The translations under genes were made by a program, and so were the position numbers. A DNA stretch of 62,133 nucleotides from Planctomycetales bacterium (lineage in GTDB: Bacteria > Planctomycetota > Planctomycetia > Isosphaerales > Isosphaeraceae), in the NCBI GenBank assembly GCA_027451885.1, contig DAIDHX010000127.1:1-62133 (forward strand), written 5' to 3'. Positions 1-62,133 of this stretch are shown here, one piece after another. The first letter of the stretch is position 1. Each line of letters opens with the position of its first letter. The notes beneath the pieces were generated by a model that was not told the origin of the DNA, did not search any database, and worked only from the letters and a program-made list of their open reading frames with translations.

Positions 1-894
1 GCTGGTGACGCCGGGCAGGCTCAGGGTTGCGCCCCCGCTGACTGTGATGTTGCCTGTGGTGAACGAGGTGATGCTGGCGAGAGAGAGATTCTCGGCGTTT
101 CCCGCGACGTTGAGGTTGGTGTTTGTGAGCGAGCCGAGGATGGAGTTGGTGATTGCGCCGCCGTTTGAGATCTGGTAAGTGGAGTAGGTCCAGCCGCCGG
201 TTTCGGCGAAGCTTGCGAGCGCGGGGGCGTTGATGTTGCTGCCGGAGCCGTCGCTTTGCAGGATGACGGTGCCGGTATTGACCGCGGCGAGTTTGGAGAT
301 ATTGAGCGTTGCGCCTGCGAGGGCGTAGAGCTGGACCTGGTTCGCGTAGGCGTTGTCGGGTTCGGTGACGCTGGTGAGATTTGCGAGGTTGAGCGTGCTG
401 CCAGCATCTGTGGCCTCGAGCGTGGTGGTGTTACTGGTGCCGGCGTAGCTGGTGACGCCGGGCAGGCTCAGGGTTGCGCCCCCGCTGACTGTGATGTTGC
501 CTGTGGTGAACGAGGTGATGCTGGCGAGAGAGAGATTCTCGGCGTTTCCCGCGACGTTGAGGTTGGTGTTTGTGAGGGAGCCGAGGATGGAGTTGGTGAT
601 TGCGCCGCCGTTTGAGATCTGGTAAGTGGAGTAAGTCCAGCCGCCGGTTTCGGCGAAGCTGGCGAGCGCGGGGGCGTTGACGGTGCTGCCGGAGCCGTCG
701 CTTTCCAGGATGACGGTGCCGGTATTGACCGCGGCGAGTTTGGAGATATTGAGCGTTGCGCCCGCGAGGGCGTAGAGCTGGACCTGGTTGGCGTAGGCGT
801 TGTTTGTCTGTGTGAGGGTCGTGAGATTGGCGAGTGTGAGGGTACTGCCTGAACCCGTGGCTTCGAGGGTCGAGGTGCCTTTTGTACCCGCGTA
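1..894 (-). repeat. Tandem 447-bp coding repeat (149 aa unit), about two copies visible
   Basis: The sequence from base 1 reappears, nearly identical, from base 448, a period of exactly 447 bp or 149 codons. The copies diverge towards about 880. Being in-frame and nearly identical at DNA level, they look like a recent duplication inside the surface-protein gene, and further copies may lie beyond the left edge. Confidence 0.85.
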
Positions 895-2328
895 ACTGGT
901 GATATTCGGCAACGACACGATCGCGCTGGATTCCGCGGTGACGCTCGAGCCGTCGATCTTGGTGAAGGGGAGTGACTCGGTTCCGCCAGTCACAGTGATC
1001 GAGCCGTCTGTGAACGAGGTCCACTGTCCAAGGGATAATGTTCCCGTTCCATCCAGGGTCAGGGAGAGCCCGTCGCTCGAGGTCAGTTTGGAATTGAGCA
1101 GGGTGCCAGAGCTGGTAACCGAGATCGTGTTGTTGGTTCCAGTGATGGCGGTGAGCGAGGAGAGATCGACCTGGCTGGCGGAGCCTGTGGCGGTGACCTG
1201 CACGCTGCCTGCGATCGACGTCAGGGCGGAGAGGCTTGTCTGGCCGCCCTGAAGACCTTCGACCTCGACCCAGCTATTCAGGGTGCCGAAGGAGGTGAGA
1301 GCGGCGAGCGTCAGGCTGCTACCGGCGCCGGTGGCTTCGAGGTAGGTGGTGTCGAAGCTAGTGGTGTTGGCGTAGCTTGAGATCTTGGGGAACGAGAGCT
1401 GGGCGCCGGACTTGGCGTAGAGGTTGGAGCCGTCGATATTGGTGAGATTGAAGGAGTAGGTGCCGCCGGTCGCGGTCAGGACGCCGTTGTTGAAGGTGGT
1501 CCACTGGGTATCGGCCAGGGTGCCCGTGCCGTCGATGGAGACGGCGACACCACTCAGGCTGGTGAGCTTGGGATCGAGGATGGTTCCGGAGGAAGTGGCG
1601 TTGAGGGCGTTGTTGGTGCCGGTGGTGGCGGTGAGCGCGGAGAGGTCGACCTGGCTGCTCAATCCCGTCGCCGTGACCTGCACGCCGCCTGCGATTGACG
1701 TCAGGGCGGAGAGGCTGGTCTGACCGCCCTGGAGTCCCTCGACCTCGACCCAGCTATTGAGGGTGCCGAACGAGGTCAGGCCTGCGAGTTTGAGCACGCT
1801 ATTCGAGCCGGTTGCCTCGAGATAGGTTGTGTCAAAAGACTGGGTGTTCGAGTAGCTGGTCAGGTTTGGCAAACTGACCGTTGCGCCGGCTTCCGCATAG
1901 AGATTCGCGCTGGCGGCGCTGGTGCTCCCTGTGACATTGAGCACCACCCCTGCGCCTGTCGCCGTGAGCGAGCCGCCGGTCATCGACAGACCGCCCGCGA
2001 TGGTCGAGTTCGCCGCCACCGTGAGTGAACCGCCTGTGATATCGAGCGGGTCATTGGACGTGATCGAGTGGACCGACTGGTTTCCGGAAGAGATTGTGAT
2101 TGTAGGAGTAGCGCCCGTGACGTCGATGGTCACATCATCCCCTGAACCGGGAACCTGGTTGTCGCTCCAGTTGCTGGGATTGTTCCAGTCTCCGCTCGTG
2201 GTGGAGATCCACTGAACGCTCGTGAGCAGTTGCCGCGATTCCAGAAACTCAAACTGCGGGAGGCCACGGCGTCGATCCGATCGTGACATTCCAGTACGAA
2301 ACCTCGATCGCAGGCTGCGCTTCGCCAT
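1..2328 (-). CDS. Giant repeat-rich surface/secreted protein, 5' part only (3' end beyond left edge)
   Basis: The minus-strand frame starting at ATG 2328 stays open to base 1, giving at least 776 codons. The N-terminus is basic and then reads FEFLESRQLLT, resembling the LEPR-XLL motif of planctomycete exported proteins. Residues from about 35 (WNNPSNWSDNQVPGSGDD) start a beta-rich, Ser/Thr/Gly/Ala-rich body typical of beta-helix or autotransporter-like stalks. Two tandem units of 160 residues (480 bp) carry SWVEVEGLQGGQTSLSALTS, and a 149-residue unit (447 bp) carrying GNAENLSLASITSFTTGN repeats at the left edge. No Cys-rich or catalytic motif is visible. Function is probably cell-surface structure or adhesion (inference). 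The preceding GAGGCAAGAGCT is an acceptable but weak ribosome site. Confidence 0.8.
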   Translation of the reverse strand, partial: MAKRSLRSRFRTGMSRSDRRRGLPQFEFLESRQLLTSVQWISTTSGDWNNPSNWSDNQVPGSGDDVTIDVTGATPTITISSGNQSVHSITSNDPLDITGGSLTVAANSTIAGGLSMTGGSLTATGAGVVLNVTGSTSAASANLYAEAGATVSLPNLTSYSNTQSFDTTYLEATGSNSVLKLAGLTSFGTLNSWVEVEGLQGGQTSLSALTSIAGGVQVTATGLSSQVDLSALTATTGTNNALNATSSGTILDPKLTSLSGVAVSIDGTGTLADTQWTTFNNGVLTATGGTYSFNLTNIDGSNLYAKSGAQLSFPKISSYANTTSFDTTYLEATGAGSSLTLAALTSFGTLNSWVEVEGLQGGQTSLSALTSIAGSVQVTATGSASQVDLSSLTAITGTNNTISVTSSGTLLNSKLTSSDGLSLTLDGTGTLSLGQWTSFTDGSITVTGGTESLPFTKIDGSSVTAESSAIVSLPNITSYAGTKGTSTLEATGSGSTLTLANLTTLTQTNNAYANQVQLYALAGATLNISKLAAVNTGTVILESDGSGSTVNAPALASFAETGGWTYSTYQISNGGAITNSILGSLTNTNLNVAGNAENLSLASITSFTTGNITVSGGATLSLPGVTSYAGTSNTTTLEATDAGSTLNLANLTSVTEPDNAYANQVQLYALAGATLNISKLAAVNTGTVILQSDGSGSNINAPALASFAETGGWTYSTYQISNGGAITNSILGSLTNTNLNVAGNAENLSLASITSFTTGNITVSGGATLSLPGVTS
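1150..1880 (-). repeat. Two tandem 480-bp coding repeats (160 aa unit)
   Basis: GACCTCGACCCAGCTATT occurs at 1261 and again at 1741, exactly 480 bp apart, with similar flanks on both sides. Each copy encodes the WVEVEGLQGGQTSLSALTSIAG segment. The copies are more diverged than the 447-bp unit, which suggests an older duplication in the same protein. Confidence 0.75.
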
Positions 2329-2586
2329 AGCTCTTGCCTCATCTCGTTGTGACTTGCCGACCACCAAGCCCTGGGTTGATCGCCAGGAAGCTGCCCCGCA
2401 GTGCGTGAGATGCGGACTCGCCAAAATCAGGGAGGTCCACTCAATTTCAAAAACCGGCGCAATCAGAATGCGTGCATGCGGCGTCGCGGTTTGCTATGCT
2501 TTATGCACTATGATGCTCCATGGTGTTACGGCATCGAATCGGCGCAGTGGGACAACGTGGCAAAAAAACCACTCGGAGCGATGCGA

Positions 2587-3180
2587 ATGCCAGACCCCGA
2601 CGATTTTGTCAGTTTGATCGAGCGAGTTCGGTCGGGTGACGAGGAGGCGTGCGCGCGACTGGTTGCCCGATTCGAGCCGTTCATGCTTCGCGTTGTGCGA
2701 TTCCGAATGCGTAATCGATCCGATTACGACCGTTTGCGGCACGAGGTCGGGTCGGTCGATGTTTGCCAGGAGGTCTTCCTGAGTCTGTTCGAACGGCTCA
2801 AGGGGGGGCGATTCGAGCTCACGCGGCCTAGTGACCTTGAGCGCCTTTTAAGTGCAATGATTCGGTTTAAAATTGCGTCAAAGGCGCGGGCGCGAGGAGT
2901 GACGCTTCGGCAGCTTCTGGGCGAGGATCTTGGACTGGAGCGGGCTGGGGCGAGTGATGGCACCGCGAAGCGGATCGAGGACCAGGATTTGACCGAGGCC
3001 GTCTTGCGATTGGTTCCAACGGAGGAGATGGAGATTCTGAATCGGCGTCTTGATGACCAGACATGGGGGATGATCGCGGCTGCGATGGGTGAGCAGCCGG
3101 AGACGCTTCGCAAGCGGTTGGAACGGACATTTGCGCGGATTCGGCAGATGATGGCGGGCGACCAGTTGTCCTCGGCATAG
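2587..3180 (+). CDS. ECF-family RNA polymerase sigma factor
   Basis: This 197-residue protein has the two-domain layout of extracytoplasmic-function sigma factors. Region 2 runs from about residue 15 to 85, with DVCQEVFLSLFERL as the core-binding helix segment. Region 4 (about 135-190) has a helix-turn-helix in WGMIAAAMGEQPETLRKRLE. The start at 2587 is preferred because GGAG at 2575-2578 lies 8 nt upstream; an in-frame ATG at 2581 is only 2 nt from it. The Ser/Thr kinase gene begins 27 bp downstream, a pairing common in Planctomycetes, so the kinase may control this factor by phosphorylation (inference). No anti-sigma factor gene is adjacent. Confidence 0.88.
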   Translation: MPDPDDFVSLIERVRSGDEEACARLVARFEPFMLRVVRFRMRNRSDYDRLRHEVGSVDVCQEVFLSLFERLKGGRFELTRPSDLERLLSAMIRFKIASKARARGVTLRQLLGEDLGLERAGASDGTAKRIEDQDLTEAVLRLVPTEEMEILNRRLDDQTWGMIAAAMGEQPETLRKRLERTFARIRQMMAGDQLSSA

Positions 3181-3207
3181 GTTCCCCGGTGCGAGAGGTT
3201 TGCTGAG

Positions 3208-6165
3208 ATGAGTCCAGGCACAGGGCGAGCGCCCCGAGAGCCGTCACGTCTTGATGCCGTGCTCGACCTGCAGCGCGCGGACTGGAGAAGTGGACAAAGG
3301 AATCGCGTTGAGGAGTATCTTGCGCGTTATCCGGAGCTCGCGTCTGATGGCGAGGCGGTGCTCGACCTGATTTACCAGGAATATGCGATTCGGCGCGGTC
3401 TTGGAGAGGGGGTTGAAGCGGCCGAGTTGCTCGAGCGGTTTCCGGAGCGCGCCCGCGAGATTCTTGACCAGCTTGCGGTTGGCGATGCGATGGGGGCCTG
3501 GGATGCGTCCACCTGGAGCGATCGAAGCCCGGCCTCGGAGTCGAACGCCCCTGCGCCTGAGACGATCGAGGGCTTCGAGATTCTGGAGACCATTGGGCGC
3601 GGCGGCATGGGGGTGGTCTACAAGGCCCGGGAACGCGGTCTTGGCCGCCTTGTGGCTCTGAAGACTCTCGAAGCGAGCGCGGCTGAACGTGCGGGACTGG
3701 TCGAGCGGCTGCGGGCCGAGGCAGAGGTCATTGCTCGCCTGAATCACCCCAACATCATCCAGATCCACTCGGTTGGGGATTACGCCGGCCGCCCGTTGCT
3801 CGTTCTCGAGTATGCCGAAGGGGGCAGCATGGCCTCACTGCTGGCACACGGGCCGATCGAACCCGACCGCGCGGCGAGTTTGATCGAAACGCTGGCCAGG
3901 GCCATCGAGGTTGCGCACACTGCGGGCGTGGTTCATCGTGATCTCAAGCCCAGCAATGTGTTGCTCAACGGGGACGGCACGCCCAAGATTGCCGACTTCG
4001 GTTTGGCGAAGCTCGTTGACCAGACCCAGGGCAGGACGGTTTCGGGTGAGCTCCTGGGCACGCCGGCGTACATGTCCCCCGAGCAGGCCCATGGAAAGTC
4101 GCGGAATGTGGGTCCAGCGTCGGATATTTATGCGCTGGGGGCGATGCTTTACCAGATGCTCGCCGGCCGGCCGCCGTTCGTCGGCGACTCCGCGCTCGGC
4201 ACGCTTAAGCAGATCGTAGAGACCGAGCCAGCGCCTCCCCGGCGCGATCGTCCGGAAATCCCCCGGGACCTCGAGACGATCGTGCTCAAGTGCCTCGAGA
4301 AAGAGCCGCGCAAGCGTTACACCTCCGCCGAGGCACTTGCACTTGATCTCGCTCGCTACCGCGCCCGGCTACCGATCTCCGCACGGCCCGTGGGCGCCCC
4401 TGGTCGGGCCTTTCGCTGGGCGCTGCGAAATCGTGTGCTGGCCGCATTCGCCGCCTTGTTGCTACTGACCTTCTCGCTCGGTACACCCGTGCTCCTCACG
4501 CTCTGGATCCAGGCTCGTAACGATCGGATCCAGGCCGAGCTCGCGCGCGGCCGAGCCTTGCACCAGCGCGATCTCGCCGAACGCGCACGCAATCGCGCGC
4601 TGAAGGCGCTTAGCATCGTGTTTGGGTACGAAGCCAGGCCCGCGGAAGACTCGGAGGAAATCCGCTCCTACCGCCGCTTGACCCTGGCGGAAGGCTTGCG
4701 GGAGGCGGTTGCGCTCGTCGCCGAGCTCGAACAGGATCCCCGAGCCGAGCTTGGTCTCGCCGAGGCTCGGCTCATGCTTGCTCGGCTCCAAAGTGAGTCC
4801 GGCGACGCGGCCGGTGCAGAGCGGAACATCCAGCTCGCGCGTGAGGCCGCGGAACGCATGCGGAGCCGCGATCCGAACGCGCGCGAGTCGCGTGAGCTCG
4901 AGGCCATGGCGCTCCATCGACTCGTCGCCTACGCCCGTGATCCCGCTGCTGCGATCGAGCTGGCTGATCGCTCAAATGCGCTCTACCGCACCCTGAACGA
5001 TGTGATCCCGGGCGACATGAAGCTCCAGATCGTACGCAACCACTACAACACAGGGCATCACCTGTTCTCAATGAAACAACCGATCGAAGCAGTCAAGCGG
5101 TTTCGCGAGGCACAATCGGTGCTGCGCGAGCTCGCCGCCAAAACGCCACCTGGATTCGATGCACGCGAGCTCGACGCCCGATGTGCGCTCTATCTCTCTC
5201 GCGCGCTTGACTACACGCCCGAGCGCGAACAATCCCTCAAGGCCAGCCAGGCGGCGATCGACGACTACCGCAAGCTCAACCTGGATTTCCCGCAGAACTA
5301 CGACGTTGCATGCCAGCTTGTTCTGGCCAACGAGGAGATGGGATTCCGCTGGCTTGCCCGTGAAAAGTATGAGCTTGCGGCCGAGCGTTTCGAGGCTGCC
5401 CGTACGGTCCTCAAGCGAGCCATTACAACCTGGTCGAGACTGGTCACTCGCGTGGTCGGGCTCGAGGAAATGCTCGCGCGTTCCGACTACAATTCGTGTC
5501 TTGCGCTCGATCAGCTTCCCGCCGAGCATTTTTCGAGGACTCGCCAGATTTCGCGCGAGGCGTTCGAAATTGGCCGCAAGCTCGAGCTGGTGAGGCGGCC
5601 CATGCCGCCAGTCCTGGCCCGGATCACGGCCTTTCATGGGCTCCGGGAAACCGATTACCAGGCTCTTGAGGGCAACCCGATCGATCTCGGCACGCTGCGA
5701 GATTGCGAACGCTACTTGCGCATTGTGCTGGAGACGGATCCAGCGAATCCTGAGGCTCGCGGCTTCATCGCGATCGTGCGTCTGAGGCTGGCTAACGAGC
5801 TTGAGCGCGTTGGCCTTCACGCGGGGGCGGCGCGATACCGTGATCTGTTTCCCACGACCATCGGCGACGACGTCGGCCTGTGGTACGAGGTGGCTGCCGA
5901 ATGTGGGGCGCGGGCTGAGACCTTCGGGCGCTGGAACCGCCCCAGGCCCAGCCGGGCGATCCAGTCCGAGCGCGCACGTCTGATGTCCGAGACCTTGACC
6001 ATGCTCCGCCAGGCGGTCGCCCACGGCTATTGCGATCTTGCCAAGCTTCAGGCCGACGACCGATTCCGCAGGCTCCGCGCGGAGCCCGGATTCCAGTCGA
6101 TCCACGCGGACATGGTCGTCGCGGGTAAACCGTTTGCGCCTGCTCCTACCGGTCAGACGGAGTAA
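3208..6165 (+). CDS. Membrane-bound eukaryotic-like Ser/Thr protein kinase with helical-repeat C-terminus
   Basis: The 985-residue protein carries a complete Hanks-type kinase domain at about 120-390: glycine loop GRGGMGVVY near 130, ATP-binding Lys152 (VALKTL), catalytic HRDLKPSN with Asp245, DFG with Asp263, and the activation end GTPAYMSPEQA. The first 110 residues (RVEEYLARYPEL) match the region commonly preceding planctomycete kinases. One membrane span lies near 409-436 and separates the cytoplasmic kinase from a long alpha-helical, TPR-like C-terminal half that is presumably outside and may sense or bind proteins. The gene follows the sigma factor by 27 bp. Its last 13 bp overlap the convergent HAD gene. 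Confidence 0.92.
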   Translation: MSPGTGRAPREPSRLDAVLDLQRADWRSGQRNRVEEYLARYPELASDGEAVLDLIYQEYAIRRGLGEGVEAAELLERFPERAREILDQLAVGDAMGAWDASTWSDRSPASESNAPAPETIEGFEILETIGRGGMGVVYKARERGLGRLVALKTLEASAAERAGLVERLRAEAEVIARLNHPNIIQIHSVGDYAGRPLLVLEYAEGGSMASLLAHGPIEPDRAASLIETLARAIEVAHTAGVVHRDLKPSNVLLNGDGTPKIADFGLAKLVDQTQGRTVSGELLGTPAYMSPEQAHGKSRNVGPASDIYALGAMLYQMLAGRPPFVGDSALGTLKQIVETEPAPPRRDRPEIPRDLETIVLKCLEKEPRKRYTSAEALALDLARYRARLPISARPVGAPGRAFRWALRNRVLAAFAALLLLTFSLGTPVLLTLWIQARNDRIQAELARGRALHQRDLAERARNRALKALSIVFGYEARPAEDSEEIRSYRRLTLAEGLREAVALVAELEQDPRAELGLAEARLMLARLQSESGDAAGAERNIQLAREAAERMRSRDPNARESRELEAMALHRLVAYARDPAAAIELADRSNALYRTLNDVIPGDMKLQIVRNHYNTGHHLFSMKQPIEAVKRFREAQSVLRELAAKTPPGFDARELDARCALYLSRALDYTPEREQSLKASQAAIDDYRKLNLDFPQNYDVACQLVLANEEMGFRWLAREKYELAAERFEAARTVLKRAITTWSRLVTRVVGLEEMLARSDYNSCLALDQLPAEHFSRTRQISREAFEIGRKLELVRRPMPPVLARITAFHGLRETDYQALEGNPIDLGTLRDCERYLRIVLETDPANPEARGFIAIVRLRLANELERVGLHAGAARYRDLFPTTIGDDVGLWYEVAAECGARAETFGRWNRPRPSRAIQSERARLMSETLTMLRQAVAHGYCDLAKLQADDRFRRLRAEPGFQSIHADMVVAGKPFAPAPTGQTE

Positions 6166-6830
6166 TTATTGCGGAGCGTGGCAACAAGTGAGCCAGGATC
6201 AAGGGCCGCAAGATCCGCGACGATGTGATCGGCGCCGGCCGCGCGAAGGGGCGGCTCAGCGTGCGTCGTCAAGAGTGCGACCGCGAGCATGCCGGCCGCC
6301 TTGGCCGCCTGGATCCCCACAGGCGCGTCCTCGAAAACGACGCATCCCCCAGGCGCAACGCCGGATCTCTGAGCCGCGACCAGAAAGACCTGGGGATCGG
6401 GTTTGCCACGTGTGACGTCCTCAAGCGATGCGATGGCGGAAAACCGGCCCTCAAGGCCGCATTCCTCCACGGTGAGCTCGAGATTTGCTCTCGGCCCGCT
6501 CGAGCCAATGGCCAGCTTGACGCCAAGGGCCGTCAAGGCGTCAAGCAGCGCAGGCATCCCGGGCATAAGCGTGATCCGCCCCCGCGCCAGGTCTCGGTAG
6601 CAGACTTCCTTCTCGTTCGAGTAGCGCTCCATCTCCGCGGCAGGGATCTCGCCTAGCAACCGAGTGAGAATACTCGGGTTGGTCATGCCGAACGTCTCGT
6701 GGATGAATGCCGGTGTGATCGGCAAACCGCACCTGCGCCCGAGCTCCAGCCAGGCCTGCTGGTGGAGCTCGAACGAATCCACAAGTACACCGTCGTGATC
6801 GAAGATCGCCAGAAGCTGGTCGTGGGGCAT
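6153..6830 (-). CDS. HAD-superfamily hydrolase, beta-phosphoglucomutase-like
   Basis: This 225-residue protein has all HAD motifs: motif I FDHDGVLVDS with nucleophile Asp11 and Asp13, motif II in IGSSGPR, motif III Lys in GKPDP, and motif IV in VVFEDAPVGIQAA. The helical cap between motif I and II (LHQQAWLELG...) is of the beta-phosphoglucomutase/phosphatase type. It probably dephosphorylates a sugar phosphate or similar small metabolite in the cytoplasm; the exact substrate cannot be read. It lies 29 bp downstream of the 695-residue secreted protein gene on the same strand. Its 3' end overlaps the convergent kinase gene by 13 bp. Confidence 0.87.
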   Translation of the reverse strand: MPHDQLLAIFDHDGVLVDSFELHQQAWLELGRRCGLPITPAFIHETFGMTNPSILTRLLGEIPAAEMERYSNEKEVCYRDLARGRITLMPGMPALLDALTALGVKLAIGSSGPRANLELTVEECGLEGRFSAIASLEDVTRGKPDPQVFLVAAQRSGVAPGGCVVFEDAPVGIQAAKAAGMLAVALLTTHAEPPLRAAGADHIVADLAALDPGSLVATLRNNYSV

Positions 6831-6859
6831 CGGGGGCTCATCAAGGAGGGTCGAGTCGT

Positions 6860-8947
6860 TCAGGGTTTCCGCTCCAGACTCACCCGCAGCCAGCCGGTGG
6901 AGTCGAGGGGCGAGATTGCCTTGATCGTGACGCCGGGGATGCGGCTGGGGTCGAGCTTGAGATTGATCGGGCGGGACCGGAGCTGGCCGCCCAGGACGCC
7001 GAGCACGATGCCGCCGGAGAAGCGTGACAGCGGGACCGCCTTGGTTTCCTGGTCGTTGATGGCGAGCACCTTGGCGTCCGCGCCCGGAGTGAACTCCTCA
7101 ACCCTGGCCGCGAGCTGGATCATACCGTCAGAGAGCGGCGTGAGCTTGAAGGAAAAGGCTACCTCAGCGAGAGGCATGACCAGGCGATAGATCTTGGCGG
7201 GCGCGCCCATCATGCCTCCGCGCGCTTCCTGGGCAGGGGCGGGGACGTCGATCGTGACGTCGTGCACGAGAGCGACCAGGAAGCCTCGAGCGTCAACCCG
7301 GAATTCGGGTGGCGCATTGGGGCGGGTCACGCGCAGGGCGACGAGCTTGCCGCCGCTGCCTCGAGCCGTGTCAACTTGCCTGGCGAAGGTCTCGAAGTTG
7401 ACGTTCTTTTGGACCTGCACGGCATCCTTGAGCGGCAGGTTGGGCGTGGGGGCTTGCAGGAGGATCATCGCGCTTTTGAATTCACGAACCTCCTCACGCT
7501 CGAAGAGCCCCGCCGCCGCACCCGTTAGCAAGGAACCCACATGCACTCGCGCAGAGATCCCCGGCTCGACCGGAATTGGTGAGGGCGGTGGCGGCGTGTC
7601 CGCGCCCAGCGGCCCAGGCCCTTGCTTGAGGCCAAGCACCCCCGCGATGAATGCCGCCTCAGGGTTCGATCGCAGCCGGATCGAACGCAGGACCACCCCA
7701 CGCGTTGAGAACGAATTCTCGGTGAGCTCGAACTTCGAACGCAGATCCGCGGTCCGCGTCTCCGCCTCCTTGCTCGTGCGCTCGAGCCCCTCTTCCATCG
7801 CCTCCGCGGGAATCCGCGACTGGAAATTGACCACAGCGCCGTCCTGGACCTTGTTCGTGATCCTGCGCTGATTCATCCCCACAATCGCGGCCACCGTGCG
7901 CCCCAGGCCCCCGCCTGCCATCGGCTGCGAACAAACGTTGCCGCTGATCGAGTGCCGGTAAGACGGATTGATCTCAAGCCCGCTGGGACGTAGCACTGTC
8001 GTGATAATGATCTCGGCATCGTCTCGGCTGGTCGCGGAGAAGTAGTAAAGCTTCGCGGCTTGCTGGCCGCGGCGGTCTGAGGCGATCTGGTTTTGAAAAT
8101 CCCAGATTGGCGTGATGCTCGTGTAAAGCTGGCTGTTGTAAAAGGCGATGCCGTCTGTGCTTTCGACCAGGCCGTAGCCGGTCTTGGGTCCCGCGGTGAC
8201 CTGCGACACATAGCCCTTGCGCGTGACGGGGCCTGTCTCGACCAGGTTGCGATCAAACAGTGGAGCGAGCGTGGCCGCGTCGACCACGACGTCGATATTG
8301 GGATGATCGAAGAGGGCGGCGAAGGCGCGTTCAAGCTCGCCGGAAGGATCCCAGGGATTCGCTTTCTGGTTCTTGTCGAGCGCATCAAGGGCCGTTTGGA
8401 TCGCCTTGAGTGCGTGCTGGCGGGCGATGACGGTGGTCGCGGCCTCATAATCGCGGAACGCCTTGCCCAGTTCATCGTGGGTGAAGGCGAGCCATTGCGC
8501 TCTCATGGCCTGGGCCCGCTTGTCGTTAGTGGGCGGCATGCCATTGACCGCGGCGTCGAGGCCGGCCTCAGCCTGGATCACGCGCCGGCGCGGGGTGGAC
8601 CACTCCTGGAGCGCAGAGAGCACGTCGAGCGCGGGCTGCCAGGTGGTTGTGGCGAGCGCGCCTTCAAATTGCTCCAGCCGGTCAAGGGCATCGCTTCGTG
8701 CCTGGAGAGTGGCGGCCTTGCCGTAGAGCTTGAGCTGCTCCTGGATCGCGCCAAAGAGCGCCTCCCAGCCCTCCGCGGTCGCCGGCCGGTTGCCGGGGGT
8801 CGACCAGTCGTGCTTGATCTTGTCAATGGCTTTGTCAACGGCCGCATACGTCGGCGGCGCGGGGGCTGCGGCCCAGGCCCCAGACCCCAGCACAACCAGT
8901 ACCGAAATCACAGCTCCCGCGACCCATCTCGGCCTCAGAACCGGCAT
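6860..8947 (-). CDS. Uncharacterised secreted or membrane-anchored protein
   Basis: I do not recognise a family. Starting at ATG 8947 (GGAG 7 nt upstream) the protein is 695 residues and opens with an Arg-rich end followed by a signal/anchor segment (VAGAVISVLVVLGSGAWAAA). An in-frame upstream ATG at 8995 would add 16 residues and lacks a comparable ribosome site. Residues about 30-220 are strongly helical and Lys/Ala/Leu-rich; the rest looks beta-rich, with the segment NVCSQPMAGGGLGRTVAAIVGM and a proline stretch (DTPPPPSPIPVEPG) near the middle. It is probably periplasmic or cell-surface. The HAD hydrolase gene follows by 29 bp. Confidence 0.75.
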   Translation of the reverse strand: MPVLRPRWVAGAVISVLVVLGSGAWAAAPAPPTYAAVDKAIDKIKHDWSTPGNRPATAEGWEALFGAIQEQLKLYGKAATLQARSDALDRLEQFEGALATTTWQPALDVLSALQEWSTPRRRVIQAEAGLDAAVNGMPPTNDKRAQAMRAQWLAFTHDELGKAFRDYEAATTVIARQHALKAIQTALDALDKNQKANPWDPSGELERAFAALFDHPNIDVVVDAATLAPLFDRNLVETGPVTRKGYVSQVTAGPKTGYGLVESTDGIAFYNSQLYTSITPIWDFQNQIASDRRGQQAAKLYYFSATSRDDAEIIITTVLRPSGLEINPSYRHSISGNVCSQPMAGGGLGRTVAAIVGMNQRRITNKVQDGAVVNFQSRIPAEAMEEGLERTSKEAETRTADLRSKFELTENSFSTRGVVLRSIRLRSNPEAAFIAGVLGLKQGPGPLGADTPPPPSPIPVEPGISARVHVGSLLTGAAAGLFEREEVREFKSAMILLQAPTPNLPLKDAVQVQKNVNFETFARQVDTARGSGGKLVALRVTRPNAPPEFRVDARGFLVALVHDVTIDVPAPAQEARGGMMGAPAKIYRLVMPLAEVAFSFKLTPLSDGMIQLAARVEEFTPGADAKVLAINDQETKAVPLSRFSGGIVLGVLGGQLRSRPINLKLDPSRIPGVTIKAISPLDSTGWLRVSLERKP

Positions 8948-9207
8948 CCGTGGTCTCCATCCCTGGAGGGGGTTTGCAACTCTTCGACGATTCACCCTTC
9001 CATCGACCTCCAGTAATGAGCGGGTTCACCCCAAGTTCCCAATTCCCACGCGGGTTGCGCTCAAGAAGTGGGGAGTTCAAAAACCACCCCGCCCTGATAG
9101 AATCTAGGTGCGGCTCATGCGGCGGATTCCCCGGCCGACTCGAGCCGATTCAGCGATCCGTCATCGTAGTCATCTCAACGTATCGCGACAACCGGGAGAA
9201 TCAGTTC

Positions 9208-11184
9208 ATGCGGCACGGCCAGCCGAAGTCCTCCAGTTTTTCACCACGTTGGCGGCTCCTTTTGCTCTGCCTGGCAGCCGGTCTGCTCGGGGGTTGCAAT
9301 CACTCCTCGAGCATGAACGCGACTGAGGCCTGGGTCGCAAGCGACGCCGCGAAAAGCCCTTCACCCGCGGCATCGGCGCCGAAAGTGAAGCCGAAGGCGC
9401 AGGATTCGCCTTCGAAGGTCGTCTCGAATATCGCGGGAGACCGCATGGCCGTGATCCCGACCAGGATCCAGCTCACCCGCCAGGACGAAACCAGTCCCTT
9501 CCGCTTCACCGACATCACTCAGGAAGCCGGCATCGATTTCGTGCACTTTTCAGGCATGACTCCTGAGAAGCACTTCCCCACCGCGAACGGCTCCGGCGTG
9601 GCGATTTTCGATTACGACGGCGATGGCCGCATGGATCTTTACTTCGCCACCGCTACGCTCTTGCCGCTCGGTACGGCGGTCAAGGGACCGAACAGGCTTT
9701 ATCGCAATCTGGGCGGTGGCAAGTTTCAGGATGTCACCGAGAAATCGGGCCTGGGCTTCCGCGGCTTCTGCCACGGCATTATCGCGGGGGACATCGATAA
9801 CGACGGCGACCAGGACGTCTTTCTGTGCAACTACGGCCGCGACGTTCTCTATCTCAACAATGGCGATGGCACCTTCAAGGACATCAGCAAGGAAGCCGGA
9901 GTCGACAGTCCGACGTGGTCGTCCAGCGGCGCGATGCTTGACTACGACAACGACGGCTTTCTCGACATCTATGTCTCGAACTATGGCGAATGGGTCTATC
10001 CTGACGACGCCAACCACGTTGGCGATAACGAGAAAAAGGTCTGGCTCTATTCGTCGCCGCGCACCATTCGCCACACCAGGCACCATCTCTATCACAATAA
10101 CAAGAACCGCACCTTCACCGACGTCTACAGCAAGGTGATCACGATCGAGAAGGAAGTCGAGGTCGAGGAAAACGGTAGCAAGATCACCAGGAAGATGCGT
10201 GTGCCCAGCCCCCGCGCTGAGAAGGGCGACGGGCACGGCTTTGGTGTCGTGGCCGCGGATCTCAATGACGACGGGCTGATTGACCTCTACGTCGCCAACG
10301 ACATGAATCCCAACTACCTGTTCCTGAACCGGGGGGATGGTACGTTCGACGACGTCTCCGAAATCTCGGGCGCGGCGTATGACGTCAACGGCATGGCCCA
10401 GTCGGGTATGGGGGTCGACGCCGAGGACGTCGACGGCGACGGCCTGCCCGAACTCTTCGTCACCAACTTCACCAACGAATACGCCACGCTTTACCACAAC
10501 TTTGGCAAGGGTGTGTTCTATGACAACACCGCGTTCTTCGGTCTCGCTTCCGATTCGATGCCCTGGGTGAAATGGGGCTGCGCGCTCGCCGACTTCGACA
10601 ACGACGGCTGGCCGGATTGCTTCTTCGTCAACGGGCACGTCGACGACAACCGCAAGCAGCTCGGTCAGCCGGTCGAATATGAAGAACCTCCCATGATCTT
10701 CCGCAATGTGGAGGGCAAGCGCTTTCGTCTGGCCACACGCGACGTTGGTCCCTACTTCGAACAGCGGCATGTGGGTCGGGGCGCGGCGTTCGGCGATCTC
10801 GACGACGACGGCGATATCGATATCGTGGTCAACCACAAGGACTCTGCGCCCGCCGTGCTGCGGAACGATTCCAAAAACAGCAACCACTGGATCCGGTTCT
10901 CGCTGCAGGGCACGAAAAGCAACCGCGACGGTATCGGCGCCAGGTTCGACATCAAGCTCAATCACCGCTTGATCCGCCGCCAACGCAAGGGCGGAGTCAG
11001 CATGGAAAGCACCAACGACCCTCGCGTGCTTGTGGGCGTGGGCCAGGCCGAAACAATCCCGGAGGTGATCATTCGCTGGCCTTCGGGGCGAATCTCCAGG
11101 TTCGAGAATCTCAAGGTCGACCGGACGGTGAAGGTTGTCGAACCCGCGGCAGACGCAGCCGAGGCCGGCAAGACGGCAAGGTGA
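9208..11184 (+). CDS. CRTAC1-type lipoprotein with FG-GAP/VCBS repeats and ASPIC/UnbV C-terminal domain
   Basis: The 658-residue protein has a lipoprotein signal ending in LLGGC, so it is probably anchored in a membrane after export. At least seven Asp-rich calcium-binding repeats follow (FDYDGDGRMDLYFA, GDIDNDGDQDVFL, LDYDNDGFLDIYV, ADLNDDGLIDLYV, EDVDGDGLPELFV, ADFDNDGWPDCFF, GDLDDDGDIDIVV), consistent with an integrin-alpha-like beta-propeller. The C-terminal 110 residues (NHWIRFSLQG ... VIIRWPSGR) match the ASPIC/UnbV domain. Start 9208 is chosen for GGGAG 9 nt upstream and because the lipobox then sits about 30 residues in. Its role is probably ligand binding or adhesion; enzymatic activity is not evident. 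Confidence 0.88.
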   Translation: MRHGQPKSSSFSPRWRLLLLCLAAGLLGGCNHSSSMNATEAWVASDAAKSPSPAASAPKVKPKAQDSPSKVVSNIAGDRMAVIPTRIQLTRQDETSPFRFTDITQEAGIDFVHFSGMTPEKHFPTANGSGVAIFDYDGDGRMDLYFATATLLPLGTAVKGPNRLYRNLGGGKFQDVTEKSGLGFRGFCHGIIAGDIDNDGDQDVFLCNYGRDVLYLNNGDGTFKDISKEAGVDSPTWSSSGAMLDYDNDGFLDIYVSNYGEWVYPDDANHVGDNEKKVWLYSSPRTIRHTRHHLYHNNKNRTFTDVYSKVITIEKEVEVEENGSKITRKMRVPSPRAEKGDGHGFGVVAADLNDDGLIDLYVANDMNPNYLFLNRGDGTFDDVSEISGAAYDVNGMAQSGMGVDAEDVDGDGLPELFVTNFTNEYATLYHNFGKGVFYDNTAFFGLASDSMPWVKWGCALADFDNDGWPDCFFVNGHVDDNRKQLGQPVEYEEPPMIFRNVEGKRFRLATRDVGPYFEQRHVGRGAAFGDLDDDGDIDIVVNHKDSAPAVLRNDSKNSNHWIRFSLQGTKSNRDGIGARFDIKLNHRLIRRQRKGGVSMESTNDPRVLVGVGQAETIPEVIIRWPSGRISRFENLKVDRTVKVVEPAADAAEAGKTAR

Positions 11185-11189
11185 GAGGC

Positions 11190-11212
11190 CGCGGCGGAGT
11201 ACGCGCGCCGCG
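11190..11212 (+). terminator. Hairpin after the ASPIC/FG-GAP gene
   Basis: CGCGGCG at 11190-11196 pairs perfectly with CGCCGCG at 11206-11212, five bases after the stop codon. There is no downstream T-run, so it may be a processing or Rho-dependent end rather than a classical terminator. Confidence 0.4.
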
Positions 11213-11325
11213 ATGACTGCTCAATAAAGCGCAGAACCTGGCGAATAAAATACGTGGATCGCGAGCGGGCGCATTCTGAGTCCGGCGCCTTGTTCGTGGT
11301 GTGCCCGTTCCTGGGAGAATTCGAA

Positions 11326-12003
11326 ATGGCGACCGCGGTGACAGGCTGGCCCAGAATCCGCCCACATATCCTCAGCGACGCCTTCGCGCTCTACCAGAGA
11401 CACTGGGTTATTTACTCCCTGGCGCAGATCCTTCATGCCGTGGCCGTCAGCGCCACGGTCGGCTTCTTTGGATCGATGGCCTATACGCCAGAGTTGGGTG
11501 CCTTGCCTGGGGTCATCCTGGGAGCCGGGGTGAGCGGGTTCATCACCGGCGGCATGGTGCTCATGGCGCTCAACCAGATTCGCGGCGTCGCGCCCCGGAT
11601 CGAGGATCTGACGGCCGTCGGTCCGCTCTGGTTCGATCTGTTGCTCGCGGGCGGTCTCACCGGGCTTGCCTCCGCCATCGGTTACACCTTCTTCATCATC
11701 CCGGGATTCATCGTCTCGGGTCTCTTCATGCTCACAATCCCGCTCGTCGTCGCCCTCAAGCTGCCCGCGGTCGCCGCCATGAAGCAGAGCGCCCATGTCT
11801 TCAAGGACCAGTGGAGCCACGCCGCGTTCTGGTATTTTCTTCTACTGTTCATATCCTCGATCGGGATCGCGTTTTTTGGGATCGGGATCTTCGTGACCGG
11901 CCCGCTTTACCCCATCGGGCTGGCCCTTTTGCTCGAACAGTATTTCGGCCACGCGATTCCGTATCTCTCCAAGGACAAGGCAAGTGCCTCGAGCGAGCTC
12001 TAA
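11326..12003 (+). CDS. Multi-span membrane protein of unknown function
   Basis: The 225-residue product is dominated by hydrophobic segments, four or five of them: about 25-50 (IYSLAQILHAVAV...), 62-90 (GALPGVILGAGVSGFITG), 107-150 (LLLAGGLTGLASAIGYTFF, then FIVSGLFMLTIPLVVAL) and 170-210 (FWYFLLLFISSIGIAFFGIG). The segment ALKLPAVAAMKQSAHVFKDQW, between membrane spans, resembles loops of DUF-type bacterial integral membrane proteins with a repeated helical hairpin, but I cannot name the family. Start 11326 has GGGAG 8 nt upstream. It sits alone between the FG-GAP lipoprotein and the RND adaptor gene. Confidence 0.72.
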   Translation: MATAVTGWPRIRPHILSDAFALYQRHWVIYSLAQILHAVAVSATVGFFGSMAYTPELGALPGVILGAGVSGFITGGMVLMALNQIRGVAPRIEDLTAVGPLWFDLLLAGGLTGLASAIGYTFFIIPGFIVSGLFMLTIPLVVALKLPAVAAMKQSAHVFKDQWSHAAFWYFLLLFISSIGIAFFGIGIFVTGPLYPIGLALLLEQYFGHAIPYLSKDKASASSEL

Positions 12004-12117
12004 ACGGGCTTGCTCTCGGTGGTTGCACGAGGTCGCTGGAATTCCCAGCGGCTCCCGGTATAGAATGCCCACGCCCCGTCTGGTTTGATGTGGGCTGCCA
12101 CTTCCCGGGATGCCCGC

Positions 12118-13635
12118 ATGACACGTCTATGCAGTGAGCAGGTCGCGGTTCGTTCGCTCTGTTCGGTCGTCGTCGCCGCTGGATTTGTGCTCGCGGCCGG
12201 ATGCCAGGGCTCGAAGCCGCCCGCCCCTCCCGCGCCACCCGCCGTGACCGTGGTCGTCTCCAGGAAGATGACTCTGCCGATCGAGGTGAATCCCATCGCG
12301 ACCACACGAGCGCTGGAAGACGTCACCATCCGAGCCCGCGTCAAGGGCTTCCTGCACGAGAAGCACTTCGAGTACGGCCAGAATGTGAAGAAGGGCCAGC
12401 TTCTACTTGTCATCGAGGAAGAGCCGTACAAAATTGCGCTCGAGCAGGCGAAGGCGACTCTCTCCGCGGCCGAGGCCGGTCTTGCCAAGGCCAGGGCTTC
12501 CCGCCAGCCCGAGATCTCCAAGGCCAAGCTCGCCCTCGACCAGGCCCAGCTCACGCTCGACCAGATCGAGGAGCGCAGGGAACGGTCGCTGCTACAGCGC
12601 AAGGCGGCATCACAGGACGACTACGACAAGGCGGAAGCCCAGCGCAAGAAGAGCTTGGCGCAGGTCGAAGCTGACAGTGCGGATTTCGAGCAGGCGAAAT
12701 CGGATTATGATATCAACATAGCAAAAGCCAGATCCGACGTCGAGGAGGCAAAAGCCAAGGTCGATGATGCGCAGCTCAATCTCAGCTACTGCCGGATGTT
12801 TGCGCCGATCAACGGCCGGATCGGCGAGCTCAAGGTCAAGGTGGGGAACCTTGTCGGCGATGCGCAATCCACGGAGCTTGTGACCATCCAGCAGCTCGAC
12901 CCGATGGGTATCGATATTCGTCCTGCCGCGCGTTACCTGCCGGTTGCGACCGCGCTCCAGAAGACAGGGATCGAAATCGAGCTGTTGGTCGAGGGTGAGC
13001 GCGTGCACCCGCATCTTGCCCATTCCACGTTCATTGATAATGCGGTGGATGCGACCACGAGCACGTTCCTCGTGCGTGCGGAAGTGCCCAACCCGGACGG
13101 CGCGATCCTGCCGGGTGAATATATCCAGGGAACCATGACCATCGGTGAGTACGTCGACGCCGTCGTCGTTCCCGAGCAATCGGTTGTGGAGAGCCAGGAC
13201 GGCTCGCAGGTGATGGCGCTTGATGATTCCGGCGCCGTGGTGGTTGTGAAGGTCAAGCCCATCGATGTTGTGAAGGGCATGCGGGTGATCGAGTCCGGGC
13301 TCGAGCCGGGCCGCAGGGTGATCGTCGAGGGAATTCAGCTCGTGCGCCCTGGTCAGAAGGTCGCGCCGGAAGAACTACCACTGGAAAACTACATGCGAGA
13401 GACCTCGGGAATCACCAGCCTCGATCAAAGGTTCACAAGCAAGGTCTCGCGCGTGCCGGGGATGGACGATCCGCCGAATGGCAAACCTGCGTCTCCATCA
13501 TCGAACGGCAAGTCCGCGACGCCAGCGAACGGCAAGTCCGCGACGCCAGCGGTCGAACCTACCAGGCCCGACGCCACCAAGCCCGTGTCCGTGAAGCCCG
13601 CCGCGGCTTCGACGGCCGGCGCATCGCCGAAGTGA
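12118..13635 (+). CDS. RND efflux periplasmic adaptor (membrane fusion) lipoprotein
   Basis: The 505-residue protein starts with a lipoprotein signal ending VLAAGC. It then shows the adaptor order: first half of the lipoyl domain (VTIRARVKGFLHEKHFEYGQ...VKKGQLLLVIE), a long helical hairpin of about 125 residues rich in Ala/Lys/Gln, the second lipoyl half (APINGRIGELKVKVGNLV), then beta-barrel and membrane-proximal parts (LPGEYIQGTMTIG, VVVPEQSVVES). The tail after about residue 435 is low-complexity Pro/Ala/Lys. It should bridge the pump encoded 10 bp downstream to an outer channel. No TolC-like gene is adjacent. An upstream in-frame ATG at 12088 is less likely, as it would bury the signal. 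Confidence 0.92.
   Translation: MTRLCSEQVAVRSLCSVVVAAGFVLAAGCQGSKPPAPPAPPAVTVVVSRKMTLPIEVNPIATTRALEDVTIRARVKGFLHEKHFEYGQNVKKGQLLLVIEEEPYKIALEQAKATLSAAEAGLAKARASRQPEISKAKLALDQAQLTLDQIEERRERSLLQRKAASQDDYDKAEAQRKKSLAQVEADSADFEQAKSDYDINIAKARSDVEEAKAKVDDAQLNLSYCRMFAPINGRIGELKVKVGNLVGDAQSTELVTIQQLDPMGIDIRPAARYLPVATALQKTGIEIELLVEGERVHPHLAHSTFIDNAVDATTSTFLVRAEVPNPDGAILPGEYIQGTMTIGEYVDAVVVPEQSVVESQDGSQVMALDDSGAVVVVKVKPIDVVKGMRVIESGLEPGRRVIVEGIQLVRPGQKVAPEELPLENYMRETSGITSLDQRFTSKVSRVPGMDDPPNGKPASPSSNGKSATPANGKSATPAVEPTRPDATKPVSVKPAAASTAGASPK
13503..13550 (+). repeat. Exact 24-bp tandem duplication inside the adaptor gene
   Basis: A 24-bp unit at 13503-13526 is repeated exactly at 13527-13550 and encodes two copies of NGKSATPA in the low-complexity tail. 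It is a likely slippage-prone minisatellite without effect on the folded domains. Confidence 0.85.
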
Positions 13636-13645
13636 GGCCGCCCCG

Positions 13646-16600
13646 ATGGTGAACTTCTTCATCGGCCGACCGATCTTCGCCACGGTGCTGGCCCTGCTCA
13701 TGCTGCTCGTCGGCGGCATCTGCATCCTGGTGCTTCCGGTCGCGCAGTATCCCCCCATCGCTCCCCCTCAGGTCCAGGTCACCACAACGTACACCGGGGC
13801 CGATGCGCAGACCGTCGCCGAGACCGTTACCACGCCGATCGAACAACAGTTAGACGGCGTGAAGGGGATGATCTATTTCAGCTCCGAGAGCACCTCGAAC
13901 GGCGTGGCGAACATCGTGGCCACCTTCGACGTGGGCTATTCGCAAGACATCGGTGCAGTCGACGTGCAGAACCGCGTCGAGACCGCACAGGCCGTCTTGC
14001 CGCCGGAAGTCAAGCAGTTCGGCGTGACGATCAAAAAGACTTCGACCGATATGGTCTGCGTGGTCAACCTGGTCTCACCCGATGGTCGGTACGATTCCAC
14101 ATTTCTCGATAACTACGCCCAGATCTTCGTGCTCGACGTGCTCAAGCGGATCAAGGGCGTGAGCGACGTGAACGCCTTCGGCCGCAAATACGCCATGCGC
14201 GTCTGGCTCGACAGCGATCGCATGGCCAACGAGCAGATCAGCCCCAACGAGATCATCTCGGCCATCCAGTCCGAGAACCGCCAGGCGGCGGCCGGCAAGA
14301 TCGGCGGCCAGCCCGCGGTCCCCGGTCTCGTGTTCGAGTACCCGATCCTGACCAAGGGCAGGCTCGCAAGCGTCGATGAATTCGAGCGCATCATTGTCCG
14401 CCGCAACGACGACGGCTCCATTGTCCGCCTCTCCGACGTCGCCCGCATCACGCTCGATTCCGAAAACTACGACACCGCTGGATCGGTTTCCGGCAAACCC
14501 GCGGGCACGCTGCCGATCTATCAATACTCCGACGCCAACGCGCTCGAGATCGTGCGCCAGGTGCGCGAGAGCATGGATCGGCTCGCAAAGAACTTTCCTC
14601 CCGGCCTCGAATACCGCATCATATACGATACTACAAAATATGTTCAGGAGAACATTGACGAGGTCCAGCAGACGCTGATCGAGGCGTTCGTCCTCGTCCT
14701 GATCGTCGTCTTCATCTTCCTCCAGGGCTTCCGCGCCACGCTGATTCCGATGCTGGCGATCCCGGTCTCGCTGGTGGCGACGTTTTCGATGATGGCGGTC
14801 TTCGGCTTTTCGCTGAACACACTCACGCTTTGCGGCCTGATTCTGGCGATCGGGCTTGTGGTCGACGACGCGATCATCGTGGTCGAGAACGTGGAAAAGT
14901 ATCTCGAGCGCGGCGTGAAATCCACGCAGGCGGTTCGTTCGGCCATGGCCGAGATCACTGCGCCGATCGTGACGATCACACTGGTACTGGGCGCGGTGTT
15001 CGTGCCTGTGGCGTTCGTGCCCGGGCTCGCCGGCCGGCTCTACAACCAGTTCGCGCTTACGATTGTGTTCTCGTTCGTGTTCTCGGCCATCAACTCGCTG
15101 ACGTTCAGCCCGGCGATGTCGCGGCTTTTTCTGAGACCCCGGCACGGCGAGTCCAGGTTCATCCTGTTTCGCTGGTTCAACGCCGGCCTGCGCTGGGTTG
15201 AGAATTCTTACGACGCATTTCTTGAGTACACCGCCCATCACTGGTGGACGATTGTGCTCCCTTCGGTCGGGTTGCTTGTGCTCACCGGCTACATGATCTG
15301 GGGCCGGCCCAAGGCGTTCATCCCCACCGAGGATCTGGGCTATGTGATCACCACGATTCAGACGCCGGACGGTACCGGTCGCGAAGCCACGGCCCGCGTG
15401 GCGCAGGAGGTCACGCAGATCGCCCTTGGGGTTGACGGCGTGAGCGACGTCATCCTGCTCGACGGGTACAACGTGCTCACGTCGACCAACCAGACGAACT
15501 CAGCCGTCGCGTTTGTGACGCTGCGGCACTGGTCCGAGCGTGAGGAGCCCCACCTCCGTGCCCGCGCCATTGTGCGCGAGCTCCAGACCCGCATGTCGGC
15601 CTCGATCAAGCGTGCGCGTGTGCTCGTGCTCGAACCGCCGCCGATCCGCGGTCTGAGCCAGACCGGCGGGCTTGAGCTCATGATTGAGGATCGCGAGGGC
15701 AAGGGCTCCGCCGCGCTCCAGCTCGTGGTTGATCGTTACCTCGCGGAGGCGGGCAAGAGGCCCGAGCTCGTGGGTGTGTTCACGCCGTTTTCCGCGCGTG
15801 TGCCGCAGCTCCGTTTCCACCTCGATCGTACCAAGGCCGAGCGGCTCGACGTCTCTGTCGCCGACGTATTCGCCGTGTTGCAGACCAACCTGGGCGGCTA
15901 TTACGTCAACGATTTCAACCTCTACGGCAAGGTCTGGAAGGTGATCCTCCAGTCTGACGCTGATAATCGCTCCAAGCCCGCGGATGTCGGCCGGCTCTAC
16001 GTGCTCAACCGCAAGAAGAGCCGGGTCCCGCTGGCAGCGCTCGGGGATGTGGAATACACCCTCGCGCCGATCGATGTGCCCCACTACAACATGTACGGCA
16101 CCGCCCGGATGACAGGCAGCCCTGCGCCCGGGTATAGCTCGGGCCAGGCTGTGGCCGCCATGGAAGAGGTCGCCGCTGCTGTCCTACCCGAGGGCTTCAC
16201 CTACGAGTGGACCAACATCATTTACCAGCAGCAACGCGCAGGGAACCTGGCGGGGCTGATCTTCGGTCTGTCGATCGTGTGTGTGTTCCTGTTCATGGCC
16301 GCGCTTTACGAGAGCTGGGTCCGACCGCTGGTGATCATCTTCACTGTCCCGCTGGCGATGTTTGGTGCGATCGTGGGGCTATGGCTTTATGACATGCCGC
16401 TTGACATCTTCGGCCAGATTGGGCTCGTGATGCTGATTGGTCTCGAGACCAAGAACGCGATCCTGATCGTGGAGTTTGGCGTCGAGCTTCAGGAAAAGCA
16501 GGGGATGGGCATCGTGGAATCGGCCAAGGAGGCCGCACGCCAGCGGCTGCGGCCGATCTTGATGACCTCCTTCGCGTTCATCATGGGTGTCTTGCCCATG

Positions 16601-16816
16601 GCACGGGCGACTGGAGCAGGGGCCTATAGCCGCAACTCACTTGGCGTGGTGATCGCCTCCGGCATGTTCGTGAGCACGATTCTGGGCCGGTTTGTGATCC
16701 CGGTGTATTACGTGCTGGGCGAACGTGCCATTCAATTCTTCGCCCGATTCCGGTCCATTGAAACGGATGTGCCCGCGGGTGAAGCAGGACGCGACGGTGA
16801 GCTCGCGCAGACCTAG
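13646..16816 (+). CDS. RND multidrug efflux pump permease (AcrB/HAE1 family)
   Basis: At 1056 residues it has the length of AcrB-type pumps. It begins with the typical MVNFFIGRPIFATVLALLM, has two large periplasmic loops, and carries proton-relay signatures: GLVVDDAIIVVEN in the fourth membrane helix (two Asp) and IGLETKNAILIVEF with the relay Lys in the tenth. The signature AVFVPVAFVPGLAGRLYNQFALTI is also present. It probably exports hydrophobic compounds in exchange for protons, in a trimer with the adaptor encoded immediately upstream. Specificity cannot be predicted. No regulator gene such as tetR or a two-component pair lies next to the operon. Confidence 0.95.
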   Translation: MVNFFIGRPIFATVLALLMLLVGGICILVLPVAQYPPIAPPQVQVTTTYTGADAQTVAETVTTPIEQQLDGVKGMIYFSSESTSNGVANIVATFDVGYSQDIGAVDVQNRVETAQAVLPPEVKQFGVTIKKTSTDMVCVVNLVSPDGRYDSTFLDNYAQIFVLDVLKRIKGVSDVNAFGRKYAMRVWLDSDRMANEQISPNEIISAIQSENRQAAAGKIGGQPAVPGLVFEYPILTKGRLASVDEFERIIVRRNDDGSIVRLSDVARITLDSENYDTAGSVSGKPAGTLPIYQYSDANALEIVRQVRESMDRLAKNFPPGLEYRIIYDTTKYVQENIDEVQQTLIEAFVLVLIVVFIFLQGFRATLIPMLAIPVSLVATFSMMAVFGFSLNTLTLCGLILAIGLVVDDAIIVVENVEKYLERGVKSTQAVRSAMAEITAPIVTITLVLGAVFVPVAFVPGLAGRLYNQFALTIVFSFVFSAINSLTFSPAMSRLFLRPRHGESRFILFRWFNAGLRWVENSYDAFLEYTAHHWWTIVLPSVGLLVLTGYMIWGRPKAFIPTEDLGYVITTIQTPDGTGREATARVAQEVTQIALGVDGVSDVILLDGYNVLTSTNQTNSAVAFVTLRHWSEREEPHLRARAIVRELQTRMSASIKRARVLVLEPPPIRGLSQTGGLELMIEDREGKGSAALQLVVDRYLAEAGKRPELVGVFTPFSARVPQLRFHLDRTKAERLDVSVADVFAVLQTNLGGYYVNDFNLYGKVWKVILQSDADNRSKPADVGRLYVLNRKKSRVPLAALGDVEYTLAPIDVPHYNMYGTARMTGSPAPGYSSGQAVAAMEEVAAAVLPEGFTYEWTNIIYQQQRAGNLAGLIFGLSIVCVFLFMAALYESWVRPLVIIFTVPLAMFGAIVGLWLYDMPLDIFGQIGLVMLIGLETKNAILIVEFGVELQEKQGMGIVESAKEAARQRLRPILMTSFAFIMGVLPMARATGAGAYSRNSLGVVIASGMFVSTILGRFVIPVYYVLGERAIQFFARFRSIETDVPAGEAGRDGELAQT

Positions 16817-16876
16817 CGAGCGATTCACGCTGGCGCGATTCTCCGCGGGTCACTTCCCGAATTGGGCAGCGCCACG

Positions 16877-16917
16877 GAGAAGGCGCGACGGGAGACTCAT
16901 CTCCCGAGGGCCTTCTC
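16877..16917. terminator. Two-tier hairpin between convergent genes
   Basis: GAGAAGGC (16877-16884) pairs with GCCTTCTC (16910-16917), and inside it CGGGAG (16889-16894) pairs with CTCCCG (16901-16906) around a 6-base loop. It lies 60 bp after the pump stop codon and 39 bp beyond the ThuA-like gene's stop, so it could end transcription from both sides. A real T-run is absent. Confidence 0.55.
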
Positions 16918-16955
16918 ACGGACTCGCCTTTTGTGAAGGATCAAGAACGCCCGGA

Positions 16956-17834
16956 TCACTTGGGATCCAGGTTTGCCTTGAGCTCGTCCGGTGTGACGGC
17001 CGACTCCGCGCCTCCTGAAGGAACCTCGAGCTTCGCGGTCCAGAGGATCGCGTTAAGCACGAGGCGGCGGAAGTTTGGGTCGCCCCAGTTCTTGTGGGTA
17101 TGGGCGCCTGTGAAGCCGAAGCCGCGTCCGCCGTCCGGTCGCTCGACGGCCCACGCCAGCAACTCCTCGCGCCCCGAGGCCTCAACTATATGCTTGTAAG
17201 GCCCGCGCGGGGATGCGGAGACGCCCTTGCGGGTCTCGTCGTCCGGCTTCGCCTTGAGAATCGGCGTCACACCCTTCATCTCGGGGCGGAAGCGAATGTT
17301 GAAGTACCACTCATCGCGAATCGAGAAAGGCTGAACGCCCCGCGTGATCGGATGGTCCGCATTGAGATTGGCATGGGCAACCCAGTGGGGGTTGGTGGAG
17401 AAGCCTGACTCGTAGAATCCGCCCAGCCACTCCAGAAACCGGTCGCCTGGCTTACCCTTGGGCACCTCGACGGCGTAATGCAGGCAAACGAGCCCGGTCC
17501 CTTTGTCCATCAGCTTCTGGAGCTTCTCCAGATGATCCTTCTGGATCATGGGATGGCCGCCGCCGCCGTCCATGAAAAAGACAATCGTGCGGGCGCCTTC
17601 GAAGACGCTTTCATCCCTGGGCCAGCCGCCGGGTACAAAGACAGGCTCAATTCCGGGCATACTGCCCAAACACTTGGTGAGCAGCTTGCAGCCGGCGTTG
17701 AACTCGTGGTCGCCCGGTCCGTGGCTGGGCCGCCCGGCGACGAGCACAATCCTGGCCTTGTCAGCCGCAACCACGTTGGTGGTCGAGATCGCAACGAGCG
17801 CGGTGAATGCGGCGAGTACGCAGCGAAGTCGCAT
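16956..17834 (-). CDS. ThuA-like domain secreted protein
   Basis: The 292-residue protein starts at ATG 17834 (GGGAG 9 nt upstream) with a signal peptide ending near VVAADKA. The mature part matches the ThuA (trehalose-utilisation-like, glutamine-amidotransferase-fold) family common in Planctomycetes: KARIVLVAGRPSHGPGDHEF, then IVFFMDGGGGHP, LVCLHYAVE, and WAVERPDGGRGFGFTGAHTHKNW. Members often sit with sugar dehydrogenases and are thought to act in carbohydrate catabolism, but biochemical activity is not established. Here a Tat-exported Gfo/Idh/MocA protein is encoded 300 bp upstream on the same strand, which supports a shared carbohydrate role. Confidence 0.87.
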   Translation of the reverse strand: MRLRCVLAAFTALVAISTTNVVAADKARIVLVAGRPSHGPGDHEFNAGCKLLTKCLGSMPGIEPVFVPGGWPRDESVFEGARTIVFFMDGGGGHPMIQKDHLEKLQKLMDKGTGLVCLHYAVEVPKGKPGDRFLEWLGGFYESGFSTNPHWVAHANLNADHPITRGVQPFSIRDEWYFNIRFRPEMKGVTPILKAKPDDETRKGVSASPRGPYKHIVEASGREELLAWAVERPDGGRGFGFTGAHTHKNWGDPNFRRLVLNAILWTAKLEVPSGGAESAVTPDELKANLDPK

Positions 17835-18134
17835 CGGAGAAGACTCCCGTTCGATCAATCTGGGGGTTTTGGAGCCAAAAAACGAGAGGCGCAACGGCCC
17901 GCTCAAGGACCGTTACGCCCGGATCGAGACCGCTGGTTGCAAGGGCGTTTTTACGCCGATTGCGTGGCTGAGTTTGGTGAAGCCGCTCTCGCCCTGTACG
18001 CGGCGAGAGAATTGGGGGGACGCGATTCAATCGAGACGGTTTGGATCCGCCCCATCGAAGTTCCACCGCGCGGGGACCTGCCGCCCGTTTCCGGGGAGCA
18101 GGTTTCCCGATGCGGTTTTGAGGCTTACGTCAGA
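17835..18134. other. 300-bp intergenic region upstream of the ThuA-like gene
   Basis: No open frame with a plausible ribosome site and no strong hairpin were seen. It probably carries the promoter of the ThuA-like gene, but no confident -35/-10 pair could be read. Confidence 0.4.
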
Positions 18135-19430
18135 TCAAAAGATCCCGATCTGCCCCGGCGCGGGCACAGGGGGCTCCTTCATCTCGCCCCAGGCCAGGTG
18201 AGACGGGAAGGTATCGACCTTCGAGTTGAGGGCCTGCTGCCAGGTAACGGCCTTGCCGCTATAGGCGGACATCCGGCCCATGATTGCGGTCAGCGTGCTC
18301 TCCGCGACCTGTTTGAGCTCGCAAACCGGATGCCTGGTGACGATGCTCTCAAGCAGGTCGATGTGCTCCTGCACGTAGGGGTTGGTCTCGTGCTGGATTC
18401 GCACGCGTCCCTTGGCGCCGCCGGCAAAGCGGTGCCCGTTCGAATCCCAGCGACCCTTGGTGCCGACGAGCTGCTCAGAAACGTTGTTCTCGCAGCCGTC
18501 GATCTGCCGGGCCATGCTGAGGATGTGGATATCGTTCGGGAACTCATAATCCACCGCGAAGTGGTCGTAGCTCTGGCCGCGTTCCGGCTCGGTATGAACC
18601 TGGCGGCCGCCCATCCCAACGGCACGGACCGGGTGCGCCTTGAGGGCCCAGAGCGCGACGTCGAGATTGTGCACGTGCTGCTCGACGATGTGGTCGCCAC
18701 AGAGCCAGACGAAGTGGTACCAGTTGCGGATCTGGTATTCCATGTCGTTCATGCCGGCCCTGCGCTTGTGCGCCCAGATGTCGCCCTGATTCCAGTAGAC
18801 GCGGGCGGTGACCAGGTCGCCAATCGCGCCGTCGTGGATTCGCTTGAGGCTCTCGAGGTAGCTGGCCTGATGCCGCCGCTGGGTGCCGGCGACGACCGAG
18901 AGACCCTTTTTGACGGCCTCGTCATGGGCGGCGAGAACCTTGCGGATGCCAGGCCCGTCGACCGCGACCGGCTTTTCGGTGAAAAGCTGCTTGCCCGCCT
19001 TGACCACGGCCTCGATATGCTGCGGGCGGAAACCCGGCGGCGTGGCCAGCATGATCAGGTCGCAGTACTCAATGACCTTCTGATAGCCGTCGAAGCCCAC
19101 GAACGAGCGCTCTTCGGTGACGTCGAACTTGTCCTTGCAGATGTGGTTCGAGCGGATGTTCTCGCGGCAGTTCTTGAGCCGGTCCTCGAACACATCGGCC
19201 ATCGCGTGCAGCTTGATGTTGTAAGTGGTGCCGGCCGCCTCGCAGATATTCTCCGCTGCCCCTGTGCCACGGCCGCCGCAGCCCACGAGACCCACCTTGA
19301 TGACGTCATTGCCAGCCGCGTGAGCGTTCTGGAGCAAGCCCAGGCCCACGGCCGCCGCCGTCGATCCCATCAAGAAGTCACGCCGCGATGCTGACCCGGC
19401 ACCCTTGGCCCGCGATCTCGGATCGGTCAT
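18135..19430 (-). CDS. Tat-exported Gfo/Idh/MocA family oxidoreductase
   Basis: The 431-residue protein starts at ATG 19430, with GGGGAG 8 nt upstream. It carries a twin-arginine signal (SRRDFLMGSTAAAVGLGLL) and so is exported folded, probably with bound NAD(P). The Rossmann fold follows (VIKVGLVGCGGRGTGAAE), then the cofactor-site EKP motif in LFTEKPVAVDG, and the C-terminal beta-sheet domain with GDIWAHKRRAGMNDMEYQ and HNLDVALWALKAHP. Family members oxidise or rearrange sugars and inositols; the substrate is unknown. It is encoded 114 bp after the sulfatase-modifying-factor-like gene and 300 bp before the ThuA-like gene. Confidence 0.9.
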   Translation of the reverse strand: MTDPRSRAKGAGSASRRDFLMGSTAAAVGLGLLQNAHAAGNDVIKVGLVGCGGRGTGAAENICEAAGTTYNIKLHAMADVFEDRLKNCRENIRSNHICKDKFDVTEERSFVGFDGYQKVIEYCDLIMLATPPGFRPQHIEAVVKAGKQLFTEKPVAVDGPGIRKVLAAHDEAVKKGLSVVAGTQRRHQASYLESLKRIHDGAIGDLVTARVYWNQGDIWAHKRRAGMNDMEYQIRNWYHFVWLCGDHIVEQHVHNLDVALWALKAHPVRAVGMGGRQVHTEPERGQSYDHFAVDYEFPNDIHILSMARQIDGCENNVSEQLVGTKGRWDSNGHRFAGGAKGRVRIQHETNPYVQEHIDLLESIVTRHPVCELKQVAESTLTAIMGRMSAYSGKAVTWQQALNSKVDTFPSHLAWGEMKEPPVPAPGQIGIF

Positions 19431-19544
19431 GGCTGTCTCTCCCCCTTGTTCCGGGAAGCGGGTCAGCCCGCCCCCTTGCCACCAGATTCCAGAAACTCGC
19501 CGCTTCAAACACGACTCGCATTGCGAGAATCAAGGCGTCTCCGA

Positions 19545-20588
19545 TCAGTCGTGGGTTCCCTTGCCCTTGACGACCGGCGACTTGAAGTCCTTCAGGTTAT
19601 CTTGCTCCTTGAGCGGGCGCACCACCCGGAAGCCCACGAAACGCGCATCGGTATGCCACCAGATGCTCTGGGGCCGCTGCGGGTCCTGCACGCTCCATTC
19701 CTTGTCAGATTTCACCCGGGCCGCCGCGCGAAGCTTGTCAGCGTCGTCGTCCCAGGAGCCGCCGCGAACCACGTAGGGATATTCCTTGGCGTCGGGCAAC
19801 ACCACAGGCTGGACGGCTGGGTTCTGACTCGCGAATTTCTCGTAAGTCGACGCGGAGTAATGATCGATGCACCACTCGGCCACATTGCCGTGAATGTCGA
19901 AGAGCCCCCAGGGATTTGGCTTCTTCTTGCCGACGGGCATGGGCTTCTCGGCGTTCTCCACGTACCAGGCATAGTCATCAATCGCGGCGGTGTCATCACC
20001 CCAGAAATAGGCGGTCGTGGTCCCCGCTCGGCAGGCGTATTCCCATTCGGCCTCGGTCGGCAGGCGGTAGATCTTGCCCGTCTTGGCGGAGAGCCAGCGG
20101 CAGTATTCCATCGCCGCGTGGTGCGTCATGCAGATGGCGGGCTGGCCGTCGCGGCCGTAGCCGAAGGTCATGTCGGCGTAAGGTTTCGTCGGCCGAGTCA
20201 CCGCGTCGGCTTTCTTCTCGAAATCGGGCTGCTTGGCAAGGTCGACCTTCTCACGTTCCTTCTTCTTGATATCGAGCGAGTAGGCGAAGATGTCGAACTC
20301 GTCCCAGGTGACCTCGAACTTCCCCATCCAGAAGGGCTCGATCTTGACGCTGTGTTTCGGTCCTTCGTCGTCGTTACGCTTGGGCTCGCTGGCGGGGCTG
20401 CCCATCTCGTAAGTGCCGCCCGGGATGGGCACCAGGTCAAACTTGAGCTCGGTGCCGGGGATTGCCTCGGAGTAAGGCTTCATCGATTCGGGCGTGTCGT
20501 CCGCGATTGCGGGGCGAGCGCAGACGACCAGGCAAGCGGAGACGGCGACCAGGATCGACCAGGAGGCAGCGCGCGGGGGGCGACTCAC
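19545..20588 (-). CDS. Secreted SUMF1/EgtB-fold (formylglycine-generating-enzyme-like) protein, catalytic Cys not seen
   Basis: The protein has an N-terminal signal (WSILVAVSACLVVCARPAIA) and the sulfatase-modifying-factor fold: VPIPGGTYEMGSP, FWMGKFEVTWDEF, YRLPTEAEWEYACRAGT, NPWGLFDIHGNVAEW, YPYVVRGGSWDDD and VGFRVVR. The paired cysteines of true formylglycine-generating enzymes should lie in the RGGSW-to-GFRVV stretch; here it reads AAARVKSD and contains no Cys, so the enzyme may be non-catalytic or have another role. A GTG start at 20588, 10 nt after GGAG, gives 347 residues and a normal signal; a TTG at 20618 is the longer alternative. It probably heads the minus-strand group with the Gfo/Idh and ThuA genes. 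Confidence 0.83.
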   Translation of the reverse strand: MSRPPRAASWSILVAVSACLVVCARPAIADDTPESMKPYSEAIPGTELKFDLVPIPGGTYEMGSPASEPKRNDDEGPKHSVKIEPFWMGKFEVTWDEFDIFAYSLDIKKKEREKVDLAKQPDFEKKADAVTRPTKPYADMTFGYGRDGQPAICMTHHAAMEYCRWLSAKTGKIYRLPTEAEWEYACRAGTTTAYFWGDDTAAIDDYAWYVENAEKPMPVGKKKPNPWGLFDIHGNVAEWCIDHYSASTYEKFASQNPAVQPVVLPDAKEYPYVVRGGSWDDDADKLRAAARVKSDKEWSVQDPQRPQSIWWHTDARFVGFRVVRPLKEQDNLKDFKSPVVKGKGTHD

Positions 20589-20686
20589 TTTTGATATGCT
20601 CCAACTACAAACGGCCAAGCGCGGCTCCAGTAGCCAGGTTGCGACAAGCTTCGCCGTTCAGGACCCAAAAGGCTGGAGGGATTTCC

Positions 20687-21796
20687 ATGGGAGTGTCTGG
20701 GATTCGTGCGGCCCTGGCAATCGTGACGGTGGCATCTTTTACACCGTCCCGGCTGCGTGCCGCCGACCCACCCGAGGCCCGGCATGAGTACGTCGAAGCG
20801 CACATGGCCGTGCCATTCAAGATCCTTTTATACACCAGCGATGACGCCAGAGCTAGTCGCGCCTCGCGGCTGGCCTTTGACCGGATCGAGGCCCTGAACA
20901 AAACGTTGTCGGATTACGACCCTGACAGTGAATTGTCGCGGCTTGGCCGCGCGTCGGGCGGCGCTCCTCAGCGGGTGAGCCGGGATCTCTTCGACGTGCT
21001 GGCGCGGTCGCAGGAGTATTATCGCCTCTCGGGCGGCGTGTTCGACGTCACGATCGCGCCTGTGGGCCGGCTCTGGCGCAGGGCCAGGCGTGACCGGAAG
21101 CTCCCCGCCGCCGACACGCTTGCCAGGGCCATGCAACTCGTGGGAGGCGACAAGCTCAAGCTCGACCCCCAGGCGAGCACAGCCCAGTTATGCCTGCATG
21201 GGATGCGGCTTGACGTCGGCGGGATTGCCAAGGGCTATGCGGCCGAGGCGGCGCTCTCGGTTCTCAAGGAGCAGGGAATCAAGCGGGCGCTCGTGGCCGC
21301 CGCGGGCGACATCGTGGTGGGTGACCCACCGCCCGGCCAGGCGGGCTGGAAGATCGCCATCGCGCCGGTCGATCCCTCCCAGCCCGAGCCTGAGCGCACC
21401 TTGCTGCTGGCGAATCAGGCCGTTTCCACCGCGGGGGACGCCGAACAATTTGTGGTGATCAACGGCCGCCGCTATTCGCACATCGTGAACCCAAAGACTG
21501 GCATGGGGGTGGAGGATCGCGCCAGCGTGACGGTGGTTGCGCCCGACGGCGCCGCGGCCGACGCCCTTGAGACCGTGGTCTACCTGCTTGGTCCCGACCG
21601 CGGACTCACGCTTGTGGATTCTCTGCCGGGCACAAGCGCGATCTACCTGCGTCTCACGCCCGGGGGTGTCAGGCGTTTCGAGTCGAAGCGCTTCAAAGAC
21701 GTTCCTGTCGATGCGCGGACAGCCTCGCCGCCGCCAGCTCAGCCGGCACCAGGCGACGAACGCACGCGTTCGAAGTCCGCCCAGAAGCCAGGGTAG
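20687..21796 (+). CDS. apbE: FAD:protein FMN transferase (ApbE family)
   Basis: The 369-residue exported protein (signal in the first 25 residues; GGAGGG 6 nt before ATG 20687) matches ApbE enzymes, which attach FMN to Thr/Ser of target proteins such as NqrB/C or other flavoproteins. Visible motifs are HMAVPFKILLYT, LSDYDPDSELSRL, GGVFDVTIAPVGRLW, LDVGGIAKGYAAEAAL, YSHIVNPKTG and the metal-site region DALETVVYLLG. The usual GG(N/D) stretch reads VAAAGDIVVGD. No NqrC- or RnfG-like target gene lies in the window. The C-terminal tail is Pro-rich, and its last 58 bp overlap the convergent aroA gene. Confidence 0.9.
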   Translation: MGVSGIRAALAIVTVASFTPSRLRAADPPEARHEYVEAHMAVPFKILLYTSDDARASRASRLAFDRIEALNKTLSDYDPDSELSRLGRASGGAPQRVSRDLFDVLARSQEYYRLSGGVFDVTIAPVGRLWRRARRDRKLPAADTLARAMQLVGGDKLKLDPQASTAQLCLHGMRLDVGGIAKGYAAEAALSVLKEQGIKRALVAAAGDIVVGDPPPGQAGWKIAIAPVDPSQPEPERTLLLANQAVSTAGDAEQFVVINGRRYSHIVNPKTGMGVEDRASVTVVAPDGAAADALETVVYLLGPDRGLTLVDSLPGTSAIYLRLTPGGVRRFESKRFKDVPVDARTASPPPAQPAPGDERTRSKSAQKPG

Positions 21797-23052
21797 GTTT
21801 TCACCACGCAGCCGGGGTCGAGGATCACCACGCCCGGGATCAAAAGCCCCGCGATTGCAAACGACATCGCCATGCGGTGGTCGTTGTACGTGGCGATCCC
21901 TGCGCCTGTGAGCTTCTCGCGTGGGGGCGGGTTGATGATGAGCCCGTCCTCGCGCTCGTCGACGTTCGCGCCCAGCTTGCGCAATTCGGTGGCGACTGCG
22001 GCGATCCGGTCGGTCTCCTTGTGGCGGATGTGGCCGACGTTGCGAATGCGGGTGACGCCGTCGGCGAACAGGGCGACCACGCCCAGAGTCATCACGGTGT
22101 CGGAAATGGCGTTCATGTCGACGTCGACGGCCCTGAGAGGCCCGCCTTGCACGGTTGTTCGCGTCGCCTCGCGCTCGACCTTCGCTCCCATGTATTCGAG
22201 AACATCGACGAAGCCCATGTCCCCCTGCACGCTCGAAGTGCCCAGTCCCTCGACCGTGATCCGCCCGCCCGTGACCGCGGCGAGCGCGAAGAAATAACTG
22301 GCCGCGGAAGCGTCAGGCTCGATGGCGTATTCGCGCGCCTTGTAGGCCGCCACGGGCACGTCGAAACGGCGAAAGTTGCGGTTGCCGATCGTGACGCCAA
22401 AGTCGCGCATCACGGCTTCCGTCATGGCCACGTAGGGGCGAGAAACAAGCACCCCGTCGACCTCGATCCAGGTCGATTCTCGCGCCCGGGGCAGACTCAT
22501 CATGAGCGCGCTTAGGAACTGGCTTGAGACATCGCCTTTGACGCGGCAGTAGCCGCCGTCGAGTCCGCGCGCCTGGATCGTGATCGGCGGGCAGCCGGTG
22601 CCGGCGTCCGAGACCACCGCCGCGCCCAGCCCATTGAGCGCTGTGATCAGATCGGCGATGGGGCGCTCGCGCATGCGGGGACCGCCATCCAGGTGATAGA
22701 CGCCCTGGCCAAGGGCGGTCAAGGCCGTCAAGAAGCGCAGGCTGGTGCCTGAGTTCTTGCACTCGAGCGTGGCGGCCTGAGCGGGAATCGCGCCCGAGTG
22801 CCCGGTGATGGCAATACGGCACGCAGGAGCATCAAACTCGAGTGCAAATCCCAGGCGATGGAGCGCATCGGCCATCACCCGCGTGTCCTCGCTATCGAGC
22901 GCGCCTGTGAGCGTGCTCTGGCCGTCGGCAAGGGCGGCCACGATGAGCGCTCGGTTGGTGAGACTCTTCGACCCGGGCACGCGCACGGCGGTGTGCGGGG
23001 CCGCGCCCGTCCAGGGTGTAATCTGATATTCAGCCTGTTCAAGCGGATTCAT
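21739..23052 (-). CDS. aroA: 3-phosphoshikimate 1-carboxyvinyltransferase (EPSP synthase)
   Basis: The 437-residue cytoplasmic enzyme joins shikimate-3-phosphate and phosphoenolpyruvate in chorismate synthesis. Signatures seen are VPGSKSLTNRALI with the active-site Lys, ECKNSGTSLRFLTAL, HLDGGPRMRERPI, VKGDVSSQFLSALMM, EPDASAASYFFALAAV, IRHKETDRI and TYNDHRMAMSFAIAGL. The start at 23052 overlaps the DUF167 stop by 14 bp, which suggests translational coupling, as no good ribosome site precedes it. A longer frame from 23124 would add 24 residues and lie further inside DUF167. The 3' end overlaps apbE by 58 bp. Confidence 0.95.
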   Translation of the reverse strand: MNPLEQAEYQITPWTGAAPHTAVRVPGSKSLTNRALIVAALADGQSTLTGALDSEDTRVMADALHRLGFALEFDAPACRIAITGHSGAIPAQAATLECKNSGTSLRFLTALTALGQGVYHLDGGPRMRERPIADLITALNGLGAAVVSDAGTGCPPITIQARGLDGGYCRVKGDVSSQFLSALMMSLPRARESTWIEVDGVLVSRPYVAMTEAVMRDFGVTIGNRNFRRFDVPVAAYKAREYAIEPDASAASYFFALAAVTGGRITVEGLGTSSVQGDMGFVDVLEYMGAKVEREATRTTVQGGPLRAVDVDMNAISDTVMTLGVVALFADGVTRIRNVGHIRHKETDRIAAVATELRKLGANVDEREDGLIINPPPREKLTGAGIATYNDHRMAMSFAIAGLLIPGVVILDPGCVVKTYPGFWADFERVRSSPGAG

Positions 23053-23368
23053 GAGAGGGCTCGCTATTCTGGGCGGCAACCAGCGACCGTAGTCGAGCGG
23101 CGAGCTCAGCGCGGTCGATGCCACGGATCAAAAAACGCTTGCGCCGGGAGCTGGCGCCGCTCAGAAGCTCGACCTGGGCGGGCTTGATGCCAAGCGCGGC
23201 CGCCAGAATCCGCGCGATCGCCACGCTCGCTTTTCCCCTTTCGGGGGCTTCGGTCGTTGCGATCCGAAGCGCGCCGGCGTGCGCTCCGAGAACTCCCGTC
23301 TTACGTGCGCTGGGATGGGCGAGCACCGCAACCACGAACCCTGCCGCCTGGTCCGTGATCTCGATCAC
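23039..23368 (-). CDS. DUF167 (YggU-like) family protein
   Basis: This 109-residue protein is a small cytoplasmic alpha/beta fold of unknown function. Family hallmarks are VVAVLAHPSARKTGVLG near the start and RIATTEAPERGKASVAIARILA with the conserved Gly-Lys-Ala stretch, followed by VELLSGASSRRKRFLIRG. The start ATG overlaps the yggS stop by 4 bp (ATGA), and its own stop lies inside the aroA start region. yggS-yggT-DUF167 neighbourhoods are widely conserved in bacteria; here aroA is attached to it and yggT is absent. Confidence 0.9.
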   Translation of the reverse strand: MIEITDQAAGFVVAVLAHPSARKTGVLGAHAGALRIATTEAPERGKASVAIARILAAALGIKPAQVELLSGASSRRKRFLIRGIDRAELAARLRSLVAAQNSEPSHESA

Positions 23369-24093
23369 GACTCCACTCCCTCGAAGATCGCGGAGCCGAC
23401 GCGCACCAGCGTGGCGCCTTCCTCAACCGCCGTCTCGAAGTCGTTGGTCATACCCATTGACAGCTCGGGGAGTGCCAGCCCGCTCTGGCGCTCGATCGTC
23501 TCACGCAGTTCACGGAGCCGCACGAACGACCCCCGCGCGGATTCCGCGTCGGTTCCAAGCGCGGCCATGGTCATGAGCCCCACGATCCTCACCGCGCGCG
23601 GCCGCACGATCTGATCCAGCTCCGCCATGAGCCCCTCCGGCGACCAGCCGTGCTTGCTTTCCTCGTCCGAGGTATTTACCTGCAAGCAAACGTCGGGATG
23701 GATGCCAGTCGATTCGGCCGCGGCGGAAACTGTATCCAGCAGCTTAAGCGAATCAATCGCGTGGATCATCACCAGCGCAGAGCCGAGCGGCCCGATGAGC
23801 TTCTTGACCTTGTTCGTTTGCAGGTGTCCAATCAGATGCCAGCGCGGGCGGGGCTCGAGTGCGGCGGTCGCCTCGAACTTGTGGACGAGCTCCTGGGGAT
23901 AGTTCTCGCCGAAGTCGCACGCCCCCAAACCAAGCAAGGGCGCGATGCAATCCGCGGAGCTCCGCTTGGTCACCGTGACAAGCCTGGCTGAGCCCGGGGC
24001 CCGGCCGGAACGCGCAATCGCCTGCGCGATCCGCGCCTGCACCGCTTCCAAATTCCGCCGCAACCGCTCAAGATCGACCATGTTCCACTTCAT
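23365..24093 (-). CDS. YggS/PLPBP family pyridoxal-phosphate homeostasis protein
   Basis: The 242-residue protein is a fold-type III single-domain PLP protein that buffers PLP and affects amino-acid balance; it is not known to be a classical enzyme. Seen are VTVTKRSSAD with the PLP Lys, FGENYPQELVHK, WHLIGHLQTNKVKKLI, CLQVNTSDEESKHGW, LMTMAA and ELSMGMTNDFETAVEEGATLVRVGSAIFE. The start is ATG 24093; ATG 24081 four codons on is equally possible, since neither has a strong ribosome site. It is first in the yggS-DUF167-aroA operon. Confidence 0.93.
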   Translation of the reverse strand: MKWNMVDLERLRRNLEAVQARIAQAIARSGRAPGSARLVTVTKRSSADCIAPLLGLGACDFGENYPQELVHKFEATAALEPRPRWHLIGHLQTNKVKKLIGPLGSALVMIHAIDSLKLLDTVSAAAESTGIHPDVCLQVNTSDEESKHGWSPEGLMAELDQIVRPRAVRIVGLMTMAALGTDAESARGSFVRLRELRETIERQSGLALPELSMGMTNDFETAVEEGATLVRVGSAIFEGVES

Positions 24094-24145
24094 CCAGGAC
24101 TACGATTGCTCGCGCGTAATCCGCCTTCAGGGACCCGTAACCACG

Positions 24146-24352
24146 ATGAAACCGCTTGTGATCGGCCTCGGTGTGCTGGCCGCGATCCTCATTGTTTCCC
24201 AGCTCGTCATGGGGCTCCTGATTCTGCAAGGGAATGCCTCGATGCGCGTTGCGCACCAGCATTCGGGATACCTGACGGTCGCTGTGAATCTCCTTTATAT
24301 CGCAACTTCGCTCACTTTGGTCGCGCGGCGATCCGGGCCCCGGGGCTCGTGA
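24146..24352 (+). CDS. Small two-span membrane protein
   Basis: The 68-residue product consists almost wholly of two hydrophobic helices: residues 4-28 (LVIGLGVLAAILIVSQLVMG...) and about 42-60 (SGYLTVAVNLLYIATSLTLV), joined by RVAHQHSG. AGGGA lies 12 nt upstream of ATG 24146, longer than ideal. It is transcribed divergently from yggS and convergently with the next gene. The family is not recognised; a cupredoxin-like or cytochrome motif is absent. It could be spurious, but the clean membrane topology argues for a gene. Confidence 0.55.
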   Translation: MKPLVIGLGVLAAILIVSQLVMGLLILQGNASMRVAHQHSGYLTVAVNLLYIATSLTLVARRSGPRGS

Positions 24353-24367
24353 CCTGATCGAGGGAGA

Positions 24368-25462
24368 TCAATCCGCCTCCAGGATCGGCTTGATCGCCCC
24401 ATCGCGCTGGAAGCGGCCGACGAGAAAACGCCTGGTTGTGCAATGGCCAAGTGCGGCTCGCAAACCGCTACGGGCGTGGCTGCGATAAATGAGATAGGTC
24501 TCGTCACGACCCCAGGAGACGCGCACGGCCGTGGCCTGGTCCGGCCCAAGGATCCGGCCCTTCTCGGTTACGGTGAGGTTGCGCCAGCTCAGGCTGCGTT
24601 TGCGGCGTGATTCGTCCCAGGAGATCAGCAGGGGCATCCACGTTCGCCGAGCCGGAGCCGCCTGGCGAAGCACGATCGACCCGGGCGCGGCCACGAGCCG
24701 CCCCCGCTCGGTGGGATAGTCCTTGAAAGGAAGCCCAAGTGGCAAAACCTGCAACGGCTTACTCCGTGAGCCCGACCGCAGCTCAAGCGCCCGGCTCTCG
24801 CCCTGAGGCGCGGCCGTGACGCCGGCCGGCAGCGCGAGCGTCATCGCGCATTCGCTCGCCGAGCCACCCGCCGGGCATTCCACAAGGGCAGAGACAAGCG
24901 CAAGCTTCAGCCCGCGCAGCACCACCACGCTGCGGACCAGTTTGCGATCCCCCGCGGCAACGACCCATTCTAATTGCTCGTACGCCTTTTCCGGGTCCCA
25001 TACCAGGAGCCTCTGTTTCGACGCGAGCTCGTCCCCCTCAACCGACCAGCACGGACCGAGCCAGGCGTGGTCGTTCACAAGCAGCTCGAAGCCGCACGGT
25101 TCCCCAGGATCGTGTCCAACCACGCGGATCGCACCCTGGCCTTCCTGCAGCCGCGCCATCACCAGCCGTGTGCTGCCCCACCCCACGTGCGTTTGCCCGG
25201 TACGCCGTTTTGGCGCCCAGCCATTCGCCGCGGCCAGAAACGTGCTGGCGCGCTCCGCGGCATCCCCAGACAGGCCCTGAGCGCAACGAGATCGCTCAAG
25301 CAGCCGCGCGCAGGCCAGCCAGTCCTCCACCTGAATGCGCCTGGGCGCTCCCTCCGCGTCAATCTCGCGCGACAGCCAGCGCCCGAGCTGAGCGTTCCCA
25401 CGATCGCTCGGAGCGATCTCCAGAATCCGCCCTAGCGACTCCTCCGCGCTCGCTTCACTCAA
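24368..25462 (-). CDS. Uncharacterised planctomycete-type protein
   Basis: The family is not recognised. A TTG start at 25462 is favoured because GGAGG lies 8 nt upstream, giving 364 residues; the longer frame starts with GTG at 25537. The first 100 residues are helical and acidic (SEASAEESLGRIL), resembling regulator-binding tails. The remainder looks beta-rich, with repeated Trp and Arg (HVGWGSTRLVMARLQEGQGAIRV by translation near the middle, and SWDESRRKRSLSWRNLTVTEKG near the C-terminus), similar in style to beta-sandwich or heparinase-associated domains. There is no signal peptide or membrane span, so it should be cytoplasmic. It stands alone, ending 15 bp from the small membrane-protein gene. 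Confidence 0.65.
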   Translation of the reverse strand: MSEASAEESLGRILEIAPSDRGNAQLGRWLSREIDAEGAPRRIQVEDWLACARLLERSRCAQGLSGDAAERASTFLAAANGWAPKRRTGQTHVGWGSTRLVMARLQEGQGAIRVVGHDPGEPCGFELLVNDHAWLGPCWSVEGDELASKQRLLVWDPEKAYEQLEWVVAAGDRKLVRSVVVLRGLKLALVSALVECPAGGSASECAMTLALPAGVTAAPQGESRALELRSGSRSKPLQVLPLGLPFKDYPTERGRLVAAPGSIVLRQAAPARRTWMPLLISWDESRRKRSLSWRNLTVTEKGRILGPDQATAVRVSWGRDETYLIYRSHARSGLRAALGHCTTRRFLVGRFQRDGAIKPILEAD

Positions 25463-25675
25463 CGATTCTTCCTCCCCATTCCATCCACCCTCATTCAATT
25501 CCCAGAAGCAATGCGCGCCTCTTGGGCGTGCCTGCACAGAAAAGCGACGGAGACCATCGTCACATCGGCTTGATCAGACCCCGCGGTGATTCCTGGCACG
25601 GACTTTCTGGAATTCTTTCAGGACGACGTAAAGGCAAAGTAATCTATGGGTTAACCATTGCAGATTCAAGCCTGC

Positions 25676-25732
25676 CAAACCCAGTTCGACCCGACTTTTG
25701 ACCACCTTTGGGTGCTTCTGGCACTGGGTTTG
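25676..25732. repeat. 10-bp inverted repeat with long loop
   Basis: CAAACCCAGT (25676-25685) is perfectly complementary to ACTGGGTTTG (25723-25732), with 37 bases between. Confidence 0.5.
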
Positions 25733-25890
25733 CTTTGCTCATTAAGCGTTCGCAAGATGATCGAGTGAAACGACGCGAGGCCAAGGCTGACGCTCAGAAC
25801 ACTCGACGACGATTCTCGCGAGCAAACTTTGATGAAGCCACCCCAATGGCGATGGTCGTTTCAAGTCACTTTGGAACGGCTCCCCCGCCG

Positions 25891-25932
25891 AAGGGCGAGC
25901 GGGTTGCCTCGCACGACCCCCCGCTCGCCCTT
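25891..25932. repeat. Perfect 13-bp hairpin
   Basis: AAGGGCGAGCGGG (25891-25903) pairs with CCCGCTCGCCCTT (25920-25932) around a 16-base loop, followed by TTCTCCT. It is a strong stem that could be a terminator or part of a larger RNA. Confidence 0.65.
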
Positions 25933-25976
25933 TCTCCTACACTGAGGTCCGCGTGAAGGCGCGGGCAGTACGAGCG

Positions 25977-26054
25977 AACCGGCCAGTTGGATCGATTTTG
26001 AACGACGAGGGGAGAGGTCGTCGTTCAGGATTGCTCCGCTGGCCGGTTTATTTT
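25977..26054 (+). ncRNA. Two-tier RNA-like hairpin ending in a T-run (possible terminator or small RNA end)
   Basis: The outer stem AACCGGCCAG (25977-25986) pairs with CTGGCCGGTT (26039-26048). Nested inside, TGAACGACGA (25999-26008) pairs with TCGTCGTTCA (26018-26027) around a 9-base loop. TATTTTTG follows immediately. This nested shape with a terminal T-run would be stable as RNA on the plus strand and fits the 3' end of a transcript. No known riboswitch or RNA family is recognised. Confidence 0.45.
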
Positions 26055-26066
26055 TGCGCGCGTCTC

Positions 26067-26100
26067 GAGTTGAGTCGCCTGGCCTCATCTCGCTCAACTC
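26067..26100. repeat. 8-bp inverted repeat
   Basis: GAGTTGAG (26067-26074) pairs with CTCAACTC (26093-26100) around 18 bases. It lies about 110 bp upstream of the creatininase-like gene and could be an operator or the last hairpin of the structured stretch. Confidence 0.4.
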
Positions 26101-26209
26101 CACGCTCTGGCATGCTGGTTCCCTCGCCTGTAAAGTTCGATGCATGGCCGCGGGGCAGGATCTTTCATTCCCTCGCGCGGTACCGACCTGTTGATCGGGG
26201 CATCGAGCG

Positions 26210-27088
26210 ATGAACAGCCGAGCATCGAGCGAGTACCGTTACGAAAAGCTAACCTGGCCAGACATCAACGACGCCGTCGCGCTGGGGAAGGTGTGTGTTT
26301 TGCCCTGTGGCTCGGTCGAGCAACATGGCCCGCATTTGCCGCTTGACGTCGATATCGTCTGCCCCACCGAAATCGCCCGCGGCGCAGGCCGATCGATCCC
26401 CCAATCGATGCTAGTCTTGCCCACGCATCCCTTCGGTTACACCGGGCATGTCATGGATTTTCCAGGCACGATCAACACCCATTACCCTCACTTTCTTGAG
26501 GGCGTGCTTGACGTCGTGAAGAGCCTGGCGTACCACGGCTTCAAGAAGGTGGTGCTCTTGAACGGCCACGGCTCCAACTGGCCGATCCTGGATCTGGCCG
26601 CCCGGCGGGCGAATCTCGAGACCGACGCGGAATGCATCCCAATCTCCTGGTGGAACCTGCTTACGATCGATAAGAACTTCTTGCCGAGCTGGCGCGAGAG
26701 TGTGTTCCCTGGCGGCTGCGCACACGCCTGCGAGCTCGAGACGTCGCTTTATCTTTATGCTTCGAGCGAGGATGTGCGGCACGACCGGATCCGCAGCGGG
26801 ACAATCTCGTTCAATACCGAGGAGAGCCCGTTCATGTGGGTCGACCTGTTCGCGGCGGGGCCGGCGACCTTGATCTCGTGGACAAGTAGCTATTCCGACA
26901 CCGGCGTGCTGGGTGATGCCGAGAAGGCGTCCGTCGAGAAGGGCAAAAGGGCTTACGATGAGGCGGTCGCGCAGCTTTGCCGCTTCGTGCTCTGGTTTCA
27001 AAAGCGGCCGCGAGACGTGCGCAGGGATTTGCACGCCGAGCGCCCGACGATTCCGCCGCCGTGGGGCGAGCGGCCCGGTGCGCGCTAG
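26210..27088 (+). CDS. Creatininase family protein
   Basis: The 292-residue protein carries the metal ligands of the creatininase/mycofactocin-type amidohydrolase fold: CGSVEQHGPHLPLDVD (Glu, His, Asp), LNGHGSNWPI (His), and CAHACELETSLYL (His, Glu). Family members hydrolyse cyclic or linear amides such as creatinine, or process the RRE peptide of mycofactocin; no mycofactocin genes are present here, so the substrate is unknown. There is no signal peptide, so it should be cytoplasmic. The upstream region is non-coding and hairpin-rich, and a terminator-like hairpin follows. Confidence 0.9.
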   Translation: MNSRASSEYRYEKLTWPDINDAVALGKVCVLPCGSVEQHGPHLPLDVDIVCPTEIARGAGRSIPQSMLVLPTHPFGYTGHVMDFPGTINTHYPHFLEGVLDVVKSLAYHGFKKVVLLNGHGSNWPILDLAARRANLETDAECIPISWWNLLTIDKNFLPSWRESVFPGGCAHACELETSLYLYASSEDVRHDRIRSGTISFNTEESPFMWVDLFAAGPATLISWTSSYSDTGVLGDAEKASVEKGKRAYDEAVAQLCRFVLWFQKRPRDVRRDLHAERPTIPPPWGERPGAR

Positions 27089-27122
27089 GGGCTTTCGCCC
27101 CGTTACCGCGCGTGCTTTTTTC
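27083..27122 (+). terminator. Rho-independent terminator-like hairpin with T-run
   Basis: GGGGC pairs with GCCCC over a short loop directly after the stop codon, flanked by GCGCGC and GCGCGT arms that can extend the stem through a loop. TTTTTTCTTT follows from 27116. Confidence 0.55.
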
Positions 27123-27222
27123 TTTGTCACACCCGACGCAATTGGATGGACCTCCCTGTTGCAGAGCGATGGTCCTGGGCGTTCGTCCCAGGAGATGAAG
27201 GCTCAAACTGGGAGATTGACCC

Positions 27223-28896
27223 ATGCTTGCTGCGATTGCGCTTCGTTCTCTTTCCCCCTGCACGCGGGGGTGGGTGACCCTCATCCTGGCCGTCGCCAGC
27301 CTGGTTTTTGGCAGAACGGCTCACGCTCAGGAACAGACGCTGGAAGAAATGGAGTGGGTTGGGAAGCAGGTAATTCCAGCCCAGGCGGGATTCTCGCTCC
27401 GAAACGGCGAAGCCCCGGTCGAGCTTCAGCACAGGGTGCTGGTTTACAAGGTCGAGAAGGTCAATGGGCCGTGGCTTTGGTTGGTGGCCGACGACGTCGA
27501 GGGTTGGGCGCAGCCGAGTCAAGTGGTCGCCGAGGACAAGGCGCTCGATGTCTTGACGGAAGCCATCCGGGCGAATCCGAACGACGCCTATGCCTTCGCC
27601 ATGCGCGGCTTTGCCTGGAGAGAGTTGCGCAAGGACCTGGATGTCGCTCTCGGAGACTATGACGAGGCGATCCGGCTGGACCCCGCTTCGGTCGAGGCGC
27701 GGTTGGGCCGCGGCGCGATTTACCGCTCAAAGCGCGATTACGACCGGGCGATGGCCGATTATGACGAGGCCATTCGCCTGGATTCCAACAGCCCCACCGC
27801 GCATGCAGAACGTGCCTGGTTATGGAGGCTCAAGCAGGATCTCGACAAGGCGATGGCCGACTATTCCGAGGCCATTCGCCGCGATCCCAGGAACTCCACT
27901 CTCTATAACTACCGCGGCATCGCATGGGACCTGAAGGGCGAGACGGACAAGGCCATCGCGGATTACTCCACGGCCATTCGGCTCAATCCGAAGAACGCTC
28001 ATGCCTACGGGAACCGTGGCCGAGACCGACTCAGTCGTGGCGAATACGATCGCGGAATCGCCGATTTTGAAATCGCCCTCCGCCTCGACCCCAAGAATCT
28101 TGTGAATGTCTCGGGACGCGCTGAGGGGTACCGCAAGAAGGGAGACTTTGAGAAGGCGCTCACGGAACTGAACGATGCGATCAAGTCCCACCCGGAAGCC
28201 GCGAGTTTGTTCAGCGATCGGGCCAGTGTCTGGCTCGAAAAGCGCGATTTCGCCAAGGCGAATGAGGACTTCGATCGCTGCGTGCAGCTTTCTCCCCAGG
28301 ATGCCGTCAGCCTTTTCAATCGAGCCGTCGGACGCCAGTGCGCGGGGAAGATCAGCCTCTCGCTTGCCGATCTAAGCCGGGCGATCCGGCTTACCCCCAA
28401 GGAAAAGGACTATGTCGCCGCGCGGAGTGAGACCTATCTTGCGCTCGGCGAATATGACCGCGCGCGGGCTGACTGCGATACGTATCTCAGGCTGACCGAT
28501 GACGCGGGCTGGAAAAAAGGCGAAGGGATTCTCCTCGCGCTCCTGGCTCATGCGGCGGCCCGGCTTGCGAAGAAGGACCAGGATTGCGAGCGTTACCTGC
28601 GGCTCTGCGAGGAAAAGTCCCCGCCCGACAACCCGCTCATGCCGTATGTACGCTATCTTCGCGGCCAGATCCAGGAAGACGAGTTGCTGGACGGCGTTTC
28701 CGGGGACTGGACGACCCACGCGGTGCGGCTTCTGCTGGGCCTGGATCGCGAGCTCAAGGGCAAGCGCGACGAGGCCATCGAGCATTACCAGTTCGTTAAG
28801 GAAAATGCCCGGCCTTCGACCTGGCAGTGCCGCATGGTCCTGATTCGGCTCGATTTCCTGGAACACGGCGTCAAGACCGCGGAGAAAAAGCCCTAG
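27223..28896 (+). CDS. Exported TPR-repeat protein with SH3-like N-terminal region
   Basis: The 557-residue protein has a signal peptide (VTLILAVASLVFGRTAHAQ). Residues about 45-105 form an SH3-like beta region ending WLVADDVEGWAQPSQVV. At least nine tetratricopeptide units follow, each built like DKAIADYSTAIRLNPKNAHAYGNRG or DYDRAMADYDEAIRLDSN. TPR arrays bind peptides or partner proteins, so this is probably a periplasmic scaffold. GGGAG sits 8 nt before ATG 27223. It is followed after 170 bp by the SGNH gene, so co-transcription is uncertain. A near-identical SH3-plus-TPR design occurs in many planctomycete genomes. Confidence 0.85.
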   Translation: MLAAIALRSLSPCTRGWVTLILAVASLVFGRTAHAQEQTLEEMEWVGKQVIPAQAGFSLRNGEAPVELQHRVLVYKVEKVNGPWLWLVADDVEGWAQPSQVVAEDKALDVLTEAIRANPNDAYAFAMRGFAWRELRKDLDVALGDYDEAIRLDPASVEARLGRGAIYRSKRDYDRAMADYDEAIRLDSNSPTAHAERAWLWRLKQDLDKAMADYSEAIRRDPRNSTLYNYRGIAWDLKGETDKAIADYSTAIRLNPKNAHAYGNRGRDRLSRGEYDRGIADFEIALRLDPKNLVNVSGRAEGYRKKGDFEKALTELNDAIKSHPEAASLFSDRASVWLEKRDFAKANEDFDRCVQLSPQDAVSLFNRAVGRQCAGKISLSLADLSRAIRLTPKEKDYVAARSETYLALGEYDRARADCDTYLRLTDDAGWKKGEGILLALLAHAAARLAKKDQDCERYLRLCEEKSPPDNPLMPYVRYLRGQIQEDELLDGVSGDWTTHAVRLLLGLDRELKGKRDEAIEHYQFVKENARPSTWQCRMVLIRLDFLEHGVKTAEKKP

Positions 28897-28940
28897 CCAG
28901 GCGCTCGGGCGCGGCGAAACTCTCATCCCGCGGAGGAGCG

Positions 28941-28979
28941 GAATATCGACCGGGCACAGGCAATCCGTGTAGGATATTC
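28941..28979. repeat. Inverted repeat between the TPR and SGNH genes
   Basis: GAATATC (28941-28947) pairs with GATATTC (28973-28979). Inside it CAC-A-GG and CC-GTG can form a second helix with one bulge and a CAAT loop. It lies about 90 bp upstream of the SGNH start and could be an operator or a leader hairpin. Confidence 0.35.
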
Positions 28980-29069
28980 TTATGGAAGAGTGCGTCGCGC
29001 CCGGGGCACGCTTCCGCTCGCCTCGGTCGTGCTCGAACAACCCGCCCGAATCTCCGCCGGGAGCCCGCT

Positions 29070-30257
29070 GTGTTTGCTCGCCTGACGTATGCAAGCGCCC
29101 TCGCCATGACGGCGTGGGCGAGCCTCGCTGTTGCCGATGAGCCGTTTGTCTTCAAGGATGGCGACCGAGTCGTGTTCGTGGGCGATACGCTGATCGAACG
29201 CGAGGGCCGCTACGGCTATCTCGAAACCGCGCTCACCATTCAGAACCCTGGCAAACACCTGACGTTTCGCAACCTGGGCTGGAGCGGCGACACGGTTCGC
29301 GGCCTCTCGCGGGCCGGTTTCGACCCGCCCGAGGTCGGGTTTGAGCGGCTGATCGAGGAAATCCGCGCAGCCGAGCCAACCGTGCTGGTCTGCGGTTATG
29401 GCATGGCCGACTCATTCGACGGCGAGTCGGGGCTGGCGTCCTTCATCGAGGGGTACGAATCGCTGCTCGACCGGGTCGCCTTCACGAAGGCCCGGCTTAT
29501 CTTCTTGACGCCAATAGCCCATGAGGATCATGGGCCGCCGCTGCCAAACCCCGCGCGGCACAATGCCGCGCTTGAGCAATACGCCCGCGCCGTCGAAACC
29601 CTGGCGCGGAAGCGAGGCGCGGTCGTCGTCAACTTGCTCGGCCTCACACGCCCCACGAACGAGGCGGGCTGGCTGACAGATAACGGCATCCACCTGACCG
29701 AGAGCGGCAGCCGAGCCCTCGGAGAGCGCGTGGCCCAGGCGCTCGCCGGCCGTCCGCCGAGCGGCCAGGAAGCGATCACGCTCGGGGCGGATGGACGCTG
29801 GAGCGGCACTCCCGCCGTGGTCATCAATCAAAAAGAAGCCAAGCTCGGTTATGCCTTCCGCCTGCGGTTTCCTGGTTCTCGGCCCCAGAGCCTGCGGATC
29901 TCCGCCGCGGGGCTGGGCGCGGGACGATACAGCCTGGTGATTGACACCCGTCCGGCAGCGTCAGGAACGGCCGCCGACTGGGGGCGCGGAGTGGTTGTTC
30001 CTTCGCCCGAGATCGGCGCAACCCAGCGACTACGGATCGCCATCAATCGCAAGAACGAGCTCTTTTTTCATCGCTGGAGGCCGCAGAACATCACCTATCT
30101 CTTTGGCTTTCGCAAGCACGAGCAAGGCAACAACGCGATCGAGGTGCCGCGCTTCGACCCGCTCGTGCGAGAGGCCGAGTTGAAGATCACCGAGCTCGCC
30201 GCGCCCGCCTGGCACACCGTCGAGCTCTCGCCGATCGAGGAAGGAGCAGGCCGATGA
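29070..30257 (+). CDS. Secreted SGNH/GDSL-type hydrolase, nucleophile Ser replaced by Thr
   Basis: The 395-residue protein starts at GTG 29070 (GGGAG 6 nt upstream) with a signal peptide ending ASLAVADE. It follows the SGNH order: block I reads VFVGDTLIER (GDT instead of GDS, residues 38-40), block II FRNLGWSGDTVRG, block III VCGYGMAD, and block V TDNGIHL with Asp204 and His208 as the acid and base. The Thr at the nucleophile position may mean an altered mechanism or a binding role. About 180 extra C-terminal residues form a beta-rich domain. The stop overlaps the start of the haem-protein gene by 4 bp, so the two are translationally coupled and probably act together. Confidence 0.85.
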   Translation: MFARLTYASALAMTAWASLAVADEPFVFKDGDRVVFVGDTLIEREGRYGYLETALTIQNPGKHLTFRNLGWSGDTVRGLSRAGFDPPEVGFERLIEEIRAAEPTVLVCGYGMADSFDGESGLASFIEGYESLLDRVAFTKARLIFLTPIAHEDHGPPLPNPARHNAALEQYARAVETLARKRGAVVVNLLGLTRPTNEAGWLTDNGIHLTESGSRALGERVAQALAGRPPSGQEAITLGADGRWSGTPAVVINQKEAKLGYAFRLRFPGSRPQSLRISAAGLGAGRYSLVIDTRPAASGTAADWGRGVVVPSPEIGATQRLRIAINRKNELFFHRWRPQNITYLFGFRKHEQGNNAIEVPRFDPLVREAELKITELAAPAWHTVELSPIEEGAGR

Positions 30258-33200
30258 GCATTCAAAACTCCGCCTGGCGATTCGTGCTGGGCGCAATCGC
30301 GCTTGCGCTTTTCCCAGCGCCCGCAAGTGCGCAGCGCGCGCCCTTTCCCATCCCCGACCCGGATCCCGAGGTCGAGCGCAGATCGTTCGTGGTGGCAGAC
30401 GGCTTCGAGGTCAATCTCTATGCCGCTGATCCCATGATCCACAAGCCGATCCAGATGAACTTCGATCCCCAGGGCCGGCTCTGGATCGCAAGCTCCGAGA
30501 TCTATCCCCAGATCAAGCCGGGCCAGGTGGCCAATGACAAGATTCTGGTCGTGGAGGATACAAACGGCGACGGTACGGCCGAGAAGACGACCGTGTTCGC
30601 CGACGGGCTTTTGATCCCCACCGCGGTCGAACCGGGCGACGGCGGCGCCTACGTTGGCGCGAGCACAGAGCTCTTGCACCTGAAGGATCGCGACGGCGAC
30701 GGCCGGGCCGATGAGACCCGCGTGATGCTCTCCGGCTTCGGCACCGAGGACACGCACCACATCCTTCACACCCTGCGCTGGGGGCATGACGGGTACCTGT
30801 ACTTCAACCAATCGATCTATATTCACAGCCACATCGAAACGCCCTGGGGCGTGCGCAGGCTGGGTGGGGGCGGGATCTGGCGGTTCCAGCCGCGGTCGAT
30901 GGAGCTAGGCGTGTTCATACGGGGGCTTGTGAATCCCTGGGGGCATCATTCCGACGATTACGGCCAGTCGTTCGCGACGGACGGGGCAGGGGGCGAGGGC
31001 ATCAACTATTGCCTGCCGGGTGCGTACTATTTCACAGCGCCTGGGGCGGTGCGGGTGCTGCCTGGGCTCAATCCAGGCAGCCCCAAGTACTGCGGGCTCG
31101 AGCGGATTTCGGGGCGCCACTTGCCGGAATCGTGGCAGGGCGACCTGATCACGAATGACTTTCGCGGCAACCGAGTCTGCCGCTTCAAGCTCTCCGATGA
31201 CGGCGCGGGCTTTGCCGCTCGCGAGCTACCGGAGCTCATCAAGACGCGGCACGTGGCGTTTCGACCGATCGACGTCAAAATGGGGCCCGATGGCGCGATT
31301 TACATTGCCGACTGGTACAACCCCATCATCCAGCATGGCGAGGTAGACTTTCGCGACGCCCGGCGCGATCACACGCGCGGCCGGATCTGGCGCGTGACGG
31401 CCAAGGGGCGCCCGCTCGTACCCAGGCCGCGGCTCGTGAACGCGCGCACCGAGGATTTGCTCGAAGCGCTTCGTGCTCCCGAAGAATGGACGAGGCGGCA
31501 GGCCAAGCGTGTGCTCGCGGAGCGGGGCGCGCCCCGCGTGCTCCCCGCGCTCGATGCCTGGGTCGGGGCGATCGACCCTCACGACGCGTCCCGGGAGCAC
31601 GACCGGCTCGAGGCACTCTGGGCGTATCAGGCGCTCGGGCGGCTGGAGGCGAAGTTGCTCGCGTCGCTGCTGCAATCGAATGATCCCCGCGTGCGAGCGG
31701 CCGCGGTGCGGGCAGCAAGCCTGATGCCGGGACAGATCGCCGACCCCGTCCCCCTGCTGGCTCCCTATGCCCGCGATCCGAACCCGCGGGTGCGGCTCGA
31801 GGCCGCGCGGGCGCTCGCAGCCGTCCCGAGCGCGGCCGCGGCGCGAGAAGCCCTCGCCGCCGTGGAATTTCCCCGCGACCGATTCCTCGAATACGCAACC
31901 TGGCTCACAGCCCGTGAGCTCGCTCCTCACTGGCTGCCGCGGGTGCTCGCAGGCAAGTTCGATTTCGACGGCAAGACGCGCCGACTGGTATATGCCTGCC
32001 TGGCGGTCAGCACACCCGAAGTCGTAAGTCCCTTGCTCACGCTGCTGCAACAGGGCAAGGTTCCCAGCGACCAGCAAGCGGCCGTCGAGGACCTGGCCGC
32101 CAATCTTGGTAACGCGCGTGACCTTGCAGTCATGCTCGAATACACACTCACCGGCAAGGTGATTTCCCCCGCACGGCAGCGCGAGCTGGTGGCAAATCTG
32201 GAACGCGCTGCGAAACGCGGAGTCCGCCCCGCGGGCGACCTGACCGGCATCGCGCGGCTCTTCCCGCATCGCGATACGCCTCTGGCGATCGGGGCGATTC
32301 GGCTTGCGGGGGCCTGGCACAGACCGGAGTTCGCGCCCGCCCTCACTGCGCTCCTGGCGCGTGAGGATCTCGCAACCGATGTGCGAGCCGCGGCGATCGA
32401 CGCTCTGGTCAAGGAAGGAGGCGCGGAGGGTCAAAAGGCCGTCGAGCGGCTCCTGGAGGGCAACGGCTCGGCGGCCGCCCAGGCACGCGTGCTGGCCGCG
32501 CTCGTTGATCGTGATCCCGCCGCCGTCATGCCCAGGCTCGTGAAGTGGCTCGCCGCGCGTAAGGTTGACCAGCTTGACCCCACTCTGATTGTCTTTTCAC
32601 GCGTCCTGGATCGCACGGGGGCAGCGCAGGCGCTCGCGCACGGGCTTGACGCCACCGCACCCGCGCTTGACTCGGATCTCGCCAAGTTGCTCCTGCGAAA
32701 GCTGCGCACGATCGGCCGCGACGAGCCCGCGCTCGCCCGCGCGCTTGAACGCGCTGGCCGGTTTGAGTCGGCCCATCGCGTGCTTACAGCCGCTCAGCTC
32801 AAGGATCTTTTGGCCGAGGTCGCCCAGCACGGCAACCCCGCCCGGGGCGAGGCCGTGTTCCGCCGCGCGGAACTGGGGTGTCTCAAGTGCCACGCCATCT
32901 CGGGCGCGGGGGGGCAAGTTGGTCCTGGGCTCGAAAGCATCGGCGCCAGCGCGCAGGTCGATTACCTGATCGAGTCGATCCTCGAGCCCTCGAAGATGAT
33001 CAAGGAAAACTACCATTCGCTCGTCGTCGCCACCAATGACGGCAAGATCCATACCGGGATCAAGATCCGCGAGAACGACGCCGAGCTTGTGCTGCGCGAC
33101 GCCGAAGGGGCGGAGGACGCGATCCCCACGAGCGAGATCGACGGCCGCAAGCAAGGTGCATCGCTCATGCCCCAGGGACTCGTCGATCTGATGACGCACG

Positions 33201-33712
33201 CCGAGCTTGTGGACCTGGTGCGGTTTCTTTCCGAGCTGGGCAAGCTGGGTGCTTACGCCACGAGCACCGAGCGTGTGTTCCGCGCGTGGAACGTGCTCGA
33301 GCCGCCCGGCAAGCTTTCGAGCGCCGAGCTTGCGGCAATGCTCAGCGGCGATCAGGGGCCAGGCTGGAAGCAGGCATATGCCACCGTGGCCGGGCGGCTG
33401 CCGCTCGTCGAGTCGGCGCTCGCCCAGCCCCGCGGGCCGGGCCTCTTGCTGGCCCGGGCGCAGTTCGAGCTGACGACACCAGGTGCGATTCGCGTTGCGT
33501 TCAACTCACTCCACGGCGTAACGGTCTTCCTCGACGGCAAGATGATGCTGCCGAAGCAGGGGGCGCAGAACGCGCTTGAGCTTGAGCTCGAACGCGGAAT
33601 GCACACGCTCGGGCTTGCCGTGGACCGCCGGCAACGCCACGATGATCTGCGTGCGACGCTCGAGGATCTGCCCGGCTCGAAGGCCCAGGCGCGCGTGATC
33701 CTCGGCCGTTAG
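30254..33712 (+). CDS. PVC-type CxxCH haem protein with membrane-bound-dehydrogenase-like propeller and HEAT repeats
   Basis: The 1152-residue exported protein (signal ending PASAQR) shows three parts. Residues about 40-400 match the planctomycete/verrucomicrobial dehydrogenase-like beta-propeller (TIGR02604 type: FEVNLYAADPMIHKPIQMNF, IYIADWYNPI). Residues about 410-850 are HEAT-like helical repeats (DPRVRAAAVRAASLM). Residues about 860-1000 form the TIGR02603-type cytochrome domain with haem motif C876-LK-C879-H880, GQVGPGLESIG and the conserved ILEPSKMIKENY. The tail (FELTTPGAIRVAFNSL, VTVFLDGKMML) resembles a carbohydrate-binding PA14-like module. It is likely a periplasmic oxidoreductase passing electrons through the haem; the substrate is unknown. 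AGGAG lies 7 nt before the start. Confidence 0.92.
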   Translation: MSIQNSAWRFVLGAIALALFPAPASAQRAPFPIPDPDPEVERRSFVVADGFEVNLYAADPMIHKPIQMNFDPQGRLWIASSEIYPQIKPGQVANDKILVVEDTNGDGTAEKTTVFADGLLIPTAVEPGDGGAYVGASTELLHLKDRDGDGRADETRVMLSGFGTEDTHHILHTLRWGHDGYLYFNQSIYIHSHIETPWGVRRLGGGGIWRFQPRSMELGVFIRGLVNPWGHHSDDYGQSFATDGAGGEGINYCLPGAYYFTAPGAVRVLPGLNPGSPKYCGLERISGRHLPESWQGDLITNDFRGNRVCRFKLSDDGAGFAARELPELIKTRHVAFRPIDVKMGPDGAIYIADWYNPIIQHGEVDFRDARRDHTRGRIWRVTAKGRPLVPRPRLVNARTEDLLEALRAPEEWTRRQAKRVLAERGAPRVLPALDAWVGAIDPHDASREHDRLEALWAYQALGRLEAKLLASLLQSNDPRVRAAAVRAASLMPGQIADPVPLLAPYARDPNPRVRLEAARALAAVPSAAAAREALAAVEFPRDRFLEYATWLTARELAPHWLPRVLAGKFDFDGKTRRLVYACLAVSTPEVVSPLLTLLQQGKVPSDQQAAVEDLAANLGNARDLAVMLEYTLTGKVISPARQRELVANLERAAKRGVRPAGDLTGIARLFPHRDTPLAIGAIRLAGAWHRPEFAPALTALLAREDLATDVRAAAIDALVKEGGAEGQKAVERLLEGNGSAAAQARVLAALVDRDPAAVMPRLVKWLAARKVDQLDPTLIVFSRVLDRTGAAQALAHGLDATAPALDSDLAKLLLRKLRTIGRDEPALARALERAGRFESAHRVLTAAQLKDLLAEVAQHGNPARGEAVFRRAELGCLKCHAISGAGGQVGPGLESIGASAQVDYLIESILEPSKMIKENYHSLVVATNDGKIHTGIKIRENDAELVLRDAEGAEDAIPTSEIDGRKQGASLMPQGLVDLMTHAELVDLVRFLSELGKLGAYATSTERVFRAWNVLEPPGKLSSAELAAMLSGDQGPGWKQAYATVAGRLPLVESALAQPRGPGLLLARAQFELTTPGAIRVAFNSLHGVTVFLDGKMMLPKQGAQNALELELERGMHTLGLAVDRRQRHDDLRATLEDLPGSKAQARVILGR

Positions 33713-33737
33713 CGCGGTTCCGAGAGCGAGGCGTCTC

Positions 33738-34946
33738 GTGCCCTTTTCCGAGTTTTCGCAGGCGATTGCCGCGCTCGACCCGGCAAACGCGGACTACGCC
33801 GCCACCGTCGTTGACAAAATTCTCGCCTACTCGCGCGCTGCCCGCGCCAGCGACGCCCACTTTCAGCCTGGGCCGCTCGGCCTCGAGCTCAAGTTCCGTG
33901 TCGACGGTGTGCTGATCCCCGTGCTCTCACTGCCATCCAGGGTCGCGCCCAATATCGTCGCCAGGCTCAAGGTGCTCGCCGATCTGCTCACCTATCGCAC
34001 CGACATGCCCCAGGAAGGGCGGGTCCGCGGCCCCGCCGGCGAGGTCGAGATGCGGCTTTGCACCTTCCCCACACTCTTTGGGGAAAAAGCGGTGGTGCGG
34101 CTCTTCGCTGACCCTGGCCGCTTTCTCACGCTCAGCGACCTGGGGTTGCCGCTCGATCTGGCCGAGCATCTCTCGTGCCTGCTCGACCAGACTTCGGGCG
34201 CGATCGTGATCGCCGGCCCCGCCGGCAGCGGCAAGACGACCACCCTCTATGCTTGCCTGCGCGCACTCGCGGAACGGACCGCCGGCGCGCGGGCGCTCGT
34301 GTCGCTCGAGGACCCCATCGAGGCGATTCTGCCCGGTGTGGCCCAGTCGCAGGTCAATTCCGCGGCAGGCCTCACGCTCGAGGTCGGCCTGCGCTCGATC
34401 CTGCGGCAAGATCCCGAGGTCATCGCGATCGGCGAAATCCGCGACAAAGCCACTGCCGAGGTCGCGCTCCAGGCCTCGCTTACCGGTCACCTGATCGCCA
34501 CCACGTTTCACGCCGGAGGCGCCTGCGAGGTCGTCGGCCGTCTGCTCGACATGGGCATCGAGCCCTACGCCATCCGGAGCGGCGTTCGCGCGATTCTTGG
34601 CCTGCGCCTGGCACGCAGACTTTGTGAATGTGCTCGGCCCGCCCAGGACGACCGCGAACGGCTTGGCCTCGACGTTCACGAGGCGAAAATCCCCACCGGC
34701 TGCCCCCTGTGCGGCAACACAGGCTACCGCGGCCGCACCATCCTGGCCGAGCTGCTCGATCCCGAGCCCGAACCCATCGCCCGCGCCATCCTGGCACGCG
34801 ACGACGTCCGCCGGCTCGAAAAGGCCGCGCTCGAGACCCGCTTCATCCCCATCCTCCGCAGGGCCTGCCGTGCGGTTGAAGCGGGGCTCACCTCCCCCGC
34901 GGAAATCCGCCGCGTGCTGGGCTCGGGAGATCTGCGACTCCCCTAG
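33738..34946 (+). CDS. GspE/PilB-like assembly ATPase, short form
   Basis: The 402-residue protein (GTG start) is an AAA+ motor powering pseudopilus or pilus assembly. Seen are Walker A GPAGSGKTTT with Lys166, the Asp box LEDPIEAILPGVAQSQVN, Walker B VIAIGEIRD, the ASLTGHLIATTFHAG segment (usually STLHTN), and a zinc-ribbon-like Cys set (LCEC near 296, CPLC near 325). The N1E domain that ties GspE to GspL is missing: the protein starts directly with the N2-like region (SDAHFQPGPLGLELKFRVDG), consistent with no gspL here. It is 25 bp after the haem-protein gene and is followed by three GspF-like genes. Confidence 0.93.
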   Translation: MPFSEFSQAIAALDPANADYAATVVDKILAYSRAARASDAHFQPGPLGLELKFRVDGVLIPVLSLPSRVAPNIVARLKVLADLLTYRTDMPQEGRVRGPAGEVEMRLCTFPTLFGEKAVVRLFADPGRFLTLSDLGLPLDLAEHLSCLLDQTSGAIVIAGPAGSGKTTTLYACLRALAERTAGARALVSLEDPIEAILPGVAQSQVNSAAGLTLEVGLRSILRQDPEVIAIGEIRDKATAEVALQASLTGHLIATTFHAGGACEVVGRLLDMGIEPYAIRSGVRAILGLRLARRLCECARPAQDDRERLGLDVHEAKIPTGCPLCGNTGYRGRTILAELLDPEPEPIARAILARDDVRRLEKAALETRFIPILRRACRAVEAGLTSPAEIRRVLGSGDLRLP

Positions 34947-35008
34947 GCTGCAAACGCGGTTGCACGTGCCCATTCCACCCCAAGAATGCGAATCGAACGC
35001 CCGCGCCC

Positions 35009-35037
35009 TTGACAGCCTCGTACAAGTGTGGTGTACT
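35009..35037 (+). promoter_or_regulatory. Sigma-70-type promoter candidate upstream of the first GspF gene
   Basis: TTGACA (35009-35014, perfect -35) is followed after exactly 17 bp by TGTACT (35032-35037), four of six bases matching the -10 consensus. It lies 47 bp before the gene's start, in the only sizeable gap (137 bp) of the operon. Confidence 0.5.
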
Positions 35038-35054
35038 TGGCTCATACAAATGTA
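35021..35054 (+). promoter_or_regulatory. Two CopY/BlaI-type operator-like boxes
   Basis: TACAAGTGTG (35021-35030) and TACAAATGTA (35045-35054) both fit the TACA-NN-TGTA core recognised by BlaI/MecI/CopY-family repressors; the second is a perfect dyad and the first has one mismatch. The first lies inside the promoter spacer and the second just beyond the -10, the geometry of a repressed promoter. Such regulators are abundant in Planctomycetes, but none is encoded in this window. Confidence 0.4.
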
Positions 35055-35083
35055 AGGACTACCTCTTCCTCCGGCGGGTCGTG

Positions 35084-36151
35084 ATGGCGATAGGTCAAGG
35101 GAAGGCGATCACGGTCGATGATTTGCTGGTTTTGAACCAGGAGATCGCGGCCCTGGTGCGGGCGGGCACGCCGCTCGAGCGTGGGCTTGCTTCGGCCGGG
35201 CGTGACGTGCGCGGCCGGCTGGGCCGAATCGCGCGGTTGCTCGGCGAGCGCATGAGCCGGGGCGAAAGCCTGGTCGATGCGCTTGAGCATGAGCGCGATT
35301 CCATTCCGCCGCTCTACCGCGCGGTGGTGGAGGCAGGCGTTCGATCCGGCCGCTTGCCGACAGCGCTCGAGGGGATGTCGCGCTATGTCCGCGGCTACTC
35401 CGAGGCACGCGAGGCGGTCGGCCTTGCGCTTTGGTATCCGCTCCTGATCGTCGCGATTGCCTACGGCCTCTTCATCATGTTGACCGTGGTGGTCGCGCCT
35501 CGGTTTGCCGGCGCCTTTCCCGGGCTTGAGATCGAGCCGCCGAAGGCGCTCGCGCTGCTGACGTGGCTGGGTGAGAACGCGCACCTCTGGTGGCCGATCG
35601 GGCCAGCGCTTTTCTTTTTGCTCGGCATGACGTGGGTGGCCACGGGGCGCGCGGCTCGCTTCGGAAGCTGGGGCTGGGGGCTGCCCCGGCTCGTGCCGGG
35701 GATGTCGCGGTTCATGGCCGATTACGAGACCGCCAACTTCGCGGAGCTGCTCGCGCTTTTGCTCGAGCACCAGGTGGGTTATGCAACGGCGGTTGTGCTC
35801 GCGGGCGAGTCAACCGGCAACCCCCGGATCACCCAGGCGACCCGCGACCTCGCCGCCGAGCTCAACCGCGGCCACGATGCGGCGGCCGCAACTGAGGCCA
35901 TCGACGCCAGCCCCTTCCAGCCGATGATTCGCTGGGCGCTTTCCACGGCTGATGGTCCGGGATCGCTCGCCGAGCGCTTGCGCGGCCTGGCGGATCATTA
36001 TCGCAACCGCGCGCGGTTCCGGGCCGAGAGCATGAAGATCTGGCTGCCAAGTCTCTTGCTCGTTGTTCTGGGCGGCAGTGCAGCACTGATTTACGGGCTC
36101 TCGCTCTTCATTCCCCTGATCAATCTGCTCAGCAAACTCAGCCTGGGCTGA
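35084..36151 (+). CDS. GspF/PilC-like inner-membrane protein, first of three
   Basis: The 355-residue protein has the two-fold GspF architecture. A cytoplasmic helical domain (LLVLNQEIAALVRAGTPLERGL...) is followed by membrane spans near 135-160 (LALWYPLLIVAIAYGLFIMLT) and 195-215. A second GspF domain (NFAELLALLLEHQVGYATAVV) and a C-terminal span (LLLVVLGGSAALIYGLSLFIPLI) complete it. GspF proteins couple the ATPase to pseudopilin extraction from the membrane. The start is ATG 35084; a GTG sits directly before it at 35081, and the ribosome site is weak. The next GspF gene follows after 31 bp. Confidence 0.9.
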   Translation: MAIGQGKAITVDDLLVLNQEIAALVRAGTPLERGLASAGRDVRGRLGRIARLLGERMSRGESLVDALEHERDSIPPLYRAVVEAGVRSGRLPTALEGMSRYVRGYSEAREAVGLALWYPLLIVAIAYGLFIMLTVVVAPRFAGAFPGLEIEPPKALALLTWLGENAHLWWPIGPALFFLLGMTWVATGRAARFGSWGWGLPRLVPGMSRFMADYETANFAELLALLLEHQVGYATAVVLAGESTGNPRITQATRDLAAELNRGHDAAAATEAIDASPFQPMIRWALSTADGPGSLAERLRGLADHYRNRARFRAESMKIWLPSLLLVVLGGSAALIYGLSLFIPLINLLSKLSLG

Positions 36152-36182
36152 TCCTGCCCGAGCGGGTGAGAGGATCGTGACG

Positions 36183-37235
36183 ATGGCAAGCGCAAGCGGC
36201 GGCGGGCTGAAGGGCGCGGAGGCGCTTGAGCTCTCCCGGCACATGGGCGATCTGGCGAACGCGGGCGTGCCGCTTGGCAAGGGGCTCGCCGCGCTCTCGC
36301 AGGAGCTGCCGAACGGCCGGCTGGCGGCGGCAATGCGCGAAATCGCCAGCGCGGTCGAGGCCGGTCAAACACTGGAACAGGCCGTGAGCACCGATCGGCT
36401 GGGACTCCCAGGCAATCTCCGCGGCCTGGCAATCGCGGGCGCGCGGACCGGCCGTCTGGGCGATGTGCTCGCCCAGCTCTCGGGCTACGCCGGAGTGGGC
36501 GACGAAATCCGCCGCACGCTCCGGCTCAAGCTCATGTATCCCATTCTGCTCCTGCTGGGAACCTTCTCCATCTTTACCTTCATCAGCATCGTCGTCGTCG
36601 CCCAGTTCGAGCTCATCTACAAGGATTTCCATATCCCCTTGCCTGCGCTCACGCAGCTCATGTTGCTTGTCTCCGCCATCTTTCGCGCAGCGGCGATCCC
36701 GGCCTTGTGGCTCGGGAGTGCGATCCTCGTCGCCTGGCTCATCGTGCGCTATAGCGTGAGCCGCAAGGTCAGACGCTCGTTGGCGAGCCGAATCCCGATC
36801 GCCGGCGCTGTCTGGCGCACGATCAGTCTCTCTGAGTTCTGCCATGTGCTCGGCCTCCTGCTCGAAAGCCGGATGCCATTGCCCGAAGCGCTCCCCCTGG
36901 CAGGACAGGCTGTGGACAATACCACATATGATCACGCATCTTTGTCCATGGCGCGCGAGATCCAGGCCGGCGGTACGCTCGCGCGGGCGATGAACGCGCG
37001 CACGCTGTTTCCGGTCGGGTTGCCCAGGCTGATCGCCTGGGGGGAGCAGCAGCTCACCTTGCCGGAGGTGCTGCACATGGCGGCGTCGATGTATGAGTCC
37101 CAGGCGCGGGCGCAGGCCAGTGTGCTTGCGTCGGTCGTGGGGGCTGTTTGCGCGGTGGCCGTGTTCATGCAGATCCTCATCATCCCCGCGCTCTTTATCC
37201 CGCTGATCACGCTGATCAGCCGGCTTTCAGGCTAA
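36183..37235 (+). CDS. GspF/PilC-like inner-membrane protein, second of three
   Basis: The 350-residue protein repeats the GspF pattern: first domain ALELSRHMGDLANAGVPLGKGLAALS, a span near 120-145 (YPILLLLGTFSIFTFISIVVV), another near 170-195, second domain LSEFCHVLGLLLESRMPLPEAL, and a C-terminal span (VVGAVCAVAVFMQILIIPALFIPLI). It differs clearly from its neighbours in sequence, so it is an old paralogue. ATG 36183 is preferred over GTG 36177 because AGAGG would be only 3 nt from the GTG. It probably forms a hetero-oligomeric platform with the other two (inference). Confidence 0.9.
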   Translation: MASASGGGLKGAEALELSRHMGDLANAGVPLGKGLAALSQELPNGRLAAAMREIASAVEAGQTLEQAVSTDRLGLPGNLRGLAIAGARTGRLGDVLAQLSGYAGVGDEIRRTLRLKLMYPILLLLGTFSIFTFISIVVVAQFELIYKDFHIPLPALTQLMLLVSAIFRAAAIPALWLGSAILVAWLIVRYSVSRKVRRSLASRIPIAGAVWRTISLSEFCHVLGLLLESRMPLPEALPLAGQAVDNTTYDHASLSMAREIQAGGTLARAMNARTLFPVGLPRLIAWGEQQLTLPEVLHMAASMYESQARAQASVLASVVGAVCAVAVFMQILIIPALFIPLITLISRLSG

Positions 37236-37269
37236 TTGCTGGGTCAGTCGCGAAGCGAAGGAGAGGACC

Positions 37270-38559
37270 TTGAACGAGGCGTCTGGCAGCACCAATCGCT
37301 ACGAACCGCCTGGCCCGGACCTGAGCCTGGCCGCGAGTGCGCTTGCGCGCGAGCTGCATCATCAGATCGACGATCGGTTCTCGAGTGATCGCCGGAAATT
37401 CCGGCTCTTCCACTGGATGCTTGTGATCGCGGTGGAGGCGGTGCTCTTGTGGTTGGCGGTGCTCTTCGGAGTGCTCGCGGTTCTGGCCCTGATCGGGCTC
37501 AACCTGGGGTTTGCGGTGGTTTTGATCACGGTCCTGGCTCGCATCGGCGCAGCGCGGCAGGACACGCTTCTGGGCGTGCTGGCGATCGCGGCCGAGAAGA
37601 ATCTGGCGCTTGCGCCCGCGGCCTCGGCGTTTTCCGCCCAGGGGATCGGCCGCACCCGCCGCAGGTTTCTCCGCCTGGTCGATGAGCTCCACGCCGGCAA
37701 TACGTTGACCGGAGCTCTTGAGGCCGCGCCCCGGCTGATCGCGCAGGATGGAGTGCTGCTCATCCGCGCCGGCGAAGACTCAGGCCAGCTCCCCCAGGCG
37801 CTCGCCATCGCCGCGAAGTACAGGGCGAGCCGGTTGCCGCTCTGGCTCGCCATCGCAGGCCGCTTTTCTTACATCCTGCTCCTGCTCGTCGCGCTCCAGA
37901 CGATCATGTCGTTCATCCTCTACTTCATCGTTCCCAAGTTCGAGGCAATCTTCGGCGACTTCGGCGTCTCCTTGCCGCAGGCCACAATTCTCGTCATCGA
38001 TCTCAGCCACTCGATCGTGCGGTACTCGCCGCTTGCGCTTCTGATCGTGGGGCTGGAGATCTTTCTGGTGCTGACCCTGCCGGCCTCACTGGCAGGGTGG
38101 AACCAGTTTCAGATTCCGCTTTTCGATCGGCTCCTGATTCGCCGGCACTCCGCTCTCGTCGCGCGGTGTCTGTCGCTGTACGTCGCGGCGGCGCAACCGG
38201 TAACACGAGCCCTCGGGCTGCTTAGCCAGTATTATCCCACGCGCTGGTTTCGCACGCGGATCAAGCGGGCGAACAGCGAGATCTTGCAGGGGCAGGACTG
38301 GCTCGCCGCCCTCGAGCGGCATGAGATCATCCGCCCGGCCGACGCCGAGGTTCTCCGCTCCGCGCAGGCGGTGGGCAATCTCGAATGGGCGCTCGAGGAG
38401 CACGCCGAGCGTAACGAGCGCAGACTGGCTTACCGGCTCCAGGTGGTTTTTGTCACGCTGTTCCCGCTTGTTGTGCTCACGATTGGGTTTGTGGTGTTCG
38501 TGGTCGCGCTTGGGTTCTTCGCCCCGCTCGTGAAGTTGATCTCGGAGCTCTCCGCATGA
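37270..38559 (+). CDS. GspF/PilC-like membrane protein, third of three, with an extra N-terminal membrane hairpin
   Basis: The 429-residue protein starts at TTG 37270, with AAGGAG 6 nt upstream. Unlike its two neighbours it opens with a hydrophilic tail and two hydrophobic spans (HWMLVIAVEAVLLWLAVLFG and LAVLALIGLNLGFAVVLITV, about residues 45-95) before the first GspF domain (TLLGVLAIAAEKNLALAPAAS...LVDELHAGNTLTGALE). Two more spans, the second GspF domain (ALVARCLSLYVAAAQPVTRAL) and a C-terminal span then follow. The same fused design may fulfil the role of a second inner-membrane component. Its stop overlaps the next start by 4 bp. Confidence 0.9.
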   Translation: MNEASGSTNRYEPPGPDLSLAASALARELHHQIDDRFSSDRRKFRLFHWMLVIAVEAVLLWLAVLFGVLAVLALIGLNLGFAVVLITVLARIGAARQDTLLGVLAIAAEKNLALAPAASAFSAQGIGRTRRRFLRLVDELHAGNTLTGALEAAPRLIAQDGVLLIRAGEDSGQLPQALAIAAKYRASRLPLWLAIAGRFSYILLLLVALQTIMSFILYFIVPKFEAIFGDFGVSLPQATILVIDLSHSIVRYSPLALLIVGLEIFLVLTLPASLAGWNQFQIPLFDRLLIRRHSALVARCLSLYVAAAQPVTRALGLLSQYYPTRWFRTRIKRANSEILQGQDWLAALERHEIIRPADAEVLRSAQAVGNLEWALEEHAERNERRLAYRLQVVFVTLFPLVVLTIGFVVFVVALGFFAPLVKLISELSA

Positions 38560-38999
38560 TAAGGAGCCGTTCTCCTGGCATGATCCGATCAAGGAACCGC
38601 GCAGGTGCGCTTCTGGTTGAAACAACCGTTGCGCTCATCCTGCTGATGGCGGCGATGGGGATCGCGGTGCAGCTCATCGCGGCGGCCGGGCGCTCGAAAC
38701 GCAGGGAGGAGCGGCCGGCGCGGGCCGAGATCGAGGCGGCCAATGTCATGGAGCGGCTAAGCACCGTCCCATTCGATCGCGCCACGCCCGAATTCGCGCA
38801 CCAGATCGTGCTCTCCGATGCCGCCAGGCAGGTCCTACCGGGCGCTGCGCTTTCCATCGAGATCACGCCGCAAACCGCGCCCGAGCATGTGGCCGCCAGG
38901 CGGATCCAGCTCGCCCTGCGCTGGAAGATGCAAAGCGGAGAGTGGGATCGGCCGGTCACACTGGTCTCCTATCGCTACCAGGCGGAGAACAAGCCATGA
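38556..38999 (+). CDS. Minor pseudopilin-like protein (GspI/PilV-like)
   Basis: The 147-residue protein has a prepilin leader: the processing site is Gly|Ala in RAGALLVETTVALILLMAA, with Glu at position 5 of the mature protein followed by a hydrophobic helix. The remainder (EIEAANVMERLSTVPFD...) resembles type II minor pseudopilins of the I/V type. GGAG lies 8 nt before ATG 38556, and the start overlaps the previous stop (ATGA). It is presumably processed by a prepilin peptidase encoded elsewhere and helps to prime the pseudopilus. Confidence 0.87.
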   Translation: MIRSRSPGMIRSRNRAGALLVETTVALILLMAAMGIAVQLIAAAGRSKRREERPARAEIEAANVMERLSTVPFDRATPEFAHQIVLSDAARQVLPGAALSIEITPQTAPEHVAARRIQLALRWKMQSGEWDRPVTLVSYRYQAENKP

Positions 39000-39547
39000 A
39001 GCGGCCACTCACGCGGCGAGCCCGCCTGGCGGGTTACTCGCTCATCGAAACCATGGTCGTCATGTCGGCTGTCAGCGTGGCGCTTGGGCTCTCCGCGCTC
39101 ATGATCCAGCTCGTTTTGCGGATGGGCGCCGAGGCGCAAACGCGCATCACCGAAACCGTCGCGCTTGAGCACCAGGCCGAGCGGCTGCGAGCCGATGCTC
39201 ACGCGGCCTCGGGCGCGCGGATCGAGACCGCGCAGGCAAGCAAGAGCGGCCGGCTGATTCTCGAAGGGGTTGAGCCCGGGCGCGTGGTCCGCTACCGCGC
39301 TGAGCCAGGCGCAATCGTGCGGGAAGCGCTCGAGGGCGAATCGGTCAAGAATCGCGAGTCCTGCTCGATCGGCAGGGGTGGACTGGCCCACTTCGAGATC
39401 CGCAAGCTGGACGATCACGCGTTTGCCGTGCTGGTCGTTGAGCCTCCGCGCGGCAAGTCGGTCACGCCTGCGCCCAGCCTCGAGGTGCTGGCCGCGCTCG
39501 GCACGAATTCAACACGGCCCCACGCGGCCGGGGAGGCTGGCCGATGA
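38996..39547 (+). CDS. Minor pseudopilin-like protein (GspJ/PilW-like)
   Basis: The 183-residue protein has the prepilin motif [21 protein letters not shown], with cleavage after Gly and Glu at mature position 5. The soluble part ([21 protein letters not shown]..., FAVLVVEPP) fits the J/W type of minor pseudopilin, which forms the tip of the filament with the I and K types. Both its start and its stop overlap neighbouring genes by 4 bp. GGAG precedes ATG 38996 by 8 nt. Confidence 0.87.
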
Positions 39548-39978
39548 TTGCGCACGCACGTTCCCGGCGTTCCGGGCTCACGATCATCGCGGTGATGCTC
39601 ACGCTGTCGGTGCTCGTCATCCTTGGGTCCGTTGTGCTCCGCGCCACCGCGCTCAGGCGGGGTGTGGCCCGGGGGCTCGAGCACAGGATGCAGGCGCAAT
39701 GGCTGGCCGAATCGGCCCTCGAACGCGCCCGCGCCCGGCTCGCGGCCGATCCAGCCTACAAGGGCGAGACCTGGACGCTCACCCCCGCCGACCTGGGCCG
39801 CCCCGCAACGAACACAGCCACCCCCGCCGCCCAGGTCGCCATCACCATCGAACAGGCAAACGACGGCACGGCCGCCATCGCCGCCGTCGCCGATCTCCCC
39901 ATCGAACTCCCAGACCGCACACGCATTACCAAACGCACCCGAATCACGCTCAAAACCCATACAGGAGCCAGTCGATGA
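39544..39978 (+). CDS. GspK/PilX-like minor pseudopilin without Glu5
   Basis: The 144-residue protein begins [28 protein letters not shown]. Cleavage after Gly would leave Ala rather than Glu at mature position 5, as in GspK proteins at the pseudopilus tip, which lack that Glu. The segment [20 protein letters not shown] matches the helix typical of K/X proteins (LAxSALERA). It is much shorter than GspK (about 300 residues), so only the N-terminal part seems to be retained. Both ends overlap neighbours by 4 bp. Confidence 0.82.
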
Positions 39979-40904
39979 ATGTCTCTCGCACAAGGGGCCG
40001 CGGCTGCGCGCCCGGATTTACGCTGATCGAGCTCTTGGTCGTGATCGCGATCATCTCGGTCCTGATCGCGCTTTTGCTCCCCGCCGTGCAGTCCGCACGC
40101 GAGGCCGCCAGACGATCCCAGTGCCTCAATAACCTCATGCAGCTCGGCATCGCCCTCCAGAATTACGAGTCCGCGCACGAGGCATTCCCCCCTGGCTCGG
40201 TCGCCGCCAAGGGACCCGTGCTCGACCTGCCCCAGGGTTATGGCTACGGCTGGCTCGTGCAGATCCTGCCGCACATGGAACTTCGAAATATCTACAACCA
40301 CTTCAACCTGAATGTCAGCCTCTACGACGCCCCCAATTCCACCACCCGCACCCACCTGGTCAAGACGTTTCTTTGCCCATCCGACAACGGCGCGTCGCGC
40401 ACCGTGACCGACCTCTCGCTGACGAGCTACGTGGGTAATCACAACGGTGTCGAGGCGCCCATCGACGTCAAGAACACGGGCATGCTGTTCCTCAATAGCG
40501 CTGTGCGGGTGGAAGACGTCATCGACGGCACTTCACAGACGCTGTTCGTGGGCGAAAAGATCAACGACGGCCTTGGCCTGGGCTGGGCCTCCGGCACCCG
40601 CGCCAGCCTGCGGAACACCGGCTCGGGGATCAATCGCCAGAATACACCATCGCTCTTGCCCTTCGGCCAGGCTCAGCTCGCCGACATCGAAGTCGAGACC
40701 GTCAAGCCCAAATCAGGCCAGGCCGGAGCCCAGGGTTCCGAGCGCGACTTCGTCGGCGGCTATGCCAGCCGGCATCCCGGCGGCGGGAACTTCCTCTTCG
40801 GCGACGGCTCGGTGCGCTTCCTCAAGACAACCATCACGCCCAGCGTGCTCACCCTGCTTGGCAACCGCGGCGACGGCGAGTTCATCGACTCCAGCAAGTT
40901 CTAG
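39975..40904 (+). CDS. DUF1559 prepilin-like protein, in the secretion operon
   Basis: The 309-residue protein carries the leader [20 protein letters not shown] with cleavage after Gly and Glu5. The conserved DUF1559 features follow: [36 protein letters not shown], and the C-terminal H-x-G-G-G segment [23 protein letters not shown]1559 proteins are hugely expanded in Planctomycetes and have pseudopilin-like N-termini. This copy is tied to the secretion genes by a 4-bp overlap, with AGGAG 7 nt before the start, and may be the major pseudopilin of the machine (inference). Confidence 0.92.
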
Positions 40905-40946
40905 GCGCCAGGCCCAGTCCCCTTGCACGAAACCAGGACACTCCCG

Positions 40947-41837
40947 ATGAGCCGAAACGTCAATCGCCAGGCCCAGGGCTTCACGCTGATCGAGCTGCTG
41001 GTCGTGGTGGCCATCATCGCCATCCTGATCGCGCTCCTCTTGCCGGCCGTGCAATCCTCTCGCGAGCAGGCCCGCGCGACCCAGTGCCTGAACAACCTGC
41101 GGCAGCTCGGCATGGCGCTATCCTGTTATCTTTCCAGCCATGCCGTGTTGCCGCCGGGTGTCGTGAACGCCACCGGCCCCATCTCAAACGCACCCGCGGG
41201 TTATCACTCTTCCTGGGTGGTCCAGATTCTGCCCTATCTGGGACAGAATAACGTCTACCTGCGCTTTGATCTCAATCGGTCGGTCTATGACGAGGCGAAC
41301 GACACCGCGGCGAATGTCACCATTCAAACGCTGCTTTGCCCATCGGACCCACGCTTGGGGCAAATCAGCTACGCCGGCTGCCATCACAACATCGAGGCCC
41401 CCATTGACGCGGCGAACAACGGCGTGCTCTACCTCAATTCGAGCACCCGGCTCGACGACGTTAGCGACGGCCTCTCCTCGACGTTCCTCCTTGGCGAGAT
41501 CAGACGCACTCAAACGCTCGGCTGGGCTTCCGGCACGCGCGCCACGCTGCGCAACACGGGCGCTCCCATCAACGCTCGGGAAGATTTTCTACCGCAAATC
41601 GCTGGTTATGGCGCGGCCCAGCCGGGGCGGAATCTCGAGACTGTGATCAAGCTGATCGACGACGGCAAGCTCCCCTCGCTTCATGTTGGCGGGTTCGCGT
41701 CATTCCACCCCACGAGCTCACAGTTTCTCCTCTGCGACGGCTCGGCCAAACGCGTTCTTGTGACCATCGATCTCGGGATTTATCAACGCCTGGGCAACAG
41801 GCGAGACGGCGAGCTTGTCAGTGACGACGAATTCTAA
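40947..41837 (+). CDS. DUF1559 prepilin-like protein, second copy in the operon
   Basis: The 296-residue protein has the same plan: leader [50 protein letters not shown] and the end HPTSSQFLLCDGSAKRVLV. Its shared features with the upstream copy (WASGTRA.LRNTG.) mark the two as paralogues, although the conserved HPGG is altered to HPTS. It begins 42 bp after the first copy, with AGGA 8 nt before ATG 40947. It is probably exported and processed like its neighbour, as a second subunit or a specialised cargo. Confidence 0.9.
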   Translation: MSRNVNRQAQGFTLIELLVVVAIIAILIALLLPAVQSSREQARATQCLNNLRQLGMALSCYLSSHAVLPPGVVNATGPISNAPAGYHSSWVVQILPYLGQNNVYLRFDLNRSVYDEANDTAANVTIQTLLCPSDPRLGQISYAGCHHNIEAPIDAANNGVLYLNSSTRLDDVSDGLSSTFLLGEIRRTQTLGWASGTRATLRNTGAPINAREDFLPQIAGYGAAQPGRNLETVIKLIDDGKLPSLHVGGFASFHPTSSQFLLCDGSAKRVLVTIDLGIYQRLGNRRDGELVSDDEF

Positions 41838-41839
41838 TC

Positions 41840-41853
41840 GCCGCCCCGGCGGC
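41840..41853 (+). terminator. Short GC hairpin after the last pseudopilin gene
   Basis: GCCGCC (41840-41845) pairs with GGCGGC (41848-41853) directly after the stop codon. The loop is tight, no T-run follows, and its role as a terminator is therefore uncertain. Confidence 0.35.
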
Positions 41854-41946
41854 TGATTCGCGGCGGTTGCGTCTCGATCCGGTGGTCGCGCTCGGGTATT
41901 TTGGCGCATCGAACGACGCGCACCTTGAGCGACATCGAGGCGTTCC

Positions 41947-44475
41947 ATGCACGACGCGATTCGGCGGTTGGCTGTCACACTGACACTCATTCTGGGCGGG
42001 CAGGCGTGGTTTCTCCGCGCGGCCGAGCCGGTTCCCCAGGCGCGGGTCGACATCGATCCCGCCACCGTCGAGCGCCATGGCTCAGGCTGGCGCAGGCCGC
42101 AGGCCGGCTGGCTCGTGCTCCACATCGAGGGCAAGCCTTACGAGCGCGGCTACCAGCACGGCCGCCTGCTAGCACGCGAGATCCAGGAGTTCCTGGCCGA
42201 CCTGGCGCTCTATCGCGGCCCAGGCTCCCCCGCGGACGCCTGGCACAAGATGCGGCTCATGGCCGATGCCATGTTCCTCAGGCGCTATGGTCCCGAGCTC
42301 CTCGAAGAAATGAAGGGCATCGCCGACGGTGCATCCGCCGCCGGTGCACGCCACGACGGCCGGCCGATCGATCTGGTCGATATCGTCGCCCTCAATTCCG
42401 ATATCGAAATCGCCTTTCTCGACGCCGCGCTGAGCGCCACCCCCCACGGGCTCGAAGGTCGCAAGTTCGCAGACCCCCCGCGCAAGCCCGAACTCCCCGA
42501 GCCTGAAACACACTGTAGCGCCTTCGCCGCCACGGGCCCCGCCACCGCCGACGGCAAGATCGTCATCGGCCACATCACCATGTGGAACCTGTTCCACGCC
42601 ACCCACTACAACGTCTGGCTCGACGTGAAGCCTGAACACGGCCACAGAGTCATGATGCAAACCTATCCCGGCGGCGTCATGAGCGGGCTCGATTACTATC
42701 AAAACGACGCCGGAGTCGTGGTTTGCGAAACCACCATCGCCCAGACCAGCTTCGATCCCGAGGGCACGCCCTTGCCCGATCGCATCCGCCGCGCGGTCCA
42801 GTACGGCGAGTCGATCGACCAGGTCGTCTCGATCTTGAAGACCGGCAACAACGGGCTCTACTCCAACGAGTGGCTCATCGCCGACGCCAAAACCAACGAG
42901 ATCGCGATGTTCGAGCTTGGCACGCGCAAGACCCGGCTCTGGCGAAGCTCAAAGGAGGAATGGTTTGGCGGCACCAGGGGGTTCTACTGGGGCTGCAATA
43001 ACGCCAAGGATCTCGAGGTGCGGCTGGAATCGGTCGGGGCGCTGGGCGATCGGCCGGCGAATGTGGTGTTTCACCCCTCCGACCGCGATCGCAAATGGCT
43101 CGAGCTCTTCGATCAGGCCTCGGGCAAGATCGACGCCGGTTTCGGATTCAAGGCCTTCACCACCACGCCGCTCGCCGCTGCGCATTCGCTCGACGCCAAG
43201 TTCACCACCGCCGCCATGGCGCTGCGGATGGAGTCGTGGGCGCGGTTCGGTCCGCCGCTCGGCAAGGCATGGCTTCCGTCGCAATTCGAGCGCGAACGAT
43301 ACCCCACCATCGAGCCCCTCATCGGCGAGGACTGGACAATCCTCCGCCCCGATGCGCCGCTGGGGACGCAAAGCAAGTCCAGCCGCCCCGTTGATCTGGC
43401 TCTCCAGCCGCGCGATCGATCCGGCGGCGGGCGGCCGATGCGCTCTGGTCAACCCGTCTGGCGCGGAACCATCCTGCCCGAGAAGCCCGGCGACGCCTGG
43501 CTCGCCGCCGCATTCGCCGATTATGAACATCTCATCGCCGGCGGAACCGCCGCCGGTCGCGAGGAGCTCCAGCTCTTCGGCCCAGCCTCACGCTATCTCA
43601 CCGCGCTTGTACGCAGACAAGGCAAGGATCTCCCGCTGCTCGACACCCCGTTCGATCTCCGCTCCGACGCGTGGTACGAAATCGCCGCGGGCAAGGGCGT
43701 GCTCATCATGGCCGAGATCCGCAAGCTCCTGGGGGCGAAGAAATTCGCCGCCATGATGGACGATTTCGGAGCCTCGCACGCCGGGCGCAAGGTCACTAGC
43801 GAATCCTTCTTCGCCGCGGTCGAAAAGGCATACGGCCAGCCGCTCGGCACACGCAAGGACGCCTGGACCAGCGAGGACCCCGTGCCCCATTTGCCCAAAT
43901 GGATCGCCGCCCGGCAAAAGACAGGGCGCATCTGGGCCGTCGATTCCTTCGAGCACGACATCGACCAGACCGTGATCGTCTACGGCACAAAAGCCGAGTC
44001 CGACGCCCAGCGCGAGGCCGCTTTCGAGCTCTCACGCCTGATCGCGGCGCGCTGGTCCAACCACGCGATCCCAGTCAAGCCGGAGACCGAGGCGTCTGAC
44101 TCCGAGCTCGCCGCGAATCACGTGCTGATCGTCGGCCGCCCCGCCACAAGCGCGCTCGCGGAACGGTTCGCCCGGAATCTCCCCGTGCAATTCGGCCCGG
44201 CCTCTGTCGCCGTGGCGGGCTCGCTCTACGCTGATACCCGCACCGCGCTCGCCATCGCTGGCCCGAACCCGCTCTCACGCGCCCGTTCGATCGTTCTGTT
44301 CACCGGCCTCGGCGCGAAATCGACCTGGCATGCCCCAGCGCATCTCGTCTCGGGGCGCGGCCAGCCGGCGGAGATCCTCATACTCGAGTCAGGCAGGTCC
44401 GTGCACGCGCTCGTTGCCCCCGTGGCCGGTCCCGCGATCGCGGCAAGACCGGCCCAGGCTCAAACCGGCGGCTGA
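41947..44475 (+). CDS. Exported C45-family autoproteolytic acyltransferase/hydrolase-like protein
   Basis: The 842-residue protein has a signal peptide (AVTLTLILGGQAWFLRAAE). Residues about 50-470 match C45 (isopenicillin-N acyltransferase-like) N-terminal-nucleophile hydrolases: YERGYQHGRLLAREI, the nucleophile in THCSAFAATGPAT (Cys190), GHITMWNLFHATHYNVWL, TYPGGVMSGLDYYQNDAGVVV and NEWLIADAKTNEIAMFELGT. Family members self-cleave before Cys and act on amides. The C-terminal 350 residues form an additional region with FEHDIDQTVIVYGTKAESD and a low-complexity end. GAGG sits 6 nt before the start. The substrate is unknown; the extra domain is not recognised. Confidence 0.82.
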   Translation: MHDAIRRLAVTLTLILGGQAWFLRAAEPVPQARVDIDPATVERHGSGWRRPQAGWLVLHIEGKPYERGYQHGRLLAREIQEFLADLALYRGPGSPADAWHKMRLMADAMFLRRYGPELLEEMKGIADGASAAGARHDGRPIDLVDIVALNSDIEIAFLDAALSATPHGLEGRKFADPPRKPELPEPETHCSAFAATGPATADGKIVIGHITMWNLFHATHYNVWLDVKPEHGHRVMMQTYPGGVMSGLDYYQNDAGVVVCETTIAQTSFDPEGTPLPDRIRRAVQYGESIDQVVSILKTGNNGLYSNEWLIADAKTNEIAMFELGTRKTRLWRSSKEEWFGGTRGFYWGCNNAKDLEVRLESVGALGDRPANVVFHPSDRDRKWLELFDQASGKIDAGFGFKAFTTTPLAAAHSLDAKFTTAAMALRMESWARFGPPLGKAWLPSQFERERYPTIEPLIGEDWTILRPDAPLGTQSKSSRPVDLALQPRDRSGGGRPMRSGQPVWRGTILPEKPGDAWLAAAFADYEHLIAGGTAAGREELQLFGPASRYLTALVRRQGKDLPLLDTPFDLRSDAWYEIAAGKGVLIMAEIRKLLGAKKFAAMMDDFGASHAGRKVTSESFFAAVEKAYGQPLGTRKDAWTSEDPVPHLPKWIAARQKTGRIWAVDSFEHDIDQTVIVYGTKAESDAQREAAFELSRLIAARWSNHAIPVKPETEASDSELAANHVLIVGRPATSALAERFARNLPVQFGPASVAVAGSLYADTRTALAIAGPNPLSRARSIVLFTGLGAKSTWHAPAHLVSGRGQPAEILILESGRSVHALVAPVAGPAIAARPAQAQTGG

Positions 44476-44510
44476 TCCGCTCCGCGCTCGCTCGCCGACA
44501 GGAGACCGAC

Positions 44511-44876
44511 ATGAAACCTGTAAAGCCACGTCCAGCCGCGTCCGTCCCAGCCCGGAAGAGTGCTAGCAAACGCGCGCCCCGCAAGCCCGACACGCTCGAC
44601 TTCATTCAGGGCCGCATAGAAGCCTACAGCAAGGCGCATGGCGGCGGCGTCGAGATCCGCAAGGATGCCTACGGCTACTCGCTCTTCCACAGCGACGGCG
44701 GCGCGCCGTTGGCCAGGCTGCGGAGACTGAGCGGCGGCTGCGAGTTCGAGCTCCTCTGCTGGTGCCTGGATCGCGGCGACTGGCGCCCGGCGTCCTCGTT
44801 TGGACCCTTGATCCTGCCGCTCGAGGACGCGCTCAACTTCATCGCCGATGATCCCGAAGGCTGCTTCTGGGACTAG
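44511..44876 (+). CDS. Small uncharacterised protein
   Basis: The 121-residue protein has a Lys/Arg/Pro/Ala-rich first 25 residues followed by a compact alpha/beta region: DTLDFIQGRIEAYSKAHGGG, KDAYGYSLFHSDGGAPLARLRRL, FELLCWCLDRGDWRP and LPLEDALNFIADDPEGCFWD. The family is not recognised. No signal or membrane span is present. AGGAG lies 6 nt before ATG 44511, 35 bp after the C45-like gene, so it is probably co-transcribed with it. Confidence 0.7.
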   Translation: MKPVKPRPAASVPARKSASKRAPRKPDTLDFIQGRIEAYSKAHGGGVEIRKDAYGYSLFHSDGGAPLARLRRLSGGCEFELLCWCLDRGDWRPASSFGPLILPLEDALNFIADDPEGCFWD

Positions 44877-44898
44877 GCCGCAAGCGCTTGTGTCTGCT

Positions 44899-46458
44899 TC
44901 ACGGCAACCGGCTCGCCGCCAGCTTTTGAAACTCCAGCACCTGGGCTCGCTCCCACTCCTCGTCCCGGCCCAGCTCGCTCCTCAGAACTCCCGCCACGGC
45001 AGCCGCCGCGCCCGCCGCTGCGCGGGCGTCCAAAAACAACAACCGCATCCTCCTCGCGAGCACATCCTCCACCGTCCGCGCACCCTCATGACGCGCTGAC
45101 CACGCCGCTTCGCCCAGCCGATTCGCGAACCCAGGCGCGATCGGCTCACCCCATTCACGCCGCTCGCGACAAACCTCATCCACCGCACCCGCGTACGCTC
45201 CAAAAGCATTCGCCAGATCCCCATTCCGCGATAAAGCCCAGCCGTCGAGCTTCAGCTCCGCCGTGCGCGACGCACGCGCAGACAATCCCCCAACCTGCGC
45301 TGCCTTGTCAATCGCGTCCGCCGCCATCCGCCGATAGCTCGTCCACTTCCCCCCCGTGATCGTCACCAGCCCCGATCGATCCACAACCACCGCATGCTCA
45401 CGCGATAGCACCGACGTTCCCGCCCCCGGGCGCCCGCTTACCAACGGCCGCAATCCCGCGAAGCTGCTCAGCACCTGCTCCCGCCCAGGCGCAGGGTCGA
45501 GATAACGCGCAAGGTGCTCAATCAAAAAGTCAACCTCCTCCTCAAACGGCCGAGGATCAGGCGACACCCTATCCACAGGAGTATCCGTCGTCCCCACCAC
45601 CAGCCGCCCAAGCCACGGAATCGCGAATAGCACCCGCCCGTCGTCCGTCCGCGGCACCAGCACCGCCGTCTCGCCCCCCAGGTATCCAGTGTCGAACACC
45701 AGATGCGCTCCCTGGCTCGGCGTCAAAAGCTGCGCGGCAGCCGCGTCGTCAAGCCTGCGCACGGCATCAACCTGCACCCCCGCGGCGTTCACCACCGCCG
45801 CAGCCTGAACCTTCAGAATTTCGCCCGTCTCAAGATCCTGGGCACTGACGCCGCACACCCGCCCCTCGCGCTTCTCGATTGCTTCCACCCTCGCATAATT
45901 GAGCGCAGTCCCCCCAAGCGCCACCAGGGTCCGCGCAAGCGCAACCGCGAACCGTGCGTCGTCAAACTGCCCGTCCTCATACAACACGCCCCCGCGCAGC
46001 CCTCGTTTGCTCAGCCGCGGGATGCGCGCAAGTGCCTCATCCGCGGAAAGCCGCTGCGAACGAGCAAACGCACCAGAGCCGGAGAGCAGGTCATAAGCCG
46101 CCAGCCCCAGGCCGTAGTACGTGCGGTCATAAAACCGATACGCCGGCACCAGAAACGACCGCCTGTGCACCAGATGAGGCGCGTTCCCAAGCAGGATCGC
46201 CCGCTCGTGGAGCGCTTCGCGCACCAGGCGGAGATTCCCCTGCGCCAGGTAGCGCACGCCGCCGTGAATGAGCTTCGTGCTCTTGCTCGACGTTCCCGAC
46301 GCGAAGTCGCCGGCCTCGAGCACAAGCGTGCGATACCCCCGCGCGGCCGCGTCAACCCCCGAGCCCAGCCCCGTCGCCCCGCCGCCAATCACCACCACGT
46401 CAAACCGCGCATCGTCGCGGATTCGATCCCGGTTTTCAGAGCGTTTGAGTGTCGTCAT
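44899..46458 (-). CDS. glpD: FAD-dependent glycerol-3-phosphate dehydrogenase
   Basis: The 519-residue protein oxidises sn-glycerol-3-phosphate to dihydroxyacetone phosphate at the membrane, passing electrons to quinone. It begins with the FAD-binding loop DVVVIGGGATGLGSGVDAAARGY and has the family stretch SGTSSKSTKLIHGGVRYL, FLVPAYRF, the site LVVGTTDTPVD and, near the C-terminus, ITGGKWTSYRRMAADAID. The start is taken at ATG 46458, 18 codons before the FAD loop; ATG 46479 is the alternative, neither with a good ribosome site. It stands alone: no glycerol kinase or facilitator gene is adjacent. Confidence 0.93.
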   Translation of the reverse strand: MTTLKRSENRDRIRDDARFDVVVIGGGATGLGSGVDAAARGYRTLVLEAGDFASGTSSKSTKLIHGGVRYLAQGNLRLVREALHERAILLGNAPHLVHRRSFLVPAYRFYDRTYYGLGLAAYDLLSGSGAFARSQRLSADEALARIPRLSKRGLRGGVLYEDGQFDDARFAVALARTLVALGGTALNYARVEAIEKREGRVCGVSAQDLETGEILKVQAAAVVNAAGVQVDAVRRLDDAAAAQLLTPSQGAHLVFDTGYLGGETAVLVPRTDDGRVLFAIPWLGRLVVGTTDTPVDRVSPDPRPFEEEVDFLIEHLARYLDPAPGREQVLSSFAGLRPLVSGRPGAGTSVLSREHAVVVDRSGLVTITGGKWTSYRRMAADAIDKAAQVGGLSARASRTAELKLDGWALSRNGDLANAFGAYAGAVDEVCRERREWGEPIAPGFANRLGEAAWSARHEGARTVEDVLARRMRLLFLDARAAAGAAAAVAGVLRSELGRDEEWERAQVLEFQKLAASRLP

Positions 46459-46668
46459 CCACAAATCATAGCCACTCATTCCGAGGAAGGAACAGGAGCC
46501 GCGGAACGAGCCATGACGCGGCATGTGCTCGGTTCTCAAATCGCACGCGCCTGCGAAGCAGACCAAAGCCCCCCGCGAACAGCCGCCCAGGCGAAACAGG
46601 AGCGTGGTCGCCACTCGGGAGCTTCCTGAATGCCCCGTGCCAGAGCGCTCGGGAAACCACCGGCCGAA

Positions 46669-46733
46669 AAAAGCCAGATACAAGTACAAAATGATGAATA
46701 AGGGCGATGACCACCGCCCACGCGATCACGATC
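46669..46733 (-). pseudogene. Relic of the 3' end of a membrane-protein gene (paralogue of 48760-49350)
   Basis: 46669-46733 aligns without gaps to 48780-48844, matching at 54 of 65 bases. Both minus strands encode nearly the same membrane helix and end: IVIAWAVVIALIHHFVLVSGF here against IVIACTVVIALAHHSVLVSGF there. Only this C-terminal piece is present, cut on its upstream side by the terminator hairpin at 46741-46770. Confidence 0.7.
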
Positions 46734-46740
46734 CTGAACA

Positions 46741-46770
46741 GGGAGGAGCAAATGGTGAATTGCTCCTCCC
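46741..46770 (-). terminator. Perfect 11-bp hairpin after the small lipoprotein gene
   Basis: GGGAGGAGCAA (46741-46751) pairs with TTGCTCCTCCC (46760-46770) around an 8-base loop, 7 bp beyond the minus-strand stop codon at 46778. There is no long T-run. It is the likely end of the DUF1559-lipoprotein transcript. Confidence 0.6.
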
Positions 46771-46777
46771 CGTGTGC

Positions 46778-47170
46778 TTAAGGCGCAAGCACCACGACCG
46801 TGTGCTTGCCGGCAAGCTTTTTGTAAGCCGCCTCGTTGAAGATTGCGCGTCCCGTGGCGGTCGTCTTGTGGAAGACGACCTCCCGGCCGCTGACATCATA
46901 GAGCTTCCCACGCCTGGGGGTGGCCTTGAGCCGACCGAGCGTTTCCTCGACGGTCTCGGTCATTCCATCCTGGTCAGTGGTCTTCGTTTCCAAGGTGACC
47001 CCGGAGGGAAGGCAGGCGAGAATGACCTCGGTGGATTCAAGCGTGGCCTTCCTGTACTCCAGGGTCTCCGCCGGAGGACCTTGCTGCCCGCATCCGAGGA
47101 TCGCCAGTCCCGCCACGAGGGCAGGGACACCGGCGATTCGCGCCCAGATAGGCCGTTTGCATTGCGTCAC
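46778..47170 (-). CDS. Small lipoprotein downstream of a DUF1559 gene
   Basis: The 130-residue protein starts at GTG 47170 (AGGA 7 nt upstream), only 16 bp after the DUF1559 stop. Its signal ends in the lipobox LAILGC, so it is likely membrane-anchored. The mature part (GKLYDVSGREVVFHKTTATGRAIFNEAAYKKLAG) has the look of the small carboxypeptidase-regulatory-like or unknown lipoproteins that regularly follow DUF1559 genes in Planctomycetes. Function unknown; partnership with the DUF1559 protein is an inference from this gene order. Confidence 0.78.
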   Translation of the reverse strand: MTQCKRPIWARIAGVPALVAGLAILGCGQQGPPAETLEYRKATLESTEVILACLPSGVTLETKTTDQDGMTETVEETLGRLKATPRRGKLYDVSGREVVFHKTTATGRAIFNEAAYKKLAGKHTVVVLAP

Positions 47171-47186
47171 GTTCAGGTCCTGCCTC

Positions 47187-48251
47187 TCAATACTGATCGC
47201 TCGAGATGACCTCTCCACCCGCGATCGTCCCGAGTGCCTGCCAGACATTCTGGCTGATCGTATTCTTGATGAAGTGAACGCTACCGTCGGCAAACAGCGC
47301 ATTCACGCCGCCGGGGTGGTAGCTGCGGGCGGTGACGGCCGCGTAGGTCGGTCCGCCGTCGTTCTCGTCGATCGAGATCACGTCGTATCCGTTCTGGACG
47401 TAGTTGCCAAAGGCCGCCGGCGCCGGGCTGACCTGCAGCGGATAATTCGGCGGTAAAACCGTGGTAAACCCGCCATCAGGGACCTTGCCGTCAGGCCAGC
47501 GCGTGTGGCCCGAAACTCCCGTTGTACAACCACCCCCGGCGATCATCTGCTGGATGAGCACCAGATTCTGCTGCAAGTTGGAAACCATGTTCGGGCTGAA
47601 TCCGGGCGGCGTCTGTCCGCTGCCCGCCGGCAAACAGTGCCGAAACGTCGGCGTCAAAACCCGCACTTCCGAAGCCAGCGATGTATTGCTCAACCCGTCG
47701 GTGAATTGCGCGATCCGCCGGCTCGCGTTGGGCGCGAATGCCCCCTGCGTGAGCTGCGTGTTGTAACCGCCCCACACGTACCAACCACCGTTGTTCCAGG
47801 CGTAAGTCGTCACGCTGAATACACCGTCCACCGTGGTCACAGGCGTATAATTCACCTCGCTCGGGCACACCAGAGACCCGACCGTCGTCTGCCCCATCGT
47901 CATGTTTTGAGGGGCCGTGTATCCCCACAAGAAGTTGGTCGAGTTGTACATCGCGCCCCCATCCAGATAAGGCATGACGCGCGGCGTCGGCCCAAGGCTG
48001 GTCGTGAAGATCCAGTTGGGATTGTTGGGCTGGTTCGCAAAGCCAACCGCCATCATCTTGGGCGGAAACGCACCATTGGCGCTATCATAGTTGTGCATCG
48101 CAAGGCCAAGCTGCTTCAAGTTGTTGGTGCATTGGATCCGCCGCGCTGCCTCGCGGGCAGATTGCACCGCCGGCAACAACAACGCAATCAAGACCGCGAT
48201 AATCGCGATCACAACAAGCAGCTCGATCAACGTAAAACCGCGTCGACGCAT
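47187..48251 (-). CDS. DUF1559 prepilin-like protein
   Basis: The 354-residue protein starts [23 protein letters not shown], with the prepilin site Gly|Phe and Glu5. The conserved parts follow: [50 protein letters not shown] and the end [21 protein letters not shown]. It is more typical of the family than the two copies in the secretion operon, which differ in length and in the middle region. GGAG lies 7 nt before the start. The small lipoprotein gene follows by 16 bp, making a two-gene operon. Confidence 0.93.
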
Positions 48252-48759
48252 TCATATTCTCCGTCGTAAATTCGAAACGCTCTCCCCGCGGTGCGTGCCG
48301 GGCTTGCTTCCGCGCCGGATCTCACGACCAAACGAGGCCTCATCACCCTGCGAGGTCCGCCAGGCTCCAGACTCCAACCAGACCTGTCCCAATGCCGATC
48401 AACAGCAGGTCAACCGGAGTCAACCGCCCGACAAAAACCCAGGCCCGCAAGTTCAGAATCCCAGACCCAGGCCGCCACGCGTTTTAGTGTCCGAGCAACT
48501 TAGTCTTAATGTAAAGGATTGTAAAGTGAAGCTTTGATTAATCTTGCATGAGTCTGACGCGAAGGGTGCTTGCCATCTCGCCCTGGTATGCCCCGGCAAT
48601 CCTCGGCAGCCGCCGCGGATTCGCCGCCAGTACAATGAAGGAAATCAGTCTAGCGACACTTAAGAGGCTCGTAGTGAAGCTTTGGTGAATCTGGCGAGTA
48701 GACGTGAAGCGCGTGCTGGGAGGACGGGTTCCCGATGAAAGGACAGGCAGGTAATGCTC
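48252..48759. other. 508-bp non-coding region upstream of the DUF1559 operon
   Basis: No plausible gene is seen. On the minus strand it contains a TTTACA direct repeat (TTTACAATCCTTTACATT, plus-strand 48509-48526) that may be the promoter of the DUF1559 operon, and two copies of a 19-bp element described separately. Confidence 0.5.
48525..48691 (-). repeat. Two copies of a 19-bp promoter-proximal element
   Basis: AGTGAAGCTTTGATTAATC (48525-48543) and AGTGAAGCTTTGGTGAATC (48673-48691) match at 16 of 19 positions, 148 bp apart and in the same orientation. On the minus strand both read GATTnAnCAAAGCTTCACT just upstream of the promoter-like TTTACA repeats, so they may be regulator sites for the DUF1559 operon. 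Confidence 0.45.
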
Positions 48760-49350
48760 CTAGGAAATCTCCCTGTGATAAAATCCAGAGACAAGTACTG
48801 AGTGATGGGCCAGGGCGATGACCACCGTGCACGCGATCACGATCTCGAATACACCCGCAAGCGCGGCCCAGGCTCTCATTCTGACCAGCGGCCCCATCGC
48901 GAGCAGCAGTGGCACGAGAAATTGCACGTGAATCACGAACGACGAATCCCCGTAGCCGACGAAGGGATCCATCGCCAGCAAGGCGAGTCCATACAATCCG
49001 AGGCAGAGCGGCAGAAGCGCCCTCGAGTCGATGCCGCTGGGCTTCGCGCGCGAGGCAAACCAGATGGCCTGGCCGAAACAGGCGAGCGATCCCCCCAGGA
49101 CCATCACGATTTCACCCGGGAAGATCAGCACCAGCGGGAGAAGCAAGAAGCTCCATGGTTCCGGTGGAAAGCGGTTGATCGCCAGGAGCGCGAGCGAGGA
49201 GCCGATGCCCACCGCGGCATATTGCGATAGAACCGTCATCCACAGCGACCTGTTCTTGCGAGGCACCAACCTGCGCGCCACGCTCCTGACGCCTCTCGCC
49301 AGCACGGCGGCGGCCTTGCGCAAGTTGCGCGGAGGTCCCAGGGTCAGCAT
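48760..49350 (-). CDS. Multi-span membrane protein of unknown function
   Basis: The roughly 196-residue product has a basic N-terminus followed by four or five spans: near 40-58 (SQYAAVGIGSSLALLAINRF), 65-95 (WSFLLLPLVLIFPGEIVMVLGGSLAC), 112-130 (LLPLCLGLYGLALLAM), 137-160 (FVIHVQFLVPLLLAMGP) and the C-terminus (FEIVIACTVVIALAHHSVLVSGF). Start ATG 49350 is tentative; a GTG at 49359 and an internal ATG before LSQYAAVG are possible. It is probably a small integral membrane protein of a lineage-specific family, since a relic of a second member lies at 46669-46733. Confidence 0.65.
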   Translation of the reverse strand: MLTLGPPRNLRKAAAVLARGVRSVARRLVPRKNRSLWMTVLSQYAAVGIGSSLALLAINRFPPEPWSFLLLPLVLIFPGEIVMVLGGSLACFGQAIWFASRAKPSGIDSRALLPLCLGLYGLALLAMDPFVGYGDSSFVIHVQFLVPLLLAMGPLVRMRAWAALAGVFEIVIACTVVIALAHHSVLVSGFYHREIS

Positions 49351-49359
49351 GACCTCCAC

Positions 49360-49700
49360 CCGCCTTCGTAACAGAGATCAAGCGGAGCCCGAGCTCTTCC
49401 CCCGTGGTCGAAGAGCTCAACCAGCCATGAATGAAACGTGGTTGATAACATTATTGGACGTCGAGGCGAGTCGGTTGTCAATCCAGCCGGACCTGTCCCT
49501 GATCCTTCCGACTTCTGTTGCGGTTAAACTGCATTCCTGGACTGTTGAAGATGCGTTACACGTTTTGAGACCGGTCATCCGATTTTGCATGATCCTGGGG
49601 TCTTGGAACCGCGATCCACTCGCCGTGGGGCATGCTGGGTCGGATCCTGGGCAGAAGCGTCGGAAGCGATTTCTGGTCTCGTTCCGCGGAGAGAGTTGCG
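49360..49700. other. Intergenic region between divergent genes
   Basis: A perfect 9-bp inverted repeat GAGCTCTTC (49391-49399) / GAAGAGCTC (49410-49418) lies at its left end. No open frame with a good start is seen. It should hold the promoters of the membrane-protein and amidohydrolase genes, but no confident promoter was read. Confidence 0.45.
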
Positions 49701-50981
49701 ATGCGTACCGCCAGGGGAACGATGTGGATTGATCATGCTCGGCTGGTGGACGGAACGGGTGCCGCGCCCGTTCCGGATGCCGGGGTCCTGATCAGCGACG
49801 GAGTGATTCGCTATGCGGGGCCAGCCGCCCTGGCTCCCGCGATTCCGCCGCACGTGCAGCGCATCGACGCCCGGGGCGGAACGATCATGCCTGGTCTGGT
49901 TGAAGCCCATTTTCACCCGACGTATTTCAACGTTGCCGAACTGGCCGATCTCGACATCAAGTACCCGGTCGAGTACGTGACCTTGCTGGCCGCGTCCAAT
50001 GCAAAGCTGGCCCTGGAGTGCGGCTATACGTCGGCCCGGAGCGGGGGATCGCTGCACAACATCGACGTCTGGCTGAAGAAGGCCATTGAGGAGGATCTTT
50101 GTCCCGGGCCGCGCCTGGCCGCCAGCGGCCGGGAAATCTGCGGGGCCGGCGGATTGATGGACTGGAACGCCGAACATTTGAAACTTGGCATGGAAGGCTT
50201 GATCCTCCTGATCAACGGCCCAGTTGAAGGCCGGGCCGCGGTCCGCAAACTGGTGAAGGACGGGGTCGAGTGGATCAAGACCTATCCCACCGGAGACGCC
50301 GCTGCGCCCGACACCGCGGACCATCACACGCTCTGCATGACGCTCGAGGAAATGACAGCCGTGGTCGGCGAGGCGCACAATTACCACAAGAAGGTCACCG
50401 GCCACTGCCGCGCAACCGAGGGAATCAAAAACGCCCTCCGCGCCGGATTCGATTGCGTCGAACACGGCACGTTCATGGATGAAGAGGCGCTGGACATGCT
50501 GCTCGAGCGGAACACACCGGTCGTGCCCGCACTCCAGTTCGAGTGGGCCAGCATCCAGAGGGGCAAGGAATTCGGCATGCCCCAGGCCGTCATCGACGGT
50601 CACCAGGAGACCCTCGAAGGAGGCGCGGAGAGCGCACGCAAGATCCTCAAGGCCGGGGGCCGGCTCGGCATGGGGGGCGACTACGGCTTTGCCTGGAACC
50701 CTCATGGCGACTACGCCCGCGAGCTATCCTTCTTCGTTAACCACGTGGGCTTCACGCCACTCCAGACGATTCGCTGCGCCACCCAGGTCGGCGCGGAGAT
50801 CATGGGCCGGGAACGCGAATTCGGAACCGTGGAAGCAGGCAAGCTGGCCGATCTGCTGCTGGTCGACGGCGACGTCGTGGCCGATATCACCATCCTGGAA
50901 GATCGCGCGCGATTCCTGGCTGTCATGCAGGGGGGTGTCATCAAGGCCGGACAACTGCATACCGCCAGCGCCATGAGCTGA
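49701..50981 (+). CDS. Metal-dependent amidohydrolase (imidazolonepropionase/prolidase-like)
   Basis: The 426-residue protein starts at ATG 49701, with GGAGAG 8 nt upstream, and has the amidohydrolase layout. The N-terminal beta-sandwich (MWIDHARLVDGTGAAPVPDAGVLI) leads to metal ligands HxH in GLVEAHFHPTYF, the TIM-barrel His in KKVTGHCRATEG, VEHGTFMD and GGDYGFAWNPHGDY with the metal Asp. The end returns to the sandwich (GTVEAGKLADLLLVDGDV). Such enzymes hydrolyse amide or ring bonds; the substrate is unknown. No signal peptide, so it should be cytoplasmic. No co-directional neighbours within 300 bp. Confidence 0.9.
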   Translation: MRTARGTMWIDHARLVDGTGAAPVPDAGVLISDGVIRYAGPAALAPAIPPHVQRIDARGGTIMPGLVEAHFHPTYFNVAELADLDIKYPVEYVTLLAASNAKLALECGYTSARSGGSLHNIDVWLKKAIEEDLCPGPRLAASGREICGAGGLMDWNAEHLKLGMEGLILLINGPVEGRAAVRKLVKDGVEWIKTYPTGDAAAPDTADHHTLCMTLEEMTAVVGEAHNYHKKVTGHCRATEGIKNALRAGFDCVEHGTFMDEEALDMLLERNTPVVPALQFEWASIQRGKEFGMPQAVIDGHQETLEGGAESARKILKAGGRLGMGGDYGFAWNPHGDYARELSFFVNHVGFTPLQTIRCATQVGAEIMGREREFGTVEAGKLADLLLVDGDVVADITILEDRARFLAVMQGGVIKAGQLHTASAMS

Positions 50982-51319
50982 ATGCCCGCTGCCCTCCTGG
51001 TACCAATACACGCAAACGCAAGCGAGTGCGTTTCGTCGCTTGTCGATTCTTCAGCGCCTTCGCTTTCGTCTTACCAGGAGGAGCCCAACGCGCAAGAGTC
51101 TGTCGGATTGCGTATCGGGACGCAATTGCGGCGCGTGTGGATCGCACCACGCGTGCTTGCGTTGGTTTTTGCCGCGGATGCGGGGCGGGCGAAACACACT
51201 CCCTTGCGATTCACAGGATGACTCGGCCTGGACTTCATACCGCTCCCTACTCAGCAACGCAGGCCAATCCTCTTACCCCTCTCGCGCGTTAATCCGCTGT
51301 CCTGTGATCTTGCCGTGCA
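50982..51319. other. 338-bp intergenic region between convergent genes
   Basis: No gene is seen. CGCGTG and CACGCG around position 51135 can form a short stem, but there is no strong hairpin or T-run to assign as a terminator. Confidence 0.4.
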
Positions 51320-52828
51320 TCAAAAGCACGTGCTGCAGAAAACATAAAACTTTGCCGTGCCGGTGATCGGCTTCGCGGCGGGGATTCCGGGACCGGTTAT
51401 TGTGACCTTGATGTCATATTCATCGGGGCTTCCGCCGGTTGTATACATGTGGGTCATGGCGATCCCGTACACGGTGTCATTAGCCCCTTCGCCACTCATC
51501 GGGTACAGAGGGCCAGCCGGATACAGAGAGGGGTTCGTCGTCGTCGTTCCATCCCCCCAGTTAATCGTGATCTGATACTGCGGAAGCCCCGCTCCGGGAG
51601 GATTGAATCCGAAGATGTAACCGACCATCCCGTTACTGTCGGGTGGGGGTGGCGGCGGCGGACCTCCCACAACTTCGTAGGCGCCGGAAACCATCTCAAG
51701 TGAAAGCGAGCTGAAGACGGTCAGGCTCGTGGTTCCTGTTATGCTCCCGCTCGCCGCGGCTCCGTTCGACCCCGAGATCTCCTCCTGGACCACCACCTGT
51801 AACTGAGAGGTGGTGATGGAGTTGAACAGTTGAGAATTGGCGATGCCCTGCGGCGTAAGGTAGACCGCGACGACCGGAGAGGCGCCATTGGCACCAGGTT
51901 GTATCTGATAGTAGACACCGTATGGGTGATCGATGTTATCAAGCTTGGTGCCTTTGGGTGTTGTAACTGTGATCAAAAACTGGTCGTGATTCGTCAGAGC
52001 GTCCGAGTCAGTGAAGTACCCGACCTCGATGGAAGTCTGTGAGGTCGGTACTGTCCCCACCGGTTCGCTGATCGGCGTCGGGACCCAGGTACGCTCGACC
52101 TCCTGGACGGCAAAGGGCGACTGGCTGTTGATCAAAACATCGCCGTGCCTCGCGCCATGGATTTGGAGGTACAAATCCACACTCGCCTGGCTGCTCATGC
52201 TGGTCTGCTCAGGTGCTGTATAACTGGGGACAATTACGTTGTAGAGACCCTTGCCGCCCGCGGCGCCCTGGATCTCAGGCTCCACTGGGCTGAGTGCGGT
52301 TGGGAAAGACACCGTGCTTCCTAACGAAACAAGGGAGAGGTTCCTGCTTCTGCCGACAAGCTGGATCTGGCCGACGATCATGTTGCTGACCGTGTCCCCC
52401 TCGTTCACAGTCTCCGGCACGGGGATGAATGCCGCGGTGATGCCGGAAACCTTCGCCCTGGTCGTGATCTCGACCACAGCCCCACCCTGGGGCTGGACGT
52501 CAACGGTAATGGGCACCTGCGTTTCGCCATTGTCGTAGCTGTGCTTGCCCTTGATCGTGAAGTGCCCACGCCCGGGCCCCCTGGCCACGATGCCAGCCGT
52601 GGTGACCCCATCCCCCCAGTTGATGGACACCTGGTAATCCTTGGGCGTGGCCGATCTGTCCGATGTCTGGAACGTGGCCACCGTGGCCGTGAAGCCTCGC
52701 CCCTCCCTGGCCTTCACGAGCTTGCCGATCGGGTGCAGCACATCAGGCGCGGCCAAAAGCTCACGCGCTTCGAGTGTCTCAAGCGAAAACGCTCGTCTGC
52801 GCCCACGTATGCGTTGATCGGTTCTCAT
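51320..52828 (-). CDS. Surface or secreted protein with LEPR-XLL-like start and two PKD-like domains
   Basis: The 502-residue product begins with a basic stretch and LETLEARELLAAP, close to the LEPR-XLL motif also seen in the giant protein at the left edge. Two beta-sandwich regions carry the same signature, YQVSINWGDGVTTAGIV (near 70) and YQITINWGDGTTTTNPS (near 440), which resembles PKD-type domains of secreted proteins. Between them is a large Ser/Thr/Val-rich beta region. A short Pro-run (GGPPPPPPPDS) separates the second domain. ATG 52828 is chosen because it places the motif near the start; its ribosome site is weak, and the frame opens further upstream to 52975. Confidence 0.75.
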   Translation of the reverse strand: MRTDQRIRGRRRAFSLETLEARELLAAPDVLHPIGKLVKAREGRGFTATVATFQTSDRSATPKDYQVSINWGDGVTTAGIVARGPGRGHFTIKGKHSYDNGETQVPITVDVQPQGGAVVEITTRAKVSGITAAFIPVPETVNEGDTVSNMIVGQIQLVGRSRNLSLVSLGSTVSFPTALSPVEPEIQGAAGGKGLYNVIVPSYTAPEQTSMSSQASVDLYLQIHGARHGDVLINSQSPFAVQEVERTWVPTPISEPVGTVPTSQTSIEVGYFTDSDALTNHDQFLITVTTPKGTKLDNIDHPYGVYYQIQPGANGASPVVAVYLTPQGIANSQLFNSITTSQLQVVVQEEISGSNGAAASGSITGTTSLTVFSSLSLEMVSGAYEVVGGPPPPPPPDSNGMVGYIFGFNPPGAGLPQYQITINWGDGTTTTNPSLYPAGPLYPMSGEGANDTVYGIAMTHMYTTGGSPDEYDIKVTITGPGIPAAKPITGTAKFYVFCSTCF

Positions 52829-54339
52829 GATCAATCGACTCGTTCGTTGAGTGGAGCGGCGAAGGGAGATCTGGGCCTTGATCGACAAACTCACTCGGAC
52901 CGCGTTTCGGACTCCGACATCGGAATCATTCATCTTCGACTGAAATAGTTGAATCGATTCATTTCCGAGATGCAAGCGTCCAGTGGATCATGTTGCAACG
53001 AATCATCGGCAGCGCCGGACTTGGCGGACTACGCCGTCCTGGGAGTGCGTAGCTCGTCGAGGTCCGTCGGTCGTACGGGAAATGGGGACGCAGGGCGAAG
53101 CTCGAGTGGCGGGTGGCCTGGAGATCGAAACCCTGACGGAACAGATACATCCTGCCCACCGACCATTTCAGGAGGTCGTGGCGGCCAGTGCGCCACGGTC
53201 ACGCAGGGGGCGAACCTCGCTACAACTCACACCCCCTGCGCAGGCCAACCCAGCCGAGCAGAAATCCAGACGTTCTGGACTCGAGTCGCGCTGGAGTGCG
53301 TTACATTAAAAGTGGGAAGATCCCTGAAAGGCATCTGAGCCTTTCCTCTTCCACGGCACACGCGACGCACCCTGGCGCATTCTGAGCGCACTCTCCACGC
53401 GCGAACATCGTCCCCCAGACGCATCGACACCAACCGTCGCCATCCTCGGAAGCGCCCACACCCGCGAACGCCGTCGGGTAAGAATCGTGCATGCGCTCCG
53501 CCTTTGTCGAATACGAGGATCAGCATGATCTGTCCGGTTATGCCAGTTCCGCGGTCGAGGGACATGATCGGCTGCCAGGCCGCGCGCTCGCGGAACGAAG
53601 CCATCGCGCCGAGACAAACCGAACCCACAGTGCTGGTCCAGACCGAACCCATTCCCCCCGCGCGAAGCGAAGCCAATGCCCCCGCGCGAAGCGAAGCCAA
53701 TGCCCCGCGCGAAGCGAACCCAAGCCGAACCAGGGATCGTCGCAAGGTGAAGCCATCACAAGAGAAACGCCAGCCGATCGCGCCCTCGCGAACCGAAGCC
53801 ATTGTGTGTGCGCGAACCGAAGCCATTGCGCCGAAAAACGGCCGCGTCCGGCGCGGAATCGTGCATCTGAAACTGGAACCAGATCGAGGAAGGATCGACG
53901 CCCGAATGAGCCGAAGACTTCGCGTCGAGGGAGGCGGAACCGACCTCTCACGAAGCTGGTCCAGGCCGTCGACCCGGGCCAGGCCGATCCAACGAACCAA
54001 AGCCAATCCGGCTGTCGAACCAGGGGCAGGTCCGGTCAGGTCAGCGCATGCCGATTCAGCATGCGTGGAGTTGTTGAACAGGAAGCGGGTCGGCGATGGC
54101 GGCATCAAGGATGCGCTGAACCCTTTGCCGAGCGGGGCGTCTGATCGGAGACCGAGGGCGCTCGGCGTGGCTCGCCGTATCGAGGATTGTGTAGACCGGG
54201 TGGGTGGGCGAACGCCCTGAAAGGAAACCATTGCGACCGGCGGGCGACAAAGTTAGCTTCAAGTCTTTGGCGAATCGCCGGTCGGGCGCCTCCGTCTGTG
54301 TCAATTCGCCTTGTTTTTCGTTTGTTTAAGGAATGTTCC
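52829..54339. other. 1.5-kb region without a convincing gene
   Basis: Open frames of 100-334 codons exist on both strands, but they are Arg/Ala/Ser-rich, have no domain and are made partly of repeated DNA (24-bp repeat at 53589-53834). A 9-bp inverted repeat CGCAGGGGG (53202-53210) / CCCCCTGCG (53232-53240) is also present. It should contain the promoters of the surface-protein and tdh genes. Confidence 0.6.
53589..53834. repeat. Degenerate 24-bp intergenic repeat array
   Basis: Near-identical units of about 24 bp (CGCGAAGCGAAGCCAATGCC and variants CGCGAACCGAAGCCATTG) begin at 53661, 53685 and 53708, and again at 53787 and 53811; a more diverged unit lies at 53589. Both clusters keep a 23-24-bp period. 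The pattern CGCGAAsCGAAGCCAwTG is not palindromic. One frame would encode (R/T)SEANAP- and TEAIAP-like repeats, the other WLRFA-like ones, but neither looks like a folded protein. Confidence 0.7.
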
Positions 54340-55380
54340 ATGGAGACGATGCAGGCCCTGGTCAAAAAAGAATCCAAGCCGGGGCTTTGGCTTGAGCAAG
54401 TGCCGATTCCCAGGATTGGGATCAACGATGTGCTGATCCGAGTCCTTAGAACGGGAATCTGCGGGACCGACCTGCATATCTATGAGTGGGACGCGTGGGC
54501 GCGGAAGACGATCCCTGTGCCGATGGTTGTGGGGCACGAGTTTGTGGGGGAGATTGTCGAGGTCGGCTCGAACGTCCATGACTTTCGCGTGGGCGAGATT
54601 GTGAGCGGTGAAGGGCACGTGGTGTGCGGCCATTGCCGGAACTGTCTCGCGGGCCGGCGGCACCTCTGCAAGGACACCAGGGGGGTGGGTGTGAACCGCC
54701 CTGGTGCATTTGCCGAGTATCTCGCGCTGCCGATGACGAACGTCTGGGTTCATGATCCCAAGATTCCGCGTGATGTGCAGTCGATTTTTGATCCGTTTGG
54801 CAACGCGGTCCACACTGCGCTTCAGTTCGACGTGCTGGGCGAGGACGTGCTGATCACGGGGGCGGGGCCGATTGGGGTGATGGCCGCGCGGATTGTGCGG
54901 CATGCGGGTGCGCGGCATGTGGTGGTGACCGACATCAATCCCTACCGGCTCGAGCTGGCACGCAAGATGGGCGCGACGCTCACGCTCGACGTGCGCACCG
55001 AGAGCATCAAGGACGCGCAGACGAAGCTGGGGATGAAGGAGGGTTTTGACGTCGGGCTCGAGATGTCCGGCAATCCCGAGGCCTTCCGCGACATGCTCGA
55101 GAACATGTGCCACGGCGGCAAGATCGCCATGCTTGGCATTCCCAGCCGGGAGCTTGCGATCGACTGGAACGTGGTTGTGTTCAACATGATCACCATCAAG
55201 GGGATCTACGGCCGCGAGATGTATGAGACCTGGTACAAGATGACGGTCATGCTTCAGTCGGGGCTCGACATCAGCCCGGTGATCACCCATCGTTACGACT
55301 ACCGCGATTTCGAGAAGGGCTTCGCGGCGATGAAGTCGGGCGACTCGGGCAAGGTGATTCTCACCTGGCGTGAAGGCTAA
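54340..55380 (+). CDS. tdh: L-threonine 3-dehydrogenase
   Basis: The 346-residue zinc-dependent, NAD-linked dehydrogenase converts L-threonine to 2-amino-3-ketobutyrate. It has the catalytic zinc ligands in [13 protein letters not shown] (Cys41) and GHEF (His66, Glu67), the structural-zinc Cys cluster [15 protein letters not shown], and the Rossmann loop [18 protein letters not shown]. The dimer/product region [16 protein letters not shown] is typical of Tdh. AAGGA lies 7 nt before ATG 54340. kbl follows after 18 bp, forming the complete threonine-to-glycine pathway. Confidence 0.95.
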
Positions 55381-55398
55381 GGGGCGGGAGGCTCACTC

Positions 55399-56583
55399 AT
55401 GTACGGCGCGATGAAGGAGCACTTGCTCCACGAGCTGGAGACGATCCGGCAGGCGGGATTGTGGAAGGGCGAGCGGGTGCTGAACTCGCCGCAGCAGGCG
55501 CATGTGGCGGTGGGGGATCGCCCCGATTTGCTCAACATGTGTGCGAATAATTATCTGGGGCTGGCGAATCATCCCGAGGTCGTCGAGGCTGCGCGGGAGG
55601 GGCTCGCGCACTGGGGTGCGGGGGCGGCCTCGGTGCGGTTCATTTGCGGCACCCAGGCGCTGCACAAGACGCTGGAAAAGAGCCTGGCGGAGTTCCTGGG
55701 CTGCGACGATGCGATTCTCTATTCGTCGTGCTGGGATGCCAACGGCGGGCTCTTCGAGACGATCCTCGGCCCGGAAGACGCCGTGATCTCCGACGAGCTC
55801 AACCATGCCTCGATCATCGACGGCATCCGGCTCTGCAAGGCCAGGCGGCTGCGGTACAAGAACAACGACATGGCCGATCTCGAGGCCAGGCTCGTGGAGG
55901 CCAAGGACGCACGCTTCCGGCTGATCGCGACCGACGGCGTGTTCTCGATGGACGGCGTGATCGTCTCGCTCGACCGGGTTTGCGACCTGGCTGAGAAGCA
56001 CAACGCGCTTGTGATGGTTGATGATTCGCACGCGGTGGGATTTCTGGGTGCGCATGGGCGTGGGACGCATGAGCAAAAGGGGGTGATGGGGCGGGTGGAT
56101 ATCATCACCGGCACGCTGGGCAAGGCGCTTGGGGGCGCGAGCGGCGGCTACACCGCTGCACGGGGGGAGATTGTGTCGATTCTGCGGCAGCGGTCGCGCC
56201 CCTATCTGTTCTCAAACTCGGTGCCCCCTTCGGTGGTTGCCGGCTCGATCAAGGCGCTTGAGATCTGCCGCCGCTCGACCGAGCTTCGCGATCGGCTCGA
56301 GGAAAACACGCGATTCTTCCGCACGGCAATGACGGAGCGGAAGTTCAACATTATTCCAGGCGAGCATCCGATTACGCCGGTGATGATCGGCGATGCGGTG
56401 ATGGACGGCCGGCTGGCGGAGAAGCTGCTGGAAAAGGGGGTGTACGCGATCGGGTTCTCGTATCCAGTGGTGCCGCACGGCAAGGCGCGGGTGCGGGTGC
56501 AGGTTTCGGCAGCGCATACGCGGGAAGATCTGGTCCGCGCGGTGGACGCCTTCACCGCAGCGCGAGAGGAGCTGGGCTTCTAG
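55399..56583 (+). CDS. kbl: Glycine C-acetyltransferase (2-amino-3-ketobutyrate CoA ligase)
   Basis: The 394-residue pyridoxal-phosphate enzyme splits 2-amino-3-ketobutyrate with CoA into glycine and acetyl-CoA. It shows the AONS-family features: [24 protein letters not shown], the PLP-stacking region [24 protein letters not shown] (PLP Asp), and [14 protein letters not shown] with the Schiff-base Lys242. GGGAGG sits 7 nt before ATG 55399. Together with tdh it channels threonine into the glycine and acetyl-CoA pools. Confidence 0.96.
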
Positions 56584-56599
56584 CCCTGGAATCGGCCGC

Positions 56600-58180
56600 A
56601 TGCTCCTGGCATATGTGAGCGATGAGCGCGACCTCGCGCTTGCCGGGGTCTCGGTCGAGCTGACCGGGCCAGACGGCTCGTCGTTTGCCACGCACTCGCG
56701 CGCGACGGGGGCTGTGGTGCTCGACGTTCCGCCCGGAACCTACGAGCTGGCACTTCAGAAAAGCGGCTTCGGCGCGAAACGCACCTGGATCGAGGTTGGC
56801 GCGGAAGGGCCCCCGGTGCGGCTCCGTATGCTGGCCGACGGCCTGCTTGGTTACGTCTGGCCAAGGTGGTCGCGAACGGGGGAGGAGGCTGAGTTCCGTG
56901 TGCATGCGGTCGAGCCGTACGAGCTTTCGCTCTGGCGGCACGGCTGGACGAAAGACCTGGTGCGCAGGCTGGGCTGGTTTGATGAGCATGGCCCAAGGGC
57001 GTGTGTACAGGTTGTGCCCGACGGTGATTTCACGCAAACCGGTGTCGCCTGGAACAGCCAGGGGTATGCGATCGCGGTGCTGCATCAACGTGTGGCTGCG
57101 CCCGAGCGATCGGGCCTTTATTACTTTCAGGCGAAGACAACGTCCGGGCTTGCGTTCGGCTTTCCGTGGATCGTTGCGCCCGCTGCGCCCCGGGCCTCGA
57201 TCGCGGTGCTGGCGTCGAATCTTACGTGGAACGCCTATAACTCCTTCGGAGGGCGAAGCAACTACATCAATCCCGCTGGACTTCCCGACCGGCCCACGCT
57301 CAACGCGCGGCAGGATCTGCCGCGGTATACGCATCCCACAGGCTGCGTGTACCTGGGGACGACCGATCCGCCGCTCTCATTCGATCGGCCGGAGCCGATG
57401 AATCACATCGATCCCGATGCGCGCGTGCTCGACCCCATTGCCGGCCGCGCGTCGTGCCATCTGGCCGCCGCGGAATGGCGGCTGCTGGCGTGGCTCGAAC
57501 GCGAGGGGGTCGACCACGACTACTACGCCGAGACCCAGCTTGATGCGGGAATCCTGCCGCTTGATCGTTACCGAGTGCTGGTGCTTTCCACTCATCCCGA
57601 ATACTGGACGCGAAAGATGTACTTCGCGGTCAAGGATTGGGTACGCGGGGGGGGCCGGCTGGTTTACCTGGGAGGCAACGGGCTGAACTGCGAGGTGGAA
57701 ATCACAGGCGAGGCGGTTGTTCACCGCAATGGCGACACGCGCGAGCTGCAAGCGCGTGGCTTCGAGAGCCGGTTCCATGCGCGGGTGGAATCCGAGGCAA
57801 ATCTGCTCGGAGTGGCCTTCACCGAAGCAGGGGCCATGACGGGCGCGCCTTACCGCGTGCTCCGTTCGGACCACTGGGCGTTCGAGGGGACAGGGCTTGC
57901 CGACGGCGAGATCTTTGGCAAGGCCAGCCTCCACGAGCGCTGCCCTGGAGGCGCATCAGCCCACGAGACGGACAAAACATCGCCGGCGTCGCCGCCCGGC
58001 GTGCAGGTGCTGGCGAAGGGCCTCAATGAAGCCGGCGGCGGGGCGGAGGTCGTTTACTACGAAACGCCCGCGGGGGGCGCTGTGTTCTCGGCTGGGTCGA
58101 TCGCCTGGCCCAGCTCGGTCCTGGTGGATCGACACGTCTCGCGCATCACCGCCAACGTGCTCCGCAAGTTTCTGGGCTGA
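56600..58180 (+). CDS. N,N-dimethylformamidase beta-subunit-like protein with N-terminal carboxypeptidase-regulatory-like domain
   Basis: The 526-residue protein starts 16 bp after kbl. Residues 1-90 form a beta-sandwich of the carboxypeptidase-regulatory type (GVSVELTGPDGSSFATHSRA...DVPPGTYELALQKSG). The rest matches the C-terminal domain of dimethylformamidase large subunits: SNLTWNAYNSFGGRSNYIN, VLVLSTHPEYWTRKMYFAVKDW and RLVYLGGNGLNCEV, a flavodoxin-like or amidotransferase-type fold. There is no visible small-subunit gene and no signal peptide. Its place in the threonine operon suggests a cleavage role on an amide or N-acyl compound, but this is inference. Confidence 0.82.
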   Translation: MLLAYVSDERDLALAGVSVELTGPDGSSFATHSRATGAVVLDVPPGTYELALQKSGFGAKRTWIEVGAEGPPVRLRMLADGLLGYVWPRWSRTGEEAEFRVHAVEPYELSLWRHGWTKDLVRRLGWFDEHGPRACVQVVPDGDFTQTGVAWNSQGYAIAVLHQRVAAPERSGLYYFQAKTTSGLAFGFPWIVAPAAPRASIAVLASNLTWNAYNSFGGRSNYINPAGLPDRPTLNARQDLPRYTHPTGCVYLGTTDPPLSFDRPEPMNHIDPDARVLDPIAGRASCHLAAAEWRLLAWLEREGVDHDYYAETQLDAGILPLDRYRVLVLSTHPEYWTRKMYFAVKDWVRGGGRLVYLGGNGLNCEVEITGEAVVHRNGDTRELQARGFESRFHARVESEANLLGVAFTEAGAMTGAPYRVLRSDHWAFEGTGLADGEIFGKASLHERCPGGASAHETDKTSPASPPGVQVLAKGLNEAGGGAEVVYYETPAGGAVFSAGSIAWPSSVLVDRHVSRITANVLRKFLG

Positions 58181-58209
58181 AAAGCAGGGGCGCGGCGACG
58201 AAAGCCTGG

Positions 58210-59787
58210 TTACGCCTCCCGGTCGAAGCTGGTGCGCTCGAGCTGATCACTGCACTGATTGAGGATCTGGGCGGCGACCTGGTTGGGATTATAGCCGCCG
58301 GGCAGTCGCACAAGCGGCTTGCCATAACGATCACAGAAGATCTTCACATCTCCAAACGAGTGGCTCGAGAAGCGAATCGCAAGCAGTACGAGAGCGACGT
58401 CCGGCCGGGCCACGTAGGACTCAAAGAGGCTGGTGGATTCATGACCGCGGGTGCCGACCCAAACAACTTCCTTGAGCTGGAATGCGTCCTTCAGGTGGCG
58501 TTCGGCGTCGATTCTGCGTTCGCCGCCGATCAGGACGACCGAGCTGTCGCGGAGCAGGCGTGCGACCTCGCTGATCTCAGCGCTCGGGGGCGAGTCCGTG
58601 CGTTCCTCGGTGCGGAGCACGCGCGAGGCGAGATAGCGGTCGATCTCACGCAGGACCAGCAAAACGCCCTCGGGCAGAGGGTTCAAATCCGGCATCTGTT
58701 CCAGGATTGGCAGCAAGAGCTCGCGGATGTCGGGGTTGCTCGGCGGCACGCCGTCATCGAGCATCTCCTCGATGCAGCTCATGATCTTTTCCCAGTCGTG
58801 TTCGGTGCCGTGGCCGTCCTTGATGCGTTTAGCGTGATATCTGAATCGGTTTATGCGTGATTTGCGTCCCTTGGCGCGTTCGCGGGTTTCCTGAAAGGCT
58901 TTTTCGATTGCGGCCAGGCGTTCTTCGATGTCGGGGCACTGGGAGGGATCGGCCTGGTCGTCGAGCCGCATGTGACGGCGAATGTAGATTTGTTCATCAC
59001 CGGCGATCTTGCGCAGCCAGTTGTAGACGGCGTACTGATCGGAGTCGCGCGGGCCTTCGATATTGATCACCGCGGTGCGCAGGGCGGACTGAGCGGCGGC
59101 GAGCAGGTCGAGGGCGCGTTCGAGGAACGAGCGGTTTCCTTCCATGTCGACCACCAGGCGGCCGACGAAGTTGATGACGTCGGCGACGACCTCGAAGCAG
59201 CAGGCTGTGTCTTCGAGGTCGGAGGCGGATATCACAGGAAAGTCAGGAGTGTTCATCCAAAGATAGCAATGGGGTAGGGATCGGGCGCGGTCGAGGATGT
59301 CGCGATCACGGGGCGCGATTTCGACACGGAAGTCGGCCTCTTCCTCGATGAGCCGGCGTCGCGTGATGGCCCAGCGCATGCCTTCGGCCTTGAGCCTGAG
59401 CCTGGCCTCGATGATCTTGAGATCCTCGCCGTCCTCGCGGTGGTCCTGGGTGTAAGCAGGAGGGGTGCTGGCGTGGACGGGCGTGGAGCCGAGCGTGAGC
59501 TTGGGCAAGGGAGGGCGCGGCGGTGGGGGCTCGGCCCGCGCAGGCTCGTGCTTGGGCATGGGCTCGGAGATCTGGGTCTGTTCGTCCGCGTCCGTCCCAG
59601 CGATCAGGCTTCCAGAGGGCTCGACCGCGATCGCGGCCTGGACGTGCTCCTCGCCATGATGGTCAGTCGCCTTGAGAACGGCCTCGGCCATCGCCCGCGC
59701 ATGACCGCGCAGGTCCTCATCGGTGAGAACCAACTCCCAGAGCCGGTCGATCGCCTTGCCGAGCGCCTTGTAGAGCTCTTCGGTCAT
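58210..59787 (-). CDS. Large protein with C-terminal DUF2325-like domain
   Basis: The 525-residue protein starts at ATG 59787, with GGGAG 5 nt upstream. The first 90 residues are helical (TEELYKALGKAIDRLWELVL) and are joined by a Pro-rich linker (PPPPRPPLPKL). A large helical, Arg/Glu-rich middle (EERLAAIEKAFQETRERAKGRKSR) spans residues about 130-400. The C-terminal 100 residues form a Rossmann-like domain like DUF2325: SSVVLIGGERRIDAERHL, VVWVGTRGHESTSLF, RPDVALVLLAIRFSSHSFGDV and YGKPLVRLPGGY. DUF2325 domains occur as short stand-alone proteins of unknown function, possibly nucleotide-binding; this fusion is much longer. It is convergent with the preceding gene and isolated otherwise. Confidence 0.72.
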   Translation of the reverse strand: MTEELYKALGKAIDRLWELVLTDEDLRGHARAMAEAVLKATDHHGEEHVQAAIAVEPSGSLIAGTDADEQTQISEPMPKHEPARAEPPPPRPPLPKLTLGSTPVHASTPPAYTQDHREDGEDLKIIEARLRLKAEGMRWAITRRRLIEEEADFRVEIAPRDRDILDRARSLPHCYLWMNTPDFPVISASDLEDTACCFEVVADVINFVGRLVVDMEGNRSFLERALDLLAAAQSALRTAVINIEGPRDSDQYAVYNWLRKIAGDEQIYIRRHMRLDDQADPSQCPDIEERLAAIEKAFQETRERAKGRKSRINRFRYHAKRIKDGHGTEHDWEKIMSCIEEMLDDGVPPSNPDIRELLLPILEQMPDLNPLPEGVLLVLREIDRYLASRVLRTEERTDSPPSAEISEVARLLRDSSVVLIGGERRIDAERHLKDAFQLKEVVWVGTRGHESTSLFESYVARPDVALVLLAIRFSSHSFGDVKIFCDRYGKPLVRLPGGYNPNQVAAQILNQCSDQLERTSFDREA

Positions 59788-59936
59788 CGCAGCTCCCACC
59801 CGCTCCACGCCATCCCGGGCGTCCTGAGCAACATCGAGGGTCCTCCGCCTGAACTCGTAACGCAAATCGTGATTTCGTATTCCTTCATCATAACCGCTCG
59901 CGCGCCTGCGCGCTCTGAATCGGACCTAACACGCAA

Positions 59937-60119
59937 ATGGAAAAGCAGTTACGTGTTTGTGCGAATTCCCTCAAGTCGCACCGTGCGGATGACCGACAGC
60001 CGCGATTGACCGTTTCTCCCCTGGTGCGTAAGATCCGCGGCGGGCTCATCCTCGACCCCACTCGAGGCGCTGGGCTCACAGTCACGATGCGCAGACTCGA
60101 CGAAACGGAGGTCGTCTGA
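59937..60119 (+). CDS. Possible small gene coupled to the next
   Basis: A 60-codon frame starts at ATG 59937 without a clear ribosome site, and its TGA stop shares one base with the next gene's ATG (TGATG), a pattern seen in translationally coupled pairs. The protein is basic and shows no domain. Because GGAGG for the next gene lies within it, the overlap may be accidental. Confidence 0.3.
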   Translation: MEKQLRVCANSLKSHRADDRQPRLTVSPLVRKIRGGLILDPTRGAGLTVTMRRLDETEVV

Positions 60120-61531
60120 TGGTTGCCGCTAGCCACATCCTTGCGCTTGCACTCGCCACGGCCGCCACGCCGCCCACGGCGACCGGCGAGATTCGTTACG
60201 AGATTAGCTTTCTCAACAGCCGCGGCTTCAACTGGCGCGGGGCCGTCTTTGCCGAGATGAAGCCGATCGCGAAGCACGGCGAGGTGACGGTGTGGTCCTG
60301 CTCGCGGGAGACGATGGCCCGGCTACTGTCCGCGGCTTCTAAGGACACAAGGACCAGCTATCTGCAAGCGCCCCGCATCACGGGGGAGGCCGGCAAGGTG
60401 GTCCATGCTCAGTCGCGCGGCAACCAGAGCTTTGTGACCCGGGCGTCGTGGACCGGGAGCGAGGCGAAGCTCGAGAGCGAGACGGTGCGGATCGGCTGGA
60501 TGGCCACGCTGGTCGGCCGCAAGATCGATCAGGGGATCCTGGTGCGAGCGGCGTTCGAGAGTTCTGACCTGCTGGGCGTGCATCATGTGAAGGCGTCCGC
60601 GAGGCCGTCGGACTCCGCGGGAAGGGGCGATCAGGCCAGGTCCGCGTTTGTGCAGCTCGACGTGCCCGAGGTCGCCACGAGCGACGTCGAGGGGGAGTGG
60701 TTGGTCGGGCCGGATGAATGCCTGGCGGTGAGCTTTGGCGTGCACACAACGGCCGAGGCTTCGGGCAAGGCAGTGATGTGCGAGCAAATGCTCTTTGTGC
60801 GGGCGCACGAGATGGCCGCGCACGAGCGGCTGGAAGACGCGAGGCACAAGGCGAAGCCGGCCGAGCTCTCGATGAGCCAGCCTGAGATGAAAGTGCTTGA
60901 AATGGATGCAAAGCGGCTGGTGATCCGGCCTGCACGCACGTGGAGCCCGCTTGCGGGTGTGGTGAACGAGCGGAAGATGGTGCCCCCACCGGTGCCAATC
61001 GCAGCCGCGCCTGTCTTGACTCCACCGCCGAGCGCTCCGCTTGCCGCGCCTGAGCCCCCAGTCTTCCTGCATACGAGCCCAGGCGCGCAGGCCGCGTTTG
61101 CTCCTTCCCGTGGGATCGAGCCCCCGCACGCGGCGGTTCCACCCCCCGCGCCCAGCCGCTCGATCCCGCAGGGAGTGCATCCCGACGGCAAGCTGGCTCC
61201 CTTGCCTCCCTTGCCGGATGAGGCAATCGACGACGATGACACCTCCAGCGATCCGCGCCCAAGCCCGCAGAAACACAGGCCGGATACACCCGAAGCGGGC
61301 CATGTCCCGGCGAAGGACCTGGGCACGAGCCGCACGGGCTACAATCAGCTACAGCCCTTCTTTCCTGCCGCCAACCCGGCCGGTCAGGTGCCGGTTCGCT
61401 TTCAGTTCTTGCTGCCAATCAAGCCGTTCTCGCTCCGCTTGCCGTTTGACCAGCGGCTCGAGATCGAGGTCGTGGGCAAGATTGTGCCGGCCCCCCCAGT
61501 TGAGAAAATGGAGACGAAAACAGAAGAGTAA
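60119..61531 (+). CDS. Uncharacterised exported protein with Pro-rich C-terminal half
   Basis: The 470-residue protein (GGAGG 7 nt before ATG 60119) has a weak signal (ASHILALALATAATPPT). Residues about 25-215 form a beta-rich domain: SRGFNWRGAVFAEMKPIAKHG, WSCSRETMARLLSAASKDTR and the stretch YLQAPRITGEAGKVVHAQSRGNQ. The last resembles the AP-(K/R)-hT-nG motif in secretin-domain proteins of Planctomycetes, so a partial secretin-like fold is possible but unproven. Residues 270-430 are Pro/Ala-rich (VPPPVPIAAAPVLTPPPSAP), and the end is FLLPIKPFSLRLPFDQRLEI. It is not a full secretin: no C-terminal barrel is seen. Confidence 0.6.
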   Translation: MVAASHILALALATAATPPTATGEIRYEISFLNSRGFNWRGAVFAEMKPIAKHGEVTVWSCSRETMARLLSAASKDTRTSYLQAPRITGEAGKVVHAQSRGNQSFVTRASWTGSEAKLESETVRIGWMATLVGRKIDQGILVRAAFESSDLLGVHHVKASARPSDSAGRGDQARSAFVQLDVPEVATSDVEGEWLVGPDECLAVSFGVHTTAEASGKAVMCEQMLFVRAHEMAAHERLEDARHKAKPAELSMSQPEMKVLEMDAKRLVIRPARTWSPLAGVVNERKMVPPPVPIAAAPVLTPPPSAPLAAPEPPVFLHTSPGAQAAFAPSRGIEPPHAAVPPPAPSRSIPQGVHPDGKLAPLPPLPDEAIDDDDTSSDPRPSPQKHRPDTPEAGHVPAKDLGTSRTGYNQLQPFFPAANPAGQVPVRFQFLLPIKPFSLRLPFDQRLEIEVVGKIVPAPPVEKMETKTEE

Positions 61532-61538
61532 GCCTTCA

Positions 61539-62133
61539 TTAGAGATTGGCCAGGTAGCCGCCGTCGACCGCGACGGCGATGCCGGTGACGTAATCGCTTG
61601 AGTGGCTGGCAAGCCAGACGGCGGTGCCAGCCATGTCGGCTGGGTTTGCCCAGCGCCCGTTGGGGATACGGCTCAGCACGCGCTCGTGCAGGCCCTGGAT
61701 CTCTTCCCGGGCCTTCTGCGTCAGTTCGGTGTCGAACCAGCCGGGCAGGATCGCGTTGACCTGAATGTTGTCCTTCGCCCACGATAGCGCGAGGCTCTTC
61801 GTAAGCTGCACGATCGCCCCCTTGGTCGAGGCATACGCTGCCGCAAAAGGGGCGCCGAAGACCGACGTCATGCTGCCGATGTTGATGATCTTGCCCCAGC
61901 CGCCGGCCTTCATGTGCGGATAAGCGGCCTTCGACATCAGGAACGCACTCGTGAGGTTTACCTCGTGCACCTCGTTCCACTGCTCGAGCGTCAGATCTTG
62001 CGGCTGGCGGCGAATGTTGATCCCTGCGTTGTTGAACAAGATGTCGTAGCGCCCCAGCCCCGCGACGATCTCCCGCGTGGCGCGATCCACGTCCGCAGCC
62101 TTTGAAACGTCCGCGGTCACCACGATCGCCTTC
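61539..62133 (-). CDS. SDR family oxidoreductase, 5' end cut by window edge (KduD/gluconate 5-dehydrogenase-like)
   Basis: At least 198 residues are visible, and the minus-strand frame continues through the right edge (KAIVVTADVSKAADV). It has the short-chain dehydrogenase features: LFNNAGIN, the catalytic Ser in INIGSMTSVFG, Tyr and Lys in YASTKGAIVQL, VNAILPGWFDTELT, and the typical ending VTGIAVAVDGGYLANL. The closest match by pattern is the 2-deoxy-D-gluconate 3-dehydrogenase/gluconate 5-dehydrogenase group, which would oxidise a sugar acid with NAD(P). The Gly-rich cofactor loop lies beyond the edge. It is 7 bp from the convergent stop of the preceding gene. Confidence 0.87.
   Translation of the reverse strand, partial: KAIVVTADVSKAADVDRATREIVAGLGRYDILFNNAGINIRRQPQDLTLEQWNEVHEVNLTSAFLMSKAAYPHMKAGGWGKIINIGSMTSVFGAPFAAAYASTKGAIVQLTKSLALSWAKDNIQVNAILPGWFDTELTQKAREEIQGLHERVLSRIPNGRWANPADMAGTAVWLASHSSDYVTGIAVAVDGGYLANL

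Follow-up and report, generated by a model that had tools for sequence, protein, structure and literature searches.

What is the 24-bp repeat that lies in a gene-free part of this planctomycete contig, and does it do anything? In the window, by which the whole analysed stretch of 62,133 nucleotides is meant (contig C127 of a genome of 6.18 Mb in 316 contigs), a sequence-only reading had reported at least six degenerate units in two clusters with a period of 23-24 bp. The repeat is indeed present there, as attested by TRF, a repeat search, direct reading and shuffled controls. The clusters and the period hold, and the count is nine: read directly, the + strand of 53596-53825 carries nine boxes with the core CGAASCCA, eight exact and one variant. 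They start at 53596, 53620, 53644, 53668, 53692, 53715, 53748 (the variant), 53794 and 53818, and the spacing is 24 bp, with one of 23, the variant box joining the two clusters. TRF calls only the inner copies (53644-53723, period 24, 3.4 copies, 91% matches), and the repeat search finds five 47-nt copies in register, spaced by 24/48/24/102. On the + strand of 53201-54340 the exact core occurs 8 times, while 2000 dinucleotide shuffles of that region averaged 0.12 and never gave more than 2. Counting single 11-nt units over the whole window, one mismatch allowed, is far less striking (7 against 3.3 expected; 5 of 100 shuffles as high). The array is intergenic, as had been claimed; it is flanked by a - strand ORF at 51320-52975 and a + strand dehydrogenase-like gene that starts at 54340 and has alcohol dehydrogenase domains. 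The earlier consensus describes the local form well, while the commonest form in the genome, among the matches listed, is GCGAACCGAACCCATTGC. Two other tandem repeats were called by TRF in the window, namely a tandem duplication of 447 bp at 2-902 (91% matches) and a perfect repeat of 24 bp at 13502-13551 (2.1 copies), the sequence of which differs from that of the box array.

The repeat is the distal part of a larger head-plus-array element. The sequence-only reading had thus seen the repeat correctly but missed the head to which it forms the tail. The parts of the element are as follows.

53214..53825, + strand: whole composite element (head, linker, box array), its 3' end not sharply defined
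53214..53388, + strand: head of about 175 nt, a diverged copy of the family head (nhmmer, BLAST)
53276..53307, + strand: candidate promoter-like pair in the head, TGGACT - 20 nt - TACATT, proposed from the sequence
53596..53722, + strand: first cluster, six boxes CGAASCCA (53596, 53620, 53644, 53668, 53692, 53715; direct reading, TRF)
53748..53755, + strand: variant box TGAAGCCA, between the clusters (direct reading)
53794..53825, + strand: second cluster, two boxes (53794, 53818; direct reading)

A comparison of 40 loci shows the head as a conserved block that lies a few hundred nucleotides 5' of the first box and shares its strand. The window head is recovered by nhmmer with an E value of 6.6e-43, this copy itself being included in the training set. 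By BLAST, a typed 201-nt family consensus matches 53217-53354 at 75% identity (E 1.9e-19), and the window copy may accordingly be a decayed one. The same consensus has at least 40 BLAST matches in the window's genome, and there may be more, as scoring covered 40 of 62 candidates. When 64 stretches of this genome (63 loci and the window) were searched with a profile, 41 heads were obtained. A box array, of at least two boxes on the same strand, follows 38 of them, and for the remaining three the contig ends 429-724 nt further on. Exact boxes within 1500 nt of the heads number 298 on the strand of the head versus 2 antisense.

With up to 3 mismatches, GCGAANCGAAGCCAWTGC is found at 399 places in the window's genome versus 34 for the reversed pattern; the suspected dispersal is therefore real, and the repeat is multi-copy rather than a single occurrence per genome. 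The expected avoidance of genes holds for the most part, as 34 of the 38 head-plus-array elements overlap no ORF called by a simple home-made caller based on codon usage. The next gene downstream lies on the same strand as the element in 22 of 34 cases, and the next gene upstream on the opposite strand in 20 of 31. No Rfam family matches above its gathering cut-off in the four stretches scanned (the window, L067, L057 and L088). A conserved RNA fold of the head was considered and rejected. By alifold, the value is -1.04 kcal/mol and no conserved structure is seen. Two helices placed by hand are paired in 86.6% of cells, compared with 84.6% for shuffles, of which 25 in 500 reached the observed value; in covariation they do no better than shuffles, 101 of 500 matching their score.

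What is kept among relatives is the box. They share CRRAACGAASCCAHY, with linkers unrelated to those of the window, so that the 24-bp unit first described stands locally, but between relatives only a box of 15 nt is kept and the linker is not. The pattern CGAASCCA-N10-22-ACGAASCCA is present in 23 of the 45 family genomes and gives 184 matches in sum versus 12 for its reverse; 89 of the 184 are in the genome G022, and part of them are coding repeats, e.g. in G005. In the 22 arrays of G022 that are among the matches listed, the bases flanking the searched 8-mer are conserved as well (CRRAA before it, HY after it; positions -5 to -1, +8 and +9), and the linkers are almost without information. 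The extended consensus is CRRA(A/C)CGAASCCAHY, about 15 nt long. The linkers are often identical within one array and unrelated from array to array. The period varies as well: G022 has 25 or 24 nt, G004 has 20, and an array of G009 has 25-27. In G004 (L155), the 20-nt box units alternate with modules reading GAGGCTCACCGGGAGGTTCGCCCTCCCAA.

The head, used as a DNA query, was not found in 44 other family members; among 98 relatives nothing convincing was met, the single other match being in G094 (E 6.7e-4). Homology with the heads of relatives thus rests on architecture. Similarly, the local two-unit pattern occurs, among 59 genomes, in the window's own genome only. A strict three-unit AAGCCAA pattern occurs in 8 of 392 genomes of a phylum sample, and the seven outside the own genome look by eye like coding repeats. 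A scan of named genomes gave at least 97 stretches, most of them in other phyla and many coding-looking by eye; Nostocales arrays of 21 nt and Bacteroidales arrays of 25 nt are not obviously coding. Taken alone, the box pattern is thus not confined to planctomycetes, and the similar box spacings elsewhere, although much of this looks coding by eye, leave a restriction to one bacterial family unproven. The Nostocales units read CGAACCCA (e.g. the Nostoc loci L194 and L215), and in the Bacteroidales MAG CAJAXK01 units of the CGAAGCCAATTGAAC type lie on five contigs (L189, L191, L198, L220, L240). A three-box pattern is also seen in one viral contig, L387.

In G022, a shared head lies 5' of 14 of the 22 listed arrays (profile seeded from three loci), and its second part reads CTCTTTGRCAAT, which resembles boxA, the rRNA antitermination site, and was tested for this identity. 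The motif TCTTTGRCAAYYYG occurs 42 times in G022, 17 in G061, 18 in G010, 18 in G027 and 12 in G020, with 2 control matches in all. According to 16S searches, it flanks the 16S gene on both sides in all 4 operons of G022 and all 3 of G061; the 16S placement was confirmed by Rfam in one operon of each. From its position in all seven operons, TCTTTGRCAAYYYG is the own rRNA boxA of G022 and G061. In G027, it lies upstream of the single 16S found.

Every TCTTTGRCAAYYYG site outside rRNA operons was then surveyed, 34 in G022 and 11 in G061. In G022, 9 of the 34 have at least two boxes within 700 nt downstream, 16 lie 20-56 nt past the stop codon of one gene family, none is of both types and 9 are of neither. 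In G061, 8 of 11 are array-type and none is gene-type; one non-rRNA site of this genome (L377) lies inside a cluster of 25 tRNA genes. Exact boxes downstream of boxA number 59 sense and 1 antisense in G022, and 28 and 1 in G061; upstream, there are 32 sense boxes in G022 and none in G061. At random positions of the same G022 loci, at least two boxes follow in 48 of 9094.

A promoter-like motif precedes boxA in these units. In G022 it is GCAACT, 44-65 nt 5' of boxA in 9 of 9 array units, and in G061 it is GTGAYT-N20-T[AG], in 8 of 8; the averages in shuffles are 0.3 and 0.02, respectively. GCAACT was first noticed in three of the nine units, so that six are independent, and it is also present at 5 of 25 other boxA sites of G022. 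In the window's genome, TTGAYT-N20-TA occurs in 26 of 41 heads with a gap equal to that of the G061 motif, and the pair in the window itself is a variant outside this pattern. An rrn-type boxA between promoter-like motif and array was found in the relatives only (9 units in G022 and 8 in G061). The window's genome has no TCTTTGRCAAYYYG; its own 16S, which would be the source for its own rrn boxA, is missing from the assembly, and a scan of its 41 heads for boxA-like sequence gave 9.39 of 14 matches versus 9.30 in shuffles. For the window element, boxA is therefore carried over from the relatives, and the case for this element is built on the box and the order that it has in common with them and on its promoter spacing.

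The box is also found in genes. In G001, and likewise on 16 contigs of the window's genome, a repeated gene carries it in frame in its tail. In G022, the genes that end 20-56 nt before boxA are 16 paralogues of an uncharacterised family with a motif like ANRRNAxxSTGPxTxEGK (L347-L371, L383), and for 15 of the 16 the 700 nt upstream of boxA contain one exact box or more. The reading frame of the box differs between genomes, giving ERSH in G022 and TEAI or SEPT in G000 and G001. Motifs of the ER[ST][HQ] type occur 21 times in 13 of the 16 G022 genes. Within them glutamate is written GAA in 21 of 21 cases, versus 123 GAA and 379 GAG gene-wide (Fisher p 4e-14), and CGA is used in 20 of 21, versus 76 of 831 arginine codons gene-wide (Fisher p 3e-21), p values that overstate independence because the genes are paralogous and the motif was chosen after sight. 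The frozen third positions mean that the box inside genes is constrained as nucleotides rather than as peptide. The proteins had no match in profile searches of Pfam (three sequences), NCBIfam, PHROGs and PDB. Downstream of the box-bearing gene in the window's genome (L304, L308-L314) stands a further tandem repeat of about 23 bp, resembling GTCGGGCAGACCGGCGGCGGTGA.

Four other accounts of the arrays were weighed against these results, two of which concern coding sequence. That the arrays encode a real repetitive protein (TEAIAP/RSEAN) is very improbable. In the window array, two frames run from first to last box without a stop (0, 0 and 1 stops per frame), but 45 of the 171 box spacings shorter than 40 nt shift the frame, the other 126 being divisible by three, and in 22 of the 38 elements every one of the three frames is interrupted by stops within the array. 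Four ORFs at the window array had no Pfam match except one at chance level, 0.014. The frame-shifting spacings, together with the common stops, make coding unlikely, and the elements of the window's genome are apparently non-coding; a coding repeat was rejected on these grounds, and an in-frame conserved protein is not what is seen. The peptide forms, suspected of being false annotations, are not simply spurious, since in-frame copies occur in multi-copy ORFs, where the box is constrained as nucleotides. It is somewhat less improbable, though still unlikely, that the arrays derive by decay from the 3' end of the multi-copy gene with the in-frame box tail. For such an origin speak the gene tails of G000 and G001, which contain the same box, its presence in nearly all G022 genes with boxA after the stop, and a period of 24 bp, a multiple of three. 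Yet tblastn with the first 175 residues matches only the gene-tail contigs (L182, L165), every other match including the window having an E value of 0.57 or worse; the boxA sites of G022 divide into 9 array-type and 16 gene-type with none that are both; and the arrays possess a head of their own. On the tblastn result, arrays as broken gene copies were rejected, though the account is kept here as a rival.

The other two accounts concern DNA. A selfish, non-autonomous mobile repeat with no host function, spread by some transposase and with 24-bp units that are internal tandem duplications, is conceivable, and we regard it as a possible but not a probable explanation. The copies are 80-91% alike at many loci, contig ends hold many of them, and seven loci have long upstream flanks in common (up to 739 nt at 92%), so that part of the family was copied recently; a partial IS200-like (Y1_Tnp) gene (L071:3-458, - strand) is found 203 nt from one of the heads. 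Against this, an unsystematic look showed neither terminal inverted repeats nor target duplications, the right end is variable, and a transposase was noticed at one locus only; moreover, the box is kept between genera while the linkers are not, and it is frozen in coding genes, neither of which would follow from mere spreading. The boxes could also act as DNA sites for a nucleoid, partition or regulatory protein, as their regular spacing, their non-palindromic, asymmetric sequence and their intergenic position would allow. The strong strand bias relative to head and boxA and a spacing that varies from 20 to 33 nt between genomes, by which helical phase is not kept, make this improbable.

The reading that we favour, to which we assign a probability of roughly 0.42, is that the window repeat makes up the 3' part of a non-coding transcription unit, that this unit belongs to a set of at least 41 related ones in the window's genome, and that its product would be a multi-site RNA that titrates a factor. 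Transcription would start at the promoter-like head and give a long untranslated RNA with an array of CRRA(A/C)CGAASCCAHY. In the relatives, the boxA between promoter and array would load Nus factors onto RNA polymerase, and antitermination by the Nus-loaded polymerase would keep Rho from ending the untranslated transcript. A promoter-like motif, a boxA and an untranslated array on the same strand are what would be expected of a long non-coding RNA escaping Rho. Binding would then take place at each box, the boxes being unstructured in their sequence context, with one copy of a trans-acting factor per box and the linkers unconstrained; the constancy of boxes and the freedom of linkers are suggestive of repeated binding sites. 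By titration, or by gathering, the array RNA would control the box-binding factor in a CsrB-like logic. The messages of the gene family, which carry the same box and so may share its reader, would be natural competitors or targets. It is a more doubtful proposal that the boxA-led array RNAs, dozens per genome, and the large family of paralogous genes with box and post-stop boxA form the two arms of one circuit around a putative box-binding factor, which would be a new regulatory system of a single planctomycete family.

As for what the box might resemble or pair with, G022 and G061 both carry an exact box, GGACCGAACCCACC, on the sense strand of their 23S (L385:5079, L386:5442), with further sense boxes in the 16S (L385:3505) and 23S (L385:4783) of G022 and at L386:5917; the rRNA stretches examined contain no exact antisense box. 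Such boxes may have arisen by chance in conserved rRNA, or they may hint at mimicry of rRNA, and, with a sense box in the 23S of both relatives, array RNAs could serve as ribosomal RNA decoys. Complementarity of the box to tRNA T-arms was dismissed, as it fits CGAACCCA but not CGAAGCCA, and complementarity yielded no named target.

The sponge role is an analogy with CsrB and CsrC, RNAs whose repeated GGA motifs in hairpin loops bind CsrA. The arrays, if untranslated RNA as proposed here, resemble them in having many short motifs at roughly regular spacing; they differ in that the motif CGAASCCA has no GGA core in G022 and no supported structure, and in that arrays lie at dozens of loci. Stringer et al. 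2020 reportedly described CRISPR arrays led by boxA. According to PMC7862264, which cites that work, boxA is reported before natural CRISPR arrays, and adding boxA is reported to have raised distal array expression. The units of the relatives are alike in having boxA between a promoter-like motif and a long repetitive array, apparently untranslated, but unlike in their box of about 15 nt, their linkers, which measure about 8-20 nt and often recur unchanged in an array, and their want of spacers. CRISPR repeats are about 21-40 bp long with unique spacers, whereas the box has 8-15 nt and linkers recur within arrays. A CRISPR array was therefore rejected, as it had been in the sequence-only reading. 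With the rRNA operon, the arrays of G022 and G061 share an identical class of boxA, beside 16S and before arrays; the differences are that the array product is not rRNA and that boxA was not detected in the window's genome.

REP/BIME elements, as described in PMC3733652, are likewise dispersed, mainly intergenic and present in many copies; the box arrays are non-palindromic, stand in tandem behind a head and are longer. The palindromic unit of 20-40 bp has no counterpart, there being no close inverted pair within the window array; the repeat is thus not palindromic, as had been noted, and REP was rejected. A check for RAYT, at L071 only, gave the partial Y1_Tnp gene 19.3 bits with the NCBIfam RAYT model, whose cut-off is 80. 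Leptospira interrogans and Methanocella conradii are reportedly the only sources of the dispersed non-coding families named by the satellite survey PMC6749651. Such satellites are tandem repeats at several loci, as here, but differ from the present arrays, which have a conserved box, differing linkers and a head. The literature searched, a partial collection, holds no description of these repeats, and the arrays behind an rRNA-type boxA point to an undescribed family of long repetitive RNAs.

If this reading is true, a bacterial family would set aside tens of loci for long non-coding RNAs of repetitive sequence, made with the help of the rRNA antitermination signal. The use of boxA would then extend past rRNA, tRNA clusters and CRISPR arrays. 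An RNA motif would be gained together with a putative reader, and the puzzling repetitive hypothetical proteins would find an explanation.
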